This document shows, one piece after another, positions 1 to 64,000 of a stretch of DNA of 64,000 nucleotides. Origin of the DNA: Tricholoma matsutake (Eukaryota > Basidiomycota > Agaricomycetes > Agaricales > Tricholomataceae); contig AP026547.1 of assembly GCA_026075535.2 (NCBI GenBank), positions 2,790,001 to 2,854,000 of the forward strand, written 5' to 3'. The first letter of the stretch is position 1, and every line of letters starts with the position of its first letter. The position numbers were made by a program, and so were the translations under genes. Below the pieces are notes generated by a model. It made no database searches. It was not told the origin of the DNA and saw only the letters and a list, made by a program, of their open reading frames with translations.

Positions 1-77
1 GGTTACCCGTGGTTATTTGCTGGTTTTGAGAAGAATACATATTTTAATAACTTATTACACTAAACTAAGTTAATAGA

Positions 78-350
78 AACCCCCTCGCTCACATTTGGAG
101 CAAGGGAGGGGGTGGTGGACCTATTCTAATAAATAAATTACATTAAAGTAATATAGAAAACCCCCCCCTCCACATTTCAAGTGAGGGAGGGGGTGGTGGT
201 GCCTGTAGTCAATGAAAACAAAACAAAAAACCCCCCCTCTCGCATTTGGAGCAAGGGAGGGGGGTGGTGCCTGTAGTCACCGAGAACAGAATGAGTAACC
301 CCCCTGCTCACATTTGCAGTGAGAGAGGGGGGGGTGCTGCCTGTAGTCAT
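78..350. repeat. C-rich hairpin-like tandem repeat, about four diverged units
   Basis: Four units recur at about 78-120, 166-213, 228-280 and 296-350. Each has a run of C's followed by a short CACATTT-type spacer, a GAGGGAGGGGG tract and, in the last three, a GGTGCCTGTAGTCA tail. The C-run and G-run within a unit are complementary, so each unit could fold into a small G/C hairpin. No coding sense was seen. Confidence 0.7.
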
Positions 351-851
351 TGATCCCCATTTCCACCCCATGAGCAGTTGCTCGTGGCAGCAGTTGGGTC
401 CTCAGGTCCTCCTCCTGGTCATTGTCATCATTCCACCCACTATCCACCCCACGAGCAGTTGCTCGTGAGGCTGGGGTGGGTGGTGTGCCATCATGATGTG
501 GCAGTGTTGGTGTGGGGTCATTCCATGTGAGCTCCTCATTCCTAGGGAATTCCAATCTAGGAAATGAAAGAAACAAAATAGTTAGTTTACAAAAAAAGAA
601 ACAAACAAAAAAAAAACTTACCATGGGCCCAAATGACACCGGGTGATGTGGCACTGTTGGGTGTGTGTCGTTAGCTGTCATCATCCATTATTATCAGTAG
701 TTTAGAACCTGAAAAAGAAGAAACATAATCAATTAGTTTACAAAAAACAAGAAATGAAACACAAAAAAACTTACTATAGGCCCAAATGACAATTCACGTC
801 GGTTGGGCCATGCTATGGTGGTAGTTGGATCATCGTATAGTTTAGAATCAG
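351..851 (-). repeat. Diverged transposon-type repeat, same family as 40.5-41.2 kb
   Basis: Read on the minus strand, this stretch has blocks such as GTGCCACATCA, TTTGGGCCCA and CAGGTTCTAA next to A/T tracts, in the same style as 40,600-41,010 inside the non-autonomous hAT element. It is therefore probably a second, inverted copy of that repeat's inner part. Open frames here are low-complexity and unsupported. Confidence 0.45.
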
Positions 852-1793
852 ATGTGTCATGAGTATTCAACAAGGTCAGATGATTACTCACCTGACCAAA
901 ATCTGGGTACTGGCATACCTGCACATACCCATAACACCATGGAAAAGGGTACGGTGTTGCCCAGGTATGGCAATCCCATACCCATGACTGGAAACACACC
1001 ATGTTACCTGTACCCGTGTCGTGCCCTAGGAATGATGAATGCCAAGACTGCCCCAACTCCTCTTCCCATGGGATATGTCCCTATGGAAAATACTGCAGTG
1101 CCTGATGCAGCACATAGATCGAAGTATCAATCTGTGATTGGGTCTTTATTGTACCTGATGCTCGGAACGCAACCTGATATCGCCTTTGCAGTAATCAAGA
1201 TGTCGCAGTTCTCAGCTGATCCAAGCCAGGAACATCTGGATAAGGCACATTATATAATGCACTACCTTGTTGGTACTCAGAATTATGAGCTTATCTACGA
1301 TGGTAAGGGCAAGGAAGGCCTACAAGCATACACAGATTCGGACTGGGCATCCGACATAGTGAAACGAAGATCTACAATGGGCTACTTTGCCACCTTAGCA
1401 GGAGGCATTGTGTGCTGGCAGTCCCATTTGCAAAAACCTGTTGCACTGAGTTCCACTGAAGCTGAATACATGGCTCTCTCCAACACATGTCAGCAGATCG
1501 TGTGGATCTCGTCCCTTTTTTCTGAATTGGGATATACCCTGAAGTACATACCTATTTGGGCTGACAATCAGGGGTCAATCTTTATCGGATCAAACCCAGT
1601 TCAAGAAAGAAGGACCAAACATATCGACATTCACTATCATTATACACGTGAATGTATTGAATATGGCAAGGTCACTGTCATATTCATCCTGGGAAGTGAG
1701 AACCCAGCCAATATGTTTACTAAAAATCTCGGGAGAATTCTCTTCGAGAAATTTAGAAGCTCCCTCAGAATTAAATTTGAGGTTCAAACTTAG
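852..1793 (+). pseudogene. Ty1/Copia polyprotein 3' remnant (RT C-terminus and RNase H)
   Basis: The frame from about 1,045 reads as the end of a Copia polyprotein. It has the RT C-terminal YQSVIGSLLYL and PDIAFAV blocks, then RNase H with YTDSDWASD, the STEAEYMAL motif, the DNQGS motif and a TKHIDIHYHY segment. It closes just before a purine-rich tract and an LTR, as expected at the 3' end of a Copia element. Gag, protease, integrase and most of RT are missing upstream, so this is a 5'-truncated relic. The first ~60 codons of the frame do not look like Copia and are probably flanking repeat. Confidence 0.85.
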
Positions 1794-1826
1794 CGCTAAT
1801 CAGCTGCTGTACCGTTTGTGGGGGGG

Positions 1827-2096
1827 TGTTGAATGTGACCTGCAGGCCGCCTACATAGGCATGTGACCCACTCCATATGGAACAAACATAGCCATACATA
1901 TGTACATACATGCTACAATATGCATATGACTATCATTTTATGTGGTGATTTGCGCCTCATGGCTGAGTTGCTCATCCCTCTGAGCATGTGACCAGTAGAC
2001 TCTAGGTGTATATAAACCTGCTGTATTTCATCCTGGCAATGTAGAGAGTTCTACAACTCTAACCCTAGTTACTAGCAGCACTAACCCAACCCAACA
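1827..2096 (+). repeat. Copia 3' LTR
   Basis: This 270 bp block starts TGTTG and ends CAACA, a perfect 5 bp terminal inversion. It is preceded by a polypurine tract (TGTGGGGGGG) that directly follows the Copia RNase H frame. A TATATAAAC promoter-like motif lies near 2,010. No matching 5' LTR is present in the window. Confidence 0.8.
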
Positions 2097-2689
2097 GGTA
2101 AGTAGTAAGTTAAGTGTATGCCCACTGCGTCCTACTGCTACACCGCTGCAACACTCTATGTCAAGCATGGTATTGTATTACTCATCACACCATTGAAGTT
2201 ACTGGGGAAGCAGTTTGTCGATGTGCTTGCCAAGAATCACCTTAAAGCTGGGCTGAACAAATCAGTCATTCGGTCAAGGATGGATGCACAATGGTGGGCA
2301 TGCCTCAGGTCAGAGCTTCATAATATCTCCAAGACCATATAGTGTTGTCCCATGTGCATTGGTAAGAGCATCAAGGATTTCATCAAACAGTTTTTGGTCC
2401 ATTGTGGAGGATGGCAGATGGGGCAGATAACTTATTTACATGACTAGGACACAATACATCATAAGATTACTGTAATGCGACTTTACAGTTTGGACTGTCG
2501 TTCCGCTCCGAGAACCAAACAAGACAATGCCGTCACGGTCGGTGAGATTTCAGGATTTGTACCACAGAGCCAAACATGCGTCTACCGCCACAGCAAGTTT
2601 TCGCAGTCGCTATAGGAAATGGTCCAAATATTAAAGTTCAAACCAAACATGTGCAAACTCATAAGACGATGTCATGGACCTATTTCCCT
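2097..2689. other. No gene recognised
   Basis: A 74-codon open frame at 2,118-2,342 has a short stretch (VDVLAKNHLKAGLNK) faintly like a retroelement C-terminus but cannot be assigned. Nothing else is supportable. Confidence 0.4.
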
Positions 2690-3136
2690 TAAGATAGTCC
2701 TCACTCATACACAACGACGTCACGTGAATCAACAATTTCACACCCATCTCACCTGTGAACAATGTTTGGAGGCCTTTTTACAGAATATGGCTCCGAGGAA
2801 AGGTTTATCTTCATATCAGGAAGGTTCTACCAAAACCTGGTGGGCACTGTGCGAGTTTTGCGGGAGGAGTATAGGATTTTGTTATGGAAGTCAATGTTTT
2901 GATTGGGACTCTTTTGCGAGTGATTTTTGATGGACTGCCGACTTTGCAAGCAATACTCCTCTGTCACTCATTCCTTAGTTCAAATTTGGTTTGCACAGTT
3001 CTTTTTAAAAACACTTAATAAAACTTTCCTCGGTTGCCTTTTTTTTAAAAACACAGTGTGACAATGTCAGTGCCCGCTTTTGACTGAAATCAATGAATGC
3101 ACGTGACGTCGTTGTCTATGAGTGAGGACTATCTTA
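2690..3136. mobile_element. MITE with ~36 bp terminal inverted repeats and TA target duplication
   Basis: The left arm (2,690-2,726) and right arm (3,100-3,136) are inverted copies with one mismatch, both containing ACGACGTCACGTG read inward. A TA lies at each outer end, which suits a Tc1/mariner-type miniature element. A further inner inverted pair (CCGAGGAAAG at about 2,793, and its complement near 3,026) means the two halves are palindromic well beyond the termini. An open frame crossing the left arm is therefore spurious. No transposase is encoded. Confidence 0.75.
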
Positions 3137-5095
3137 GCGAATGTGGACAAGACGGCCCAGCCGGCTTGACATATTATTATCCAACGAGCGATCATGTGAT
3201 GTCAAGCTGGGAACGAGCCTAAATTAAAATTCTACCCTGCGCTGGTGCCTCGTCCGTCTACCTCCACATACGAGGTTAGTCAGTCCCACGTTCGAGATAA
3301 CGTCATATCAGGGCATACCACAAGAAAAAATCTATTCAACCATGGTTAACTCAACCCATAGAAAGTTGTAAACACGTGCATACTGAAAACTTGAAGGTCC
3401 TTGTAGTTTATATGTATGTCTGTATGTATGTCACGCCGCAGGACTGTCGAGATGGATAAGATGTTTCAGAGGCAGCAAGAAGGGTAGCAACGTACATTGC
3501 AACGGCCAGATTACCTAGAAGCAGGAGGCCCGGCCCAACCGCATCCAGGTTCTCTACATAGTTAAGAGATGAGGATAATGTTAAATTGACAAATTTAAAG
3601 GGATAACAGATCCAGGGACGTCAAGCCTTACCTTGTTATATTCAGCGCGACATTGTCACACATGTATACCAATTATAATCCAAACGTCTAGAAGAGCGGT
3701 GATCCTAGCAGTGCGGTGTTAAATGAACCCCAGGGGTAAGAATCCTCACAAAACACGAGCTCAGCATCTCGTGCGAAAATTGGTCCACATGCTCCATCTG
3801 AATTTTGTACTGGCCTTGTACTTACTACGTATAATCAGGTTGCTGATCATCAGCGCGACGAGCTAGTAGTAGTAGTAGGAAGCGAGTATATTTTTTGATG
3901 TCACGATGGTCGGTAGTACTTACGATTCTCGTGACAACAAGGGGATCTCAACTCAATGGCGAATTCAATAAAGACCGTAACACTGTAATGCTTACTCTGT
4001 GCTCTGGAAGTTGAGATGATGGCTTTATTTGTTCTGCAATATAATACTATGGGGTGAAGACGAGCCAATTCTTGAAAAGAGGATGCCGAGACGAAGTTTG
4101 GCGGGAAAACAGGAAATTATGCACTATACATATCTGAATCTTGGAAATTTCCTGACGAAGGGCTGGATCAGATCACCGATTTCGGGAGATTCTGGAACAG
4201 ATAGATAACGACGAGATAGTCAGGGTTGAAGGTGACGATCATGAGACTCTAGTGATTTACCCAGCTGTGCAATATTCATAATGAGATGGAAGTGCTGCAC
4301 AAAATAATCAATCTGCAGTTCGTGATACTGATCGCAAATGAGAGCATAGAAGAATGAAATCACTGGTTCGATAGCAATTAGTAACGCCACGTTCGTTGTG
4401 AACATCTGGATACGTCACTGAGACGATCGCTGAAGCAGACTGTCAACATCGGAAATCGTCAAATGCCGCGCTTCTCATTAGGTGGTGCATGACTTCGACC
4501 CCCTTGAACGGTTTTTCCAATGACATCATCCTGATATCAGCAGGCTTACCTCCAAAAGAATCACAGTTGTGGGTTCTTTGCATCGAGGTCGATGGAAATG
4601 ATTGTGGGGCGGGGGGATCTAGGCGGTGCGATCGGACGGACTTTCGTGCACTCCGCCCGGATGGGCAGGGACGACAGGACGACACGGAATCCCAAATGGA
4701 GGTTGTTGATCTGTTCGTTTCCAGTCAGCTCCAGTCCAGTCCTGGAAATTTATCAGCTGCAATACTCCATTATCAAGATGGCAGACATCATTTTCACAAC
4801 GGTGGAGTCCAATATATAGAACGATAGACCCCGCAGTACGCAACGTCCCAGGGAGGGCAGCCAGGGTAACAGCTGGTAACAGTTGAACAAACGTGCCAAG
4901 TAAAGCAAGTTTTACTGAGGTGGGGACACACAGAGACGGATATCGAGAATGCCTTGGTCGCTTGCAATTTGCGTGATAGAAAATATTCCCGAAACGAGAA
5001 TAAGCATCTCAGTTGCAGAGTTTAACCATATGGGATAGCTAAAGACCGAAGCAGCTCGAGACTGGTGTGCTTTCAGCCCACAAACGTGCTTGGCA
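3137..5095. other. Gene-poor spacer
   Basis: No conserved coding frame was found on either strand. Overlapping frames at 4,440-4,850 occur on both strands and show no family signature. A phrase near 3,280 (GTTCGAGAT) resembles a tRNA B box but no cloverleaf could be drawn. Confidence 0.4.
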
Positions 5096-7076
5096 TTACA
5101 GCATTCCTTTCACGATTCGTACCATCGCCTTTGTCCAGAATCTCACCTTACGTTCTCTTCCCCTCCAATCAACAGCATGGGTTCTCAATTTCTCGATCTC
5201 ATAGGCTAGACGATGGCGAAGTGACATCATAGCCACTGTATTGTCGCTGGCCATCGTCATAGATCCCTGCACTTCCTTGGAAGGATGTACATCGCCTGAA
5301 TGATGGTCAGAAGGTACAGGAACCACCATTATAAATGATAATTCGGTATCGATATGTGCCGAACGGGAGTTGAGGTTGGTAGAGCCAAAAAGTGTGAGGA
5401 CCGGTGGGGATGCTGCATTCGGCGAGACCCATATGCCTGATAAACTGATGTCAGGTTTTGAATAAGATAAAACGGAGGATGGCAACCGACCCTTTGCGTG
5501 ATACGTCCAGCCTTCCTTTTCCCATTCACTCAGCTGAACTCCTCTACCAGCGCCATCGTTGCAAGATGCATTCCAAAGACGACCAGCTTTCGTAACTGCT
5601 GTCATGAAACGCTGTTCTAGAAGAGTATAACCCTCAGGTATCCGACCTGATAAACCAGTTGACCCATAAAATCCATTTGCCTTGCAAGAATAAGCATAGG
5701 CGTGTTGTTTGAAGACTGAGGAACAGCGTGATCATTTACCTTAGGTCCTGCAGCAACGATCCGTGTCGCCACATCGCTTGCTAGTATGTGCTCCTGATAG
5801 GGCTGATAAAGTCCGAAATATCCACTGGTGAGGTCAACGAGAGGCCGAATGGGAGTAGGAGTTTCCGGCATTTTGGAGTCGAGAAGCCGGAAGAGAAGAG
5901 CTAGCGCCGTCTCCTCTTCTCGAATGTTAAACTGACCCGCTTGAATGATAGGGAAGATAAGAACGTTATCAAATTCGACAGAATATTGGCTTGACGCAGC
6001 CCCAACATCCTTCGTAATAGTGTGTGGTTCTGGGGTGCGACGGGAAAGTTGGAAATCACAAAGAGCCCTTTGTGCTTTTTGATGAATCTGATGAGGGTGC
6101 GTTTGTGGATCAGGCCAGTGTAGGGTGTAATCTTCATGTTCATAGGTGTACGGGGTAGTGGTGGACGAAGGCGACGGCAGTAACCTGTAAGAAAACGTGG
6201 AGATGGTTTGCAAAAAATCGAAACAGTACTGCGCGAGTTGTGGCTGAGCTGAAAAGTGTATGTACCGATCCTGCCGATTTGTGAAATATGATTGGTTAAG
6301 GTTAGCCCTGGGTCACGCAGATATAATCAGTAGATGTTCAGGTGGGAATGTTGCAAATTGGTTGAAGGAAAATTTTGCGTATTGTATTGGCCTAAACTGT
6401 TCACTCACCCACTAATCATCACTTCGTCATCTACCCCATATATTTTCGCATGCCACGTTCCCCAGCCTTCATTGAAACGTGGTGGCACTAGCTTTGCTAG
6501 GATTCCACGCAGGTGTGGGCTGCGGAACAATGAAACGTGTACACGAGATGGGAAGGCACGTATGAGTGGCAACAGTATCCTTGCGGTAGAAGATGGCCCA
6601 GGGCGCGTAGAACGATTTAGGTCTAGATTAAAATACAATTGTAATGAGGGTTTCTCTTGGAGCACTTCGTGGAGAGTCGTTATCTATGACATAAATTAAA
6701 ACCAATCTTACAGAAATAAAAAAGTGGGGTACGAGTTCGGATCGTGCTGAACCGATATAAAGTGAGGATATGAAGATGCGTTTCTCCGCACGGTGGATCA
6801 TAGCCTAAGGATTTAGAAAGAGAAATATCAAAATTTAAATTGAGATGCTGTAAAAACAAAACGGACCAGCAAAAGTGCGTAAAACTGCGGTGGTTCACAC
6901 AGCACAGATATGCTGGTTGGCGAGACTGAGAACTTTGGATGTCTCTGTGCGAGATTTGACATGAATTCGCGCACAGATGGATCGATGCGCAGGATAGAAA
7001 TGTATCGTATACATTGTTGTACGCGAATGCATCGCGTTGGTGTCCACAGTCTTCTACGAGCAGCAGCCAGGAACAT
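5096..7076 (-). CDS. PGS1: CDP-diacylglycerol--glycerol-3-phosphate 3-phosphatidyltransferase (phosphatidylglycerophosphate synthase), 5 exons
   Basis: This enzyme makes phosphatidylglycerophosphate from CDP-diacylglycerol and glycerol-3-phosphate, the committed step to cardiolipin in mitochondria. Exons read 7076-6867, 6804-6733, 6683-6409, 6307-5740 and 5680-5096. All junctions are GT-AG and keep frame, giving 569 residues, a usual PGS1 length. The N-terminus (MFLAAARRRLWTPTRC) is Arg-rich and acidic-free, like a mitochondrial presequence. An in-frame Met at 7,106 would add 10 residues. Family marks include RIFISSLYIG, LDLNRSTRPGPSST, the first HKD motif HAKIYGVD (His about 172) followed by GANL, then NRQDRY, LTSGYFGL, and a second motif YHAKG (His about 436) with GSTNLNSRS. 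The second HKD lacks the following Asp, which I believe is usual for PGS1. The 3' end matches the Trp-Arg-Gly-rich tail of fungal homologues. The gene looks intact. Confidence 0.93.
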
Positions 7077-7106
7077 CCAAGGTAGAGGCAAAATTGTGAA
7101 GCTCAT

Positions 7107-8006
7107 CACGTGGTATTCGGAAACAGGGCCGGCCTTCCGGCATCTCAGATCCTCATGTGCAACGTAACTCAAAATTATGATCGATACACTTTCTTGAACT
7201 TCTTCCATGTCCTCGTCTGCAAGAGGTATGTTTTCTAACCAAATCTTATATCGCCATCAGGTCAGCGGATGCCAACCTATACTAGCTAGTCCATTAGGCA
7301 TGGGAGATGGAAAGGGTTCGTTATCTACATTCCCATTTACGAGCCTTAGAACATTCCAGACCCTCTTCGACGTCAGATTTACTCATTCCAGTCAAATGTG
7401 GTGAGGTCGTATCACAGCGTCTTGATATCATCATGGGCTTTGTTCGTTTTCTGCAATAGCTGCATTTCATCTCCGCTCCTTTCACTGGGAGGAGGTCGTT
7501 TCCTCTTATTTCCACTCCCTGGAATGTCACAGCCGATCTATCTTATCAGGAGTTTACCTTTTCGGCTATTTTATGTGGTTGGTCGTCGCCCTAAAGTTCC
7601 TTTGGCGCAGGTACGGAACATCCATTTGGGAGCGTTCTAACATGCGCAAACTGTCTAGAGCTTCGCGGACACATAAGCGTGCCAGATGCTTATAATTGAT
7701 GGGGAATACCATCTGTCATCCGCGCACATCATCATTTAATCTAGGAACACTTGCAGAATTGGGGACGATGGGAAAACATGCTTGGCCAAACGCCAGTTTA
7801 TGAATCCACGTGCCAATATTTAAGAGAATAGCTCTACTGCTTTCATTCAGCATGTGGATCAAGCCGGAATGAGCCTGGAAAACCTGAAGGAAGTGTGGCC
7901 TTTCCAGATTCATTTCAATACTCGAGAAGACTTTTAAGCACGACCATCAGCGAGAAGCTTTCAAAACGTCCACTTGTTCTTCAAGATCGTCTTCGCACCC
8001 ACACAA
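7107..8006. other. PGS1 upstream region with unresolved coding fragments
   Basis: A short plus-strand start at 7,207 followed by a good donor (GTATGT) and an open stretch at about 7,830-7,920 could be exons of an unrecognised gene, but I could not join them in one frame. Confidence 0.3.
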
Positions 8007-8473
8007 ATGGCTGAAGAACTAGAAACGACCGCTGGTTCAGACCAAGCAGAAGATATTGTCGACATGTTTTACACCGATGTGGAGGAAGAGCATCAGGCAT
8101 GTAGGTATGTTCAAGCGCAAGGTCAGCATGGTCATGACGTATATTGACTGCACCAAGTGAGCGAGAAGCTGTCGCATTCTATGACCTTTACGACAGCGAG
8201 CACTCGTCTCGTAATACTCCACTCCTGAACAGTTCACAACTCCGCAACTCAGAGGAAGGGAACAAACCAATGGAAGAAGGGGACAAGGGCGGCCAAAAGA
8301 AAGACCCAACCGTCGAGGGAACGGACACTGACCAGCATACGACCAGCGATCACTCTCCCGAGCAGAAGAGCGATTCTGAAGGAGGTAAGTACATACTTAC
8401 CACGAGTCCGGCAAGAAATAGACTCAGAGCTTTAATTGATGATCCAGATTTCGGCAAGGGGAACGAATCATGA
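8007..8473 (+). CDS. Small hydrophilic hypothetical protein, 2 exons
   Basis: Exons 8007-8104 and 8158-8473 join through a GTATGT...AAG intron and give about 137 residues. The product is strongly acidic and Ser/Glu/Lys-rich in the middle (EEGDKGGQKKDPTVEG) and looks largely disordered. It ends with a short motif PARNRLRALIDDPDFG that looks more conserved than the rest. No domain, signal peptide or membrane segment is visible. A GTAAGT at 8,385 could be an alternative donor, in which case the C-terminus would differ. I do not recognise the family, and earlier exons may lie in the unresolved stretch upstream. Confidence 0.5.
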
Positions 8474-8992
8474 GCTGCGTCATCTTACACATGGAAGGAG
8501 ATACTAGTGTTGCGATTTCTTACATAATTGATAACCCCAAATGTTTATACCATGCGATGCGTCCGACAGCTCTGAAGCGCAGCGCACATCGTGTCACAAC
8601 TTACATTTCGTGCTCTCGGATCATTATGTTGAGATGTCCTTATTATGCTCCTTGACATCCTGAAAGATCAATATTTCACAAGGTATTGCTGCACAACTGC
8701 ATAATTTCGAAACGTCAAACGTAGTTGCTCGATCACAAAGGTTACAGGTAGTGGCAATTTCACAACAGGCACATTAAGTACCTAGGAATGAGGTGATATG
8801 TAGATGAAGGCACTATTGTGGGGTTTGTGTGGATTCATTATTGTCGTAAGTATGTCGTACAAACCCTTTCACTCCGCGAAACTGGTTTGATTAAATTCAT
8901 ATATAAAACCTTCAGCTTGGAATTGGACGATCAGACAGTAGATTCCGAGTCCATCAATTACTTAGGGCAATAGACAGTTAAACAGAAATGCA
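8474..8992. other. Intergenic, nothing recognised
   Basis: A/T-rich sequence between two opposing small genes. No conserved frame. Confidence 0.4.
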
Positions 8993-9520
8993 TTACCATT
9001 TTTCACATGCACATATGAAGCCTTTGACCAACCAGACAGCTCCTAAGATCGTACTCAGGAGGCAACACGCCACTGCGAAGAATACAAAAGGTCCCACAAA
9101 TCCCCGGCTCATACCAACAAGCAACCCTTCCCTGCTCCAGCCCTCTAACAAAACCACACCGACACCACCAGATATTGAACTAGACATCATTTCCTTGCCC
9201 AAATTCACAACATAGGGTCGTATACAGCAGAAGGAGTCGAGGTCTTCTTGGACTGCATTGTCCTTGAAGAGAACAAGGATTAAATAGGGAACAGTGAATA
9301 TAGCTCCCCCGATGAACCCGCCAACGGCAGACGAATGGATCGTTGCAGACGGGGCAGCAGATCCAAAAGCCCGTAAGGTTGAGCACCCAAGCCCCTGGTA
9401 GAATGCGTACTTCACCGAGGTGAGGGATGTTTCAAGAACAGCGAGCGGGTCCGCATCATACAACGCCATGTTTTGAAATCGGCGTAGTGAGGATAAAATT
9501 TTGCCCAGACGCTTCTTCAT
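8993..9520 (-). CDS. Hypothetical intronless membrane protein, 175 aa
   Basis: A single open frame runs from an ATG at 9,520 to a stop at 8,993. The N-terminus is basic (MKKRLGKILSSLRR). Three hydrophobic stretches follow: around residues 66-86 (GGFIGGAIFTVPYLILVLF), around 112-126, and around 137-168 (FVGPFVFFAVACCLLSTILG). This suggests a small multi-pass membrane protein. Glycine repeats (GGFIGG, SGGVGVV) resemble those in inner-mitochondrial carrier-like or Tim17-like proteins, but I cannot place it in a family. Being intronless is unusual among its neighbours. It could be lineage-specific. Confidence 0.55.
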   Translation of the reverse strand: MKKRLGKILSSLRRFQNMALYDADPLAVLETSLTSVKYAFYQGLGCSTLRAFGSAAPSATIHSSAVGGFIGGAIFTVPYLILVLFKDNAVQEDLDSFCCIRPYVVNLGKEMMSSSISGGVGVVLLEGWSREGLLVGMSRGFVGPFVFFAVACCLLSTILGAVWLVKGFICACEKW

Positions 9521-10394
9521 CGCGCATGCAATTTAACTGCGGCGTTCATTGAGTGATTGTAAAAGAAAAGGCAGGGTTTTCTACCTTTGGATAGGGAGTG
9601 AGATACCCGCGTGCGTCAGGTCGTTGAGACGCGTACGCGTTTACACAGCAATTAAGGTTTTTGTCGTGGTGATTGTGAAGATAAGAGAAAACTCTAGTAG
9701 AAGACTGAAATATTATGCCTCTGGGGACCTTATTTAGAGCCAACGGGATACCTAGGGTCACCTTGACTTCTCTGTAGATCGAATATATTTTAATTGATGC
9801 CAGTCGATGGACACGTCCATCGGATGAAAGTCGGGCCCAAAAATAGCCACGGCCAGGAGTCGACGAGAGTCGACGCCATAGTCTGTCATAGTTCATGTAC
9901 CTCGCATTATCATTCATTGACACGCCGACGCCTTCACGGAGTTACATTTCCAAAGATGGCCATTTCCAAGCGGTGTTAACACAGATTGATAAGCCATGTT
10001 CGCAAATGGCCTAGTCAGGGACGGTTGCGGTTGCTATTACTGTCGGCATGCGAACTCATGCGAATAAGGACACTTCTATAGTTTGTGCTGTTGACATTCG
10101 TGGACATGAGAGCTCCACCACAAGTGAAAATCGAGAAAGTCGTCTAGAAGACCTTTAATTCTCGCACTAAACATTGTGCAGAAGAGGGATCGGAATAGCA
10201 TCCACCGATACAGATTTCTCCCAAGAACCGTTGATTCATTAATGACCAACTGATTGTTTTTGTCTAATTTATGTCAATGTTGACGTCGGTAAAATGCGAG
10301 GTCCGAAAGACGAAACTGACCAAGAATTGAACAGACAATTAATTATGACTGTAATGGGATTTGAGAAACAGAGTACCCCCTTCATGGTTTCAAC
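9521..10394. other. Intergenic, nothing recognised
   Basis: A 125-codon minus-strand frame at 9,546-9,923 has no family signature and no hydrophobic or conserved block; I treat it as chance. Confidence 0.4.
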
Positions 10395-11412
10395 TTATGG
10401 TGACGGCATCTTCTGTCGCCTTTCTGCGGCAAGTCTCGCCTCACTCAAGGGCCTTTTCCACGTCGCCGGTGGTGGGTCCCATATCCCAAACTCCCTTTTC
10501 ATGTCCTTTAGGTTCTGGCCCCAACGATCCTCCCAATAAACGGTGATCAAGCTCTGGGCGCTTCCGCCACACTTTAACGCCCACGGAACGTATTCAGCAA
10601 AAAGTTTTTTCCGCTTTTCCGAAGGCAGGCGCAAGTGACCAAATGCAGCAGATATAGCTGTCATGGGTAGTCCGAGATTTGCGAATTCGAAAAATTTCAG
10701 GGCAAGTTCATATTCGACACTGACAGGGAGGTCGCAGATACAGTGGTAGAAATCATGACATTCGCGATAGCGCTGCATCACGTAGGCGAGTTCGGGGTCG
10801 TCAATGTAGTGAACCTTAATGAGTAATAATCTGGGTATTCATATTGACTGAATTTCGAATGGAATGCTCACCGGTTCACGCGTATCTGGAGTCACTCCAC
10901 AGCGCTCAAGCCATGTCACATAAGCCCTTCCAAAGGTACCCTCTGGGTGGTGTGCGAGTTCGTCCATGTTGATCGTATTCGAGTTCACTCTCGGCCGTTC
11001 CCGGAGAATCTTCCGACCTTCCATACTTTCAAGCATTGTATCGCGTAAACGAGGCAAACTGGGTCCCGCTGTCGTCTCAGCAAGAGCAGCAATCATGTCT
11101 TTTACGCGTGTTATTCCACCAGTCATACTCCTGCTAGTTAAGCTCACCTCCCCGTCGGGGATCAGCCAATGACATAACGGCGGATCCGACTGCAAGAAAC
11201 GCGTTTTCAAACCAGTTCAACGGAATATGACCTTCATATGCTGGCGTCGTGCTGGCAAGACGTGTCCCCGACGCAGTCGGGAATCGTCCCACCGATATGG
11301 CATGAGTTAGTCTCGTCGCCACAGATGCTCCGAACAAATGACGCGAGATAGGCATCAGAACGGTAGTTTCAGTAGAACTTGCAGTTGGCCGTGACTGGTA
11401 CTGAGGAGTCAC
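10395..11412 (-). CDS. COQ4: Ubiquinone biosynthesis protein COQ4, 3 exons
   Basis: COQ4 is a mitochondrial matrix protein that organises the coenzyme Q synthome and has been linked to C1 decarboxylation/hydroxylation of the ring. Exons 11412-11148, 11098-10872 and 10814-10395 join in frame with 49 and 57 bp introns and give 303 residues. The first ~60 residues are rich in Arg, Ser and Thr (a second Met, MPISRHLFG, follows 19 residues in), which fits a mitochondrial presequence. Family marks are HIPLNWFENAFLAVGSA, RPRVNSNTINMDEL, GTFGRAY and YRECHDFYH. The last holds the HDxxH metal-ligand motif (His 184, Asp 185, His 188), followed by FEFANLGLPM and PWALKCG. The Lys/Arg-rich tail is longer than in yeast. 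The gene looks intact. Confidence 0.95.
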
Positions 11413-11772
11413 GATATGTCACGATCATTTCCGATCGAATCTCTGCCACCGCCATTCAACCTAAGAGGTACGTATACTGTAAAGCAACTTGAATGCATGG
11501 CTCCCATAGTAGGGCTACTTGTGGGCATCTAACACGTTCTTGCCGCACAATGTTGATCGACGAAATGTGGCTCCCGTTGAGGCCTCCTGCCAGTAGTGGA
11601 CAAGTTGCCAGTGTATTATCTGCTTGGTCCGTGGACACTGGAAACCAAGTGGAAACAAGATGGCCACCGAGAATGCCACATTCGAGTAACACATTGTTCA
11701 GATCTATATAACCACCCATGTCTTGGGTTACTGTTTCTGGGTCCTCTCCTACCATTTAAACGCCCTCTCTTC
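11413..11772. promoter_or_regulatory. Shared upstream region of COQ4 and the zinc-finger gene
   Basis: COQ4 (minus) and the gene starting at 11,773 (plus) are divergent with 360 bp between start codons, so both promoters must lie here. A TATATAA lies near 11,703. No clear operator was recognised. Confidence 0.5.
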
Positions 11773-12697
11773 ATGGATCAACGCCAATTTCATTCTCTTG
11801 TCGAGGAGATGGTCAATTTCTCGCGGGACCGTGACATACACCCAGTCCAGTCGGTGCAGAGACGTCCCATCATTAATAGTCATGACTACTCTAAACGCCT
11901 GGCTACGTATTTCCCGGCCAAGGTCAGCTTCAATACGAAGTGGAACTTCGCCGATGACGACGAAAGTACCTGGGAGTTTTCCGCCCCGGTGGCGTCCAGC
12001 TCCCGTAGCTCCAGCTGCAGTACCAGTAGCACGTCTTCCAGCAGCCCGGCACAGCAAATCGTCATTTGCTATCGTGCGGGCCTGCCCCTGGATTTCCTCG
12101 CGACGCGATCGAGCTCGCCCTCTGATTGTCTGGACTCCGGGGAAATAGCTCCTCTCGAAACTGTTTCCACGTATTCGGCCTACCCATCTGTTGCCGCTGA
12201 GAAAGAGCTCAAGGCCGTCTATAGGCAGTCCCAACTTGATGCTTTGGAAGACACCGTACGTTTCCCATTTGTTGTGCCATTCTCCCGGATATGAATTTAC
12301 TTGTGATTAGCGCGAGGAAGCTATGGCTGTGATGGAAAAGTACGGATTGGGTGAACACGACAGCCTTGTATGTCACAGGCCTGGGTGTCGCGACACCCTA
12401 CGCGACGTAAAAGCCTTAATGTTTCACCTTCATATTCATAACATCCATGATCAGTAAGTCTTATATGGTCAAGCTGTCGTCGACGTCTTCTAACTCCCCA
12501 CCCACCAGAAAACCGCAATGTACAACATGCGGACAACAACACGAAAATCATCTGTGCTCAAGGCGTCAAAGTCGTTTCAGGTCACCCCCCGCCAGCCCTA
12601 TAAAAGGTATGTTCCGTCGTATCCTTTCACTTCATTTGTACGTCCCTCATATATCTCGTTCGACAGAAAGCTTCCTTCGTATCATTGGAAAAATTAG
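11773..12697 (+). CDS. Hypothetical zinc-finger-like protein, 4 exons, 251 aa
   Basis: Exons 11773-12255, 12311-12453, 12508-12606 and 12667-12697 join in frame through GT-AG introns. The first ~160 residues are hydrophilic with a long serine run (ASSSRSSSCSTSSTSSSSP). Exon 2 encodes a possible C2H2-like module, CHRPGCRDTLRDVKALMFHL, with further His residues after it. Exon 3 encodes a Cys/His cluster CTTCGQQHENHLC (CxxC-x3-H-x4-C), close to but not a canonical zinc knuckle, followed by an Arg/Ser/Pro-rich tail. The product could bind nucleic acid or protein; no specific role can be claimed. I do not recognise the family. Frame retention across four exons supports a real gene. Confidence 0.65.
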
Positions 12698-13090
12698 TCG
12701 TCACAAGTAGACCAATTTCTGCTTTACACATTCTTATACATAACATTCCGAATACCTAGCACTCGATCTCCTAGTGCTTGCATTAATTATTTACGGACTT
12801 GCTCTCGCCAGCTTGCCGGCCGCTTGTATTTGTAATTACCGTCTCGGTTACCTCGGCTAGCTATAATATGTATTCACCTTGTAATTCACCCACTTCTTGA
12901 GTGTGTAATTGTTACTATTTTCCAGTGTCAACAACGTTACCATCATCAATAGTGCGTACTTATTACGCAGTCTGCGTTCATACTTTCCATCCAGTTTGAT
13001 TTTGCGAAAACGAAATTCATTCTACAGCGTAGCGGCAAGTAAATCATAGTGCTCAGCAGCTGTGTATTGTTCTCAAAGCTCGAATAACGT
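12698..13090. other. Intergenic, no gene recognised
   Basis: Convergent 3' flank of the zinc-finger gene and of the zinc-module gene at 13,091. I looked here for a lost PARP domain belonging to the latter and found none. Confidence 0.5.
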
Positions 13091-14129
13091 TTAGTATTCA
13101 ACCTTGTTATTTGCATCCTCCCTGCAAGTCTTCCCACAAAAATAATCCGATTCACTTTGAGGAAGAGTCAAGCACATGATACAAGGCGACACCAGCCCAG
13201 ATGCCACTGCCTTCCTGTGATGGAAGCACGACATGTCTGTAAGCGTAATGCTGGATTCCAGAAGTCGATCAACTCACTCCCGGTGTTTCATTGAGCAATA
13301 GTCGCTCGTCCTCATGCCTTTGGCGTCTACGTGTACAGGTTGGTCGCAATCTGGTATAAGACATGTGGTAGAGTCAACGGCTGGCTGGGTGCTAACGTGG
13401 AGCTGTTGAGTGGCAGGCAGGGTGTTTGAAGTAACCAATGTACCATTCGCTGCCGGAGCCTGCACATTATTCAGTCCACCGAGGAATGGGTTCCTGGACT
13501 GTGTTGCAGGAACAGCCTGTGGAGCAGGAGCAGGAGCCATAGGTACAGCGTTTGCTATTGGCGCGCTAGGTGTATATGTTCCTGCGAGCAGAGTTTGCAC
13601 CTGAGGAATATGTTGGGCGATGAGCTCTATGAAATCATATTTGATCGAGATAGAGTGAGACTCGATTAGAATTTACGTACTGGCAATCTGCAAGGGATCG
13701 ATGCCGAGTTGTGACTGTTGAGGCTGGGTGTTGAAATTCTTGCCTTTGGGGTAATTTTGGCCCTTGGAAGCTGTGGCAGCCTGGGGTTGTCCAGCGGCTG
13801 CTGCAGACTTGTGAGACTGTGGGTTTGCTAGGGCGGCACAAGCCTTGCCGCAGTAATCAAAATTGGGGAATTTGGTTTTCTTGTGACAATGCTACGAGAA
13901 AACTCAGCTTTCAAGATAGTCGGAATCGAGAACACTTACGTTACACAGGTTCGCCGCAGCTTGACCTGCACATGTCTTGGAACAATAGTCATGATTTGGG
14001 AATTTCGGCTTCTGGTGACAATACTGGAGTCGCCTGATCGTCAGGACAATTAAGAAAGGCAAGAAACTATGAGAAACGCACGTCACAAGGTTGAGTAGCT
14101 GGCTGAACTGTTTGCGGACGGGTCGACAT
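13091..14129 (-). CDS. Serial zinc-module protein related to the adjacent PARPs but lacking the PARP domain, 5 exons
   Basis: Exons 14129-14082, 14023-13940, 13891-13681, 13626-13278 and 13214-13091 give 271 residues. Four Cys-rich modules are visible. Two are tandem copies of CxxCHxKxKFxNxDYCxKxCA, each with its first Cys in one exon and the rest in the next. The third is CLIPDCDQPVHVD followed by SDYCSMKHRE. The fourth is CIMCLTLPQSESDYFCGKTC. A Pro/Ala/Gln-rich linker joins modules two and three. The same module order precedes the catalytic domain in the PARP gene at 18,481. Here the protein stops a few residues after module four, just where the paralogue runs on to its catalytic region. 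It could be a natural regulator or adaptor, or a truncated paralogue. Zinc binding is inferred from Cys spacing. Confidence 0.75.
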
Positions 14130-14347
14130 TGTATTCGCGATGTCTATCTGAAGGTGTAGCCACGTACTTTAATACTACCAACACGGATGGAACACACGAG
14201 GATGCCTGCGAGTAGCTGGAATGAATCGTAGAGGCAGTACAAACAGATGATTCTAGCATATATACACGTGGTGAGGAATGCTACGGAACGTGAAAACATC
14301 AAAGGAGCAGGGCAAATTCAACGAGGCATGATCGACAACCACTCCAA

Positions 14348-15373
14348 TCAGGCCTCGAGTTTCGCCCTGAGCCTTTCGAGTGCCTTCCCTAGCTCATTGC
14401 GACCTCGCCCGTCAGGGCCCACACCCCAAAAAGCATCCTTATCGGAGTCCTGCAACACAGCTATTAGAACATGCAGGATCCGAAAATAAAATGATTGAAC
14501 CTCAACAAGCTCCGCATCACCAGTTGCTAATAATTCTGATTTTAAATCGGAATGCTGTGTGAACTTGTGCCAAAGGGCTTCATCCATCTGGCATATCTAG
14601 GGCTTAGCATCAAATATAGCCAGATCTAGGCGTCAGATTCACCTTCTGGACGTTGACTTGCTTCCAGTCTTGTCGCACTTCAGGTTGAAAGCGACGAGCC
14701 TCCGAGAAAGCAACACTCGGTCTCTCTGAGCATGTTCGAATATGTTCTGCCAGATTAGGACGATGATCCTGGAACTTTGAACGAAGAAAAATGAGTGGGA
14801 TCCAGACGTTCCACAAGACATACTGACTTTGAACGACTGAAAGAGATGCTCGCTGGTCGGGTATCTCTTGCCTTTATAGACAACGGGATGTTCGGAAAAG
14901 TTGGTGAATCCGTAGTGTGGATCATGCTTGTGATAGAATAATATTCGAGGCCGCACCATGGTACGCGGCGAGCTTCTTCGTGGAGAATCGGTATACGTGC
15001 CCAAAGTTGCCGTAGGCACAAATTCAGAGCGACGCGATCTGTAGTTGATGTTCCGAGGAGATTGTGCCCGCGCGTCTGCCACACCTGTGGCGGTCGAGTC
15101 CTCTGATGTCAACACTTGTGCATCTACGCTGAGAGTCTGGGTTAAGTGAGTCGGCGCCTGTGTCGTCTCAGCTTCTTCTGCCAATGAGAATATCTGATCC
15201 AAACTATGCTCCCACTGAGATGGGGAAAGGTCGGAGGTCACATAAACTGTACGACTGCGCTCTTCGATGCGATACTGAACGGGGCCTTTGGAGGTGGGCG
15301 ATGTACACCCCGGGAGTGGTTTCGTCGCTGCTGTAGGCGATGTCATGATAGTGATAGTCTTATGGGAATGCAT
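14348..15373 (-). CDS. NADAR-domain protein (YbiA/RibX superfamily, candidate ADP-ribose N-glycosidase), 4 exons
   Basis: Exons 15373-14828, 14774-14643, 14587-14501 and 14449-14348 are each a multiple of three bases and give 288 residues. Residues about 144-285 form a NADAR domain: ILFYHKHDPHYGFTNFSEHP, then the signature YPTSEHLFQSFK (Glu about 175, the conserved acidic residue of the family), and the closing block FWGVGPDGRGRNELGKALER. Characterised NADAR members cleave N-glycosidic bonds of riboflavin intermediates (RibX type) or remove ADP-ribose from guanine in DarT-NADAR systems. The first ~140 residues are Ser/Thr/Pro-rich and probably disordered. A second in-frame Met (15,346) is possible. 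It is divergent from a PARP gene and followed downstream by a PARP-like zinc-module gene, which argues for an ADP-ribose role over a riboflavin role. That is inference from context. Confidence 0.9.
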
Positions 15374-15653
15374 ATCCACTAGTATGTAAATAGACTCGAG
15401 AGTTCTGTTTACAGAGATCCGACTTATACCGTGATGATGACCCTTGTTAGGAGATCCATCAGCCGGCATGCTACATCGATATCAGAATGAGCCGCCCTGC
15501 ACTTGGACAGCCTTAGAACAACGTTTTGCCTCTTGTGGGAGCGTGGTGCATAAGTATGGGCGTCGGAGTCGTGGATATCGTCAGCCTGAGGTTCAGTGGT
15601 GTGACTGTGTGTGACGTCACAGTAATCTTCTCTCTCACTTCCACCCTTATCGC
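15374..15653. promoter_or_regulatory. Bidirectional promoter between NADAR and PARP genes
   Basis: The two start codons are 280 bp apart and face away from each other. A CRE-like TGACGTCA lies at about 15,612. A minus-strand open frame crosses the interval (15,684-15,424), but its best donor does not join the NADAR frame, so I do not include it as an exon. Confidence 0.6.
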
Positions 15654-16931
15654 ATGATGGCAACTGCCAACGAGGACCCGGCATGGGAGGACGTTGCTAC
15701 CTCACAGATTTTAGATGTTTTAGAATAAACGTGGGGAGTCGTGACATTTTTGTCACGTAAAAGGGTCAAGCTCTGCCCCTGCCCCCTACGAGTACATTAA
15801 AATGTATTCCAGGAGCGATTTGAGCAGCGCTTCATGCCCACGTTTCAATCGATGGACGATTTCTTCAGTTTTGATAACCCCAAGAATTCTGCCAACGGCA
15901 GGTGGAACAGGCTTGCCCTTCTTCCAACTTCTGACCCTTACTATTCCCGAGGTGTGTGTCATTTAAACGTTGCTCAGGATACACTAGTCTAATCTGACGT
16001 CAGTGGAGAGGAAGTTCAATAAAGGTTGGAAGCATCCCGACAAGCCTAAGCCTCAAGTTCACGCTATCTTCAAGATTTTGTCCTCATCGGAAAGCCTCAG
16101 AAAGTACGAACAATACAAGTAATTCACGAATCAAATCTTTGTTACCATTGCAGTGCTCAAATGAGCTATAGGGCGCGCGTAGTTGCTGCTCCAAGCGTTC
16201 CAAACTCCAGATACCCGGGAAACGAGAAATTACTTTTCCACGGTACCAGCCGCTGCTGCTTGCTGGCAGAGGACAGCAGGAGCGTAGCTCTGTGTAGTCT
16301 TCCGGAGTGTTGTTTGTGTTGCGTTATACGCAACTCCTTCGATATCCTGAGATGTGGTTCGTAATTTGATTATACATGCAGAGCATCTTTTTCATCTGGA
16401 TACGCAGGGATGAAACATCAGTTTCGGAGGTAACAACACTGTTTATTCTGCAACCCATCCAACTAACGCAAGTTTTAGATTTGGGACCGGCATATATACC
16501 ACGTCATGTTCATCAAGTATACAGCTCTTGTTTCCCCATCTCTTCTGTTTACCATTGTCGTATTTTCAGAAGCAGATGATTATTCCTTCAATGCGGCCAA
16601 GAATTCTAACTTTAGGATGATTTTGGTTAACCGCGTTGTCGTCGGGAAACCTTGTAAGCGGCGACAGAATGCTACAAATATTACAGAACCACCATGCGGT
16701 CATCATTCTGTAAGACCTTCGTGCGAAATTCAGGTTTCCATGCTTAACTTGTTCTCTCTCTAGATTGTAGGCATACCCGGCCATGATCTCAACTACCCAG
16801 AAACCGTCGTATACGACAATGATGCCATTCGTCCCGCTTTTCTCGTCGTATATGGGGACACTTCAGACAAGGAGAACCACAGATTGCGTACATTGATATC
16901 AACATGGTTCAAGACTCCGGTAGCGTCATAA
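15654..16931 (+). CDS. PARP-type ADP-ribosyltransferase, short form without zinc modules, 8 exons
   Basis: Exons read 15654-15716 (weakly supported), 15813-15951, 16004-16118, 16154-16356, 16408-16429, 16479-16516, 16570-16709 and 16764-16931, giving 295 residues. From 15,813 every junction keeps frame and matches the phase of the paralogue at 18,481. The catalytic core has LLFHGTSR (His about 135), a Cys-rich loop CSLPECCLCC, RRFGTGIYTTSCSSK (Tyr about 187) and YPETVVYDNDAIRP (Glu about 253), a complete His-Tyr-Glu triad. That fold transfers ADP-ribose from NAD+; Glu is expected in elongating enzymes, but mono- versus poly-activity cannot be told. No zinc modules precede the core. The first exon relies on a poor donor (GTTTTA); the true start may be the Met near 15,834 instead. 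It is divergent from the NADAR gene and convergent, 103 bp apart, with the next PARP. Confidence 0.85.
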
Positions 16932-17034
16932 TAACTGGATTCTCTCTGAAGATGAGCGTTGTACTGAATATCTTATGAAGTCACGGTATATAGAGTATCT
17001 AGATCCAAATTTCACTGGTATTATGCACTTCCCA

Positions 17035-18242
17035 CTACGCCTCTTTGGTATACATGATGACATACACGGGGAGAATGGCATCTGCCATTGGGGCAAAAAC
17101 CGATTCCGTTTCAGTCGACTAAAATCACACGTTAGCGCAACTCTATTCATACCTGTTTATCACCTACTTCAGTACTTCCTGGCGTCCCCGGTTCAACAAC
17201 AAGATCACAAGCTATCATTACGCGATACGGGGAAGAGGTGCAAGATGTTGCGAAGTTATCGGCGAGAGCTGGATTACGGTAAGAATATATCCCATCGCCG
17301 AATCTGATGCCCGGTGAACCCGATTTCCTGAAGTCTAGAATCATGACTTACCTCCCATTATTGTAGGGCTCTCCGAATGCAAAAGCCTTGAACGAAGATT
17401 TGATCACGCAGCATATCCCACATGACTTGAAGCTGCATAACGTCGAGTCTTTGAATCCTAAGTCGCAGATGCATTGAGAACTGTGAAAGGTACGGATCTC
17501 TTCCCATTTCGCTCGACTTGCCCTGTCCTTTAAGTGTCAGGTGCGCGTTTCCAGATCACATCGACGACTTACCGATAAGTGTCGTGTTTTGTGCGTACGT
17601 CGCGAGGGACTATAATCTCATATGCCTTTTCTAGGATGGGTGTGCTATCTGACTCCCATTCACTGAGGAATTGTGCCCGTACTGGAGAGAAACGAAGATG
17701 GGTAAGCTGTGATCGAAAGGAAACCTTTGGGACGGACGATTTTTGAAGGTTGACCCGTCCACTTTCAATTCTTTGATAAGGGTTGCAATTCGTGACCGGC
17801 GATCGCATGAAATGCACAGGTCGCCAACGGTGCGTGGCTGCATGTTACAACTGTAGCAACCCTCCACAATGCTCTGGCGTACACCTTCCCTGATATGTCA
17901 CTTCAAGCTTGTGGAATTAATGATTAATCAAGTTTAGGCTGACCTTGCATGTGCCTCTGAGCAGAAGTTAGCAAAGGCAGGTTTGCCTGTTGCGCGACAT
18001 TCATGAAGTAAACACCCAGCCGGATTTGACCCGGTCCCATTGCGTGCGCAGCTCCTGCTGCAATACGGATGCTTGAAGCCCTTTTCGACGAATTTAGGTT
18101 TCTTGCCACATATCTAAAGATGACTGTCGGTGCCATTCAACAAAGAATAGCCAGTTGTCTTTACCTCGCACAAGTCTGAGGGAGGGGTTCTTGTTCTCTG
18201 ATTCGACCCCCAGTTTACGACGGTCTTGACTATGGAGGGCAT
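17035..18242 (-). CDS. Zinc-module PARP-type ADP-ribosyltransferase, 7 exons, 304 aa
   Basis: Exons 18242-18165, 18113-17944, 17889-17738, 17681-17573, 17522-17352, 17303-17153 and 17118-17035 join in frame; the last intron is only 34 bp. The N-terminus has three Cys modules: CEICGKKPKF with PYCSRSCA, then CLLHECRATG with FCSEAHA, then CYSCNMQPRTVGDLCISCD. The catalytic region follows: FKNLRAQFLSEW, then TFHSSQCICDLG (His about 183), CGICCVIKSSF, GRFGDGIYSYRNPALAD (Tyr about 233), SPYRVMIACDLVV, and TESVFAPMADAILP (Glu about 282). His is followed by Ser-Ser rather than Gly-Thr. It is more diverged than the other two copies (NPALAD block, short C-terminus) and so may be a separate subfamily. 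It is head-to-head with the next PARP. Confidence 0.88.
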
Positions 18243-18480
18243 TGTAGAAGTTTTAGTCTAGAAAGCGAGAGCACTCGTGTAGATAAGGGCTTCAAGGGAT
18301 TCGCCTGATTGACGCCACGCTTCATCCTCGTTGCTACGTCAGGGTTGGCTGAGGATGCCGTTTAACTCATGGCAAGCATCAAGTTTCGCTTTGTGTTTAT
18401 AAATTGCCGCCTGATATCCAGTTATCCTACTGCAGAACTATATCACTTCTCACCCGGGTCAATCCCACGTATAGAGTCAA
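18243..18480. promoter_or_regulatory. Bidirectional promoter between two PARP genes
   Basis: 238 bp separates the divergent start codons at 18,242 (minus) and 18,481 (plus). No operator was recognised. Confidence 0.55.
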
Positions 18481-20273
18481 ATGGCGTCTGCCATCCCGAT
18501 GGCATTGTCACTTCTCCATACTATGGCTTCGCAATACCAGAATCCCGGGAATCCTGCACCTACGGCTGCGCCCTCTGCGGGTGGGAACGGCGCGCCTCCT
18601 TCGGCCCCTGTGAATATTCCTGGCGCATTACCCAACAGCCCTCCGCCCGCCAGCGGGCTTGGAGTGAGTCCGAATAATAATTCGAATTCACTCTCAGGGA
18701 TGTGCATTGTGAGTCTCATTCAAGTCATTAGACAATAATCTAACTGACTGCGATGCGCCCAAAATTTATGCAGCACTGTCACCAGCGCCTCAAACACTAT
18801 GATGGGATTAAGATGCATTCGTATTGTAGCAAGTCATGCGCCAATCAAGCGAAGGTTAGCACGACTAATGGATCGTCGACATCGGGAACTTGTGACGTAC
18901 GTCCCGATAATCTGTTAGCACAGATTAGAATTTGACAATCCATATCGTACCAATCTAGTATTGCAACAAGCGACCCAAATTCTTTGACGGTGTGCAGACC
19001 CACCCATATTGCAGTAAGGCGTGTGCAGCAGGCAGTGGTAAGACTGCACCACGGAAACAAAACACGACGAACGGTAACAGCAAAGGTACGACGCTAGATA
19101 ATATTCTGTCCTACTTCTGGAATTACCTTCCAAGGTACTTGCCTGGTGTCGGGGTGTCAGAAACCATGTTATACGAACGCCAATGGGACTATCGGGGACT
19201 ATTGTAGCCAGGCTCATAAGACGTGCATTTTTCGTCCGCATAGTGTATTTCGAAAGCTAATGTCTTGTCCTCAGGCTTGGAGAGACTATTTGTTTGATGT
19301 GTCGTAAAGTCCCTAAAGCACCGAATTCGCACTTTTGTGGCCAGACTTGTAGCGACGACGCGGAAAAGAATGGACCTATGCTACTAGAGATTCCGATCGG
19401 CCATGTGACCTTCAAAAGTGGTGCGTAGCATCGTGGCATTTGGTCGGATACATACCACTGATATTCTTCCAGTTGCAGATCAGTTTAAGACATCATGGAG
19501 GCACTTAGGGAAGACTTGTCCTCCTGTGCGACGCGTGTACAAAATTCTGGCTCCACAAGCGTCCCTTTCCAGCTACAATGCATACCGGTAGATGACAGCA
19601 TTCCCCGTTTATATCTGGTTTCAATCACTGATCGTTTCATCAGCGCTGCGGTTGAAGCTCGTGGACAATTCGTGTCTCAAGGCCGCTCTGCTGGGAACGA
19701 GAACCGGCGATGGCACGGCACGCGCCGAGAATGCAGTTTGGGCGACAAGGGTAACACAACCTTCTGCGGTTCATCTACTTGTTCTCTTTGCTGCATTGTA
19801 AAGACGTCATACGACCTGAGCCTTTGGGGAAAGAAGACAGGATGGGGGAGGTAAGAGTTTCTCCCCCCCTTCTGGAAACGTATAACTCTCACTAACTCAC
19901 GAAGATTTGGTAAAGGCATTTATACCTCCTCAACGTCTTCAAAGTAAGTGGTCATTATGTCTGATTATTACTTTTAATTGATTTGCCAGGTCGCATGATT
20001 ATTCCCAAAATGATTGTAAATCTTCATTGAAGGCGATGCTCTTAAATAAGGTGGTTGTTGGCAAGGGGTGCAAAATGATACAGGACTTTACCACGTTGAC
20101 AGGGCCTCCTCCTGGCTACGACTCAGTGCGTCCCCACTGAAGCAAATTATCTCGTTGTCTAAACTTGTTTCCAGGTGCTGGCCGAGAAGGGGGGGACCCT
20201 AAATTATGACGAGTTGGTCGTTTACAGGAATGATGCCATCAGGCCGTCCTACCTTGTCATGTACGAACTATAA
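18481..20273 (+). CDS. Full-length zinc-module PARP-type ADP-ribosyltransferase, 10 exons, 435 aa
   Basis: Exons 18481-18708, 18774-18896, 18959-19085, 19135-19222, 19275-19420, 19473-19587, 19644-19850, 19905-19943, 19990-20125 and 20175-20273 all join in frame. Residues 1-75 are Pro/Ala/Gly/Asn-rich. Two tandem modules (CIHCHQRLKHYDG with SYCSKSCA; CDYCNKRPKFFDG with PYCSKACA) are followed by CLVSGCQKPC with DYCSQAHK and by CLMCRKVPKAPNSHFCGQTC. A linker GHVTFKSVADQFKTSWRH leads to the core: RRWHGTRRECSLG (His about 300), WGRFGKGIYTSSTSSK (Tyr about 351), LLNKVVVGKG, and YDELVVYRNDAIRPSYL (Glu about 416). The triad is intact. The zinc modules probably guide it to a nucleic acid or protein partner (inference). 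It is convergent, 95 bp apart, with the MARVEL-like gene. Confidence 0.92.
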
Positions 20274-20368
20274 TTTTATTGTGCTCATCGATGATGTGCA
20301 TGCATGCCACAAGGTCAAGCCAATCGACCAGGCAATGTTTCGAAATAATTTATGTATTTATCATTTGT

Positions 20369-21201
20369 CTACCGGCTTGAGTCGAAGGATCCCGGCATTC
20401 TCGGCCTCTGCGGTAAATTGTGCGTTTCAACATCACGTTGCAGGAACTCGCGTGTAGCCTGCCAGGCGAGCCACATCAACACCGCCAAACCTGCAGTCAA
20501 TGTTAATCTGTAGTGATGGTGACGGGGTTTAGCACAGCGCGGTTCGCTTGAAGCATAACAGACGGACGAACGCTTCAACGACTGCAACGGCTAAAGCAGA
20601 CAAACGGGGATCAAGGAAGGGTCAGAGAGAATGTCAGGGTTGCTCACCAAAAAGCGACTGGATGTGTCCACAGTAGACTATGCCGTAACACTGACCCCTG
20701 ACGAGAAGCGACGGGACGGCTCCATTGAGAAGCCCTGCTCCAATGATCCATAGCACCAAGGTCACGAAGACCCAGATGGCTTGGGTGCCCACTGACGAGA
20801 GCGGGTGCTTGGACCACGTGGGGTGAATAAAAAGGATCGAGTAGGCGCCGGCTGTTAGTGTCGTCCAGGATGCAGAGAACCTGGAGAATCGTTGACAAAC
20901 ATGGTGAAGTGAACACTGGGATACGTTACAGGAGTAAGATGGTGCCTGTGCGGACCTTCGTATTTGGAAAGTTGTGATGGAACCGGTATTGAAGGAGCAC
21001 CCAACTTGCGAGTCCCATCTGTCAAGCGAGGTAATCATCTCTTAGTTCTTCGGAGTTCCTCAGGAATGAGCCAAGGCAAGGAAGCGGCACGTACCTCCAC
21101 GAGACTGCTGCAAACGACAAATATGTACACGACTTTGCAGAACTTCGCTCAGAACACGCGGGGAACACGCGTAAAACAACAGAGAAACCTACTTGGCGCA
21201 T
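20369..21201 (-). CDS. MARVEL-like four-helix membrane protein, 6 exons, 178 aa
   Basis: Exons 21201-21193, 21142-21095, 21018-20930, 20880-20648, 20590-20572 and 20507-20369 join in frame. The first exon codes only three residues and the fifth is 19 bp, so both would be missed by ordinary gene finding. Four hydrophobic helices are visible: KVVYIFVVCSSLVE, FSASWTTLTAGAYSILF, AIWVFVTLVLWIIGAGLLNG and LTLTAGLAVLMWLAW. A Cys-bearing loop (CYGIVYCGHIQ) lies between the third and fourth. This arrangement matches the MARVEL-like membrane proteins abundant in agaricomycetes, and the substrate or role is unknown. The cytoplasmic tail is short and polar. The C-terminal helix depends on splicing out 64 bp with a GTTCGT donor; without it the frame stops early. 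Confidence 0.75.
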
Positions 21202-22816
21202 ATCGCTGCACGCGAATCCCAGAGCTCTTACTTAGAGGTCGCGGGTTACGCTGTGCGTGTCTGTAGACCACAGAGAGTACGGACAGGTATATAAGGGCAA
21301 TGATGGGGATAATACATCCTATCAGACTGCTCAACGTAGCCGAGGGGTATATCGTCCCAGACTCTTGGGAAATTCCGAGAAAGATGGGCAATGGGGTGGA
21401 GGGGAAGGGGGATGAAGACTTCATTACACGGACTCTGAGGAAGTCAGGAGGAATTACGGACGTCTGGTCGACGATACGTCACAGTGGTGAAAAAGGTAAA
21501 GATGATAATCCCGATGAAGGCTCAATTTTGAAGCCGAAGGTTGAACCTCAGTTCAAAGTTGAACCTCAGAAGCCTCACAATTGTCTGCATGTGCCGCGTG
21601 ACAGGACATTCAGTAGCATTTGAAGGGTCCGGATGATAAAGTGGGCAGATGACCAGATGCCTACTTGCTCGTCTGCTGATCTGATTGACTCAATCGGAGG
21701 ACCATAGTAGACGGGCCCACACAGAGAAGATGTGGGGATAGGTACTGGGACAAATGGGAAGAAATATTGTGACAGAACAAACTTGGAAATGGCAGCGAGA
21801 TGCTGGGAACGTGGGTTTCGATTAGGAGCAAGCCCAGGACCCAGGTGCTTTCGAGTGAACTGACAAGTTCGGAATAAGTCACGGTAGAGCCCGACTGCCC
21901 TGAACTGTTCATCACCGTGATTAATTTCAGGTTTCCTGCCGGGAGTCAACTGGTCCAGGGAGCTGTGCTGGAATGCCATAAGATGGAGAGTGACAAGAAG
22001 CTTACTTAGGCTTCCACAGTAGCCCTGCATTGACGTGTGGACTAAGAGGTTACCGTGAGTATCTTCAACGAGCGCAAGACTCGGATTGACGTCCGGATCG
22101 TCTTCGAATTGACTGGAACCGGCGTAGCGCGGATAACTGAGGGAAAAAAATTCAAGCGTCAGGCATCATGCATCAATCGTCCATGCATGGGGCAGTCACC
22201 TAGACTCTCTCTCCTCCTGTCGATCAGTCAACACGATGGGAGCTGATACTTATCATAGAGACATGGGAGCATGTCAAACTGCCGTCGGATTATCAATACT
22301 GAATTGAATGGCAGGTAAAACTGGCTGGAGTGCCAGTCTAGTTATGGGAGTAAGATTGCAGGGGCTTGAGGACCATGATCGTGTGCATTTTGGCATTCTG
22401 AGTGGTTCCCGGTTGGACAATGACCGGCTCCAAAGTTCGCTTAATCGATCGGGCGCCTGGAATCCCACAGAATCCCGGTAGAGAAGTCCCGGCCGGCGTA
22501 AGGAAAACAACGCGGCATGCAAGGCAGCGTCTGCACCTAAATACACATTATTTATGCACCGTCAATGAAGCTCACCAATGTACTCTAGTGTGCAGCAAAT
22601 CAGAATCAGAATCAGAGGCCATGATAGACATACTGCTTGGAAGCCTGATGTATTTTTACGACATGGATGCATAACAAATGCAATGGACTCGATAACACTA
22701 GAAATTGGAAACATATGCGATCCCCTTACTCCCACCTCCACCACTGCGTGTGAGTCACCGGAATCAATCAGTTTCTGCCATCTGCATCTATTCATATCAG
22801 ATCCCCAAGTATCGAC
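21202..22816. other. Unresolved region, possible minus-strand membrane-protein exons
   Basis: A minus-strand frame from 21,424 has a hydrophobic helix (LIGCIIPIIALIYLSVLSVVY), and frames at 22,030-21,575 are Pro/Ser-rich. They may be exons or remnants of another MARVEL-like gene, but I could not join them. No product is claimed. Confidence 0.35.
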
Positions 22817-24270
<1,454 letters not shown>

Positions 24271-24930
24271 TGTCGAGAAATCTTGCGGTGATGTTTCTGT
24301 CGATGTCTATTTTGACATCCAACGGTTTAGGGTTTTGCCGAGAACAACTGTACAGTCGTCTCTTGCACAACAACAACAAAGACGCTAATGATACTTAAGT
24401 AGAACTTTCAACTTCAAGTATTCGTTGTCAACACGTAAGAGGTCTCAGTAAACTGTCAGTTAATAGAAAATGATACTATAATGACCTCAGTTGCAGCAAC
24501 AGAACAACCGAGGAACGTAGAACAACGCTGGGCCCCACTAATGTCACGTGAGGTTACTTTCTGTGACGGTAACACGCCAAAAAAGGTGAAAATCTTCGAA
24601 TTTCATTCAACAAGAACTCTCAAGAAATATGTAAAGGCTTTGTGCATCAACATCATGTGGGATGAAGTATTGACTGAGAAATTCAACTACAAATGATTAT
24701 GACTATGTACAGTAATTATCTATTTGTATGCAACAATCTGCTATGAAATATGTACTATGAAGTGAATGCATTTACAGGATATAAGTAAGATGTTAGTATG
24801 AATTGGCTTGGGGTCAAACTATAGGACATTAGTTGAAGTTAGCTTTTTTGAGATCATTCTTCAATGAATCTGGGAGCATGCAATGGCTGCAATTCAGCTG
24901 ACTGATTTCAGATTCAGGCACATTGCAAGG
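24271..24930. other. RPL4 upstream and transposon border, no gene
   Basis: A 71-codon frame at 24,481-24,696 shows no family marks. From about 24,700 the sequence becomes A/T-rich and transposon-like. Confidence 0.4.
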
Positions 24931-25232
24931 ATGTGATGCCCTAGAGAGGGGGGTGATGTAAGGGTGTCACAGTTGGCTGCAGAGCTCCATTGGGTTCCCA
25001 ACAGATGTCTGCCACACCCCTTACCACAGGTTCCCAATGGTAACCCCACACTAATGCTGCCAGCCAGAAGACAAGCAACCAGGGTTTGTGACAGCTGGTT
25101 GGCTTTCTGCCAGTTTCCTGACAGAAACCCAGCAGAAACCCAACACTCATGGAGATTAGGTGTGGGACACGAAGGTAGCACAGTACATGGGTGACACATA
25201 GGTAGTGCATGCCAGTATATAAGGCTTCCCAC
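24931..25232 (+). repeat. Polypurine tract and 5' part of an LTR, split by the hAT element
   Basis: A purine tract (AGAGAGGGGGGTGA) at about 24,944 is followed by TGTAAGGGTGTCACAG, the usual order of a 3' polypurine tract and an LTR start. A TATATAAGG motif lies at about 25,217. The hAT element enters 15 bp after that TATA motif; the sequence resumes at 29,128 after the duplicated CTTCCCAC. LTR identity is inferred, since no partner copy is in the window. Confidence 0.5.
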
Positions 25233-28200
25233 TAAGGCTCCAACTGTTCTATCTATATAACCATCTTAAACAGTTTATACTGTATATGTATATGTTTATG
25301 TATAGAGTCTGATCTCCAACATGGCATACACAGTAGGTATACAGTAGGTAGATGGTTATACAGTTTACATATGCGAGATACAAACGTAATAGTGACAATG
25401 GACATCAATAGCTTAAATCTAAAACTATACACACTAAAGCCTAAAACTATATACACTAAAAGCCTGTTTCAAAGTTATGGCTCAAGTGTTTCAGTGACTA
25501 TATGACTAACCACCAGAGCCACGACAATCCTGACCCAAAAAACATCATACCTGATGACCAAAAGCAGAAGCGAAATGCCACTGATCACGCTCAGGGTCTT
25601 GATCCTTATTATAAAACTGTTGAAGCTACAACGAAACCTTGCCAAGGTCAAGGTTAGCGTTAAATTCAGGAATTTGGCATAAATTCTTACCATGTTGATT
25701 TGCAGAACCATGGCCTAGTCTTAAAATCAACATACTGAAAGATGCTTCCAAGCCTTATGGTGACACTGTTGAGAATAGTGCCTTGCTATCTGCAAGCGAG
25801 CTCCATACACGCGGTCACTTTGTCAATTCTCCATCAGACATTGCACCTATCCTTGGCGCCAAGACCAAGGACACTGACAATGATCTGAAGGACAAATCAT
25901 ATCAACCGCTGAAACGTAGCAATGCACTGGATGACGAGGCACCAGAGTGCATATACACTAGTGATGGGGAAGAGGCTATTAGTGAGACTGACTTTGGCCA
26001 TGAACTGGTAGGTGGACCTGAAATATGAGTGATCTATTCTAACACACATTAGCAAGAGAAAAGGGAAGAGAAACAAAAGTGTAAGGCTGATAACCAACTG
26101 AAAGGACAACCACCAAAAAAGAAAGCTCCAGCAATCAAGACAGCTCATAATACCCAGCAGGAGGAACTTAATGACGATGTGTGTGTTGATATCGATTCTG
26201 GTGATGAATCAGATGGGAGAAGTGCATTGAGGGGAGTAGAAGTGAAGGAAGAGCTGAGAGCTGCACGCCGCAGTCCTGGAAACGCAAGCATGCAACATTT
26301 TCACGATCCTATGGCTATTGTGGACCAGTTGGGGCAGAAGTGTTGGGAATTCCAGTGTTGCTTCTGTGCTTGGTGCATCAAAAACAGTATATTGAGTGAA
26401 CAGTAATGCTTACCACTGGTCAAACAGTACACGCAGCTTCCCAAGGACTGTCAATGGTCATGGTGAGGATGTCACATTTGATATGGAGCCGAAGCTCCCA
26501 AAGCTACACAACCTTGCTGGGCACATAACAGAATGTAAAGGAGCTAAAGATGATAAGAAGTACGAACCAACCAGCAAGGAACAAATCAATGTAAAGTGCA
26601 GTGTGGAGATGATGGAGGTATACTTGAAGGAGGGCAAGCTGAATCCAGAAATTGTTGCCATGTATAGAGGGTTCCTATGTATCTTTTCAGCGTGGATCTT
26701 TGATGAAAGTCTCCCATGGACTACTGGAGAGGCGCCGACTCTTCAGATGTTCTTCAAATATCTCAAAATCACATACCAGTTGCCCTCTGATACTACAGTC
26801 CGCAACCAGCTAGCATATATCTTTGAGGAGCTTCACAGAAAGGTTGTTCGTGAATTTGTGGTAAGCATTTTCTTTTGAATCTCCAAATGCTCTAGGTTTC
26901 TAATTCCTTGGGTTCTCTCAGGCAGTCAAGTCCAAGATCACATATGCAACTGATACATGGACTACACCACAGATGGTGTATACATTTGCATGCTCAGTCA
27001 GGTGTTTAATAAACGATGACTGGGAAATAATCGAGTGGGTGATCAATTTCAAGCCTCTTGAAGAGAAGGAGCATGAAGGCTTGTATGGCGGCAAGGCATT
27101 TGTCGATGGTGCATGCAAGGTTGGAAGTCTCAACAAGATAAGTCTATCATGTGACTCTGGTCTCTTGGTAACTGCTTACCTCTGCTGCACTGCATCAGCA
27201 TTTCAACTGACAATGCATCTGTCAACGACATTATTATTTCGACTGTTGCTCGCATCCTTTTGGCGAAATATGGAATACCTCCGTCGCCTAACCTACACAT
27301 TTGCTGTTTGTGCCACGTAGTCAACCTCGTTGTTCAAGCGATACTTGCAGCCCTTGGAGAAGCAGACAATCCTGATGAAGTCGATTACTACAAGCTCAAT
27401 AAGGAACAGCTGTTTCATCTTGACATTGATGCCAATCCTGATCAGGTTGAGTTGGACAGTGAAGAATTCCAGGATGAGGAGGATGAGACTGTTGAGCCAA
27501 CTCCTGAAGAGAATGTCACCTTGGAAGAAGAAGAGAAGTTGAAGGCTATAGAGAGCCCACTATCAAAGGTGCATATCTCAATTCTCAGTTGGGAAATTCT
27601 TGTATTTTGGCATGCTAATGTTCATATTAGCTACGCTATATCATGAACAAAATTGTCTCGTCACCCCAGCAATGGAAGAAGTTCTGTAAATGCACAATCT
27701 CAATATACTACAAGAAAAACTTGGAGCACAAGGACAGGTGAGAGGCCTTGGCAGTGGTTTGAGATGTCTGTACACGTTGGAACTATACACATGTGATGAT
27801 TCGTCGAGCTGAGCTTTTAAAAGAAGTCAGTTCCAAACACACTATATTTTTTGTAACATCTGATATTCTCTTGCAGGCTATTGATGACTGGGTTTTCAAG
27901 ACACCCAGTCTCCATGCATTACTGTTGAATGAGGATGAATGGAAAACATTGAGAGAAATAGCTGACGTTCTAGAGGTGCATCTAGTATTACTTCATTATA
28001 ACAACTTTCTCTAACCACTGCAGCAGCCATTCACCGAGGTGACTCTGCAGATGTCGCATAGTGACGTCCCCACAATTCCATTTGTATTACCTCTTTATCA
28101 GAAGATGGAAATGCACCTCGAGGCTGTCTCAATTTCCTGGGATCACTCATTCAAGATACGGAACACTGCTGAACAGGGCCTTGTGAAGCTTCGGAAATAC

Positions 28201-29127
28201 TCTGCCCCCACAAAACTGCATCATTCCTATATCCTTGGGACTGGTAAGCCATATCGTCCTCCCAATCTCAATCTGAGATAACACATTTTATAGTTTTACA
28301 CCCATGTCTGCAGAGCCACTGGTTTGCAGCCACAGCTGATCCAAATGACACCAATGCACAAGAAGAAGCCATCAAAACTGCTGAGATCATCTTCAAATAT
28401 ATTGCCGAGACTTACCTTGCAATGCCAACATCACCCACCCCAACCACTGTTCCCAGACCAGCCGCAAAGCCTGTAGTGAAGACACCATCATTTCTTGCCA
28501 GCACTTGCTCTTTCCAGCAACTGACTACTGCTGCTACAATGCTGATCTTGAAGCACACTCCACAAGAAGACCTAGCTGACGAATTGACATGCTATTTCAA
28601 CTTCAACGTGGCACCAATTGAGAGGCAAGAAGGAGAGGAGGAAAGTAGTGACAAGCCATCAGCTCAAGAGGTGTTATTGAATCTGCTCTTGTGGTGGAAG
28701 GTGCATACTCTATTTATATGCCTATATCTGACCTCTGATAATCTCTATTCAGAAACATGCTTCTGAATTCCCTATCATTGCTCAGATGGCTCGCGACTAT
28801 CTTGCCATTCCTGCGACAAGTGTCTCTGTTGAATGAGTCTTCTCAAAGTCTTGACACATTTGTAGCAATTTATGCAGCTCTTTGAAGGAGAGAACTATGA
28901 TGATGGCATTACTAACAAAGGTTTGGATATGAAGCGGGCTGTTCGAGATGATGCCACCAAAGATACTGCGATGGAAGCATGGTGACAATGGAACAAAATA
29001 ATATTAGTATTACAACTGTTTACATAACCGTTTATTAAACATATTTAGATGGTTACACTGTTTATGCAACTGTTTATGTATACTTGGCCTTCGGCGAGTA
29101 AACATATACTAAACAGTTGGAGCCTTA
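25233..29127 (+). mobile_element. hAT DNA transposon, 3.9 kb, decayed
   Basis: The element has perfect 16 bp terminal inverted repeats (TAAGGCTCCAACTGTT) at 25,233-25,248 and 29,112-29,127. It is flanked by the identical 8 bp duplication CTTCCCAC at 25,225-25,232 and 29,128-29,135, the hAT hallmark. Subterminal regions hold several ACTGTTTAT/ATAAACAGT-type motifs. A hAT transposase relic lies inside. Confidence 0.92.
25783..28985 (+). pseudogene. hAT transposase, BED-type N-terminus and dimerisation domain, inactivated
   Basis: The product would cut and paste the enclosing element. Pieces in order: an acidic N-terminus; a BED-like end segment LHNLAGHITECKGAKDD at about 26,500; RNase H-fold blocks including ATDTWTTPQMVYTF (about 26,950), LCHVVNLVVQAI (about 27,307) and an acidic insert at 27,420-27,560; then DEWKTLREIADVLE; and the hAT C-terminal dimerisation motif LLWWKKHASEFPIIAQMARD with LAIPATSVSVE at about 28,690-28,835. 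Several introns are implied. In the conserved end motif, two Arg codons are replaced by TGA (about 28,836 and 28,851), so the copy is dead. Confidence 0.85.
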
Positions 29128-29162
29128 CTTCCCACCCTGCAAGAGGAACCTCAGAGAATTCT

Positions 29163-29251
29163 CTTTGGTTCCCCCTTGCAAGGTTAGTTGTAGGAGATTC
29201 TGTGTACTCTACCATTGTTAGAATTGACTTTGGTTCCCCCTTGCAAGGTTC
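29163..29251. repeat. 22 bp direct repeat pair
   Basis: TTTGGTTCCCCCTTGCAAGG followed by TT occurs at 29,163 and again at 29,230. It lies in retroelement sequence just after the hAT element. Confidence 0.8.
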
Positions 29252-29279
29252 ATTGGACCCCATGCTGAATGCCATATTG

Positions 29280-29460
29280 TCACCCTTACAGGCTGCCTCC
29301 ACCTTGGCTGCCTCTTCTGCCACCTTTCACTCTTCCTCTTCCTTCCTTCCTTCCTCCTCCAGGTGTAGCTCTTCCAGCATCATCTGGTCTTGCCTTGCTT
29401 TGAAGGCTGTGAGTTGTTCTGCAGCAGTTGCAAGGGGGTGGACATTTTGTTGGTGGTAGT
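29280..29460 (-). pseudogene. Remnant of an antisense Glu/Lys-rich accessory ORF of a chromovirus
   Basis: On the minus strand the sequence from about 29,445 starts MSTP and, after a frameshift, reads a Glu/Lys/Arg-rich coiled-coil-like segment including EEAAKVEAACK. It resembles the antisense ORF at 50,743-51,069 in the full chromovirus in style and in position (just before an LTR). It has a stop and a frameshift. Confidence 0.45.
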
Positions 29461-29558
29461 TAGAGGATAAACTCAAAAAATTCTGATGGATCAACAAACT
29501 TCCTGATTTGGACTTGAACCCTCACATGCCTTGTAGGCTTAGCACTAAGAGGAAATAC

Positions 29559-30183
29559 TGTCATGACCTGATTCACCTGACCAGATTTTCGATATTTTCC
29601 TCCAATTTGTCCAGCTGCCTTGCAGCACTGCTTACTTCCTAAATGGAGCATAGCCTGGTGATGTCATTTTCATTATGATGAGGCAGTTCTAGGACATTGC
29701 CTCCAGAGGCTGGTTACTAGCTATGACTGCCTCAGAAATTCTAGTTACTTCTGGACCTTAGTATCTAGCTTAGCCATTTCTGTCTTGTATTAGACAGTTT
29801 GTAAATCAACCAAGTTATCCAACATTTATAGTCTCAATCAAAGTCCCAACAAAGTCTCTACCAAAGTCTTGCTCACTTTATTGCAGAAATCTTCTGGAAA
29901 CCCCAACTTCCTCCTGACCCCTTGTCTTGAAATTAGGACACTTGATGAGGAGAAGGGTGCAACTTCTTACAAGTTGAAGCCAAGTCCTTTCCATACCCCT
30001 TGCAGTTGGTGTGTCATACCAAGTGGATTCTGTCTTCAGACTCCACCCAAATTCCTTTCCCTTCCCTATTTCCTCATACCTCCTTGACATCTTCTGACCA
30101 GATCCACCCAAAACTCCAACATTTTCCCAACCCTCAGCCCCTATTCAAGCTAGTAGAATCTACACCTCTAACACTGCTCGACA
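29559..30183 (+). repeat. LTR related to the 41-52 kb chromovirus LTR
   Basis: The stretch begins TGTCATGACC and ends near GACA. It shares with the LTRs at 41,193 and 51,206 the upstream phrase GGAAATACTGTCA and the downstream block CTTGTCTTGAAATTAGGACA, followed by TTCTTACAAGTTGAAGCCAA (TTCTTATAAGCTGAAGCCAA in the other copies). It is a diverged relative or solo LTR of the same superfamily. The 3' end is approximate. Confidence 0.6.
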
Positions 30184-33100
30184 ATGGCAACATGCCACAG
30201 CTCAACCAGCAATTGAATTGATTTGGACAAAAGAATATTCAAACGTGAACAGAATTGCCGAACGTGATCACTTAACGGATGAAAATTGGCATGAATGGAA
30301 AGAGAGAATGAAAAGGGTATTTATCAATTGTGATATAACTGGATATACTACTGGCAGTGTGAAACGACCAGATGAAACCATAGATCCCATTAACACAAAT
30401 AACTGGGACAAAAACGACTCTTGGGTGCAACAAGTAATCATGCACAATGTCACCTCCTTGCAAATGAATCACGTCAGATCAAAAACATCAGCTGAAGCGA
30501 TGTATTTGGTGCTTATGGTCACTCACAAGAACAAGGCACATCAAACAGTAAATCATATATAGTGCCTGTTATATGAGACCAAGATACTCGACGGAGATGA
30601 TCTCCTAAAGCATCTTGACACACTTAAATCATATTGCGACCACATCAATAAATTCCCCAACCCTGAATTCCATGTCTCAGACACCCGCTTCAAAGCAATT
30701 ATTTCAGTGTCTTTACCTTTGTCTTGGCAGACTTACGTCAAACCCTATAATGGGAATGCCAATAATCCCAATGATCCAGACCCCAAAAGGAAAATGTCCT
30801 CAGATTCCTTTATTGGGTTATTATGGGAGGAATATAAAATTTGTATGACATGCTCTCATAACAAGTATTCTAATGGTTCTAGCACAAACCTGGTTAATAC
30901 CCAGAAGAATAGTGGAACTAACAAAACCTTGGAAGAGTGCATCACAGATCATAAAGCCTCCAACAAACCTTATTGCGAACATTGTAAGCGACCAGGACAT
31001 TGGTCAAGTAAATGTCACAAATATGCCGGTAACAAATGTCGGAACTGTGGAAAAATAGGACATAAGGAAAGAGATTGTTGGAGGAAAAAGAAGGGCAAAG
31101 AGAAGCAAAAAGCCAGATCAAAGAAGGGTACCGAGGATTCGAATGTGGGGGAGGAATTGATTGCATTTCCAGTAAATGAAGAACTTTACAATTTTGACAC
31201 ATACGAAGCCTGTAACCTTGATGGAAATGACGAGTGATTGATCTGGTATGACTGGTTAGCTGATTCAGCAACAACTTCACATGTTATGCATCAAAGAGAA
31301 GCCTTTATTGTGTACACACCTGTGGAAAAATGTTCCATAACAGGTGTAGGTGGTAAAGAAGTGACAATTGAGGGCCACGGAACTGTTGAGTTAATTTTGA
31401 CATGTAATGGTCATGATTATATTTTGTGCTTGGAGGACGTACTCCACATACCTGGAACACAGAATAATTTGATTTTGTTTGGGTGATGGGATGCAGCTGG
31501 CGGGAAATATACAGGTGGAAAGGGAAGAATTACCTTTATCACTAAAGAGGGGAAGAAAATAGTGCAAGGGAACAAGGTTAACAACCACTTATACAAGATG
31601 GAATTAACTGTGTGCGACTGACACCCAATGCTTACAATAGAAGGTGACAATCACCGATCATTCATCAATAATGATGCGGCACTCAATTGGGAAACCTGGC
31701 ACAGACGCTTTGGTCATGTCGGGTATTCTGGCCTGCAGAAATTATTGGATAGGAATTTGGTCAATGGATTCAACATCGATAAACACAGTCCTAAACCAGA
31801 CTGTATTGCATGTACCAAAGCAAAGCAGCACATAGAACCCTTTCCTAAATTGTCCACACAACAAACAGAACCCGGAGAATTGACGCATATTGACTTATGG
31901 AGAAAATATGTGATCAAATCTATAAATGGAAATCAATACTACTTGCTATTTGTGGACAATGCTAAATGCTACATAACCATCCAGTGTTTGAAAGAGAAAT
32001 TGGACTCAATGCAAGCAGTAATAAATTATTTGGCACATCTAATAACTCAGGGCCAAAAACTGAAGGGGATCCAAATTGATTGCAGAAAGGAATTTGTAAA
32101 TGAGAAGTTGGAAAAATGGTGTAGTGAATGCAGTATAGAAGTAAGACTAACTGCACCATACTCACCTTCACAGAATGGCATTGTGGAGCGGATGAATAGG
32201 ACTCTTGTTGAACTATCATGCACCATGATAACTGCCAACCAACTTCCTAAATTTCTATGGGAATATGCAGTTTTGCATGCGGCTTACCTTTGTAACTGAT
32301 CATTTATGAAACATCTCCCAAAATCAACACCTTACAAAGGATGGTATAAAATAAAACCCAATGTATCGCATTTACAGGAATTTGGAAGCCACATGTGGAT
32401 ATTACTACAAGGTCAAAAGAAACCCCAAAAAATGCGACCAAAATCAAAATGCCAAGCATATGTCAGCTATGATGATGGTGCTGGGGCAGTGAAATATTAC
32501 ATTGTGGAAACTTGCAAAGTACTTACCTCTTGCAACTTCCAGAACATTGCACCTTCAGAACGACCTAAAACTCCTGACCATATTGGGGAGTCTGCAGGTA
32601 GCACACCGCCAATGGGTGTAACAGATTCTGATGATACAACTCGGAACCTTGCATCCAAGAAGCAAAAATGGAATGAAACACAGGAAGATATAGACATTGA
32701 TGAACCGTGGAAGATGCATGGAACTCGTACCAATTATAAGCACCTTCACAATCCTTTTGCATATGAGGAAGATGACAATTTCTTATCAATAGAAGAAGTC
32801 TACGCAATTGTTGCTGGAGATGAACTTACAAGTCTTGAAGATGCAAAGAACTCCCCAGATTGGCCTGAATGGCAAAAGGCCATGAAGACTGAATTGGATT
32901 TATTGCTGGAGAAGGGGACTTGGGAACTCATCCAGAAACCTCATGATGCAGTACCAATCAAAAATAAATGGATCTTTGTCAAGAAGCGCAATAAAGAAGG
33001 GGAAGTAGTAAGGGATTGAGCAAGATTAGTGGCGAAAGGATATGCACAACGACCCAGATTTGATTATAGGGAAACATTTTCACCGGTTGTCAGGATGGAT

Positions 33101-34320
33101 ACATTACGTGCAATACTAGCTCTCGTACCAGAAAAGGGACTCAAGTTACAACAAATAGATGTAAAGGGCACGTATCTAAATGGCACTTTGCAATATGCAA
33201 CAGCCTGAAGGATGTGAAGATGGAATGGGTCGAGTATGCAGGTTAGTCAAATCACTTTATGGTTTAAAGCAGGCAGGCCAAGAGTGGAATATTGAACTTG
33301 ATGGCAAACTCAAAGTCCACAGCTATGCACACTTACTTTCTGATCCATGCACATATATAAGACACGATGGTGATGACTTCGGAATAATGGCTATCTGGGT
33401 GGACAACTCACTACTTTTTGCTTCATCTGATAAAATGATGGATCATATGAAAGAAACACTCTGCTCAGAATGGGAAGTAACAGATCTTGGAGAACCAAGT
33501 AAAATTGTTGGCATTGAAGTTACACAAACCGAGAAGGCAATAACGATATCTCAACAGAGATATATTGAAAATATTCTCCATAATGAACAAATAGCTGATG
33601 CAAATCCTACTGGTATACCCCAATATAAAGCTTGGACCTAATCTGGATGATAATGAACCCAATCGAAGCAATTCATATGCACGATTATTAGGGAGTCTGC
33701 AATTTTTGGCAAATTCCACAAGACCGGATATAAGCTATGCAGTTAATAAACTGGTCGCCTACACTGCAAACCCAGGTTTAAAACACCATGGTGCAATAAA
33801 GTGAATACTCAGATACCTGGCAGGTACAAAAACTCTAGGGATCACATATAGAAAATCCCAAGATGAAACTGGAACCAAAAACCTCTTCCACAGATATGCA
33901 GATGCTGCATATGCAAATGCCGATGACCTCAAATCCACGACTGGCTACATTTTTCTAGCAGCAGGGGGAGCAATCACATGGAAGTCAAAGAAACAAACTG
34001 TGATAGCATTGTCCTCTACAGAAGCAGAATATGTAGCACTGTCAGAGGCTGGACGCAAGGTGACATGGCTGAGAAATTTGTACAGTGAACTTGGATTCCC
34101 ACAAAATTCACCGACAGAAATTAAAAGTGATAATGAAGGATCCATAATATTGACACACAACCCTCAATTTCACCAGTGATCAAAACATATTGCTATTTGC
34201 CATCACTAGGTCCAAACTCTAGTAACTGACAAAATAATTGATATACAAAACTGTCGTGACCCAGAACAAACAGCAGACGTGTTAACGAAGGCATTACCAA
34301 GGCCTAAATATATGTGACAT
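30184..34320 (+). pseudogene. Ty1/Copia gag-pol, nearly complete but multiply broken
   Basis: Domain order is Copia type. Gag (30,218-31,150) ends with two CCHC knuckles (CEHCKRPGHWSSKC; CRNCGKIGHKERDC). Protease follows with WLADSATTSHV (about 31,255). Integrase (31,628-32,299) has an HHCC zinc site (HRRFGHVG to CIACTKAK) and NGIVERMNRT. RT (32,860-33,800) has [21 protein letters not shown] and the catalytic box WVDNSLLF in place of YVDD. RNase H (33,890-34,320) includes STEAEYVAL. TGA stops replace expected Arg or other codons (for example about 33,018, 33,802 and 34,178). No matching 5' LTR was found: the frame starts directly after the unrelated LTR at 29.6-30.2 kb. Confidence 0.85.
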
Positions 34321-34505
34321 AGGGCAGAGATGGGAATTCAGTCGACGCGCAAACTCAGTAGCTTTCCTCGCATGTGAGTTGGTGTTTCCCACAGGGTTTT
34401 CCACCACATAGAGGTTTTAATGCATCTGAAAGGTGAGAAATTTAACTTTTCAATTATATATTTAACCATTCCTATGGACTCAACCATGCTAGGCTTGAGG
34501 GGGAG

Positions 34506-34711
34506 TGTTGGGATAGTCAATCCTAGAGCATCATGTTAGCGCATCACTAGTGCAACTTGTGCATCACATATGTATAAAAATAGAACACAATGTATTTATA
34601 GATCATAACATAGGTACATCGTAGTATAGGGGAATACAAGATGTTCTACCTTGTCCTGAACACCCATCATTGAATCCCTATGAACTTCTACTCCACACCA
34701 TAATCCCAATA
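34506..34711 (+). repeat. Copia 3' LTR, about 206 bp
   Basis: Begins TGTTGGGATAG right after a polypurine tract (TTGAGGGGGAG) and ends ATCCCAATA. A second copy lies inverted at 35,212-35,413. Confidence 0.8.
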
Positions 34712-35211
34712 GTAAATACCATGGGCATCAGACCCTTCCACCTGTAATGGCTGTGGCAGTGAGGAGGGCTAATGTTGAGATGCCTCCTTGCCTGTAGAGA
34801 CTACATTACCCTTTCACTTATTTTTAGAAAAAATTGCAAGCAACATTTGGCCACTCTTGGTGTTTACTAAACTGTTTACATAAGAATGATGGAAAAGACC
34901 ATTGCCTATCTTATTAGGAAGCTTAACTTGACCAAACCCTCAATGTCACAGAGGTCAGAGGTCCCAAGGCTATGTGCTGAATTTTCAAAAGAGGTTCTGA
35001 ATATCAATTTTCTCTAGGAAAAAATGTGATTTTCAGCCCTGCTTAGGCTGTACTAGCTGTATGTATGTATAACTTGTCTGTAGAATTGTTAAGTTCTAAA
35101 CTCAAGGAGGCATCTTCCTCAGGCTCTTCCTGTTCAATGAGTTGATCTGACGTAGTGTGTCCAAATCCAGAATGAGTTATTTAAATATGAAAAAGGCCAG
35201 GGCCCATAACC
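34712..35211. other. Transposon-flank sequence, no gene
   Basis: Low-complexity A/T-rich sequence. A motif ATGATGGAAAAGACCAT with CCTATCTTAT occurs at about 34,887 and again in direct orientation at about 38,262, on either side of the DDE transposase relic. Confidence 0.4.
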
Positions 35212-35413
35212 TATTGGGATTATAGTGTGGAGTAGAAGTTTGTAGGGATTTAATGATGGGTGTTCAGGACAAGGTAGAATGTCTCATATTCCCTTATACT
35301 ATGATGTACCTATGTTATGATCTATAAATACATTGTGTTCTATTTTTATATGTGATGCGCAAGTTGCGCTAGTGATGTGCTAACGTGATGCACTAGGATT
35401 GACTATCCCAACA
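35212..35413 (-). repeat. Inverted copy of the Copia LTR (solo)
   Basis: Reverse complement of the LTR at 34,506-34,711 with only scattered differences. There is no polypurine tract or coding sequence beside it and no convincing 5 bp duplication, so it is most likely a solo LTR. Confidence 0.8.
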
Positions 35414-35539
35414 TTTACAGTTGACCCATGAGACAAACCCTGGTCATATGTGGAGATGAAACATGCTGAGCAGTTTGCATATCTATACACATAAATTTCA
35501 TATCAGTGCAACAATGCAGAAGGTAAATAATTAAGGAAG

Positions 35540-37900
35540 TACTCACCACCTTATTTGGAGAAGGGGAATGTCATTGAGACATGCTAGCATGTTTTTTTCC
35601 ATCTCGAAAATGTTGTTTGTACGAGTGGAAACATGATACTGCAGCTTTGCAGCACCCTAAAACTGTTCTATAAAATTAAGCTTACAGTGATATTTTGGGT
35701 AAAAATCACAAATATAGCCATGAGATGTGACAAACTCTTCAAGCTGCAATTTCTGTGAAATAAAATCAGGCTGTGTGAATAAAAAATGGCAGCAACAACA
35801 ATTTGTCATGCTGGGTTCACATTTGAGCCCTTCACATTGTGCGAGAAGTCCACCAGTAGGCCAAAAACCTCATTCTTTGATGATCTGTTCCATCCCTTTG
35901 AACCATCTGGGCATTGTTGGATGATCATCAGGATAGTACAGTTCTGGAGCTCAGCCATCCACTAATGTTGTGTTCTGCATCTGGGCTCCACCTTTGTGAT
36001 GTGTCCAGCCTTCATTTGGACCATTTGGCCTTTTTCAAGCAGAAAGAGCATCATCAGCCCACTTTTGATGACTTGGCACATTGTCGAACAGGAACAGGCC
36101 AGTTGCAAAGCCATTCATCCGACCTTCAAAGATGTCAATCACCTTATCAACTTGCTAGATAAGATCATCAGCAGTGAAGTAACCATCTTGATTTTTGCCT
36201 GCCTTGAAGATGATTCATGCTTCCCTGTAGATTTCTAGACTCAGGAACATCATTCCACCTTGAAGGAGATGGGAGAATATTCACTCATCACCATGCATTA
36301 ACCTGTCCCATTCAGTCATCAAGAAATCTGACACCATCAGTGATGTGTCTTTGCTTTTCTTCTGTGAGGTTGCATTGTCATTTTTGTGTGACCAATAGTT
36401 GCACCTCTGATTGTTATCATAGAAGGTGGATTTGTCATGTGTAACAGGAATTATCTTGAATGGTTGGCCTGAGGGCACCGGGGAACCTGCCAGTATGTTG
36501 TCAATGTTACCATCATTGTCATATGTGACCATTCACCTCTCATGGTCTCTCCATCACTCAATAAACCTTTCCCAATACTCCACAATGTCCTCACACTCAT
36601 GCCCATCAACATACATTCCATTTTTCTTCCTGCTATACTGCCATCCCATTCTATGCAACCAATGTTGCGCTGTTCAAACTGAGATACTTCACTTCTTTGA
36701 CCCAGAAGCTTCAAGCTTTTCTTGCATCACCAGTGTTGTGATAAAGTCAACAATATCTTGTGCATGGATATAACCATCTTTTGCAATCTCTTGCAAACAG
36801 AGATGAATTGCCTCCACAAAATCCTCATCTTCAAGAATAGACATACAAAACTGGCCATATCAATGGAATGGGAGTTTGCCATGGCTCAGGAACTGATGGA
36901 TCCAAGTGTTTAAGTTCCTTGCATGATAAAGTCCATGTCCTTGAGATCTTGACACAATCACACCAGGTGTATAAGAGCTTGGGATCCACATAAAGGTTTA
37001 GTGTGCCAACCATCCCCATTATATGCACTCAGAATACAACATCTATTTTCTTATCCTTGATCACAACTGTGAGGAATGCACATGCCTGGTGCTGGGAAAT
37101 CTTTCCAATGCAACTGGTTGAGCACTGCATTGGATGCAGTTGCAGGGGTGTTGGTGTGTGGCTTCTGACCTTCTCAAAGCTGCTGCAGAAGTTCTGCAAG
37201 GGTATTGCAAGGGTCAGGTGGTTGGGGGTTTGCAGCACTCAACTCAGATGAGCCTTCTGGTTCACCTTCATGTATGCTTTTATTGACTAACATGTCCTGT
37301 GTTTTGTCAGTATCAATTCCTTGTTTTGAAATCTGGGGACTGACCATTTCTGTGGATGAAATCCCTCACTGTACCCCAACCCATCATCCGACTCATCACT
37401 TGAGATGTATTCAGGCACCTGGCCTAAACTGTTGTTGTTCTGCACTTCCTTTGTGCCCCTCTTTGCATTCCCAAACCACTTGTCAGTTGAGATATATCCT
37501 TTCTTCTCAAGCACACCCATGTTCTGTACCCATCACCACTTTGTCCTGGCTGAGTTTCCAAGGTATTGCTTTGGCTGCTTATTTCCTTTTTCCTTTTCTC
37601 ACTCAGCTTCTGCTGCAGCTGTCTGAGCTTTTTGAAGGGCTCCCATGAAGACTTCCAACTTAGAAATCTCCCTGATCTCAGTGTCACCTTCCAAGTCCCT
37701 GGCCAAGTTATTGTCCTTGTCATTGTCATCCATATCTGGTAATTTGTCCTCCTCCAGCTCATCAAATCATGTGAAAATATCAAGCAGATCTTGATCTAAA
37801 TCAGGTGCTAAGATCCTGATGGAACATTCCATTGGACTAGGTTGCAAATGAAATGCTGGAACTGGAGCTTCTTCATCCTTGACTTCCTCGACTGTGGCTT
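35540..37900 (-). pseudogene. Basidiomycete-type DDE transposase relic
   Basis: In three minus-strand frames the conserved blocks of a DDE-superfamily transposase common in agaricomycete genomes appear in order: NGMYVDGHE and MVTYDNDGN (about 36,620-36,505), then FKIIPVTHDKSTFYDNNQRC (about 36,450), SLMVSDFLMTEWDRLMHGDE, then FKAGKNQDGYFTADDL, FATGLFLFDNVPSHQK (about 36,110-36,040) and finally CDFYPKYHCKLNFIEQF (about 35,700). The family assignment rests on my memory of these blocks. Multiple TGA/TAG stops and frameshifts interrupt it. The 5' part (37,900-36,700) is Lys/Glu-rich and poorly conserved. Confidence 0.7.
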
Positions 37901-38516
37901 CTGAGAATGTTTGGAGCTGTTGGACAGGTTCTGAATATGAGTTCTGGTAGCTTTAGATCTTCATGGCATAGTAGGAGGGTTCTTAGACTTCAAAGCAGGC
38001 TGTATTGCCCATTTCCTGCCATCCCTCCACCTCAATTCTTTGCTGGGGATGTCATATGTTAGTCATGTGACCTGGTTAAATCCTATCATGTCCCATTTTT
38101 GAAACTGTGTCATTCGTGTTCAAATCCATAGAGAAAGCATTTAGGAGGAAAGTCCTGACCTGGATTTTGTAGCCATCACTCCTCCAATAGGAATCTGAAA
38201 TAGTAATGTGTAGCGTGTAGTAGGTGTTGCAGAAAGGAGATGTTTTGCTTACATAAACCAATGATGGAAAAGACCATCACCTATCTTATGTAGATAGCCA
38301 AGTTTATGTAATGTAACCAGAACCCAAAGACCATTTAGTGCACACAAGCCCAGTTAGGATGTTACAATAGTGTCACACCACATTACATGCATGTTTTTTC
38401 ATTGACTATTGATATAGTGTCCATTGCAACCTCCCACCTGTCTTTACTCATCTTTTATCTATTGTCTCTTGCCTCTTTATTCTCTTAAACTAATAACTCC
38501 TTGCAAAAATGCCCCC

Positions 38517-39140
38517 TTGAGCTGTCTGGAACACTGATTGTGACTCAATTTTTCTGGATGTTTTCATCAAACAATGGGAAAGTGGACTACAGACCAGCAA
38601 TAGCAACTTTTATACTTCAGCTTGGATGGAGGCTGAGAAGGCATTAACTAAAACTGAAATGCATACTGGTGGAGCTCCCAAGTCTGTCTCATGTTGCCAA
38701 AACTGTTGGGCTGCTGTAACAGCAATCTTTCTCTTGGACTTCTGATGTATATGCTGATGTTGTTCATTGTTCCTGTCTAGCTTATGCTTTTGTGAAAAAG
38801 CTCAATGGTATGTCAGGTTTTGGCTGGGATGACACCACAAAGACAGTTACTGCTCCAAATGAAATCTTGGACAAACTTTTTCAGGTAAGTCCAAGTAAAC
38901 TAATGATCTCCCTGCATCATGATCAATTCAAGCCATCATTCTTTGTCCTCAGAAGCATCCAAAGCTGGGGAAGTGGAGGTCAAAGGGTTTCCCTCTTTTT
39001 GATGACATGGCTGATCTTGTTGATGGTACCTATGCAATGGGAACCATACTGGCCATGACAATACACCCAAGAAGTCTGATTCTGGTAGCTCTGATGATGA
39101 TGGCCCACCATCAACCCAGCCCATCAACCCCACACTAGCC
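38517..39140 (+). pseudogene. Myb/SANT-like DNA-binding protein fragment (Harbinger-associated type)
   Basis: The frame starting near 38,527 reads WNTDCDSIFLDVFIKQWESG, then SAWMEAEKALTKTE. A shifted frame follows with KKLNGMSGFGWDDTTKT, TAPNEILDKLF, and after a probable intron KHPKLGKWRSKGFPLFDDM. That order matches the Myb/SANT-like domain that accompanies PIF/Harbinger transposons. Frameshifts and stops are present. No Harbinger nuclease was found nearby. Confidence 0.6.
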
Positions 39141-39519
39141 AATCACAATGAGGTGCATATATTCTTGTCAGTAGAATTTAATATTATATTGAAGTGCTGT
39201 ATGAAGAGCAACACCTCCAGTGCCTCTGTTGAGACATCCATCAGTACTCCTACCACCACTTCCAGCCCAATTCCAACCTTCCTCTCATGTAAATGCCAAG
39301 CTGCACAGTCCAACACTATGGAGAGGGCTCCACCATCTCCTTGCAAGCAGTCTAGTAGCCAGGCCATTGGAAGTGTTGCCACTGCAATGACCCATCTTGC
39401 TGATGTCATGGCTGCTGATATTGTTGTCCCATCTCCAGAATGTAAGGTAGAGGAACTCCATAATCATCCAGTGTCATATGACCTGGCATGATTTTACATG
39501 ACAAAATGATATAAATTGA
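39141..39519. other. Tail of the Myb-like relic
   Basis: A frame to about 39,490 is Ser/Thr/Pro-rich. The phrase AAGGTAGAGGAACTCCAT at 39,447 recurs in inverted form at about 58,904, so both are parts of one dispersed repeat. Confidence 0.4.
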
Positions 39520-39774
39520 GGGGGCGAGATGGTTCAATGGTTAACTCCATCATCTCATTCAGGGGGACATACCCTTGCACTCTTGGTTTGAACCCTGACC
39601 CCTCTGAAGAGTTTAGTGGGTATTGCTGAAAGACAGTGGAGTCCCACACTACCATTAATGGTGTGCATAAAAGCATTCTCTTCGGCTGGTGTCCTCCTAG
39701 ATGTGCATCTTATGCATAGTCGGAGTTGACCGCAGGCTTCGGGCTCAAACCAGTTACCAAAAAAAAAAAAAAAA
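39520..39774 (+). mobile_element. tRNA-derived SINE with poly-A tail
   Basis: The head carries pol III-like boxes: TGGTTCAATGGTTAA near its start (A-box position) and GGTTTGAACCC near 39,582 (a B-box match). A ~180 bp body follows, ending in a run of about 16 A's. Flanking direct repeats AAATGATATAAATTGA (about 39,504) and AAATGATAGAAATTGA (about 39,772) differ at one base, as expected for a target duplication made by LINE machinery. It encodes no protein. Confidence 0.8.
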
Positions 39775-40084
39775 TGATAGAAATTGAATCACAAAATAAG
39801 AGAGGGCTCTTTTCAAAAATGTGCTTTATATTTCTAGTCTCCCAAATTTCCTTGGGAGACAGAAGTATGTATAATGAGGTGTATGCATTTATGATTGAAT
39901 AGTCATGGGTTTATGGAAGATAAATTATGTACATGTGATTCAATCTCAAGAACACGTCGCTAGTGTTTGAAAGTCTGGTTCATCAAACCAGAAAAAAACC
40001 AAAACTGGACCGAACTGAACTGCAGTTTGGTCTTTTTGTGGTTGCGGTTGCACTGATTCCACAAGCCCATCAGTTGTGGTTACA

Positions 40085-40238
40085 CAACAGGCAGGGCAAA
40101 ACTTTCCCAGAGAGAAAATGTGGAGAAAATGTGGAGAAAATTACCCTTTTTCATGTAGCAAACAAGTAAAGAAAAAGGGTAATTTTCTCCACATTTTCTC
40201 CACATTTTCTCTCTGGGAAAGTTTTGCCCTGCCTGTTG
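40085..40238. repeat. Perfect 67 bp inverted repeat with 20 nt loop
   Basis: The arms 40,085-40,151 and 40,172-40,238 are exact reverse complements as far as I can read. Each arm contains the tandem phrase GAAAATGTGGAGAAAATGTG. A transcript would form a long, fully paired hairpin. It lies inside the non-autonomous hAT element. Confidence 0.9.
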
Positions 40239-41192
40239 CATTGCCTTGAATGCAATATTTATTTAAAACTGATTAAAACCAGTTCTAACCAACCTTTAAT
40301 CTACATACTATACTTGGTGTAAGTAGATGTAATTTAATTATAATTAAATGTAATAATAACAAAACTAAAATCATAGTGGGGTGTGCCCAAGAAAAAGAAA
40401 CATTGAAAGCAAGGGTTTATATACCCTGAAACTGGGCATGGACCATTTAGTCATGTTTGCACACCCAAACAAAAAAGTGGTGCCACTTGGTTCACCATTC
40501 CCATGCCTGCCAAATGCATGCCACATCAACATCAACCACTACCTTTCGACCATGCTCCCCTCTGCCTCCTTCCACCACCACTTGTCAACACATGCCACTA
40601 CTCCCATGTCCTCCACATCCAATGTTGCCAAATGCTGCCAACAAACGACATGGGGCCCAAATGATGTTGTTTGGGCCCCAGGTAATGTTTTTTTAATGTT
40701 CTTTTTAAACTAGCTAATCTTTTCATTTCATTTTTAGGTTCTAACTATGTTATACCTACGATGTGGCACCAAGACAGTACCTATGCCCACCCGCTTCACC
40801 CACTGCTGTGAGTCTCTGCTCACAGGGTGGTAATGGGTCCTATTCCAATGCCAATGACCACCAAAATGACACGTGACACAACCCAGATGAGCAATGCCAA
40901 ATGAACACGCCTGCAAGCCACAGCAGGCCCAAACGATGTGGTCATCGTTTGGGCTACAGGTATGTTTTTCTTTATATTTGTTCAACTAGCTAGTTTTCAT
41001 TTTCATTTTTAGTACCACCCTGACACAGCACCAACCCCAACAACAACAACGATGACTGCCACATCACCACCCCATCACCAAAGCCCACCACCACCACCAC
41101 CAACCCTGATGACAATGCACATGTGCCATGTCACCAATGCATCACCAACACCCTCCACCAACGATGACAATGCCAACACTGATGTGGCACTG
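40239..41192. repeat. Inner part of the non-autonomous hAT element
   Basis: Low-complexity CCA/ACC-rich sequence with two diverged units, each having GTTTGGGC, a GGTA(A)TG donor-like phrase, a T-rich tract ending TTTTTAG, and GACACAGCACCA or ATGTGGCACCA. Related to 351-851 in inverse orientation. Frames here are low-complexity and unsupported. Confidence 0.45.
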
Positions 41193-41677
41193 TGTCAAGA
41201 ACCATTCCTTGTCCAATCGGAACCTGCCTTTTCCACAGCTCAAATCTGACATTCACCAGCTCCTCCCATTTTGTTCCCAGCTGCCTTGCACTGCCCACAC
41301 TGCTGTGCACCAGGCCACCTTGTACAGCACCCATGGCTGCCTTACCAAGGCTGCCATCTCTTTTGCAAATTCAACTATGGACTCCTGTGCGGCCCCCACT
41401 AAAGTAATTTATTTATGCAGTCGAGACACTACCGCAGTTACTGACACATTCTGCTCCAATTCCGGACTCTAGTATTTAAGCTTAGCTAGTTTTGACTTGT
41501 ATTACTCAGTTTGTATATCGACATAGACTCGACAAAGCCCCGTCTTTAACTTGCCAATCTAAATCTCATTTTACTCCTACCTCTGTCCTCTAAGAGTCTG
41601 AACTTCATTTTGACTCAACCTCTAGTTCTTCCTTCCAAGCTTTAGTCTCATCTGAACTTAACCAAAGTCCCTCCATA

Positions 41678-42834
41678 CAGTGGCCAACAAAACCGTTCCA
41701 ATGTTTTCAAACTTTTAATAAGTGTACTTGAATAAAATGAAATAAATTGTCATAAAATCTGAGAAAATTATGGAATATACCTTAACATCCTATCTGATCA
41801 CCTGCATAGCCACAAGATCATGTGACACTATTTAATAGGTAAGTTTCATCATATAGTCTAGTCACTCATTGGAACAGTTTTGTTGCACTGATTTTTGAGT
41901 ATAGAATTTATGCAAATCACATGACTTTGTTGATTATTACAAACAGAAGTAAACAATATCATGTGATACAATTATATTTAAGGAGACTGGATCTCTTGCA
42001 ACTTCATTCTTACCCCCCAATTCATTATGCCATATGGTCAGATGAGACTAAAATTAATCGTTTGGGATCAGATGGAAGAAAATATGTGTGGAAAGATAGT
42101 GATGAAGGTCTGAGTGATAGGCTTGTTGAGGGAACAGTGAAGTTTGGAGGAGGGAATTTGATGTTGTGGGGGTGCATGGGATGGGATGGGGTTGGATATG
42201 CTACTAGGATTGAAGGAAAGATGGATGCTGAACTTTATGTCAGCATTATGGATGATGAGCTTCAGCAAACACTGGAGCTTTGGGGTAAAACTACTGATGA
42301 TATGGTATTTCAGCAGGACAATGACCCCAAACATACCAGCAAAAAGGCCAAGAAGTCATTTGAAGACAATGATATTACTGTCCTCAAGTGGCCTGCACAG
42401 TCTCCTGACCTCAATCCTATAGAACATCTGTGGCATCATCTCAAAAAGAAGCTTGGAGAGTATGAGGAACCAGCCAACAGTGTTACAGAGCTTTGGGAGA
42501 GGGTACAGGTGGAATAGGAGAAGATACCAAAGGAGGAGTGTCAGAAATTGATTGAAAGCATGCCTAAAAGTAGTTAAAACAAAAGGTGGCTATACCAAGT
42601 ACTAATTTATACTCAAAAAATCAGTGCAACAAAACTGTTCCAATGAGTCACTAGAGTATATGATGAAGTTTACTTATTAAATAATGTCACATGATCTTGT
42701 GGCTATGCAGGTGATCAGATAGGATGTTAAGGTATATTCCATAAGTTTCTCAGATTTTATGACAATTTATTTCATTTTATTCAAGTACACTTGTTAAAAG
42801 TTTGAAAACATTGGAACAGTTTTGTTGGCCACTG
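41678..42834 (+). mobile_element. Tc1/mariner element with ~230 bp terminal inverted repeats
   Basis: Begins CAGTGGCCAACAAAAC and ends with its complement. TA lies on each side (41,676-41,677 and 42,835-42,836). The inverted repeats extend about 228 bp inward with few differences. The 3' LTR of the host chromovirus shows the empty site. Confidence 0.95.
41921..42517 (+). pseudogene. Tc1/mariner DD34E transposase, N-terminally truncated
   Basis: The frame contains YAIWSDETKINRLGSDG (first Asp), VFQQDNDPKHTS (second Asp) and SPDLNPIEHLWHHLKKKL (Glu), with exactly 34 residues between the second Asp and the Glu, the DD34E spacing. The N-terminal helix-turn-helix region is missing: the catalytic part begins almost at the left inverted repeat, so an internal deletion has occurred. 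The element could be moved only in trans. Confidence 0.88.
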
Positions 42835-43096
42835 TACTTTTTCCTGCATTTACCCGCACTTCCCTGCTCCTACCTCCAAACCTTTGTCTTGAAATTAGGA
42901 CACCAGACGAGGTGAAGGGCGCAGCTTCTTATAAGCTGAAGCCAAGTCCTTTCTGTTCCCCTTTGCAGGACCCACTACAACCTGACAACTTTCCATTATC
43001 GACATCCGCAGGGTCCAACCAGATTCCAACGTGCCTTCTAGGATCAGTTCTTAACAATATATACGAACTCACACTTCACTCATCTCATTCCTCTCT

Positions 43097-45155
43097 ATGA
43101 CCCCTACTGAGACCCGCCAGTGCACAACCAGAAATTCCCAACAAGCCAGTACTATTCCTGGGATCTCTGCAATTCAGCGATCCACTCTTCCTGACCCTCG
43201 ACCCACCACTACTTTCAGAGTATCTTCCAGACCCTCAAACATCTTCTGACAAATCGGCTCAGGAGCCCCTCAATCAGTGCTAATCTCATGTCCACCCGTG
43301 CCCCGGACCCTTCCACAAACCTGGAAGGTTTTTGATCAGGAACTCCCCTTGAGTACATAGGGGGCATCAACAAGCCTGAACACTTTGGGTTGGAAGATCC
43401 TGGTCTAGAGGATGGACCTCCCAGTGCACCCAATGACCCTAGTGGTCCTGATGGCCCTGGGGGTGACCCCGATCCCAATGATCCAGATGATCAACCTCCT
43501 GCAGTGGAAAACCCTGATCCAGGGGATAGGTTCATAGATGTCCTTTACAACCTCTTGGAGAGTACAGTCATTCATGCCTCTTTGACACATCTGGGTCAAT
43601 GACCCAAACAACCTTGACAGCTCCAATTCTGTGTAAATTGCCTCGGACTTTTTGTAATGTCCACCATATAGCTCAGACATATGTATAACCAGACCCACAA
43701 AGTGATTGAGCTTGTGAATAGAATAAGAGATGTCCTCTAAGGCAAATGTGAGAGAAACCCGAAATTTGATATGAAGATAATGAGAACAAAGTATGCGGTT
43801 CAGGATTTCTTTTTTGGGAACCTATATCTTACACCTTATCCCAAGGTCTGGTGATAGCCATTCACTGAAACTACACCCTGCATTGCAACAGACTTCGTAA
43901 AATTGGGTCAGGGAGCAAGATTAGAGACATGTTGTGTCACATCACACCTGCCTAATTTGTAGTGTATGAAACAATCACTGGCCCAGGATCAACCAGAATC
44001 ATGCCCTGATGTGACTTGTGTCAAAGACCCAGTTTGAGCTGATAACAAAAATTTCCACTGATTACACTCAAACACCATTCTTATACATATGATAACTATT
44101 CTTAAGGGCCCAACAGATAGCTTGGACATATACCATGGGTTCTGTCTATTCAGATTTTCAATTTGCAATGCACAGTAAGTTTCCAAAGGTCACAAATATT
44201 TGGTTGGGTCAAAGAGGCATGAATGACTGTATCTGCACCCTTTGACAGAATAATGCACCCTTTGACTGAAAAAATCAAAGTTTGTGACCCCAACACTTTT
44301 GATGGCACCAACCCAAAGAAACTTAGAGACTTCCTAGTCTCCTGCAATCTTCATTTCCGCGACCGTCCACATGTATTTTCCTCTGATGAGAAAAAGATCA
44401 TATTTATCCTTTCTTATCTTAAGGGATCAGCTCTCAGTTGGTTTGAGCCTGGTCTTAATGACCCGACAGATTCTGCACACTGGATGTGGGATTATGAAGC
44501 CTTCCTCGCCGAGCTCAAAAGCAACTTTGGCCCACATGACCCAGTCAGAGATGCAGAAAAGGCTCTCTCTGACTTATCAATGAAGAAAGGTGGCTGAATC
44601 ACAAAGTATAACATTGACTTCTGGAAATTAGCTTCTAGAGTCAACTGGAATGAAGCCACCCTTCACGACCAATATTTCCACAGTCTTCTGCTCTGACTTC
44701 GCATAGAAGTTCTTCGGGGTGGTAAACCTGATACTCTTGCAGAACTGCGCTTGAAAGTGCAGGACAGCAACAACATCTACTGGATGCAAGAAGATGAATC
44801 CCGCTTTGAAACAAAGAATTCCAGTAACTTCACTAACCCTAGTTGGAAGGACACTTTCAAAAACCCTTCCCCATCTACCAACCAATCCTCTTCGAACTCT
44901 GGCCATAGCAACACCTCCAACCAGCAGTCTTCCGTGACAAAGAACACTCCCTGGGACAAGCCCAAGTCATCCATCTCCAATAAGTTGGGGAAGAACAGCA
45001 AGCTTACTGGGGAAGAATGAGAACGTTGCATGAGAGAACGACTTTGTCTCTACTGCAGGGAGGAAGGGCATGTAGCAGGAAACTGCCTGAGATCCAAAGC
45101 TGCAAAAGCCTGTGCTTCTGCTGTCATTTCCGACACTGCAGACTTGGAAAAATAG
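43097..45155 (+). pseudogene. Chromovirus 1 gag, interrupted
   Basis: Starts MTPTETRQ. Pro/Asp-rich N-terminal part to 43,562; capsid-like part from 44,232 (FDGTNPKKLRDFLVSC, LSYLKGSALSWFEP); a Ser/Asn-rich linker; and one CCHC knuckle CLYCREEGHVAGNC at about 45,046. A 665 bp MITE splits it and several stops are present. Confidence 0.85.
43565..44229. mobile_element. TA-flanked MITE in gag
   Basis: Ends CAGTCATTCATGCCTCTTTG and its complement, with TA on both sides (43,563-43,564 and 44,230-44,231). About 24 bp of terminal inversion; no transposase. Mariner-like by its CAGT termini. Confidence 0.82.
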
Positions 45156-45234
45156 TCCACAACCCTCAGGAAACAGCCATTGGGGCTGGGGTTGCATTGA
45201 CCTTACCCATTTGGCTGTCTATGTTTGTCTCAAC

Positions 45235-48200
45235 ATGTCTGCTCTTTCTGACCCTGACTCCCTCACCATCTTTTTAACCATTCCCGACTATTCCACTCCT
45301 GTGTGAACCCTTATTGACTCTGGCTCCTCCCATTGTTTCCTCGACTCTTCATTTGTGTTGGATAACCAACTTATCATGGAATCTATTAACCCGATCAGAC
45401 TATGACTCTTTGATGGATCTTGCAACTCCACCATAACTCAAGTCATCAAACTTCTGGTCACCTTCCCTACCGGTGAAGTTTTCAATCTGTCATTCTATGT
45501 AACCTTGCTTGACTCTTCCTGTTCTGCCATACTCAGTCATAACTGGCCAAAGAAATACAATCTGTTGATTGACTGGTCTTCAAGCCAAATTGCTTTCTGC
45601 TCTGCAGTTCATAGAGGTCCAGCACCTTTGATGTCACCTGTGTACCTGAACCTTCTGGTAGAAACCCTCGACTCACCCGCACCTTCAGAATCGCCCATTC
45701 TACCTAAGTTTACCCCTCCTGACATTTCATTCATCAATGCTGCCACTTATGTGCGTGCTAGCAAACTTCTGGGGGCAGTAGCCTTCCAGATGACCTTTGC
45801 ACCAGAAGGACTATCTGCCTGCTCTGCTCAATCCTCAAACCCGGTGGATCTTTCCAAAATTCCCGCTGAGTATCATGAATTCGCTGATGTCTTTAATAAG
45901 ACAAAAGCAGATACCCTTCCTCCACATTGCCCTTATGACCTCAAGATAGAAACAGAAGACAATGCTCCCCCTCCTCCAGGTCACATGTACTCTCTCTCTG
46001 CTTCTGAGTTAGAAGCCTTATGAGTTTTCATTGACGAGAACGTCCGCTCAGGTTTCATCTGCCCCTCTAAATCCCCACACGGCACTCCAATTCTCTTCAT
46101 CAAGAAAAAGGATGGAAGCCTTTGACTGTGTGTTGACTACAGAGGGCTCAACTGTCTTACAAAGAAGAACCACTACCCACTTACTTATTTCCGACCTGCT
46201 TGACTCTCCCCGAAAAGCCTGCTTGTTCACCAAGATAGACTTGCAGCACGCCTATCACCTAGTCTGCATTGCGGATGGTGACGAATGGAAAACTACCTTC
46301 CGCACCCACTATGGATCTTTCAAATGGTTGGTGGTTCCATTCAGCCTCACTAATGCACCCACAGCTTTCCAGCAGTTTATGAATGACATCTTCAGCAACA
46401 TGCTGGATGTCTGTGTCATCGTCTACCTCGACGACATCCTAATCTACTCCGACAACAAATCGCAGCATCGAGCTCACATCAAGGAAGTTCTTTGGAGACT
46501 CCAGAAGAATGGACTTTATGCTTCACCACAGAAATGTGAGTTCCACAAAGACACCATTGAATATCTAGGTTTCATCCTTTCACCAGATAGACTGCGGATG
46601 TCAGAAGATAAGGTCAAAACTGTTGATGAGGCTCAACCCAGAAACCCAAACAAAACCTACTAAATGGCTTCAGATGGTATAACACAAGTCAGAGGAAGGA
46701 TGCGAGGCCCTCTAGATGTCACCTGTCAGATCGACTGTCAAATAGTCATAAAAGGACTGCTTGTTGAAGCAATTCAAAGCTAAAAGAATGTGTTTCAAGG
46801 AATTTCGAGGAAGTTTAGTGTAAAACACCAAACTTCGGACTGAATAAGACTAAACTGAACTCTCAAATCACTGCAATCTGGGAGGAAGACAACCACTTTC
46901 TTGTTTTTCTTTGTATCTAGTTCTTTTTATATAAAATAAAGAAGCTACCTAAAAAGGCTAGAGAACATGAGGCAAGCATGTGGAAAACTCGAGGCAAAAG
47001 ACAATAGAAGTATATCAGAACAATAAAGCGAGACTAGAAAGGGTGAATATAACACATGATGAAGAAATAATAAGAAAGAATAGCTAAAAGTGGACTGTCC
47101 TTGTTATAAATTGCATAAAACATCAGAAACTGCTTCGAGTGGATTGTATGCATGCACATGCAGTCAAAATGTGTTCAATATACTCAAGATAGTGTCCCAT
47201 GTGTCCATCATGCATCCGAAGATTGTTCAAATAGGAAATACTGTGTCCGAAGATGTTTTTTGAGGTTCGAGGTTTTTCAAAGTTTTTCAAAGTTTTTCAA
47301 AGTTTCTTCAGACTTCATTCGTGGCCCGAAATCGGGGCGATATTGTTTGACAATGGTAGGGGATACGTCTGGCATGTGTGTGATGACCATTAGGATAGCG
47401 ATATAGTGTCTGATGTCAATTTTTGATGTTCAATGATTTTTGAAGTCAGTCGAGGAAATATCAAACTTGTTTGAAGGCTGATATTGCTGCAATATTGCTC
47501 GAAACTGGTTCGGAACTCATCAACAATGTTCCAAGTGTATATCCTGAGCTGTACAAAGGTTGGGGGAATTGTATTATGGCAGCCAAAGGCATACAAGGAA
47601 TTTCGAGGTGTTGCAAAGATTTTTGAAGTGTTGCAAAGATTTTCAAAGCATTTTCGTGACTTTGTAGAGCTTTGTAGAGCTTCGGAGGGGTTTGTATGGG
47701 TTTGTAGAGCTTTGACAATGATCGTAGATGTGTTTTCCGAGCTTGAAAGACAAGGTGGACCTATCACCATGCTCGACTGGCCCGAGCCTAGGAAAGTCAA
47801 GGATATACAATCCTTCTTAGGCTTTTGCAACTTTTACCACTGTCTCATCAACAGCTACTCAGACATTGTCATTCCACTCACCTGCTTGATGTGGAAATCC
47901 GCACCCTGGGACTTCAACAAGAAGTGCCGCGACACTTTTGAAAAGCTCAAACAAGAATTCACTGATGCCCCTATCTTAACTCAATGGGTACCTGACTCCC
48001 AAATGGTACTTGACACCGATGCTTCCGATTATGCCCTGGCAGCTATCCTCTTGACCTACACAGTGGATGGAGAAATTCATCCTGTCGCTTTCCATTCCCA
48101 CTCCTTCAACCCCGCTGAACTAAATTACGATACACATGATAAGGAACTTCTGGCCATTTTCGAGGCTTTCAAGCATTGGCAGCAATATTTTGAGGGTTCA

Positions 48201-49986
48201 GCAAACCCAATTGATGTGGTCATGGACCACAAGAACCTTGAGTACTTCAGCACCACCAAACTGCTCACCCACCGCCAAGCCAGATGATCTGAGTACCTCT
48301 CACAGTTCAATCTGGTTATCTGCTTCTGCCCCGGAAAATTAGGGGCCAAGCCAGACGTGCTCACAAGATGTTGGGACATCTACCGCAAAGGGGGAAATAG
48401 CGACTTTGCCTCTGTAAACCCAACCAATTTCCGACCTGTATTCACACAGGAACAACTTACCTCTTCTCTCTGCGCCACCTACCTTGAAACGCCTGTCATC
48501 TGACAAGCAGTAATCATGGATGTCGAGAAACTTCACAATGACATCCACACCTCCCTACCCCTCAACCCATTATCATCTGCACACCTTCCAACACCTACCG
48601 ACCCCAATTGGACTATAGACGAGGCAGGATTACTCCACCATTTCCACTGGATCTATGTTCCAGACATTGTGGATCTTTGTCTCAAGGTCCTGCAATACAA
48701 ACACGATCACATTCTCTCTGGCCACTTCAGACAAAACAAAACTCAGCAGCTCATCCGCTGAGAATATGTCTGGCCAAACCTCCACACATTTGTCCAAGAA
48801 TTCTGCAAGTCCTGTACCACTTGCAAGCAATCCAAGTCACCTTGACACAAACCCTACAGGTTCTTGAAACAACTTCCAGTCCCAGAATGACCCTGGAACT
48901 CAATCTCCATGGATTTCATTGAACAATTACCTGACTCTGACAGCCACACTGCCATCCTGGTCATTGTTGACTGACTCACCAAACAAGGCATCTTCATCCC
49001 GACTGTCAATGAGATCACAGCCCAAGAATTAGCCAACATGTTTGTCCTCCACATCTTCTCCAAGCATGGCATACCATCTCACGTCACTTGCGACTGAGGA
49101 TCCAAATTCATCTCCCATTTCTTTTACTCCCTTGGGAAAGTTCTCAACATGCAGATCCACTTCACTTCTGGTTATCACCTGCAAGGTGACAGTCAGATGG
49201 AACGACTTAATCAGACCCTTGAACAGTACCTCCAGATCTTCTGTAACTATCAGCAGGACAACTGGTCTCACCTCTTGCCCTTGGGCGAATTTGCCTACAA
49301 CAATGCTCCCTCTGCCTCTACCGGTGTATCCCCTTTCTTCACCAACAAAGGCTACCACCTGAACATTTCTGTCTATCCTGAATGCGACTTGGCCTCACAA
49401 CGCACCCGTGAGTTCGTTGTCAACTTAGACGACCTTCATCAAGAACTTCAGAAACAGCTTGTGGCCACTCAAAAACGTTATCAAGGTCCTGCAGACAAAC
49501 ATCAGGTGCCCGCACCCAACTTCAACATTGGTGATTTTGCCTACATCACTGCAAAAAATATCCGTACCACCCGTCCCTCCAAGAAACTTTCTGAAAAGAA
49601 CCATGGCCCATTCAAAATCATTGCATGCCTGGGAACTCACTCAGTCACCCTGCAGCTTCCGGACTACATGCAGGCCATCCACCCCGTTCTCCATGTCTCC
49701 CAACTAGAAGAACACTCCCCAAACACAATTCCAAATTGAGTACAACCTCCACCTCCTCCAATCACTATCGACGATGAGCTCGAGTATGAGATCGCCAAAG
49801 TCCTCAACTCCAAGGTCGACAATCGATGTCGCTGCAAGATTCTCTACCTCGTCCGATGGGAAGGTTACCAGGGAACTGATGAAGAAACCTCCTGGCTACC
49901 TGTTACAGAACTCGAGCATGCCCAAGAACTCCTTGCAGGTTTTCACACCTGCTACCCACAGAAACCCAGTCCATTACCTGCTTAAC
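45235..49986 (+). pseudogene. Chromovirus 1 pol: protease, RT, RNase H, integrase, chromodomain
   Basis: Protease has LIDSGSSHCFL (about 45,312). RT has [25 protein letters not shown] and the intact catalytic box [10 protein letters not shown] (about 46,422), then FCNFYHCLINSYSD after the insertion. RNase H has VLDTDASDYALAA and DHKNLEYFS. Integrase has an HHCC site around CKSCTTCKQSK and the core MDFIEQLPDSDSH, HGIPSHVTCD and YHLQGDSQMERLNQTLEQYL. A chromodomain closes the protein (YLVRWEGYQGTDEETSWLP, about 49,840-49,900), the feature that targets chromoviruses to heterochromatin. At least five Arg codons are TGA (48,285; 48,759; 48,843; 48,972; 49,095), so it is inactive. Confidence 0.92.
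46625..47755. other. Unexplained ~1.1 kb insertion inside chromovirus RT
   Basis: RT reads normally to MSEDKVKT at about 46,620 and resumes at MLDWPEPRKVKDIQ at about 47,769. The sequence between has no RT sense. It holds short tandem phrases: GTTTTTCAAA repeated three times at 47,273-47,303, TGTTGCAAAGATTTT twice near 47,607-47,642, and CTTTGTAGAG repeated near 47,660-47,709. No inverted termini or clear target duplication were found. Confidence 0.6.
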
Positions 49987-50011
49987 CTATTCACCTTACT
50001 CCTTAACTCAG

Positions 50012-50704
50012 TCAAGACTCAGAAATGAATCTTATTACAAACAAAAACAAAGTAAAAAAAATTTTTTTTTGATCTGCATGGATCCTACACTTCCACTTCC
50101 CCCTCACCATCTTCGTCACCCTCTCCCCCACCATCACCCTCTTCATCAACCTCACCCTCTCCCCCACCCTCTTCACCACCCTCACCCTCTTGCTCTCCTC
50201 CTCGTCATCCGCCCATTTTTTTTCCAGATACTTCTGGAATGCCGCCCAGTCTTCTCCTGACTGGCAGATTCTGCGTCTTTCCTGCTGGGACTCCCTTACC
50301 AACTGCTCAATTTTGTCATGATCACTCTCCTCTCCAGTGCTTTCCTCCTCCTCCCATGTTGGGTCCAAGGCATCCTGAACCTCCTCCATGTTGCGGGAAA
50401 GATCCCTGAACCCTTTCCTCACCATCTTCACCAGCTGCCGCAGCAGCTCCACAATCTCCCCACTACCCCCCATGGTTCCCGCCACATTTCCCACTGTTTT
50501 TGTTGCAGGGACCTCCTGCCCCTCCCACACTACCTCCTCGCATTTGTGCTTGACGCGCGTGCAATTATCACACACGCATCCCTGCGCGCCCATCTTGAAA
50601 CATGAGATTTTTTGATATTTACATCTAGGCCACTTATCAGTATAGGAAGATGGAGAAGTAAAACAAGAATGCACCTTTTGCAGGGCAGCTCTGCCTGCAC
50701 CCAC
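50012..50704 (-). CDS. Antisense accessory ORF of chromovirus 1, Cys-rich
   Basis: A 230-codon frame runs opposite to gag-pol between the chromodomain and the 3' LTR. Near residues 27-55 it has a Cys cluster, CKYQKISCFK followed by CVCDNCTRVKHKCE, like the Cys-rich clusters I recall in gypsy-associated ORFs of agaricomycetes. The middle is acidic (EEEESTGEESDHDK) and could form a coiled coil; the end is Arg/Val-rich then hydrophobic. Conserved-looking Cys spacing and length suggest selection at some time, but no function is claimed. The frame directly upstream (51,069-50,743) may be its 5' part, separated by a stop and frameshift. Confidence 0.5.
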   Translation of the reverse strand: MGAGRAALQKVHSCFTSPSSYTDKWPRCKYQKISCFKMGAQGCVCDNCTRVKHKCEEVVWEGQEVPATKTVGNVAGTMGGSGEIVELLRQLVKMVRKGFRDLSRNMEEVQDALDPTWEEEESTGEESDHDKIEQLVRESQQERRRICQSGEDWAAFQKYLEKKWADDEEESKRVRVVKRVGERVRLMKRVMVGERVTKMVRGKWKCRIHADQKKIFFTLFLFVIRFISES

Positions 50705-50742
50705 ACCAGACCCTTGGACTCCTCTGACCCCACTCGCATCTT

Positions 50743-51069
50743 CTACTTGGCGACTTTCTTTTTCTTTGGGGACTTGCTCTCCTTGGCCTCATCCCCCAAA
50801 CCTGTGGCCGCAGCCACCTGCTTCTTCTCCACTCTTGTGGCCACTGGTTCCTTCTTCCATGCCTCTGCCTCCTGGCACACCACCTCTGCCTTTGCAGCCT
50901 CCTCTGCTGCCTTTTGCACCTCCTCTGCCCTCTGCTCCTCCTCTCTCAGCGCTTCCTCCAACTCCTTCATCTCCCGTTCCATCTGCTTTTTCATTGCCCA
51001 CTCCCTCTCTTCATGTTGGGCCTTCATCGTGGCCAACTTGGCATTCACGGAGTTAGCTGGGGGGGACAT
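50743..51069 (-). CDS. Antisense accessory ORF of chromovirus 1, coiled-coil Lys/Glu-rich
   Basis: A 108-codon frame starting MSPPANSVNAKLATMK. It is dominated by Glu/Lys/Ala heptad-like sequence (EELEEALREEEQRAEEVQKA) and ends with a Lys-rich stretch (KSPKKKKVAK) like a nuclear localisation signal. A broken relative sits in the same relative position at 29,280-29,460. It probably forms one protein with the Cys-rich frame downstream. Confidence 0.5.
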   Translation of the reverse strand: MSPPANSVNAKLATMKAQHEEREWAMKKQMEREMKELEEALREEEQRAEEVQKAAEEAAKAEVVCQEAEAWKKEPVATRVEKKQVAAATGLGDEAKESKSPKKKKVAK

Positions 51070-51205
51070 ATTGATTAGGTGGTGGGAGTAGGAAACAACG
51101 AGAAAAAATTTTCAACTAACTGCCACATTCAGAAATTCAACCAACTTCCTTATTCAGACTCAAACTCCCATGTGCCTCATAGGCTCAGCACTAAGGGGGA
51201 AATAC

Positions 51206-51922
51206 TGTCAAGAACCATTCCTCGTCTGATCGGAACCTGCATCCATCTGACACTTTTCCGCAGCTCAAATCTGACATTCACCAATTCCTCCCGTTTCATT
51301 CCTGGCCGCCTTGCACTGCCCACACTGCTGTGCACCAGGCCACCTTGTACAGCACCCATGGCTGCCTTACCAAGGCTGCTGTCTCTTTTGCAAATTCAAC
51401 TATGGACTCCTGTGCAGCCCCCACTAAAGTAATTTATTTATGCAATTGAGACACTGCCGCAGTTATTGACAAGTTCCGCTCCGATTCCAGACTCTAGTAT
51501 TTAAGCTTAGCTAGTTTCAACTTGTATTCCTCAGTTTGTATATCAACATAGACTCGACAAAGCCCCATCTTTAACTTGCCAATCTAAATCTCGTTTTACT
51601 CATACCTCTGTCCCCTAAGAGTCTGAACTTCATTTTGACTCAACCTCTAGTTCTTCCTTCCAAGCTTTAGTCTCATCTGAACTTAACCAAAGTCCCTCTG
51701 TACTTCTTCCCACATTTACCTGCACTTCCCTGCTCCTACCTCCAAACCTTTGTCTCAAAATTAGGACACCAGACGAGGTGAAGGGCGCAGTTTCTTATAA
51801 GCTGAAGCTGAGTCCTTTCTGTTCCCCTTCACAGGACCCGCTACAACCCGACAACTTTCCGTTATCGACATCCACAGGGTCCGACTGGATTCTGATGTGC
51901 CTTCTAGGATCAGTTCTTAACA
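51206..51922 (+). repeat. 3' LTR of chromovirus 1
   Basis: 717 bp, TGTCAAGAAC to GTTCTTAACA, followed by the target duplication CACTG. Confidence 0.95.
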
Positions 51923-52500
51923 CACTGCTGCCATGTCATCAACCCTTACTGTCAACACCAACAACAACAACGATGCAGCCCCAATGCCCACTGCCAACTA
52001 ATGACCACTTTTTTATTTATTACTATCTACTTGCCTGCTCACAGGCCCCTGCCTGTGAGGGGCTTTTATTCTAGTTTATAATAGTGTTATTAAGTATATA
52101 TACCATGTATAATGTCAACTCAAGTTGGTCTAGAACTGACTTGAGTTTGTCTGCAAGAAACCAGCTACAACCGGTGGTCAAACTGGGCAGGACCACAACA
52201 AACTGGTTTTGTGCAGTTTGGTCCAGTTTTGTTTACTTTTTAAATGTCATTGATTCTGGTTCCATTCCAAAATGGAAAAAAACTGGACCTTCAAACACTA
52301 TGCATCGCCAGCACGCATTGCATCCAAGTGTTCATATCAGGCCTCATGGGCCCATCACCCATGCCAGCATACAAAAAGAGAAAGATTATGGCTATAACAA
52401 ACTTGGGAAGTTGAATCAAGTCAAAAAGGTTGAAGAAGTTAAAAACAGAGGATTGTTACAAGGAGAATGTAGGTCGCTTAGTCATACTGTTAGTAGCAGG

Positions 52501-52753
52501 TGGAAACCTACCCCGTAGTTGGGGATAGGTAACACTAGAAAGGGAAAGATCAATGTAACACTCATGTCAAATCACCAGAGTGACAGGACAACAATGTGGT
52601 ATTAGGAGTAGACAATGATACCAAAGTAAAAGACAAGCAGAATATATGGGGGAAAAGGAAGAATGGGGAAATGTGATGTGACATGTAGTTAATAAGTTCA
52701 TCATCTTGAACCATGTACAAATAAGAGTCAATGTGTATGTAAGCAGGGTTACA
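52501..52753 (-). repeat. 3' LTR of chromovirus 2
   Basis: 253 bp direct repeat of 58,350-58,602; TG...CA ends on either strand. Confidence 0.93.
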
Positions 52754-52869
52754 CCCTCCCACTCTTAGAAAACTGTCTGGGTGAGAAAAGAAAATGTAAG
52801 AATAAACAGTTGCAAAATAAAAATTCAACTCATCATCAGCCAAATGATGGGTGCATTAAAAAACCCAGT

Positions 52870-55800
52870 GGGAAAAAGCTACCACATCCCCTCTGCCTTA
52901 CAAGACTGCCAAATGTCCAGCGCTTTGCAATCCACAAGTTCACGTTGAGGAAGCCATAGATTGTTGCCTTCCACATAGCCAGCCCATCGCACTTAGTATT
53001 GATACCCGCGACCTCTTCTTCTCTCATCAACAATCTTCTCGATCCAGCATTCTTCCATTCCATCTTCAGTTAACACCAGTCCAGGTCGATCATGCTCTTG
53101 GGAAGGAAACAGTGTCGCATCATTTTTGATATGTCATTTGAGTAGTGAGGCATGGAAACTTGGGAAAGTGTCAGGGGAGTTAGGTAGATGCAACACATAA
53201 GAGGAGGTTTCTGGGAACACTTTTGTGACAGTGTAGGGACCATCCCAATGTGGGAAGAATTTGGCTATGCAAGATTTATCGCCAGCCTTGTATTCTCAAC
53301 GTTGGTGTAGTGTTGCCAGCATGACTTTATTGCCCACAGTGTAAGCATCCTTGCAACCTCGAGACCTGTTTGTGTAGAACACCTGTAGTACTTTAGCACC
53401 CAATAAGGTGTCTTTGGCATCAGTGATGTCAGCCTTGATGTGGGAGATAATATCCCAAGCAGCTATCTCTTCTGCTTCAGGTTCTGTGATGATCCCAGGT
53501 ACCAAAGGAGGAACAATACGTGGACTTCATCCCATGCAAATCTGGAATCCAGAGTATCCAGTAGATGCATTGATCGAGTTCATCATGTTGAACCGGATGA
53601 TAGGTAATGCACATACCCATCCCTTCTGATTTTGCTCAATGTGGAAATGGATGCATTGGTTCAAGGTTTTGTTAGTGTGTTCACTAGCACCATCTGTCTG
53701 CAGGTGGTAAGCAGTTGACATTTTCAGGTGTACACCCATCAACTCATGGAGTGCCTTCCAAAATTTGGCCACAAAAAGCTTATCGCAGTCACTGATCAGT
53801 TCCAATGGCAGTCCGTTTTCACAGTACCACTCATTGAAGAATATTAAGGCCAAGTCTGGCACAGTAATATCAGTCCAAGTCGGGATCAGGCAGATATCCA
53901 AACCCAGTCAGTTGGTCATGGTCAGGACTCAGGACAGTCATAACCATTGTCCTCAGGTAAAGGACCTACGAAGTCCAAACATACTGAGTCTCCTCTATAT
54001 TTGGGGATCGGCAGCGGGTCTAGTGGTCCCTTTGGTTTGGTGCACTTTTATTGTGTTGGCAATCATGGAAAGCTGGGACGTAGGCATTCTCAAGATCCCT
54101 GTGCATGTTTGGCCAGTAGTAACAGTTGCAAATGCTCACATAGGATTTATCAACCCTGAAGTGGCCAAGTGCATCATGAGCGAGTCGGAAGAGATCCTCA
54201 TGGAGTGTTCTATAGTGAGGTATTACAAGTCGGTCACCAATGTACAACAGCTCATTCTTGAATCAGATACCGGGGATGCTCTCATCTGCCACAGAGAGTT
54301 TTTGGCAAAAGTCATCATTTTTGTATCCCAAGCGTACATTGCATAGGAACGATTCATCTGCAGAGATTGACAAAATCACATTGCATGAAGTCCTGATTTT
54401 CAACCAGTCATCCCACCGTAAAGGTGAGTCAGCGACATCCACATCCTCGGACACTTCTTCACATGGGTCCTCAAGCAGACATGACAGGGCATCAGTGACT
54501 ATTCACCATGAATGTAGTGAATAGTCATGTCAAATTGGGATAGATGCTCCATCCAACAGGCCTGTCGCCACAACAAGTCCTTCTGAGTACCAAATTTTGA
54601 TAGAGTTCTATGATCCATGTACACAATGAACTGTGAGCCTAGCAGGTCAGAGTGCCACTTCTTCAGTGCCTGAACAATTTCTAGCATCTCCTTTTCATGT
54701 ACCAGGTAGTTCTTTTGTGCATCATTGAGTTGCATTGAATCAAAAGACACCAGCCAAGCACTTTCCCAAGTTGGGCCCCAGCTCAGTCCATTTATCACTG
54801 GCATCACACATCACAAAGATCCTGTTGTCACCAGGATTTGAATGGTCAATCACTGTCAGGCACTCCCTGCTGACCACCAGTCCTTTGATCACCTCAAAGG
54901 CAACCTGGTGTTGGGAGGTCCAAGCAGGGAAGTGCTTCTCGCAATCTTTCATCATCAGAGGAGTCAGGGTTGTGGTGTGTTCTGCCAGGTTAGGCAGGAA
55001 GGCGGCGATGTACCACACCAAGCCTAGAAAGCTCCTTACATCAATTGCAGAACTCGGTGTTGGCCAATTCAAGATCTTGTCCACTTTGGACAACCATGCT
55101 TCAATCCCTTCCTGAGAGATTCAGTGTCCCAGGAAGATCAGTTGTGACAAGTAAAATTTCGATTTTTTTGGGTTGCAGTACAGTCGATCCCTGCACAGGG
55201 CAGTCATAACTTGTTTGATGTGTTCACTGTGCTCTGCCAAAGTGTCTGAATAGATCACAATGTTGTCCAGATAAATGTGGCAGAAAATCCCCAGGAACAG
55301 ACACAGACAAGCTGTAATGCATTGCTGATGGATGGGAGGAGAATTATGCAGTCCTTGGGGCATTACAACCCACTCATACAGGCCCAATGGTGTTGTCACA
55401 GTGGTGAGATGAATGCTCTCAGGGTCCATTTTCATGTGGAAAAAACTGTTGGTCATGTCCAGTTTGCTCCATATTTTGCCATGCCCAGCATCTGCAAGGA
55501 TATCATTGATGCAAGGCAGTGGGTGAGAATTGGTGATTGTATTCATGTTAAGTTGTCGGTAGTCATTGACCCAATGTGGGAGTACAGTATTATCAGCCTT
55601 AGGAACCAGGAAAGCAGGTGATGCATGTTCTGACGATGATGGCCAAATGCATCCTGCCTCTAAGTGTCATTGAATCAGAACACTCCATGCCTCATGGAAC
55701 TTTCACGGGCATGAGTAGCTCCATGTGGTAATAGTTTTATCTGCATCATTGTACCGTATCTGGCATCTCATCCACATGTGGAATTGGTTTGAACACGTCT

Positions 55801-56618
55801 GTGTATGTCTTGCAAATCTTGTTGTTCAACTTTTCCAGATGTTCAACAGCTGCTAGCTGTACAATATGCCCATGAACAGCAGCAAGGATGTTGATGCCAT
55901 TCACTGGTTCACAACGCACATCTATCAATGGTCTATGCACAGCACATATTTCTTTTAGCTCATTCAGTAAAATTTTTCTGTTCGCAATATTTGTGGAGAT
56001 AACATCTTGCAATTTTACAATAGGTTTACATACAGGTGGGGCTACAGGGTGCAGGAGGTCAAAGTTCAAACTCATGTCTATTGCTGAACCATCGTGGACA
56101 TTTACCGTGATATTATTGTGGTACAGAAAGGGAAGTCCAAGGATTATAGGATGCCATAAACTAGGTGCAATGACCATGTGAACAGTCCGGGTAGAATACC
56201 AATTATTACAGTCATGCAATTTAAGTTTCACCCAGTGGGTAAGTGAAATCTGAGGAGTCATGTTTGAGCCATTGATAAAAGTGCCAGAAACAGGAAATGG
56301 TTGATGAAGTAAGTGTATTGGCAATTGCAAGTGAGTGATGAGGTCCTGATCAATTAAAACTGGACCAGAGCCATGGTCAATTAAAGCTTCAATGGGTATG
56401 CAAGAGATAGAGGAAGGATCACAGCTCTCAATAGCGCATTTCCACACAAGGTGGGGCAAAAAGAAAGGTAGGTGCGTGCTTACTGAGTCATTGGAGTCGC
56501 GAGATAGGTCACTGTCCTCCCCACCTAGTATTGACAAATCATTGGGTGGGCAGACAGATGCGACAGGGTAAGCAGACATACCCAACACTGCCGCAATGGG
56601 CAGAGGTGGAGCCATCAT
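52870..56618 (-). pseudogene. Chromovirus 2 pol
   Basis: On the minus strand: protease region with ALIDHGSGPVLI (Asp-His-Gly where Asp-Ser/Thr-Gly is usual), RT with DYRQLNMNTITNSHPLP, SKLDMTNSFFHMKM and the catalytic box IYLDNIVIYSDT (about 55,285) with Asn for the second Asp, RNase H with FVMCDASDKW and YMDHRTLSKF, integrase with an HHCC site near HDALGHFRVDKSY and core blocks YHLQTDGASEHTNKTL, and a chromodomain (IEKIVDERRRGRG, then VRWAGYVEGNNLWLP, about 53,035-52,935). Stops and frameshifts occur throughout, so it is inactive. Confidence 0.88.
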
Positions 56619-57900
56619 CGGTGAGGTTGAGAAGACATGGAAGCAACAGATGATGAATGTTTGTCATGAGGGACTGGCAGTGGAGCCAACTTGAGACATC
56701 TCCTCGCCTTGTTCATGGAAGCCATTGAGCATTCCATGTATCCATCTCTGGATGGAAATTCACAAGGATGTCCATCTGGCAAGTAAAACCCGTGGCATTT
56801 CTTACACCCACTGTGGCTTTCCAGATATAATCTTTCATGGTCTATCAGTTTAGGTGGACGTGATGATATCAATTGTGTACAGGATGGAGCAGTGGGCTGG
56901 CAGCGAGCATGGGGGGGACAGCAAGAGGAATTGGATAACCTGACTGAAGAGCTTGAGCATTTCAGGCTGCATGCTGCATCCTCAGCATCACGTCTCCGCA
57001 TGTTACAGTCTTCGATAAGCTTCTGATCAAGTTTGGTGAGTGTATCAATGTAGGACTGTAGTTTGGTCTCAGCTTTGAGCATGGTTAGTGCTCGCTTTGG
57101 CTATGGCTGTGGCAGCTTCATCTTCAGGTCCATCTGCACCCTCAGACAAATCAGACTCATCATCGGAAGACTCATGGTTGTCTTTCCATTGGTCAAACAC
57201 GGAAGCAAGTTCTGGGGAGATGTTGGATTTGATCTGCATGCAGAGTTGAGGAGGAGATAGGTGGTGTTGAGAGGTTTTCAGCAGGAGGTTGTCACAGCAT
57301 AAGGCATCGACAAACTCTGAGAATGGGGTTTTGTTCTGTTTCGTCAAGCGAACCTTCTGCATGAGGTCCTGTTGCCATCGTTTAGGCAGCCACCATGCAC
57401 AGACCCTAGACATGAACTCGAGGAAAGACAGGTGAGACAGAAGGTCTTGTTGTGACTGGTACCAGTCAGAGATAGGGAACTGCATGGGTTTTACCTGCGG
57501 GTTTCCCACACTTTTATTTCCTAATTTATTCAATGAGTTTTGCATGAAAAATCATGAAAAAGATATTTTCTGGAAGCTTTTTGTTGGCTCTTTGTGATCT
57601 AAGACATAAAACAATATTTGGCTGATATCTGTCATGTGACAAGGTCAAAAATAAATTATTTTGTCCCTTGTATCACAAGCATCCATTGAATAGCTATCAG
57701 AAAATCATTTTTTTCATGAGTTTTCATGCAAAACTCATTGAATAAATTAGGAAATAAAAGTGTGGGAAACCCGTGCAGTTCCCTAGTCAGAGAATAGAGG
57801 GTCTTTGAAAGAGTATACAATATGGTCAACAAAATCCTTGGCATTGAGGCCATCTTTGTTCAGTAAGTAACCGCGTGCATGGTGCTCAAATCAAACCACG
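56615..57900 (-). pseudogene. Chromovirus 2 gag, interrupted by a MITE
   Basis: The 3' part has FPISDWYQSQQDLLSHL, FSEFVDALCCDNLLL and acidic ESSDDESDLSEG. A further frame to 56,615 ends in a Cys/His pattern around CKKCHGFYLPDGHPC, a gag zinc-binding motif. A 313 bp MITE (57,473-57,785) splits the gene. Confidence 0.8.
57473..57785. mobile_element. hAT-type MITE, 313 bp
   Basis: Ends TAGGGAACTGCA and its complement; the 8 bp duplication GTCAGAGA is exact at 57,465-57,472 and 57,786-57,793. A further ~52 bp inverted pair starts GGGTTTCCCACACTTTTATT; a 13 bp insert near the left end offsets it. No coding capacity. Confidence 0.9.
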
Positions 57901-58349
57901 GTGTTCATGCCAGATGAGGACATGTTTGCCATCAATGATAGTATGTGATATTTGTCAGAGGAGGAGGAAGAACTTTGTTTACAAAGTGATCTAACAGGTG
58001 AGGGAGGTGAGGTTGGAGGGGTGGATGCAGGTGTGGAAGGTGAGGTGGAAGGGGTGGCTGTATGCACATCTAAAGTGGCAGTTGTGGCTTCTTTTAGGAG
58101 AATGGCAGAAGAGGTGGATGTATGCATGTCAATTGAATCAATGGGCATGAGCAAGTTTATCAATGTGGCGTTAGTGGTGTCTGTAGTGGTAGAGCTTGTA
58201 GTGTTCATCTTCCTTGCCCTACTATGCATTGTAAGGGAGGTGTTGAGTGAAGGCTGGCAAGACAGGTTTTGGATTGAATGGCGTTTAGTCATCTAGATAG
58301 ACAATGTCAATGCAGAAAATATATGGGCATTGTCGATGTCAAAAAAAAG

Positions 58350-58602
58350 TGGAAATCTACCCCGCAGTTGGGGATAGGTAACACTAGAAAGGGAAAGATC
58401 AATGTAACACTCACATCAAATCACCAGAGTGACAGGACAATGGCATGGTATTAGGAGTAGACAATGATACCAAAGTAAAAGACAAGCGGAATATACAGGG
58501 GAAAAGGAAGAATGGGGAAATGTGATGCAGTGTGTAGCTAATAAGTTCATCATCTTGAACCGTGTACAAATAGGAGTCAATGTGTATGTAAGCAGGCTTA
58601 CA
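58350..58602 (-). repeat. 5' LTR of chromovirus 2
   Basis: 253 bp, matching 52,501-52,753 with mostly transition differences. Confidence 0.93.
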
Positions 58603-58607
58603 GCAGG

Positions 58608-59426
58608 CTCTTCACATCTTCCAGGTGGATCCACAAACTTGTAGCATGCAGTCTACCATACAAAGCAAAGCAACTTCCATATTCAATACAATTAGGAGCT
58701 CCATATTGTTAAAAGCAAAGATATAATTATTATAAACATACTATACTTAATGTATTCTATAGGCTAATAATCCTATGTAGTACTTTCCTCGAGTACAGTG
58801 CCTCACAGTGCTCAATCCAGTGTCCACTGAGATGAGTCAGATCACATGATTTTGCTAAGCCCCTCATCACAATTCGGTCACAGCACATGACATTTGATGA
58901 TTATGGAGTTCCTCTACCTTAAGTGCAAGGCAATTGAAGTCATCGAGGATGATGGAGACCTTTCAGAGAACAAGATGAACAAGGTATACAAGATTGTCCA
59001 CCATTTCCTGATACTGTTCTTGCTATTCACAAAAAGACTGCCTGCACATCTTTCATTCAGAGTGAAATTAATGACTTGGATTAACTTACATATTCTGACT
59101 TTCTCAATACCATTGTATATTCATTTTGCATATCCATAATTTGGTTACATCCATTTCTCTTTCTGCTAAAACATTTTGATAGTCCTCCCACATTGCCTTC
59201 GCAATTACTTATTGGAGGAGGGAGAGTGACATATGCACCATAGAACTCCTTTGAGACAACCATGTTCAGAAGTTGATGAAAGCATCTGTGTGGAGTTTCA
59301 GGATTGAATATTCTCCAACTGGAAAGTCATATGAATCTGGCAGTCACTTACCTAGAAATTGTATCTCCACTTCGTTGGAACTGCTCTTGCATTTCCTGGT
59401 TTCCCATGCCTGTTTGAGTGATATGC
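58608..59426. other. Transposon debris with a Myb-type C-terminal fragment
   Basis: A plus frame at 58,894-59,050 reads KAIEVIEDDGDLSENKMNKV, which resembles the acidic tail of Myb/SANT-like transposon proteins. It also carries the phrase shared in inverse with 39,447. No intact gene. Confidence 0.4.
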
Positions 59427-59434
59427 AAGAAGAT

Positions 59435-60555
59435 TAGTGATGTGCAGGGCCCAGCTCGGCTTGACCTGGCTCAGGCTTTCATATATTGTGAGCTGGGCCT
59501 TGGTAGCAGGCTCAGGCTTGGGCTGGGGCTTAGGGGCCAAGGGGCTTGGAGAAATGTGTAATAGATGTTAGTATACAATGGAAATACAATGAAAGAGTCA
59601 TCTATACAAGAAGTTACTGACTTATAATTTACTTACCACAATTCTAATGCCAACATTGATTGCAGGACCAGGAGTTGCCAGACATCGATCAACGATGTGC
59701 GTCAACATGACTTGATCATGTCGCTCCCTCATTCTGCCTCATCAATCATCGATTAATCATCTCCCAGCCTCTCAAGAATGCAATGTATCTCTGTTTTCAT
59801 CATTCATCAGATACCTGATACTGACTTATTTCCTTTTTGTCATTTAGATCATTCTATTGCTCTGATGACAATGCTTCAAGTGTCTGCAAAAGGATTTGTG
59901 TGTCAAACACATTATGCATTTCATGGTGATGCATTGGAGGTGCCAGGAGACCTGTGGGGCAGGATACCTGCAAGGTACACACTCATTTATTCTCAATACA
60001 CCATTATGCCCCATTAATCATGCTATATCCCTCGAAACAGGAAACACTTCCATAGGAGTAGTACGACACACTACGGCTCTATGACACTAACCCAATACCT
60101 CTGCTCCCACCACTGTGAGTCACTGCTCATGGGGAGCATTTTTTTTAGCTCGTGCATATGTACTACAATCATATATAATTTAAATTTACTTTTGTCATAG
60201 TAACTAGGCTTGATGATACACATTGTTTGAACCAGCCATAAACCAGCCATACATACCCATACTATATTATGACCATTTAGTAGTACTGTACCCTTGCAGC
60301 CTCTGCATCACTGTGACAGGCATACAGTACGGGTACAGAGTACACCCATAGATGATACTGTATCCCATAACGGTTGGCAGCCCTGCACAATTATGCACTG
60401 GTGAATTCACAGCCACAAAGCTGGGGCTTAAGGGCTCAGCCCAGGCTTCAGAAACCTCGAGCCGAGCCTTGAGCCCTACCAAGCCCGCTCCAAGGCTTGG
60501 CTTGGCTCAGGCTTCTAGGGCTTGATGGCTTTGGGCCAAGCCTTGCACATCACTA
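59435..60555. mobile_element. Non-autonomous hAT element, 1.12 kb
   Basis: Ends TAGTGATGTGCA and its complement; the 8 bp duplication AAGAAGAT is exact at 59,427-59,434 and 60,556-60,563. Both subterminal regions are packed with GGCTTGG/CCAAGCC and CAGGCTT-type motifs, likely transposase binding sites. No transposase is present. Confidence 0.92.
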
Positions 60556-60563
60556 AAGAAGAT

Positions 60564-61543
60564 TGCAAGTTGTTCTTCTGATGTAACATGCTTGGTGTTG
60601 TGCGGTCCACACTTGTGTTCTAATTCACAGAGTAATTTTCAGAATACAAGGCACTGCATTCCAAACTGGCACCAAAAATGTGAAGGATGCCCTGTATATT
60701 GAAAAACACATAAATCAGATAGTAATATCATAGTATATTCAAAAGAGGATTCCAACCTCTGTCCTGTAAGAATTTATGTATGCATAGCCTGTTTGTCGGC
60801 ATGCTGTGATGAATGAACTGCTGCTGTTATGGTGCCAGCAATAGTAGCCATTACACTTGATATCTTCTTGCACTTCTATTTTCTGATTTGATCATTGATG
60901 ACTAGACAAGGACTTATTCTGCCTCTTGGAGGGACTAGCAGTGAGAACCATTGTTGCGAGATGTAGAGACATGATCATGATAATGAACAACTAATATGTA
61001 TTTCGTTGTCGCACTGCCCAGCAGGAGAGCTCAGCTCGACTGATCAGTTTCGGGACTCTCCGAAACCTGTTTCCCAGCGCAACCGAAAAGGGCGACTCAA
61101 TTTGGCCTTGTTGACGTCTTATGTAATGATCACAACGCTTTCAGTGCTTCCTACTTGATTTGGAGGTCCCTGACAGCACTAAATTTTAATCAATGCCCTG
61201 TGATCGCTTTTCTGAGTGAACTTTGGCAACTGGACTTCTACGCTTATTCGCAAAGGTGGCACATCGCCGTTGTTTGTACCAGGGTTGGTCCTTTGAAAGA
61301 CAGGTTGCACTGCTCAGCTTCTAGCTTTAGTACTCCAATCTCCAAATGCTCTGTTTGGTTGATTATCGGAGGGTGGATCCACCAATCCCTCTCCTATAGA
61401 CTCTTGGGCGTTTGACGTCGGGGATCAGGAGCCTAGACAAAACTCAGTCTCAGCACGGACTTTTGGCGGTTATAACAAGGATGCGGCGTGCTCTACTCTG
61501 AAACCATTGTTCCGTCCTCCATTTATTCCTATCCCCACTGACT
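60564..61543. other. Upstream region of the DUF6534-type gene
   Basis: No conserved frame. The sequence changes from transposon-like to host-like composition near 61,000. Confidence 0.4.
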
Positions 61544-63569
61544 ATGGAAGAGCATCATGGGACCCTCAAACTCAATGATACGCTAGGTGCGCAGTTTCTG
61601 GGGAATCTTGCCGCTGCAGTGTATGTCGCTACTTGTGATTTGTGATCATTGTAGTTGTTGAACAAGCGTGGTGGTGTTCATGCGTGTCTTTTTCTTGTTA
61701 GCCTCTACGGTATCACATGCGTACAGACCTACATATATTTCAAGAATAACTATAAGGACACTCTGGCCTTCAAGTTCTTGGTATGTACGGATGATTACAC
61801 TACAAACACTGAGAGTTGACAATATTGAACAGATATTGTTCCTGTGGTATGTTTCGAGATCATATCGGCCCGTCCCTTGCCCAGGACTAACCTTGTGCAG
61901 GTTGCTCGACAGCTCTCACATGGCACTCATCTCACATGGATCGTACCACTATCTGGTCATGAACTTTGGCAACATATCGGCTGCCTTGTCACCTACCTGG
62001 TAAGTCCTGTCGAACCCTAAAGAGTAACGCGTCAGATTGATCTCGAGTTCAGGACTATGCTCGTATGTCGTTTCGGCGTCTTATTTGACCCCGGCAACTT
62101 ACACGCCGATGATCTGCAAGATTCAAATTTATGTGACTGTACGTTCCATTTATTAAATTGGATGATTGACTCAAACTTCATTGAACAAGGTTATCATCGA
62201 TGTCATCATCCGAGCGTATGTCCCCCAGATATGTTATTGAACCTCAGCATACTTACTACTTCTCAGTATTTTTGGGCGACGAGTGTGGCTGAGTCTGTGA
62301 ATCTAATTAATTTTGCAGTTCTTTGCTTTCTTATCTTCATTGGTCTGTAGTGTCCAGGAGAAATATTCCTCTCGCTTGCTGTATCGTGAGTATTGCAATA
62401 TGCAGTAATCTCACGCTTTTGGCCTGGAAATTTAACTCATCATCTTACTCACACAGGCAGGAACCTCGGGCCTGACACTCGGTAAGGCCCTGTTCGTCAC
62501 TCACTCAGATTCTGGAATCTAATCAATGACGCTCCTCAAAGTGGCTGGCTTCAGTGCGTTCGTTCTTTCTCTAGTTGTGACCACTCGTTGAAACTCCCTT
62601 CAGCCTTTGCCAGCAAAGCGTTAGTGACTCCTACCCCACATCGTGAGATGCGTTCTGATAAACATGTTATCAATATCGCCAGTTTCATTCTAGGCACTTT
62701 CAAAAAGTTTCCACAGATATCAGTCCGTTCTATCTATGCCATCTTCTTAGGCTCTTGTCAAACTCATGACTATGTGAATGCACAGTATCTCCTCTATGCG
62801 GCGCTCGGAGGTGGTGTAGCCGCCGACATTCTCATCGCAGCATCCCTCTGCATCGCCCTGTCGCGAAGAAGGACAGGTATTAAAAAGTACTTACTGCTGC
62901 CGTTGCTAGTATCTGGTATCTTTTATCACAGATCTGATGAAACTATTCCCAGGACTGAGTCGGTCATCAATGTGATGATGATGTACACTATCAACACCAG
63001 TACGTCCAGCATCCTTCCAAAATAGAATTGACATTTACCGTGAATCTATCTTTCGCAGGTCTTCTCACCACGTAACTCTTTCTTCTTGATGCGATTGTGT
63101 CTTCATTTGATTGACGCAATCCATCTATGCGCAGGATATGTTCCGCAGCGTGTTTCATCACGTACGCCATGTGGCCAAACGCGCTCACCTTCCTCGGCAT
63201 ATATTACTCGCTCGGTAAATGTTAGTCCCTTCCTTTATTATCCTTCATTTCCAGTGCTAATGGATCAAAACTGCATAGTATATTTTAACAGTCTCCTAGC
63301 AACACTGAACAGCCGTGATGCTCTGCTGGAGAAGCTCGGCGATGTCGTCATGTCGAACTTCTCATCAACGTCGTCTCGGAGCAAGAGTGGGGCGAGGAAC
63401 TATTGGACGAAGCGGCTGTCGGATTTCGAGGCGCGGGTGAGTGTTCTTGATATCGAACGAGATGCTGTATAGTGGAAGAGTAATCTCCTTTTTCGTGCAG
63501 CCTGTAGTTGTGACCATCAAGCAGGAGGTGGATGTCACAAGTGTGGATGGAAAGAAAAGTCCTGTATAA
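61544..63569 (+). CDS. DUF6534-type multi-pass membrane protein, 18 exons, 329 aa
   Basis: Exons 61544-61620, 61702-61780, 61833-61846, 61901-61999, 62053-62062, 62121-62138, 62190-62215, 62267-62292, 62351-62385, 62457-62481, 62604-62619, 62683-62722, 62786-62876, 62910-62999, 63059-63071, 63135-63214, 63255-63436 and 63501-63569 keep one frame. The order of hydrophobic helices and motifs fits a family of membrane proteins expanded in agaricomycetes: LGAQFLGNLAAAVLYGITCV, QTYIYFKNNYKDTLAFKFL, LLDSSHMALISHGSYHYLV, VWLMSRRNIPLACCI, LLYAALGGGVAADILIAASL, YTINT, then IYYSL and the family tail NSLLATLNSRDALLE, with a short acidic C-terminus ending KKSPV. About seven helices are expected. Function unknown; a receptor-like or lipid-linked role has been guessed for such folds. 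Exon 14 has an alternative acceptor, so that loop is less certain. Confidence 0.8.
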
Positions 63570-64000
63570 TGATTCAAGTCGAGAGGATAAAGAATCAATT
63601 GGAACTTTAAGGCGTCGTGGATCTACGGTTGGACTTTTTATGACAGATGACAAACGCTGAACTTGACGATGTATACTTGCCCGGACTATGACCTACGTGT
63701 GGACATTTCTTCAAGTTGTTTCACGTGAACGGTGCCAGAAATTAAATTGGTATGTATATTCAAGTATCGTAGTATTATAGTTGTCGATGGTAAATAATGT
63801 ACATACATACCTATTATTGCAATCAGCAGACTAGGTATGAAACGTCCAAGTTTCAGAGCATGCGTTGAATAACATTAACTGATTTAAAACCGCGCCCTAG
63901 AGAGAACAAGGAAATGAATACACAGCCTATCGTATCTAATTCAAGAGAAAAACGCCAACCAGCTAAGCTTGCCATCAATAGTTACTGAGCCAATGAGCAG
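63570..64000. other. 3' flank, nothing recognised
   Basis: A/T-rich sequence after the last stop codon. No conserved frame on either strand. Confidence 0.4.

What the first reader, a model, noticed from the sequence alone, without database searches (positions are those of the whole stretch)
13091..20273. Fungal ADP-ribosylation cluster: three PARPs, one zinc-module paralogue and a NADAR eraser
Five neighbouring genes combine three PARP-fold catalytic domains (His/Tyr/Glu triads at about 135/187/253, 183/233/282 and 300/351/416) with a NADAR protein and a PARP-like zinc-module protein. In bacteria, DarT writes ADP-ribose on DNA and a paired NADAR removes it. Here the writers are PARP-type rather than DarT-type, so the pairing would be a separate, eukaryotic version. 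It could act in nucleic-acid ADP-ribosylation, in defence against mycoviruses or transposons (the adjoining 36 kb is transposon-filled), or in conflict between nuclei.
Basis: partly seen in the sequence, partly recalled or inferred. Interest (0 to 1): 0.92.

Follow-up and report, generated by a model that had tools for sequence, protein, structure and literature searches.

The report
Mushroom ADP-ribose writer–eraser gene cluster
A mushroom carries, side by side, enzymes that look able to attach ADP-ribose to other molecules and one that looks able to remove it; the pairing is shared by distant mushrooms, so it may be a reversible tagging system of a kind so far known from bacteria.

The parts
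13091..14129 (-). Gene A, 271 aa, exons 14082-14129, 13940-14023, 13681-13891, 13278-13626, 13091-13214: zinc modules, no PARP domain; resembles the zinc region of E
   Evidence: models; no Pfam hit above cut-off; A vs E 36% over 64 aa (8e-11) and 41% over 69 columns (1.6e-8); three modules by pattern
14348..15373 (-). Gene B, 288 aa, exons 14828-15373, 14643-14774, 14501-14587, 14348-14449: YbiA-type NADAR with a conserved N-terminal stretch
   Evidence: NADAR 2.7e-36 (first model, 291 aa); fold; ligand residues
15374..15653 (.). 280 bp between the head-to-head genes B and C: possible shared promoter (inference)
   Evidence: distance
15654..16931 (+). Gene C, 287 aa (start uncertain), exons 15654-15692, 15813-15951, 16004-16118, 16154-16356, 16408-16429, 16479-16516, 16570-16709, 16764-16931: PARP without zinc modules, H127/Y179/E245
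   Evidence: PARP 3.7e-13; aligned with tankyrase-1 at the Tyr and Glu regions, with a weak separate piece at the His
17035..18242 (-). Gene D, 304 aa, exons 18165-18242, 17944-18113, 17763-17889, 17573-17706, 17352-17522, 17153-17303, 17035-17118: one zinc module and a diverged PARP, H183/Y233/E282
   Evidence: PARP 0.26, below cut-off; D vs E 27% over 328 columns (1e-32)
18243..18480 (.). 238 bp between the head-to-head genes D and E: possible shared promoter (inference)
   Evidence: distance
18481..20273 (+). Gene E, 435 aa, exons 18481-18708, 18774-18896, 18959-19085, 19135-19222, 19275-19420, 19473-19587, 19644-19850, 19905-19943, 19990-20125, 20175-20273: zinc modules and PARP, H300/Y351/E416
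   Evidence: PARP 4.3e-11 (first model, 421 aa); fold of P0001; triad in 59, 59 and 58 of 59 rows

Best explanation
The cluster is an ADP-ribosylation writer/eraser module of mushroom-forming fungi. E and C transfer ADP-ribose from NAD+ to a target; E, and perhaps A by binding alone, find the target through zinc modules. B removes the ADP-ribose. D is a diverged PARP that may keep only a binding or regulatory role. Shown: the genes, the catalytic residues of C, E and B, the predicted folds of E and B, linkage of PARP and NADAR in five species outside Agaricales, and a zinc-NADAR fusion with an intact reading frame. Inferred: that the proteins are active, that B acts on what C or E makes, and that the target is a nucleic-acid base, most likely guanine, the linkage on which tested NADARs act.
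Against: Within Agaricales PGS1 is linked about as often (PARP-PGS1 32/43, NADAR-PGS1 35/48, PARP-NADAR 36/44; p 0.45 for the first against the third), so 36 of the 41 linked species say little. PGS1 lies farther away than B does from C and E, which also favours B. Lyophyllum shimeji keeps PARP with PGS1 while its listed NADAR is elsewhere. In Amanita inopinata and Psilocybe cyanescens the PARP and NADAR gene numbers are 18 and 20 apart. B is nearest in the PDB to E. coli YbiA (42%), and PMC11543638 (passage) calls the YbiA-like class close to flavin-biosynthetic NADARs of plants and fungi. K75, Y84, D86 and R93 of the oomycete NADAR are not kept. Both parts of the C2 fusion resemble genes that lie in that order on one strand here, so a duplication with internal loss could have made it. 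No activity, substrate or expression was tested.
Confidence: 0.5

Rival explanations
1. Inherited neighbourhood: B is an N-glycosidase of riboflavin intermediates like E. coli YbiA, and it sits beside the PARPs only because gene order in this region decays slowly.
For: PGS1 is linked about as often within Agaricales. B is 42% identical to YbiA and has the YbiA-family Glu (E125 position). PMC11543638 (passage) places YbiA-like proteins close to flavin-biosynthetic NADARs of plants and fungi. Three NADAR homologues carry a riboflavin-enzyme name from one source (P0144, P0204, P0232).
Against: Outside Agaricales the pair stays (5/5) where PARP-PGS1 does not (0/6). The zinc-NADAR fusion. The genome has further NADARs that could serve flavin metabolism. 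All four NADAR types tested by Cihlova et al., YbiA among them, cleave guanine-ADPr in vitro (PMC11125620, passages).
Confidence: 0.3
2. A toxin-antitoxin or selfish conflict element between nuclei: the PARPs poison, the NADAR protects.
For: Same plan as DarT1-NADAR and YarT-YbiA toxin-antitoxin pairs (PMC11543638, PMC11125620, passages).
Against: The PARP and the NADAR were found together in 41 of 49 species and appear in named records of 86 and 74 species, which is more like a kept function than a patchy selfish element; presence/absence between strains was not tested.
Confidence: 0.08
3. Defence against mycoviruses or transposons by nucleic-acid-binding PARPs, as in vertebrate PARP13/ZAP.
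For: The best single-sequence PDB match of E is PARP13/ZAP (1.3e-8); zinc modules could bind nucleic acid.
Against: The fold matches tankyrase best, the zinc modules match no known family above cut-off, the genes show no expansion in this genome, and nearby transposons are expected in a repeat-rich genome.
Confidence: 0.07

Closest known systems
YarT-YbiA toxin-antitoxin pair of myxobacteria (Cihlova et al. 2024, PMC11125620, passages seen)
   Same: A YbiA-family NADAR beside an ART of the H-Y-[E/D/Q] clade
   Different: Bacterial, one small ART toxin; here the writers are PARP-fold, several, partly with zinc modules, and toxicity is unknown. Sequences were not compared.
DarT1-NADAR (DarTG1) toxin-antitoxin system (Schuller et al. 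2023, PMC11543638, passages and section 12 seen)
   Different: Its NADAR belongs to the BC4488 family with a catalytic Asp; B has the YbiA-family Glu. The writers are PARPs, not DarT.
E. coli YbiA and flavin-pathway NADARs
   Different: B has a long N-terminal part with a conserved stretch and PARP neighbours
Fungal PARP Clades 1 and 6A (Citarelli et al. 2010, PMC2964712, passages seen)
   Same: PARP catalytic domain in fungi
   Different: No WGR, PRD or UBCc domain found in C, D or E; zinc modules instead; H-Y-E kept. No tree was built.
Tankyrase and PARP13 catalytic domains
   Different: No ankyrin or CCCH domains found; a Cys-rich stretch lies between His and Tyr (sequence)

Membership tests
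NADAR superfamily (gene B) | Pfam NADAR domain and YbiA fold | tested here: met
NADAR, YbiA subfamily (gene B) | Glu rather than Asp or His at the position of E125 | tested here: met
   E in B and in 58 of 59 aligned rows, one gap
NADAR as guanine-ADPr hydrolase | Removal of ADP-ribose from guanine | not testable with these tools
   Residues suggest it; no assay
DarT1-NADAR (DarTG1) | BC4488-family NADAR with catalytic Asp | tested here: not met
   Glu at that position
YarT-YbiA toxin-antitoxin pair | YbiA-family NADAR linked to an H-Y-[E/D/Q] ART | tested here: met
   likeness of plan only; homology of PARPs to YarT was not tested
YarT-YbiA toxin-antitoxin pair | The ART is toxic and the NADAR rescues | not testable with these tools
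   needs experiment
PARP / ARTD superfamily (C and E) | PARP catalytic domain with H-Y-E | tested here: met
   (E's near-identical copy)
PARP / ARTD superfamily (D) | PARP catalytic domain above the Pfam cut-off | tested here: not met
   11.2 bits against 26.7; homologous to E, so a diverged relative
Fungal PARP Clade 1 or 6A | WGR/PRD domains (Clade 1) or UBCc domain (Clade 6A) | tested here: not met
   Pfam scan of C, D and E up to E 10 lists PARP and one weak DUF7576 only
Fungal PARP Clade 1 or 6A | Place in the PARP tree | not tested
   no tree was built
FCS/MYM-type zinc finger (modules of A, D, E) | Pfam zf-FCS match above cut-off | tested here: inconclusive
   5 of 27 E-type proteins match at E up to 1, best 0.0064; other zinc models match as weakly

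The most novel reading that the evidence does not exclude
Mushroom-forming fungi possess an ancient, reversible nucleic-acid ADP-ribosylation system: zinc-module PARPs write ADP-ribose on guanine bases of DNA or RNA and a linked NADAR erases it, writer and eraser being able to use related zinc modules to find the target. It would be a eukaryotic counterpart of bacterial ART-NADAR pairs, with writers whose domain make-up fits neither published fungal PARP clade.
Probability: 0.3. Interest if true: 0.92.

Novelty: new variant of a known kind. Interest (0 to 1): 0.68.

Why it matters
The physiological targets of NADARs that are not tied to DarT1 are called unknown in PMC11543638 (discussion passages). 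A linked PARP gives a concrete candidate writer in organisms that can be grown and edited, and makes the question of endogenous base ADP-ribosylation in eukaryotes testable with a handful of proteins. The zinc-PARPs also do not fit the published statement that fungi encode only Clade 1 and Clade 6 PARPs (PMC2964712, passages), as far as domains go.

Tried and rejected
Same-contig counting looked decisive at first (41 of 49); the PGS1 control showed that within Agaricales it is not, and the claim was cut back to species outside Agaricales. The control is one gene only.

Misses kept in the counts though doubtful, judged from names: Agaricus bisporus, Ephemerocybe angulata and Lentinula raphanica have PARP and NADAR records with different locus-tag series or strains; Coprinopsis cinerea has neighbouring tags (CC1G_11638/11641) but different 'longest_contig' values; the NADARs of Mycena capillaripes and M. 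epipterygia are half-coverage double-NADAR paralogues, and the orthologue may lie below the 120 listed rows of 877. Agrocybe pediades, counted as PGS1 elsewhere, also has records of different series. Only Lyophyllum shimeji and Dendrothele bispora look like plain misses.

Rows left out: 102 of 120 PARP rows and 84 of 120 NADAR rows were typed in; the rest had no species name or no contig length. For PGS1 116 of 120 rows were typed, 115 species. Agaricales membership was by recall for every species not in a list of ten; eight of the ten were looked up; Piloderma and Cerrena were not, and entered no paired count.

Full report
What is there. The window lies at G000:C10:2790001-2854000 of an assembly of 161,040,721 bases in 13 contigs. 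Five genes fill 13091-20273. The gaps between them are 218, 280, 103 and 238 bp; B and C are head to head, and so are D and E. B is identical to P0121 over all 288 residues and E to P0001 over 429; both are listed under a source called 'lgn' without organism name. A, C and D have no such check, and the start of C is uncertain: C-type homologues begin near its residue 24-26.

One locus. In the genome, sequence like A, C, D or E was found only here, apart from zinc modules on contig C2. NADARs were found at four loci: here, on C2, and two on C6. One further PARP, on C3, matches PF00644 and reads like a classical PARP (by eye); the same search missed the PARPs of the cluster.

The fusion. On C2, 6669132-6667670(-), eight exons with GT-AG introns encode 356 aa: three zinc modules by pattern, then a NADAR. 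The zinc part is nearest to D among the window proteins (58% over 36 aa, 1e-10) and the NADAR part is 80% identical to B over 148 aa. For these 148 codons dN is 0.13 and dS could not be computed, which I read as saturation; this argues for constraint on the NADAR part. D and B lie in that order on one strand in the cluster, so the fusion could have come from a duplicate of the cluster with an internal loss; that would explain its origin, not its upkeep. P0180, 388 aa from an unnamed source, joins a B-type NADAR to two zinc modules like those of A; it may be a true fusion or a read-through of neighbours. P0002 (Gymnopilus dilepis) and P0003 (Psilocybe cyanescens) join C-type to E-type PARPs, probably gene-prediction mergers, which suggests that C and E are neighbours there too. 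Of the 120 listed NADAR homologues (of 877 found) only P0180 has zinc modules by pattern.

Linkage and its control. The protein search lists the length of each protein's longest contig. Records of one species with equal length were taken to lie on one contig; no PARP row and NADAR row of different species had equal lengths. Of 49 species with both a PARP row and a NADAR row, 41 share a contig; random placement would give 1.1 to 2.9 for genomes of 100 to 35 Mb. The smallest shared contig is 15,866 bases. Gene numbers are 1 to 3 apart in Leucocoprinus birnbaumii, Amanita phalloides, Coprinopsis cinerea and Stygiomarasmius scandens, but 18 and 20 apart in Amanita inopinata and Psilocybe cyanescens. 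As a control I searched PGS1, a lipid-synthesis gene at about 5.1-6.8 kb in the window. Within Agaricales PARP-NADAR are together in 36 of 44 species, PARP-PGS1 in 32 of 43, NADAR-PGS1 in 35 of 48; the first two do not differ (p 0.45). Outside Agaricales PARP-NADAR are together in 5 of 5 (Panus, Abortiporus, Somion, Rickenella, Jaapia), PARP-PGS1 in 0 of 6, NADAR-PGS1 in 0 of 5 (orders; p 0.002 for the first two). Four of the five have all three records, and all four keep the pair without PGS1. So the special linkage rests on few species and one control gene, and PGS1 is farther off than B is from C and E.

How it most likely works. ART-NADAR pairs are known in bacteria: DarT1 modifies guanine in DNA and its NADAR frees it (PMC11543638, passages and section 12), and YarT-YbiA is a toxin-antitoxin pair of an H-Y-[E/D/Q] ART and a YbiA-family NADAR (PMC11125620, passages). 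Among the hydrolases tested, NADARs alone freed guanosine in RNA, and they did not act on phosphate-end ADP-ribose (PMC11833690, passages). A YbiA-type NADAR beside H-Y-E PARPs, with related zinc modules on PARPs and, at one other locus, on a NADAR, fits a writer/eraser module with a common kind of targeting part. That C or E write on guanine is a guess drawn from what NADARs remove. My confidence in a functional writer/eraser pair is 0.5, in guanine as its target about 0.3.

Known or new. Citarelli et al. 2010 (PMC2964712, passages) state that fungi encode only Clade 1 and Clade 6 PARPs; the genes here show no domain of either in Pfam, but no tree was built. Full-text searches for NADAR with fungi and PARP (25 of 70 papers listed), NADAR with basidiomycetes (15 of 65), DUF1768 with fungi (4 of 4), PARP with Agaricomycetes (15 of 27), NADAR/PARP/operon/effector (12 of 343), 'fungal PARP' with basidiomycetes (none), YbiA with fungi (2 of 2) and NADAR with mushroom (6 of 10) showed no paper on such a pair in the rows listed. 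Only open-licence papers are held, and two older surveys could not be read. The verdict is a new variant of a known kind.

Noticed in passing
G000:C2:6667670-6669132(-), in locus L042: A second B-like NADAR gene with three N-terminal zinc modules, 356 aa. Searches with C, D and E gave no PARP-domain match near it.
   Followed up: yes
window about 5096-6800(-): PGS1 (CDP-diacylglycerol-glycerol-3-phosphate 3-phosphatidyltransferase), on the same contig as the PARP or NADAR in many Agaricales.
   Followed up: yes
P0124, P0125, P0126, P0143, P0150, P0155, P0156, P0179, P0209, P0234: Tandem double-NADAR proteins in Mycena, Cyathus and Crucibulum; in Crucibulum laeve and Cyathus striatus one lies on the contig that holds the PARP and a single NADAR.
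   Followed up: no
P0011, P0070, P0120: Thelephora terrestris and Daedalea quercina proteins with two zinc-PARP cores in one chain: tandem fusion or gene-prediction merger.
   Followed up: no
residues 64-102 of P0121 (N-terminal part of gene B): A conserved stretch predicted as a beta-hairpin and helix with fair confidence (pLDDT about 82-85) ahead of the NADAR domain, with a poorly predicted linker between; no trustworthy structural match.
   Followed up: partly
window 846-1793(+), 26053-28766(+) and 30098-34179(+): Open frames that read like pieces of Copia-type and hAT-type transposons (names by recall). The window beyond about 36 kb was not examined.
   Followed up: no
G000:C6:3225614-3226066(-) and G000:C6:9267883-9268356(+): Two further NADAR genes, one in a 448 aa open frame with a long N-terminal part, one in a 176 aa frame that scores 172 bits on the Pfam model against 126 for gene B.
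   Followed up: partly
P0180: A 388 aa protein (4 member sequences, 1579-base contig) with a B-type NADAR followed by two zinc modules like those of gene A, in the order B-A seen in the window.
   Followed up: partly
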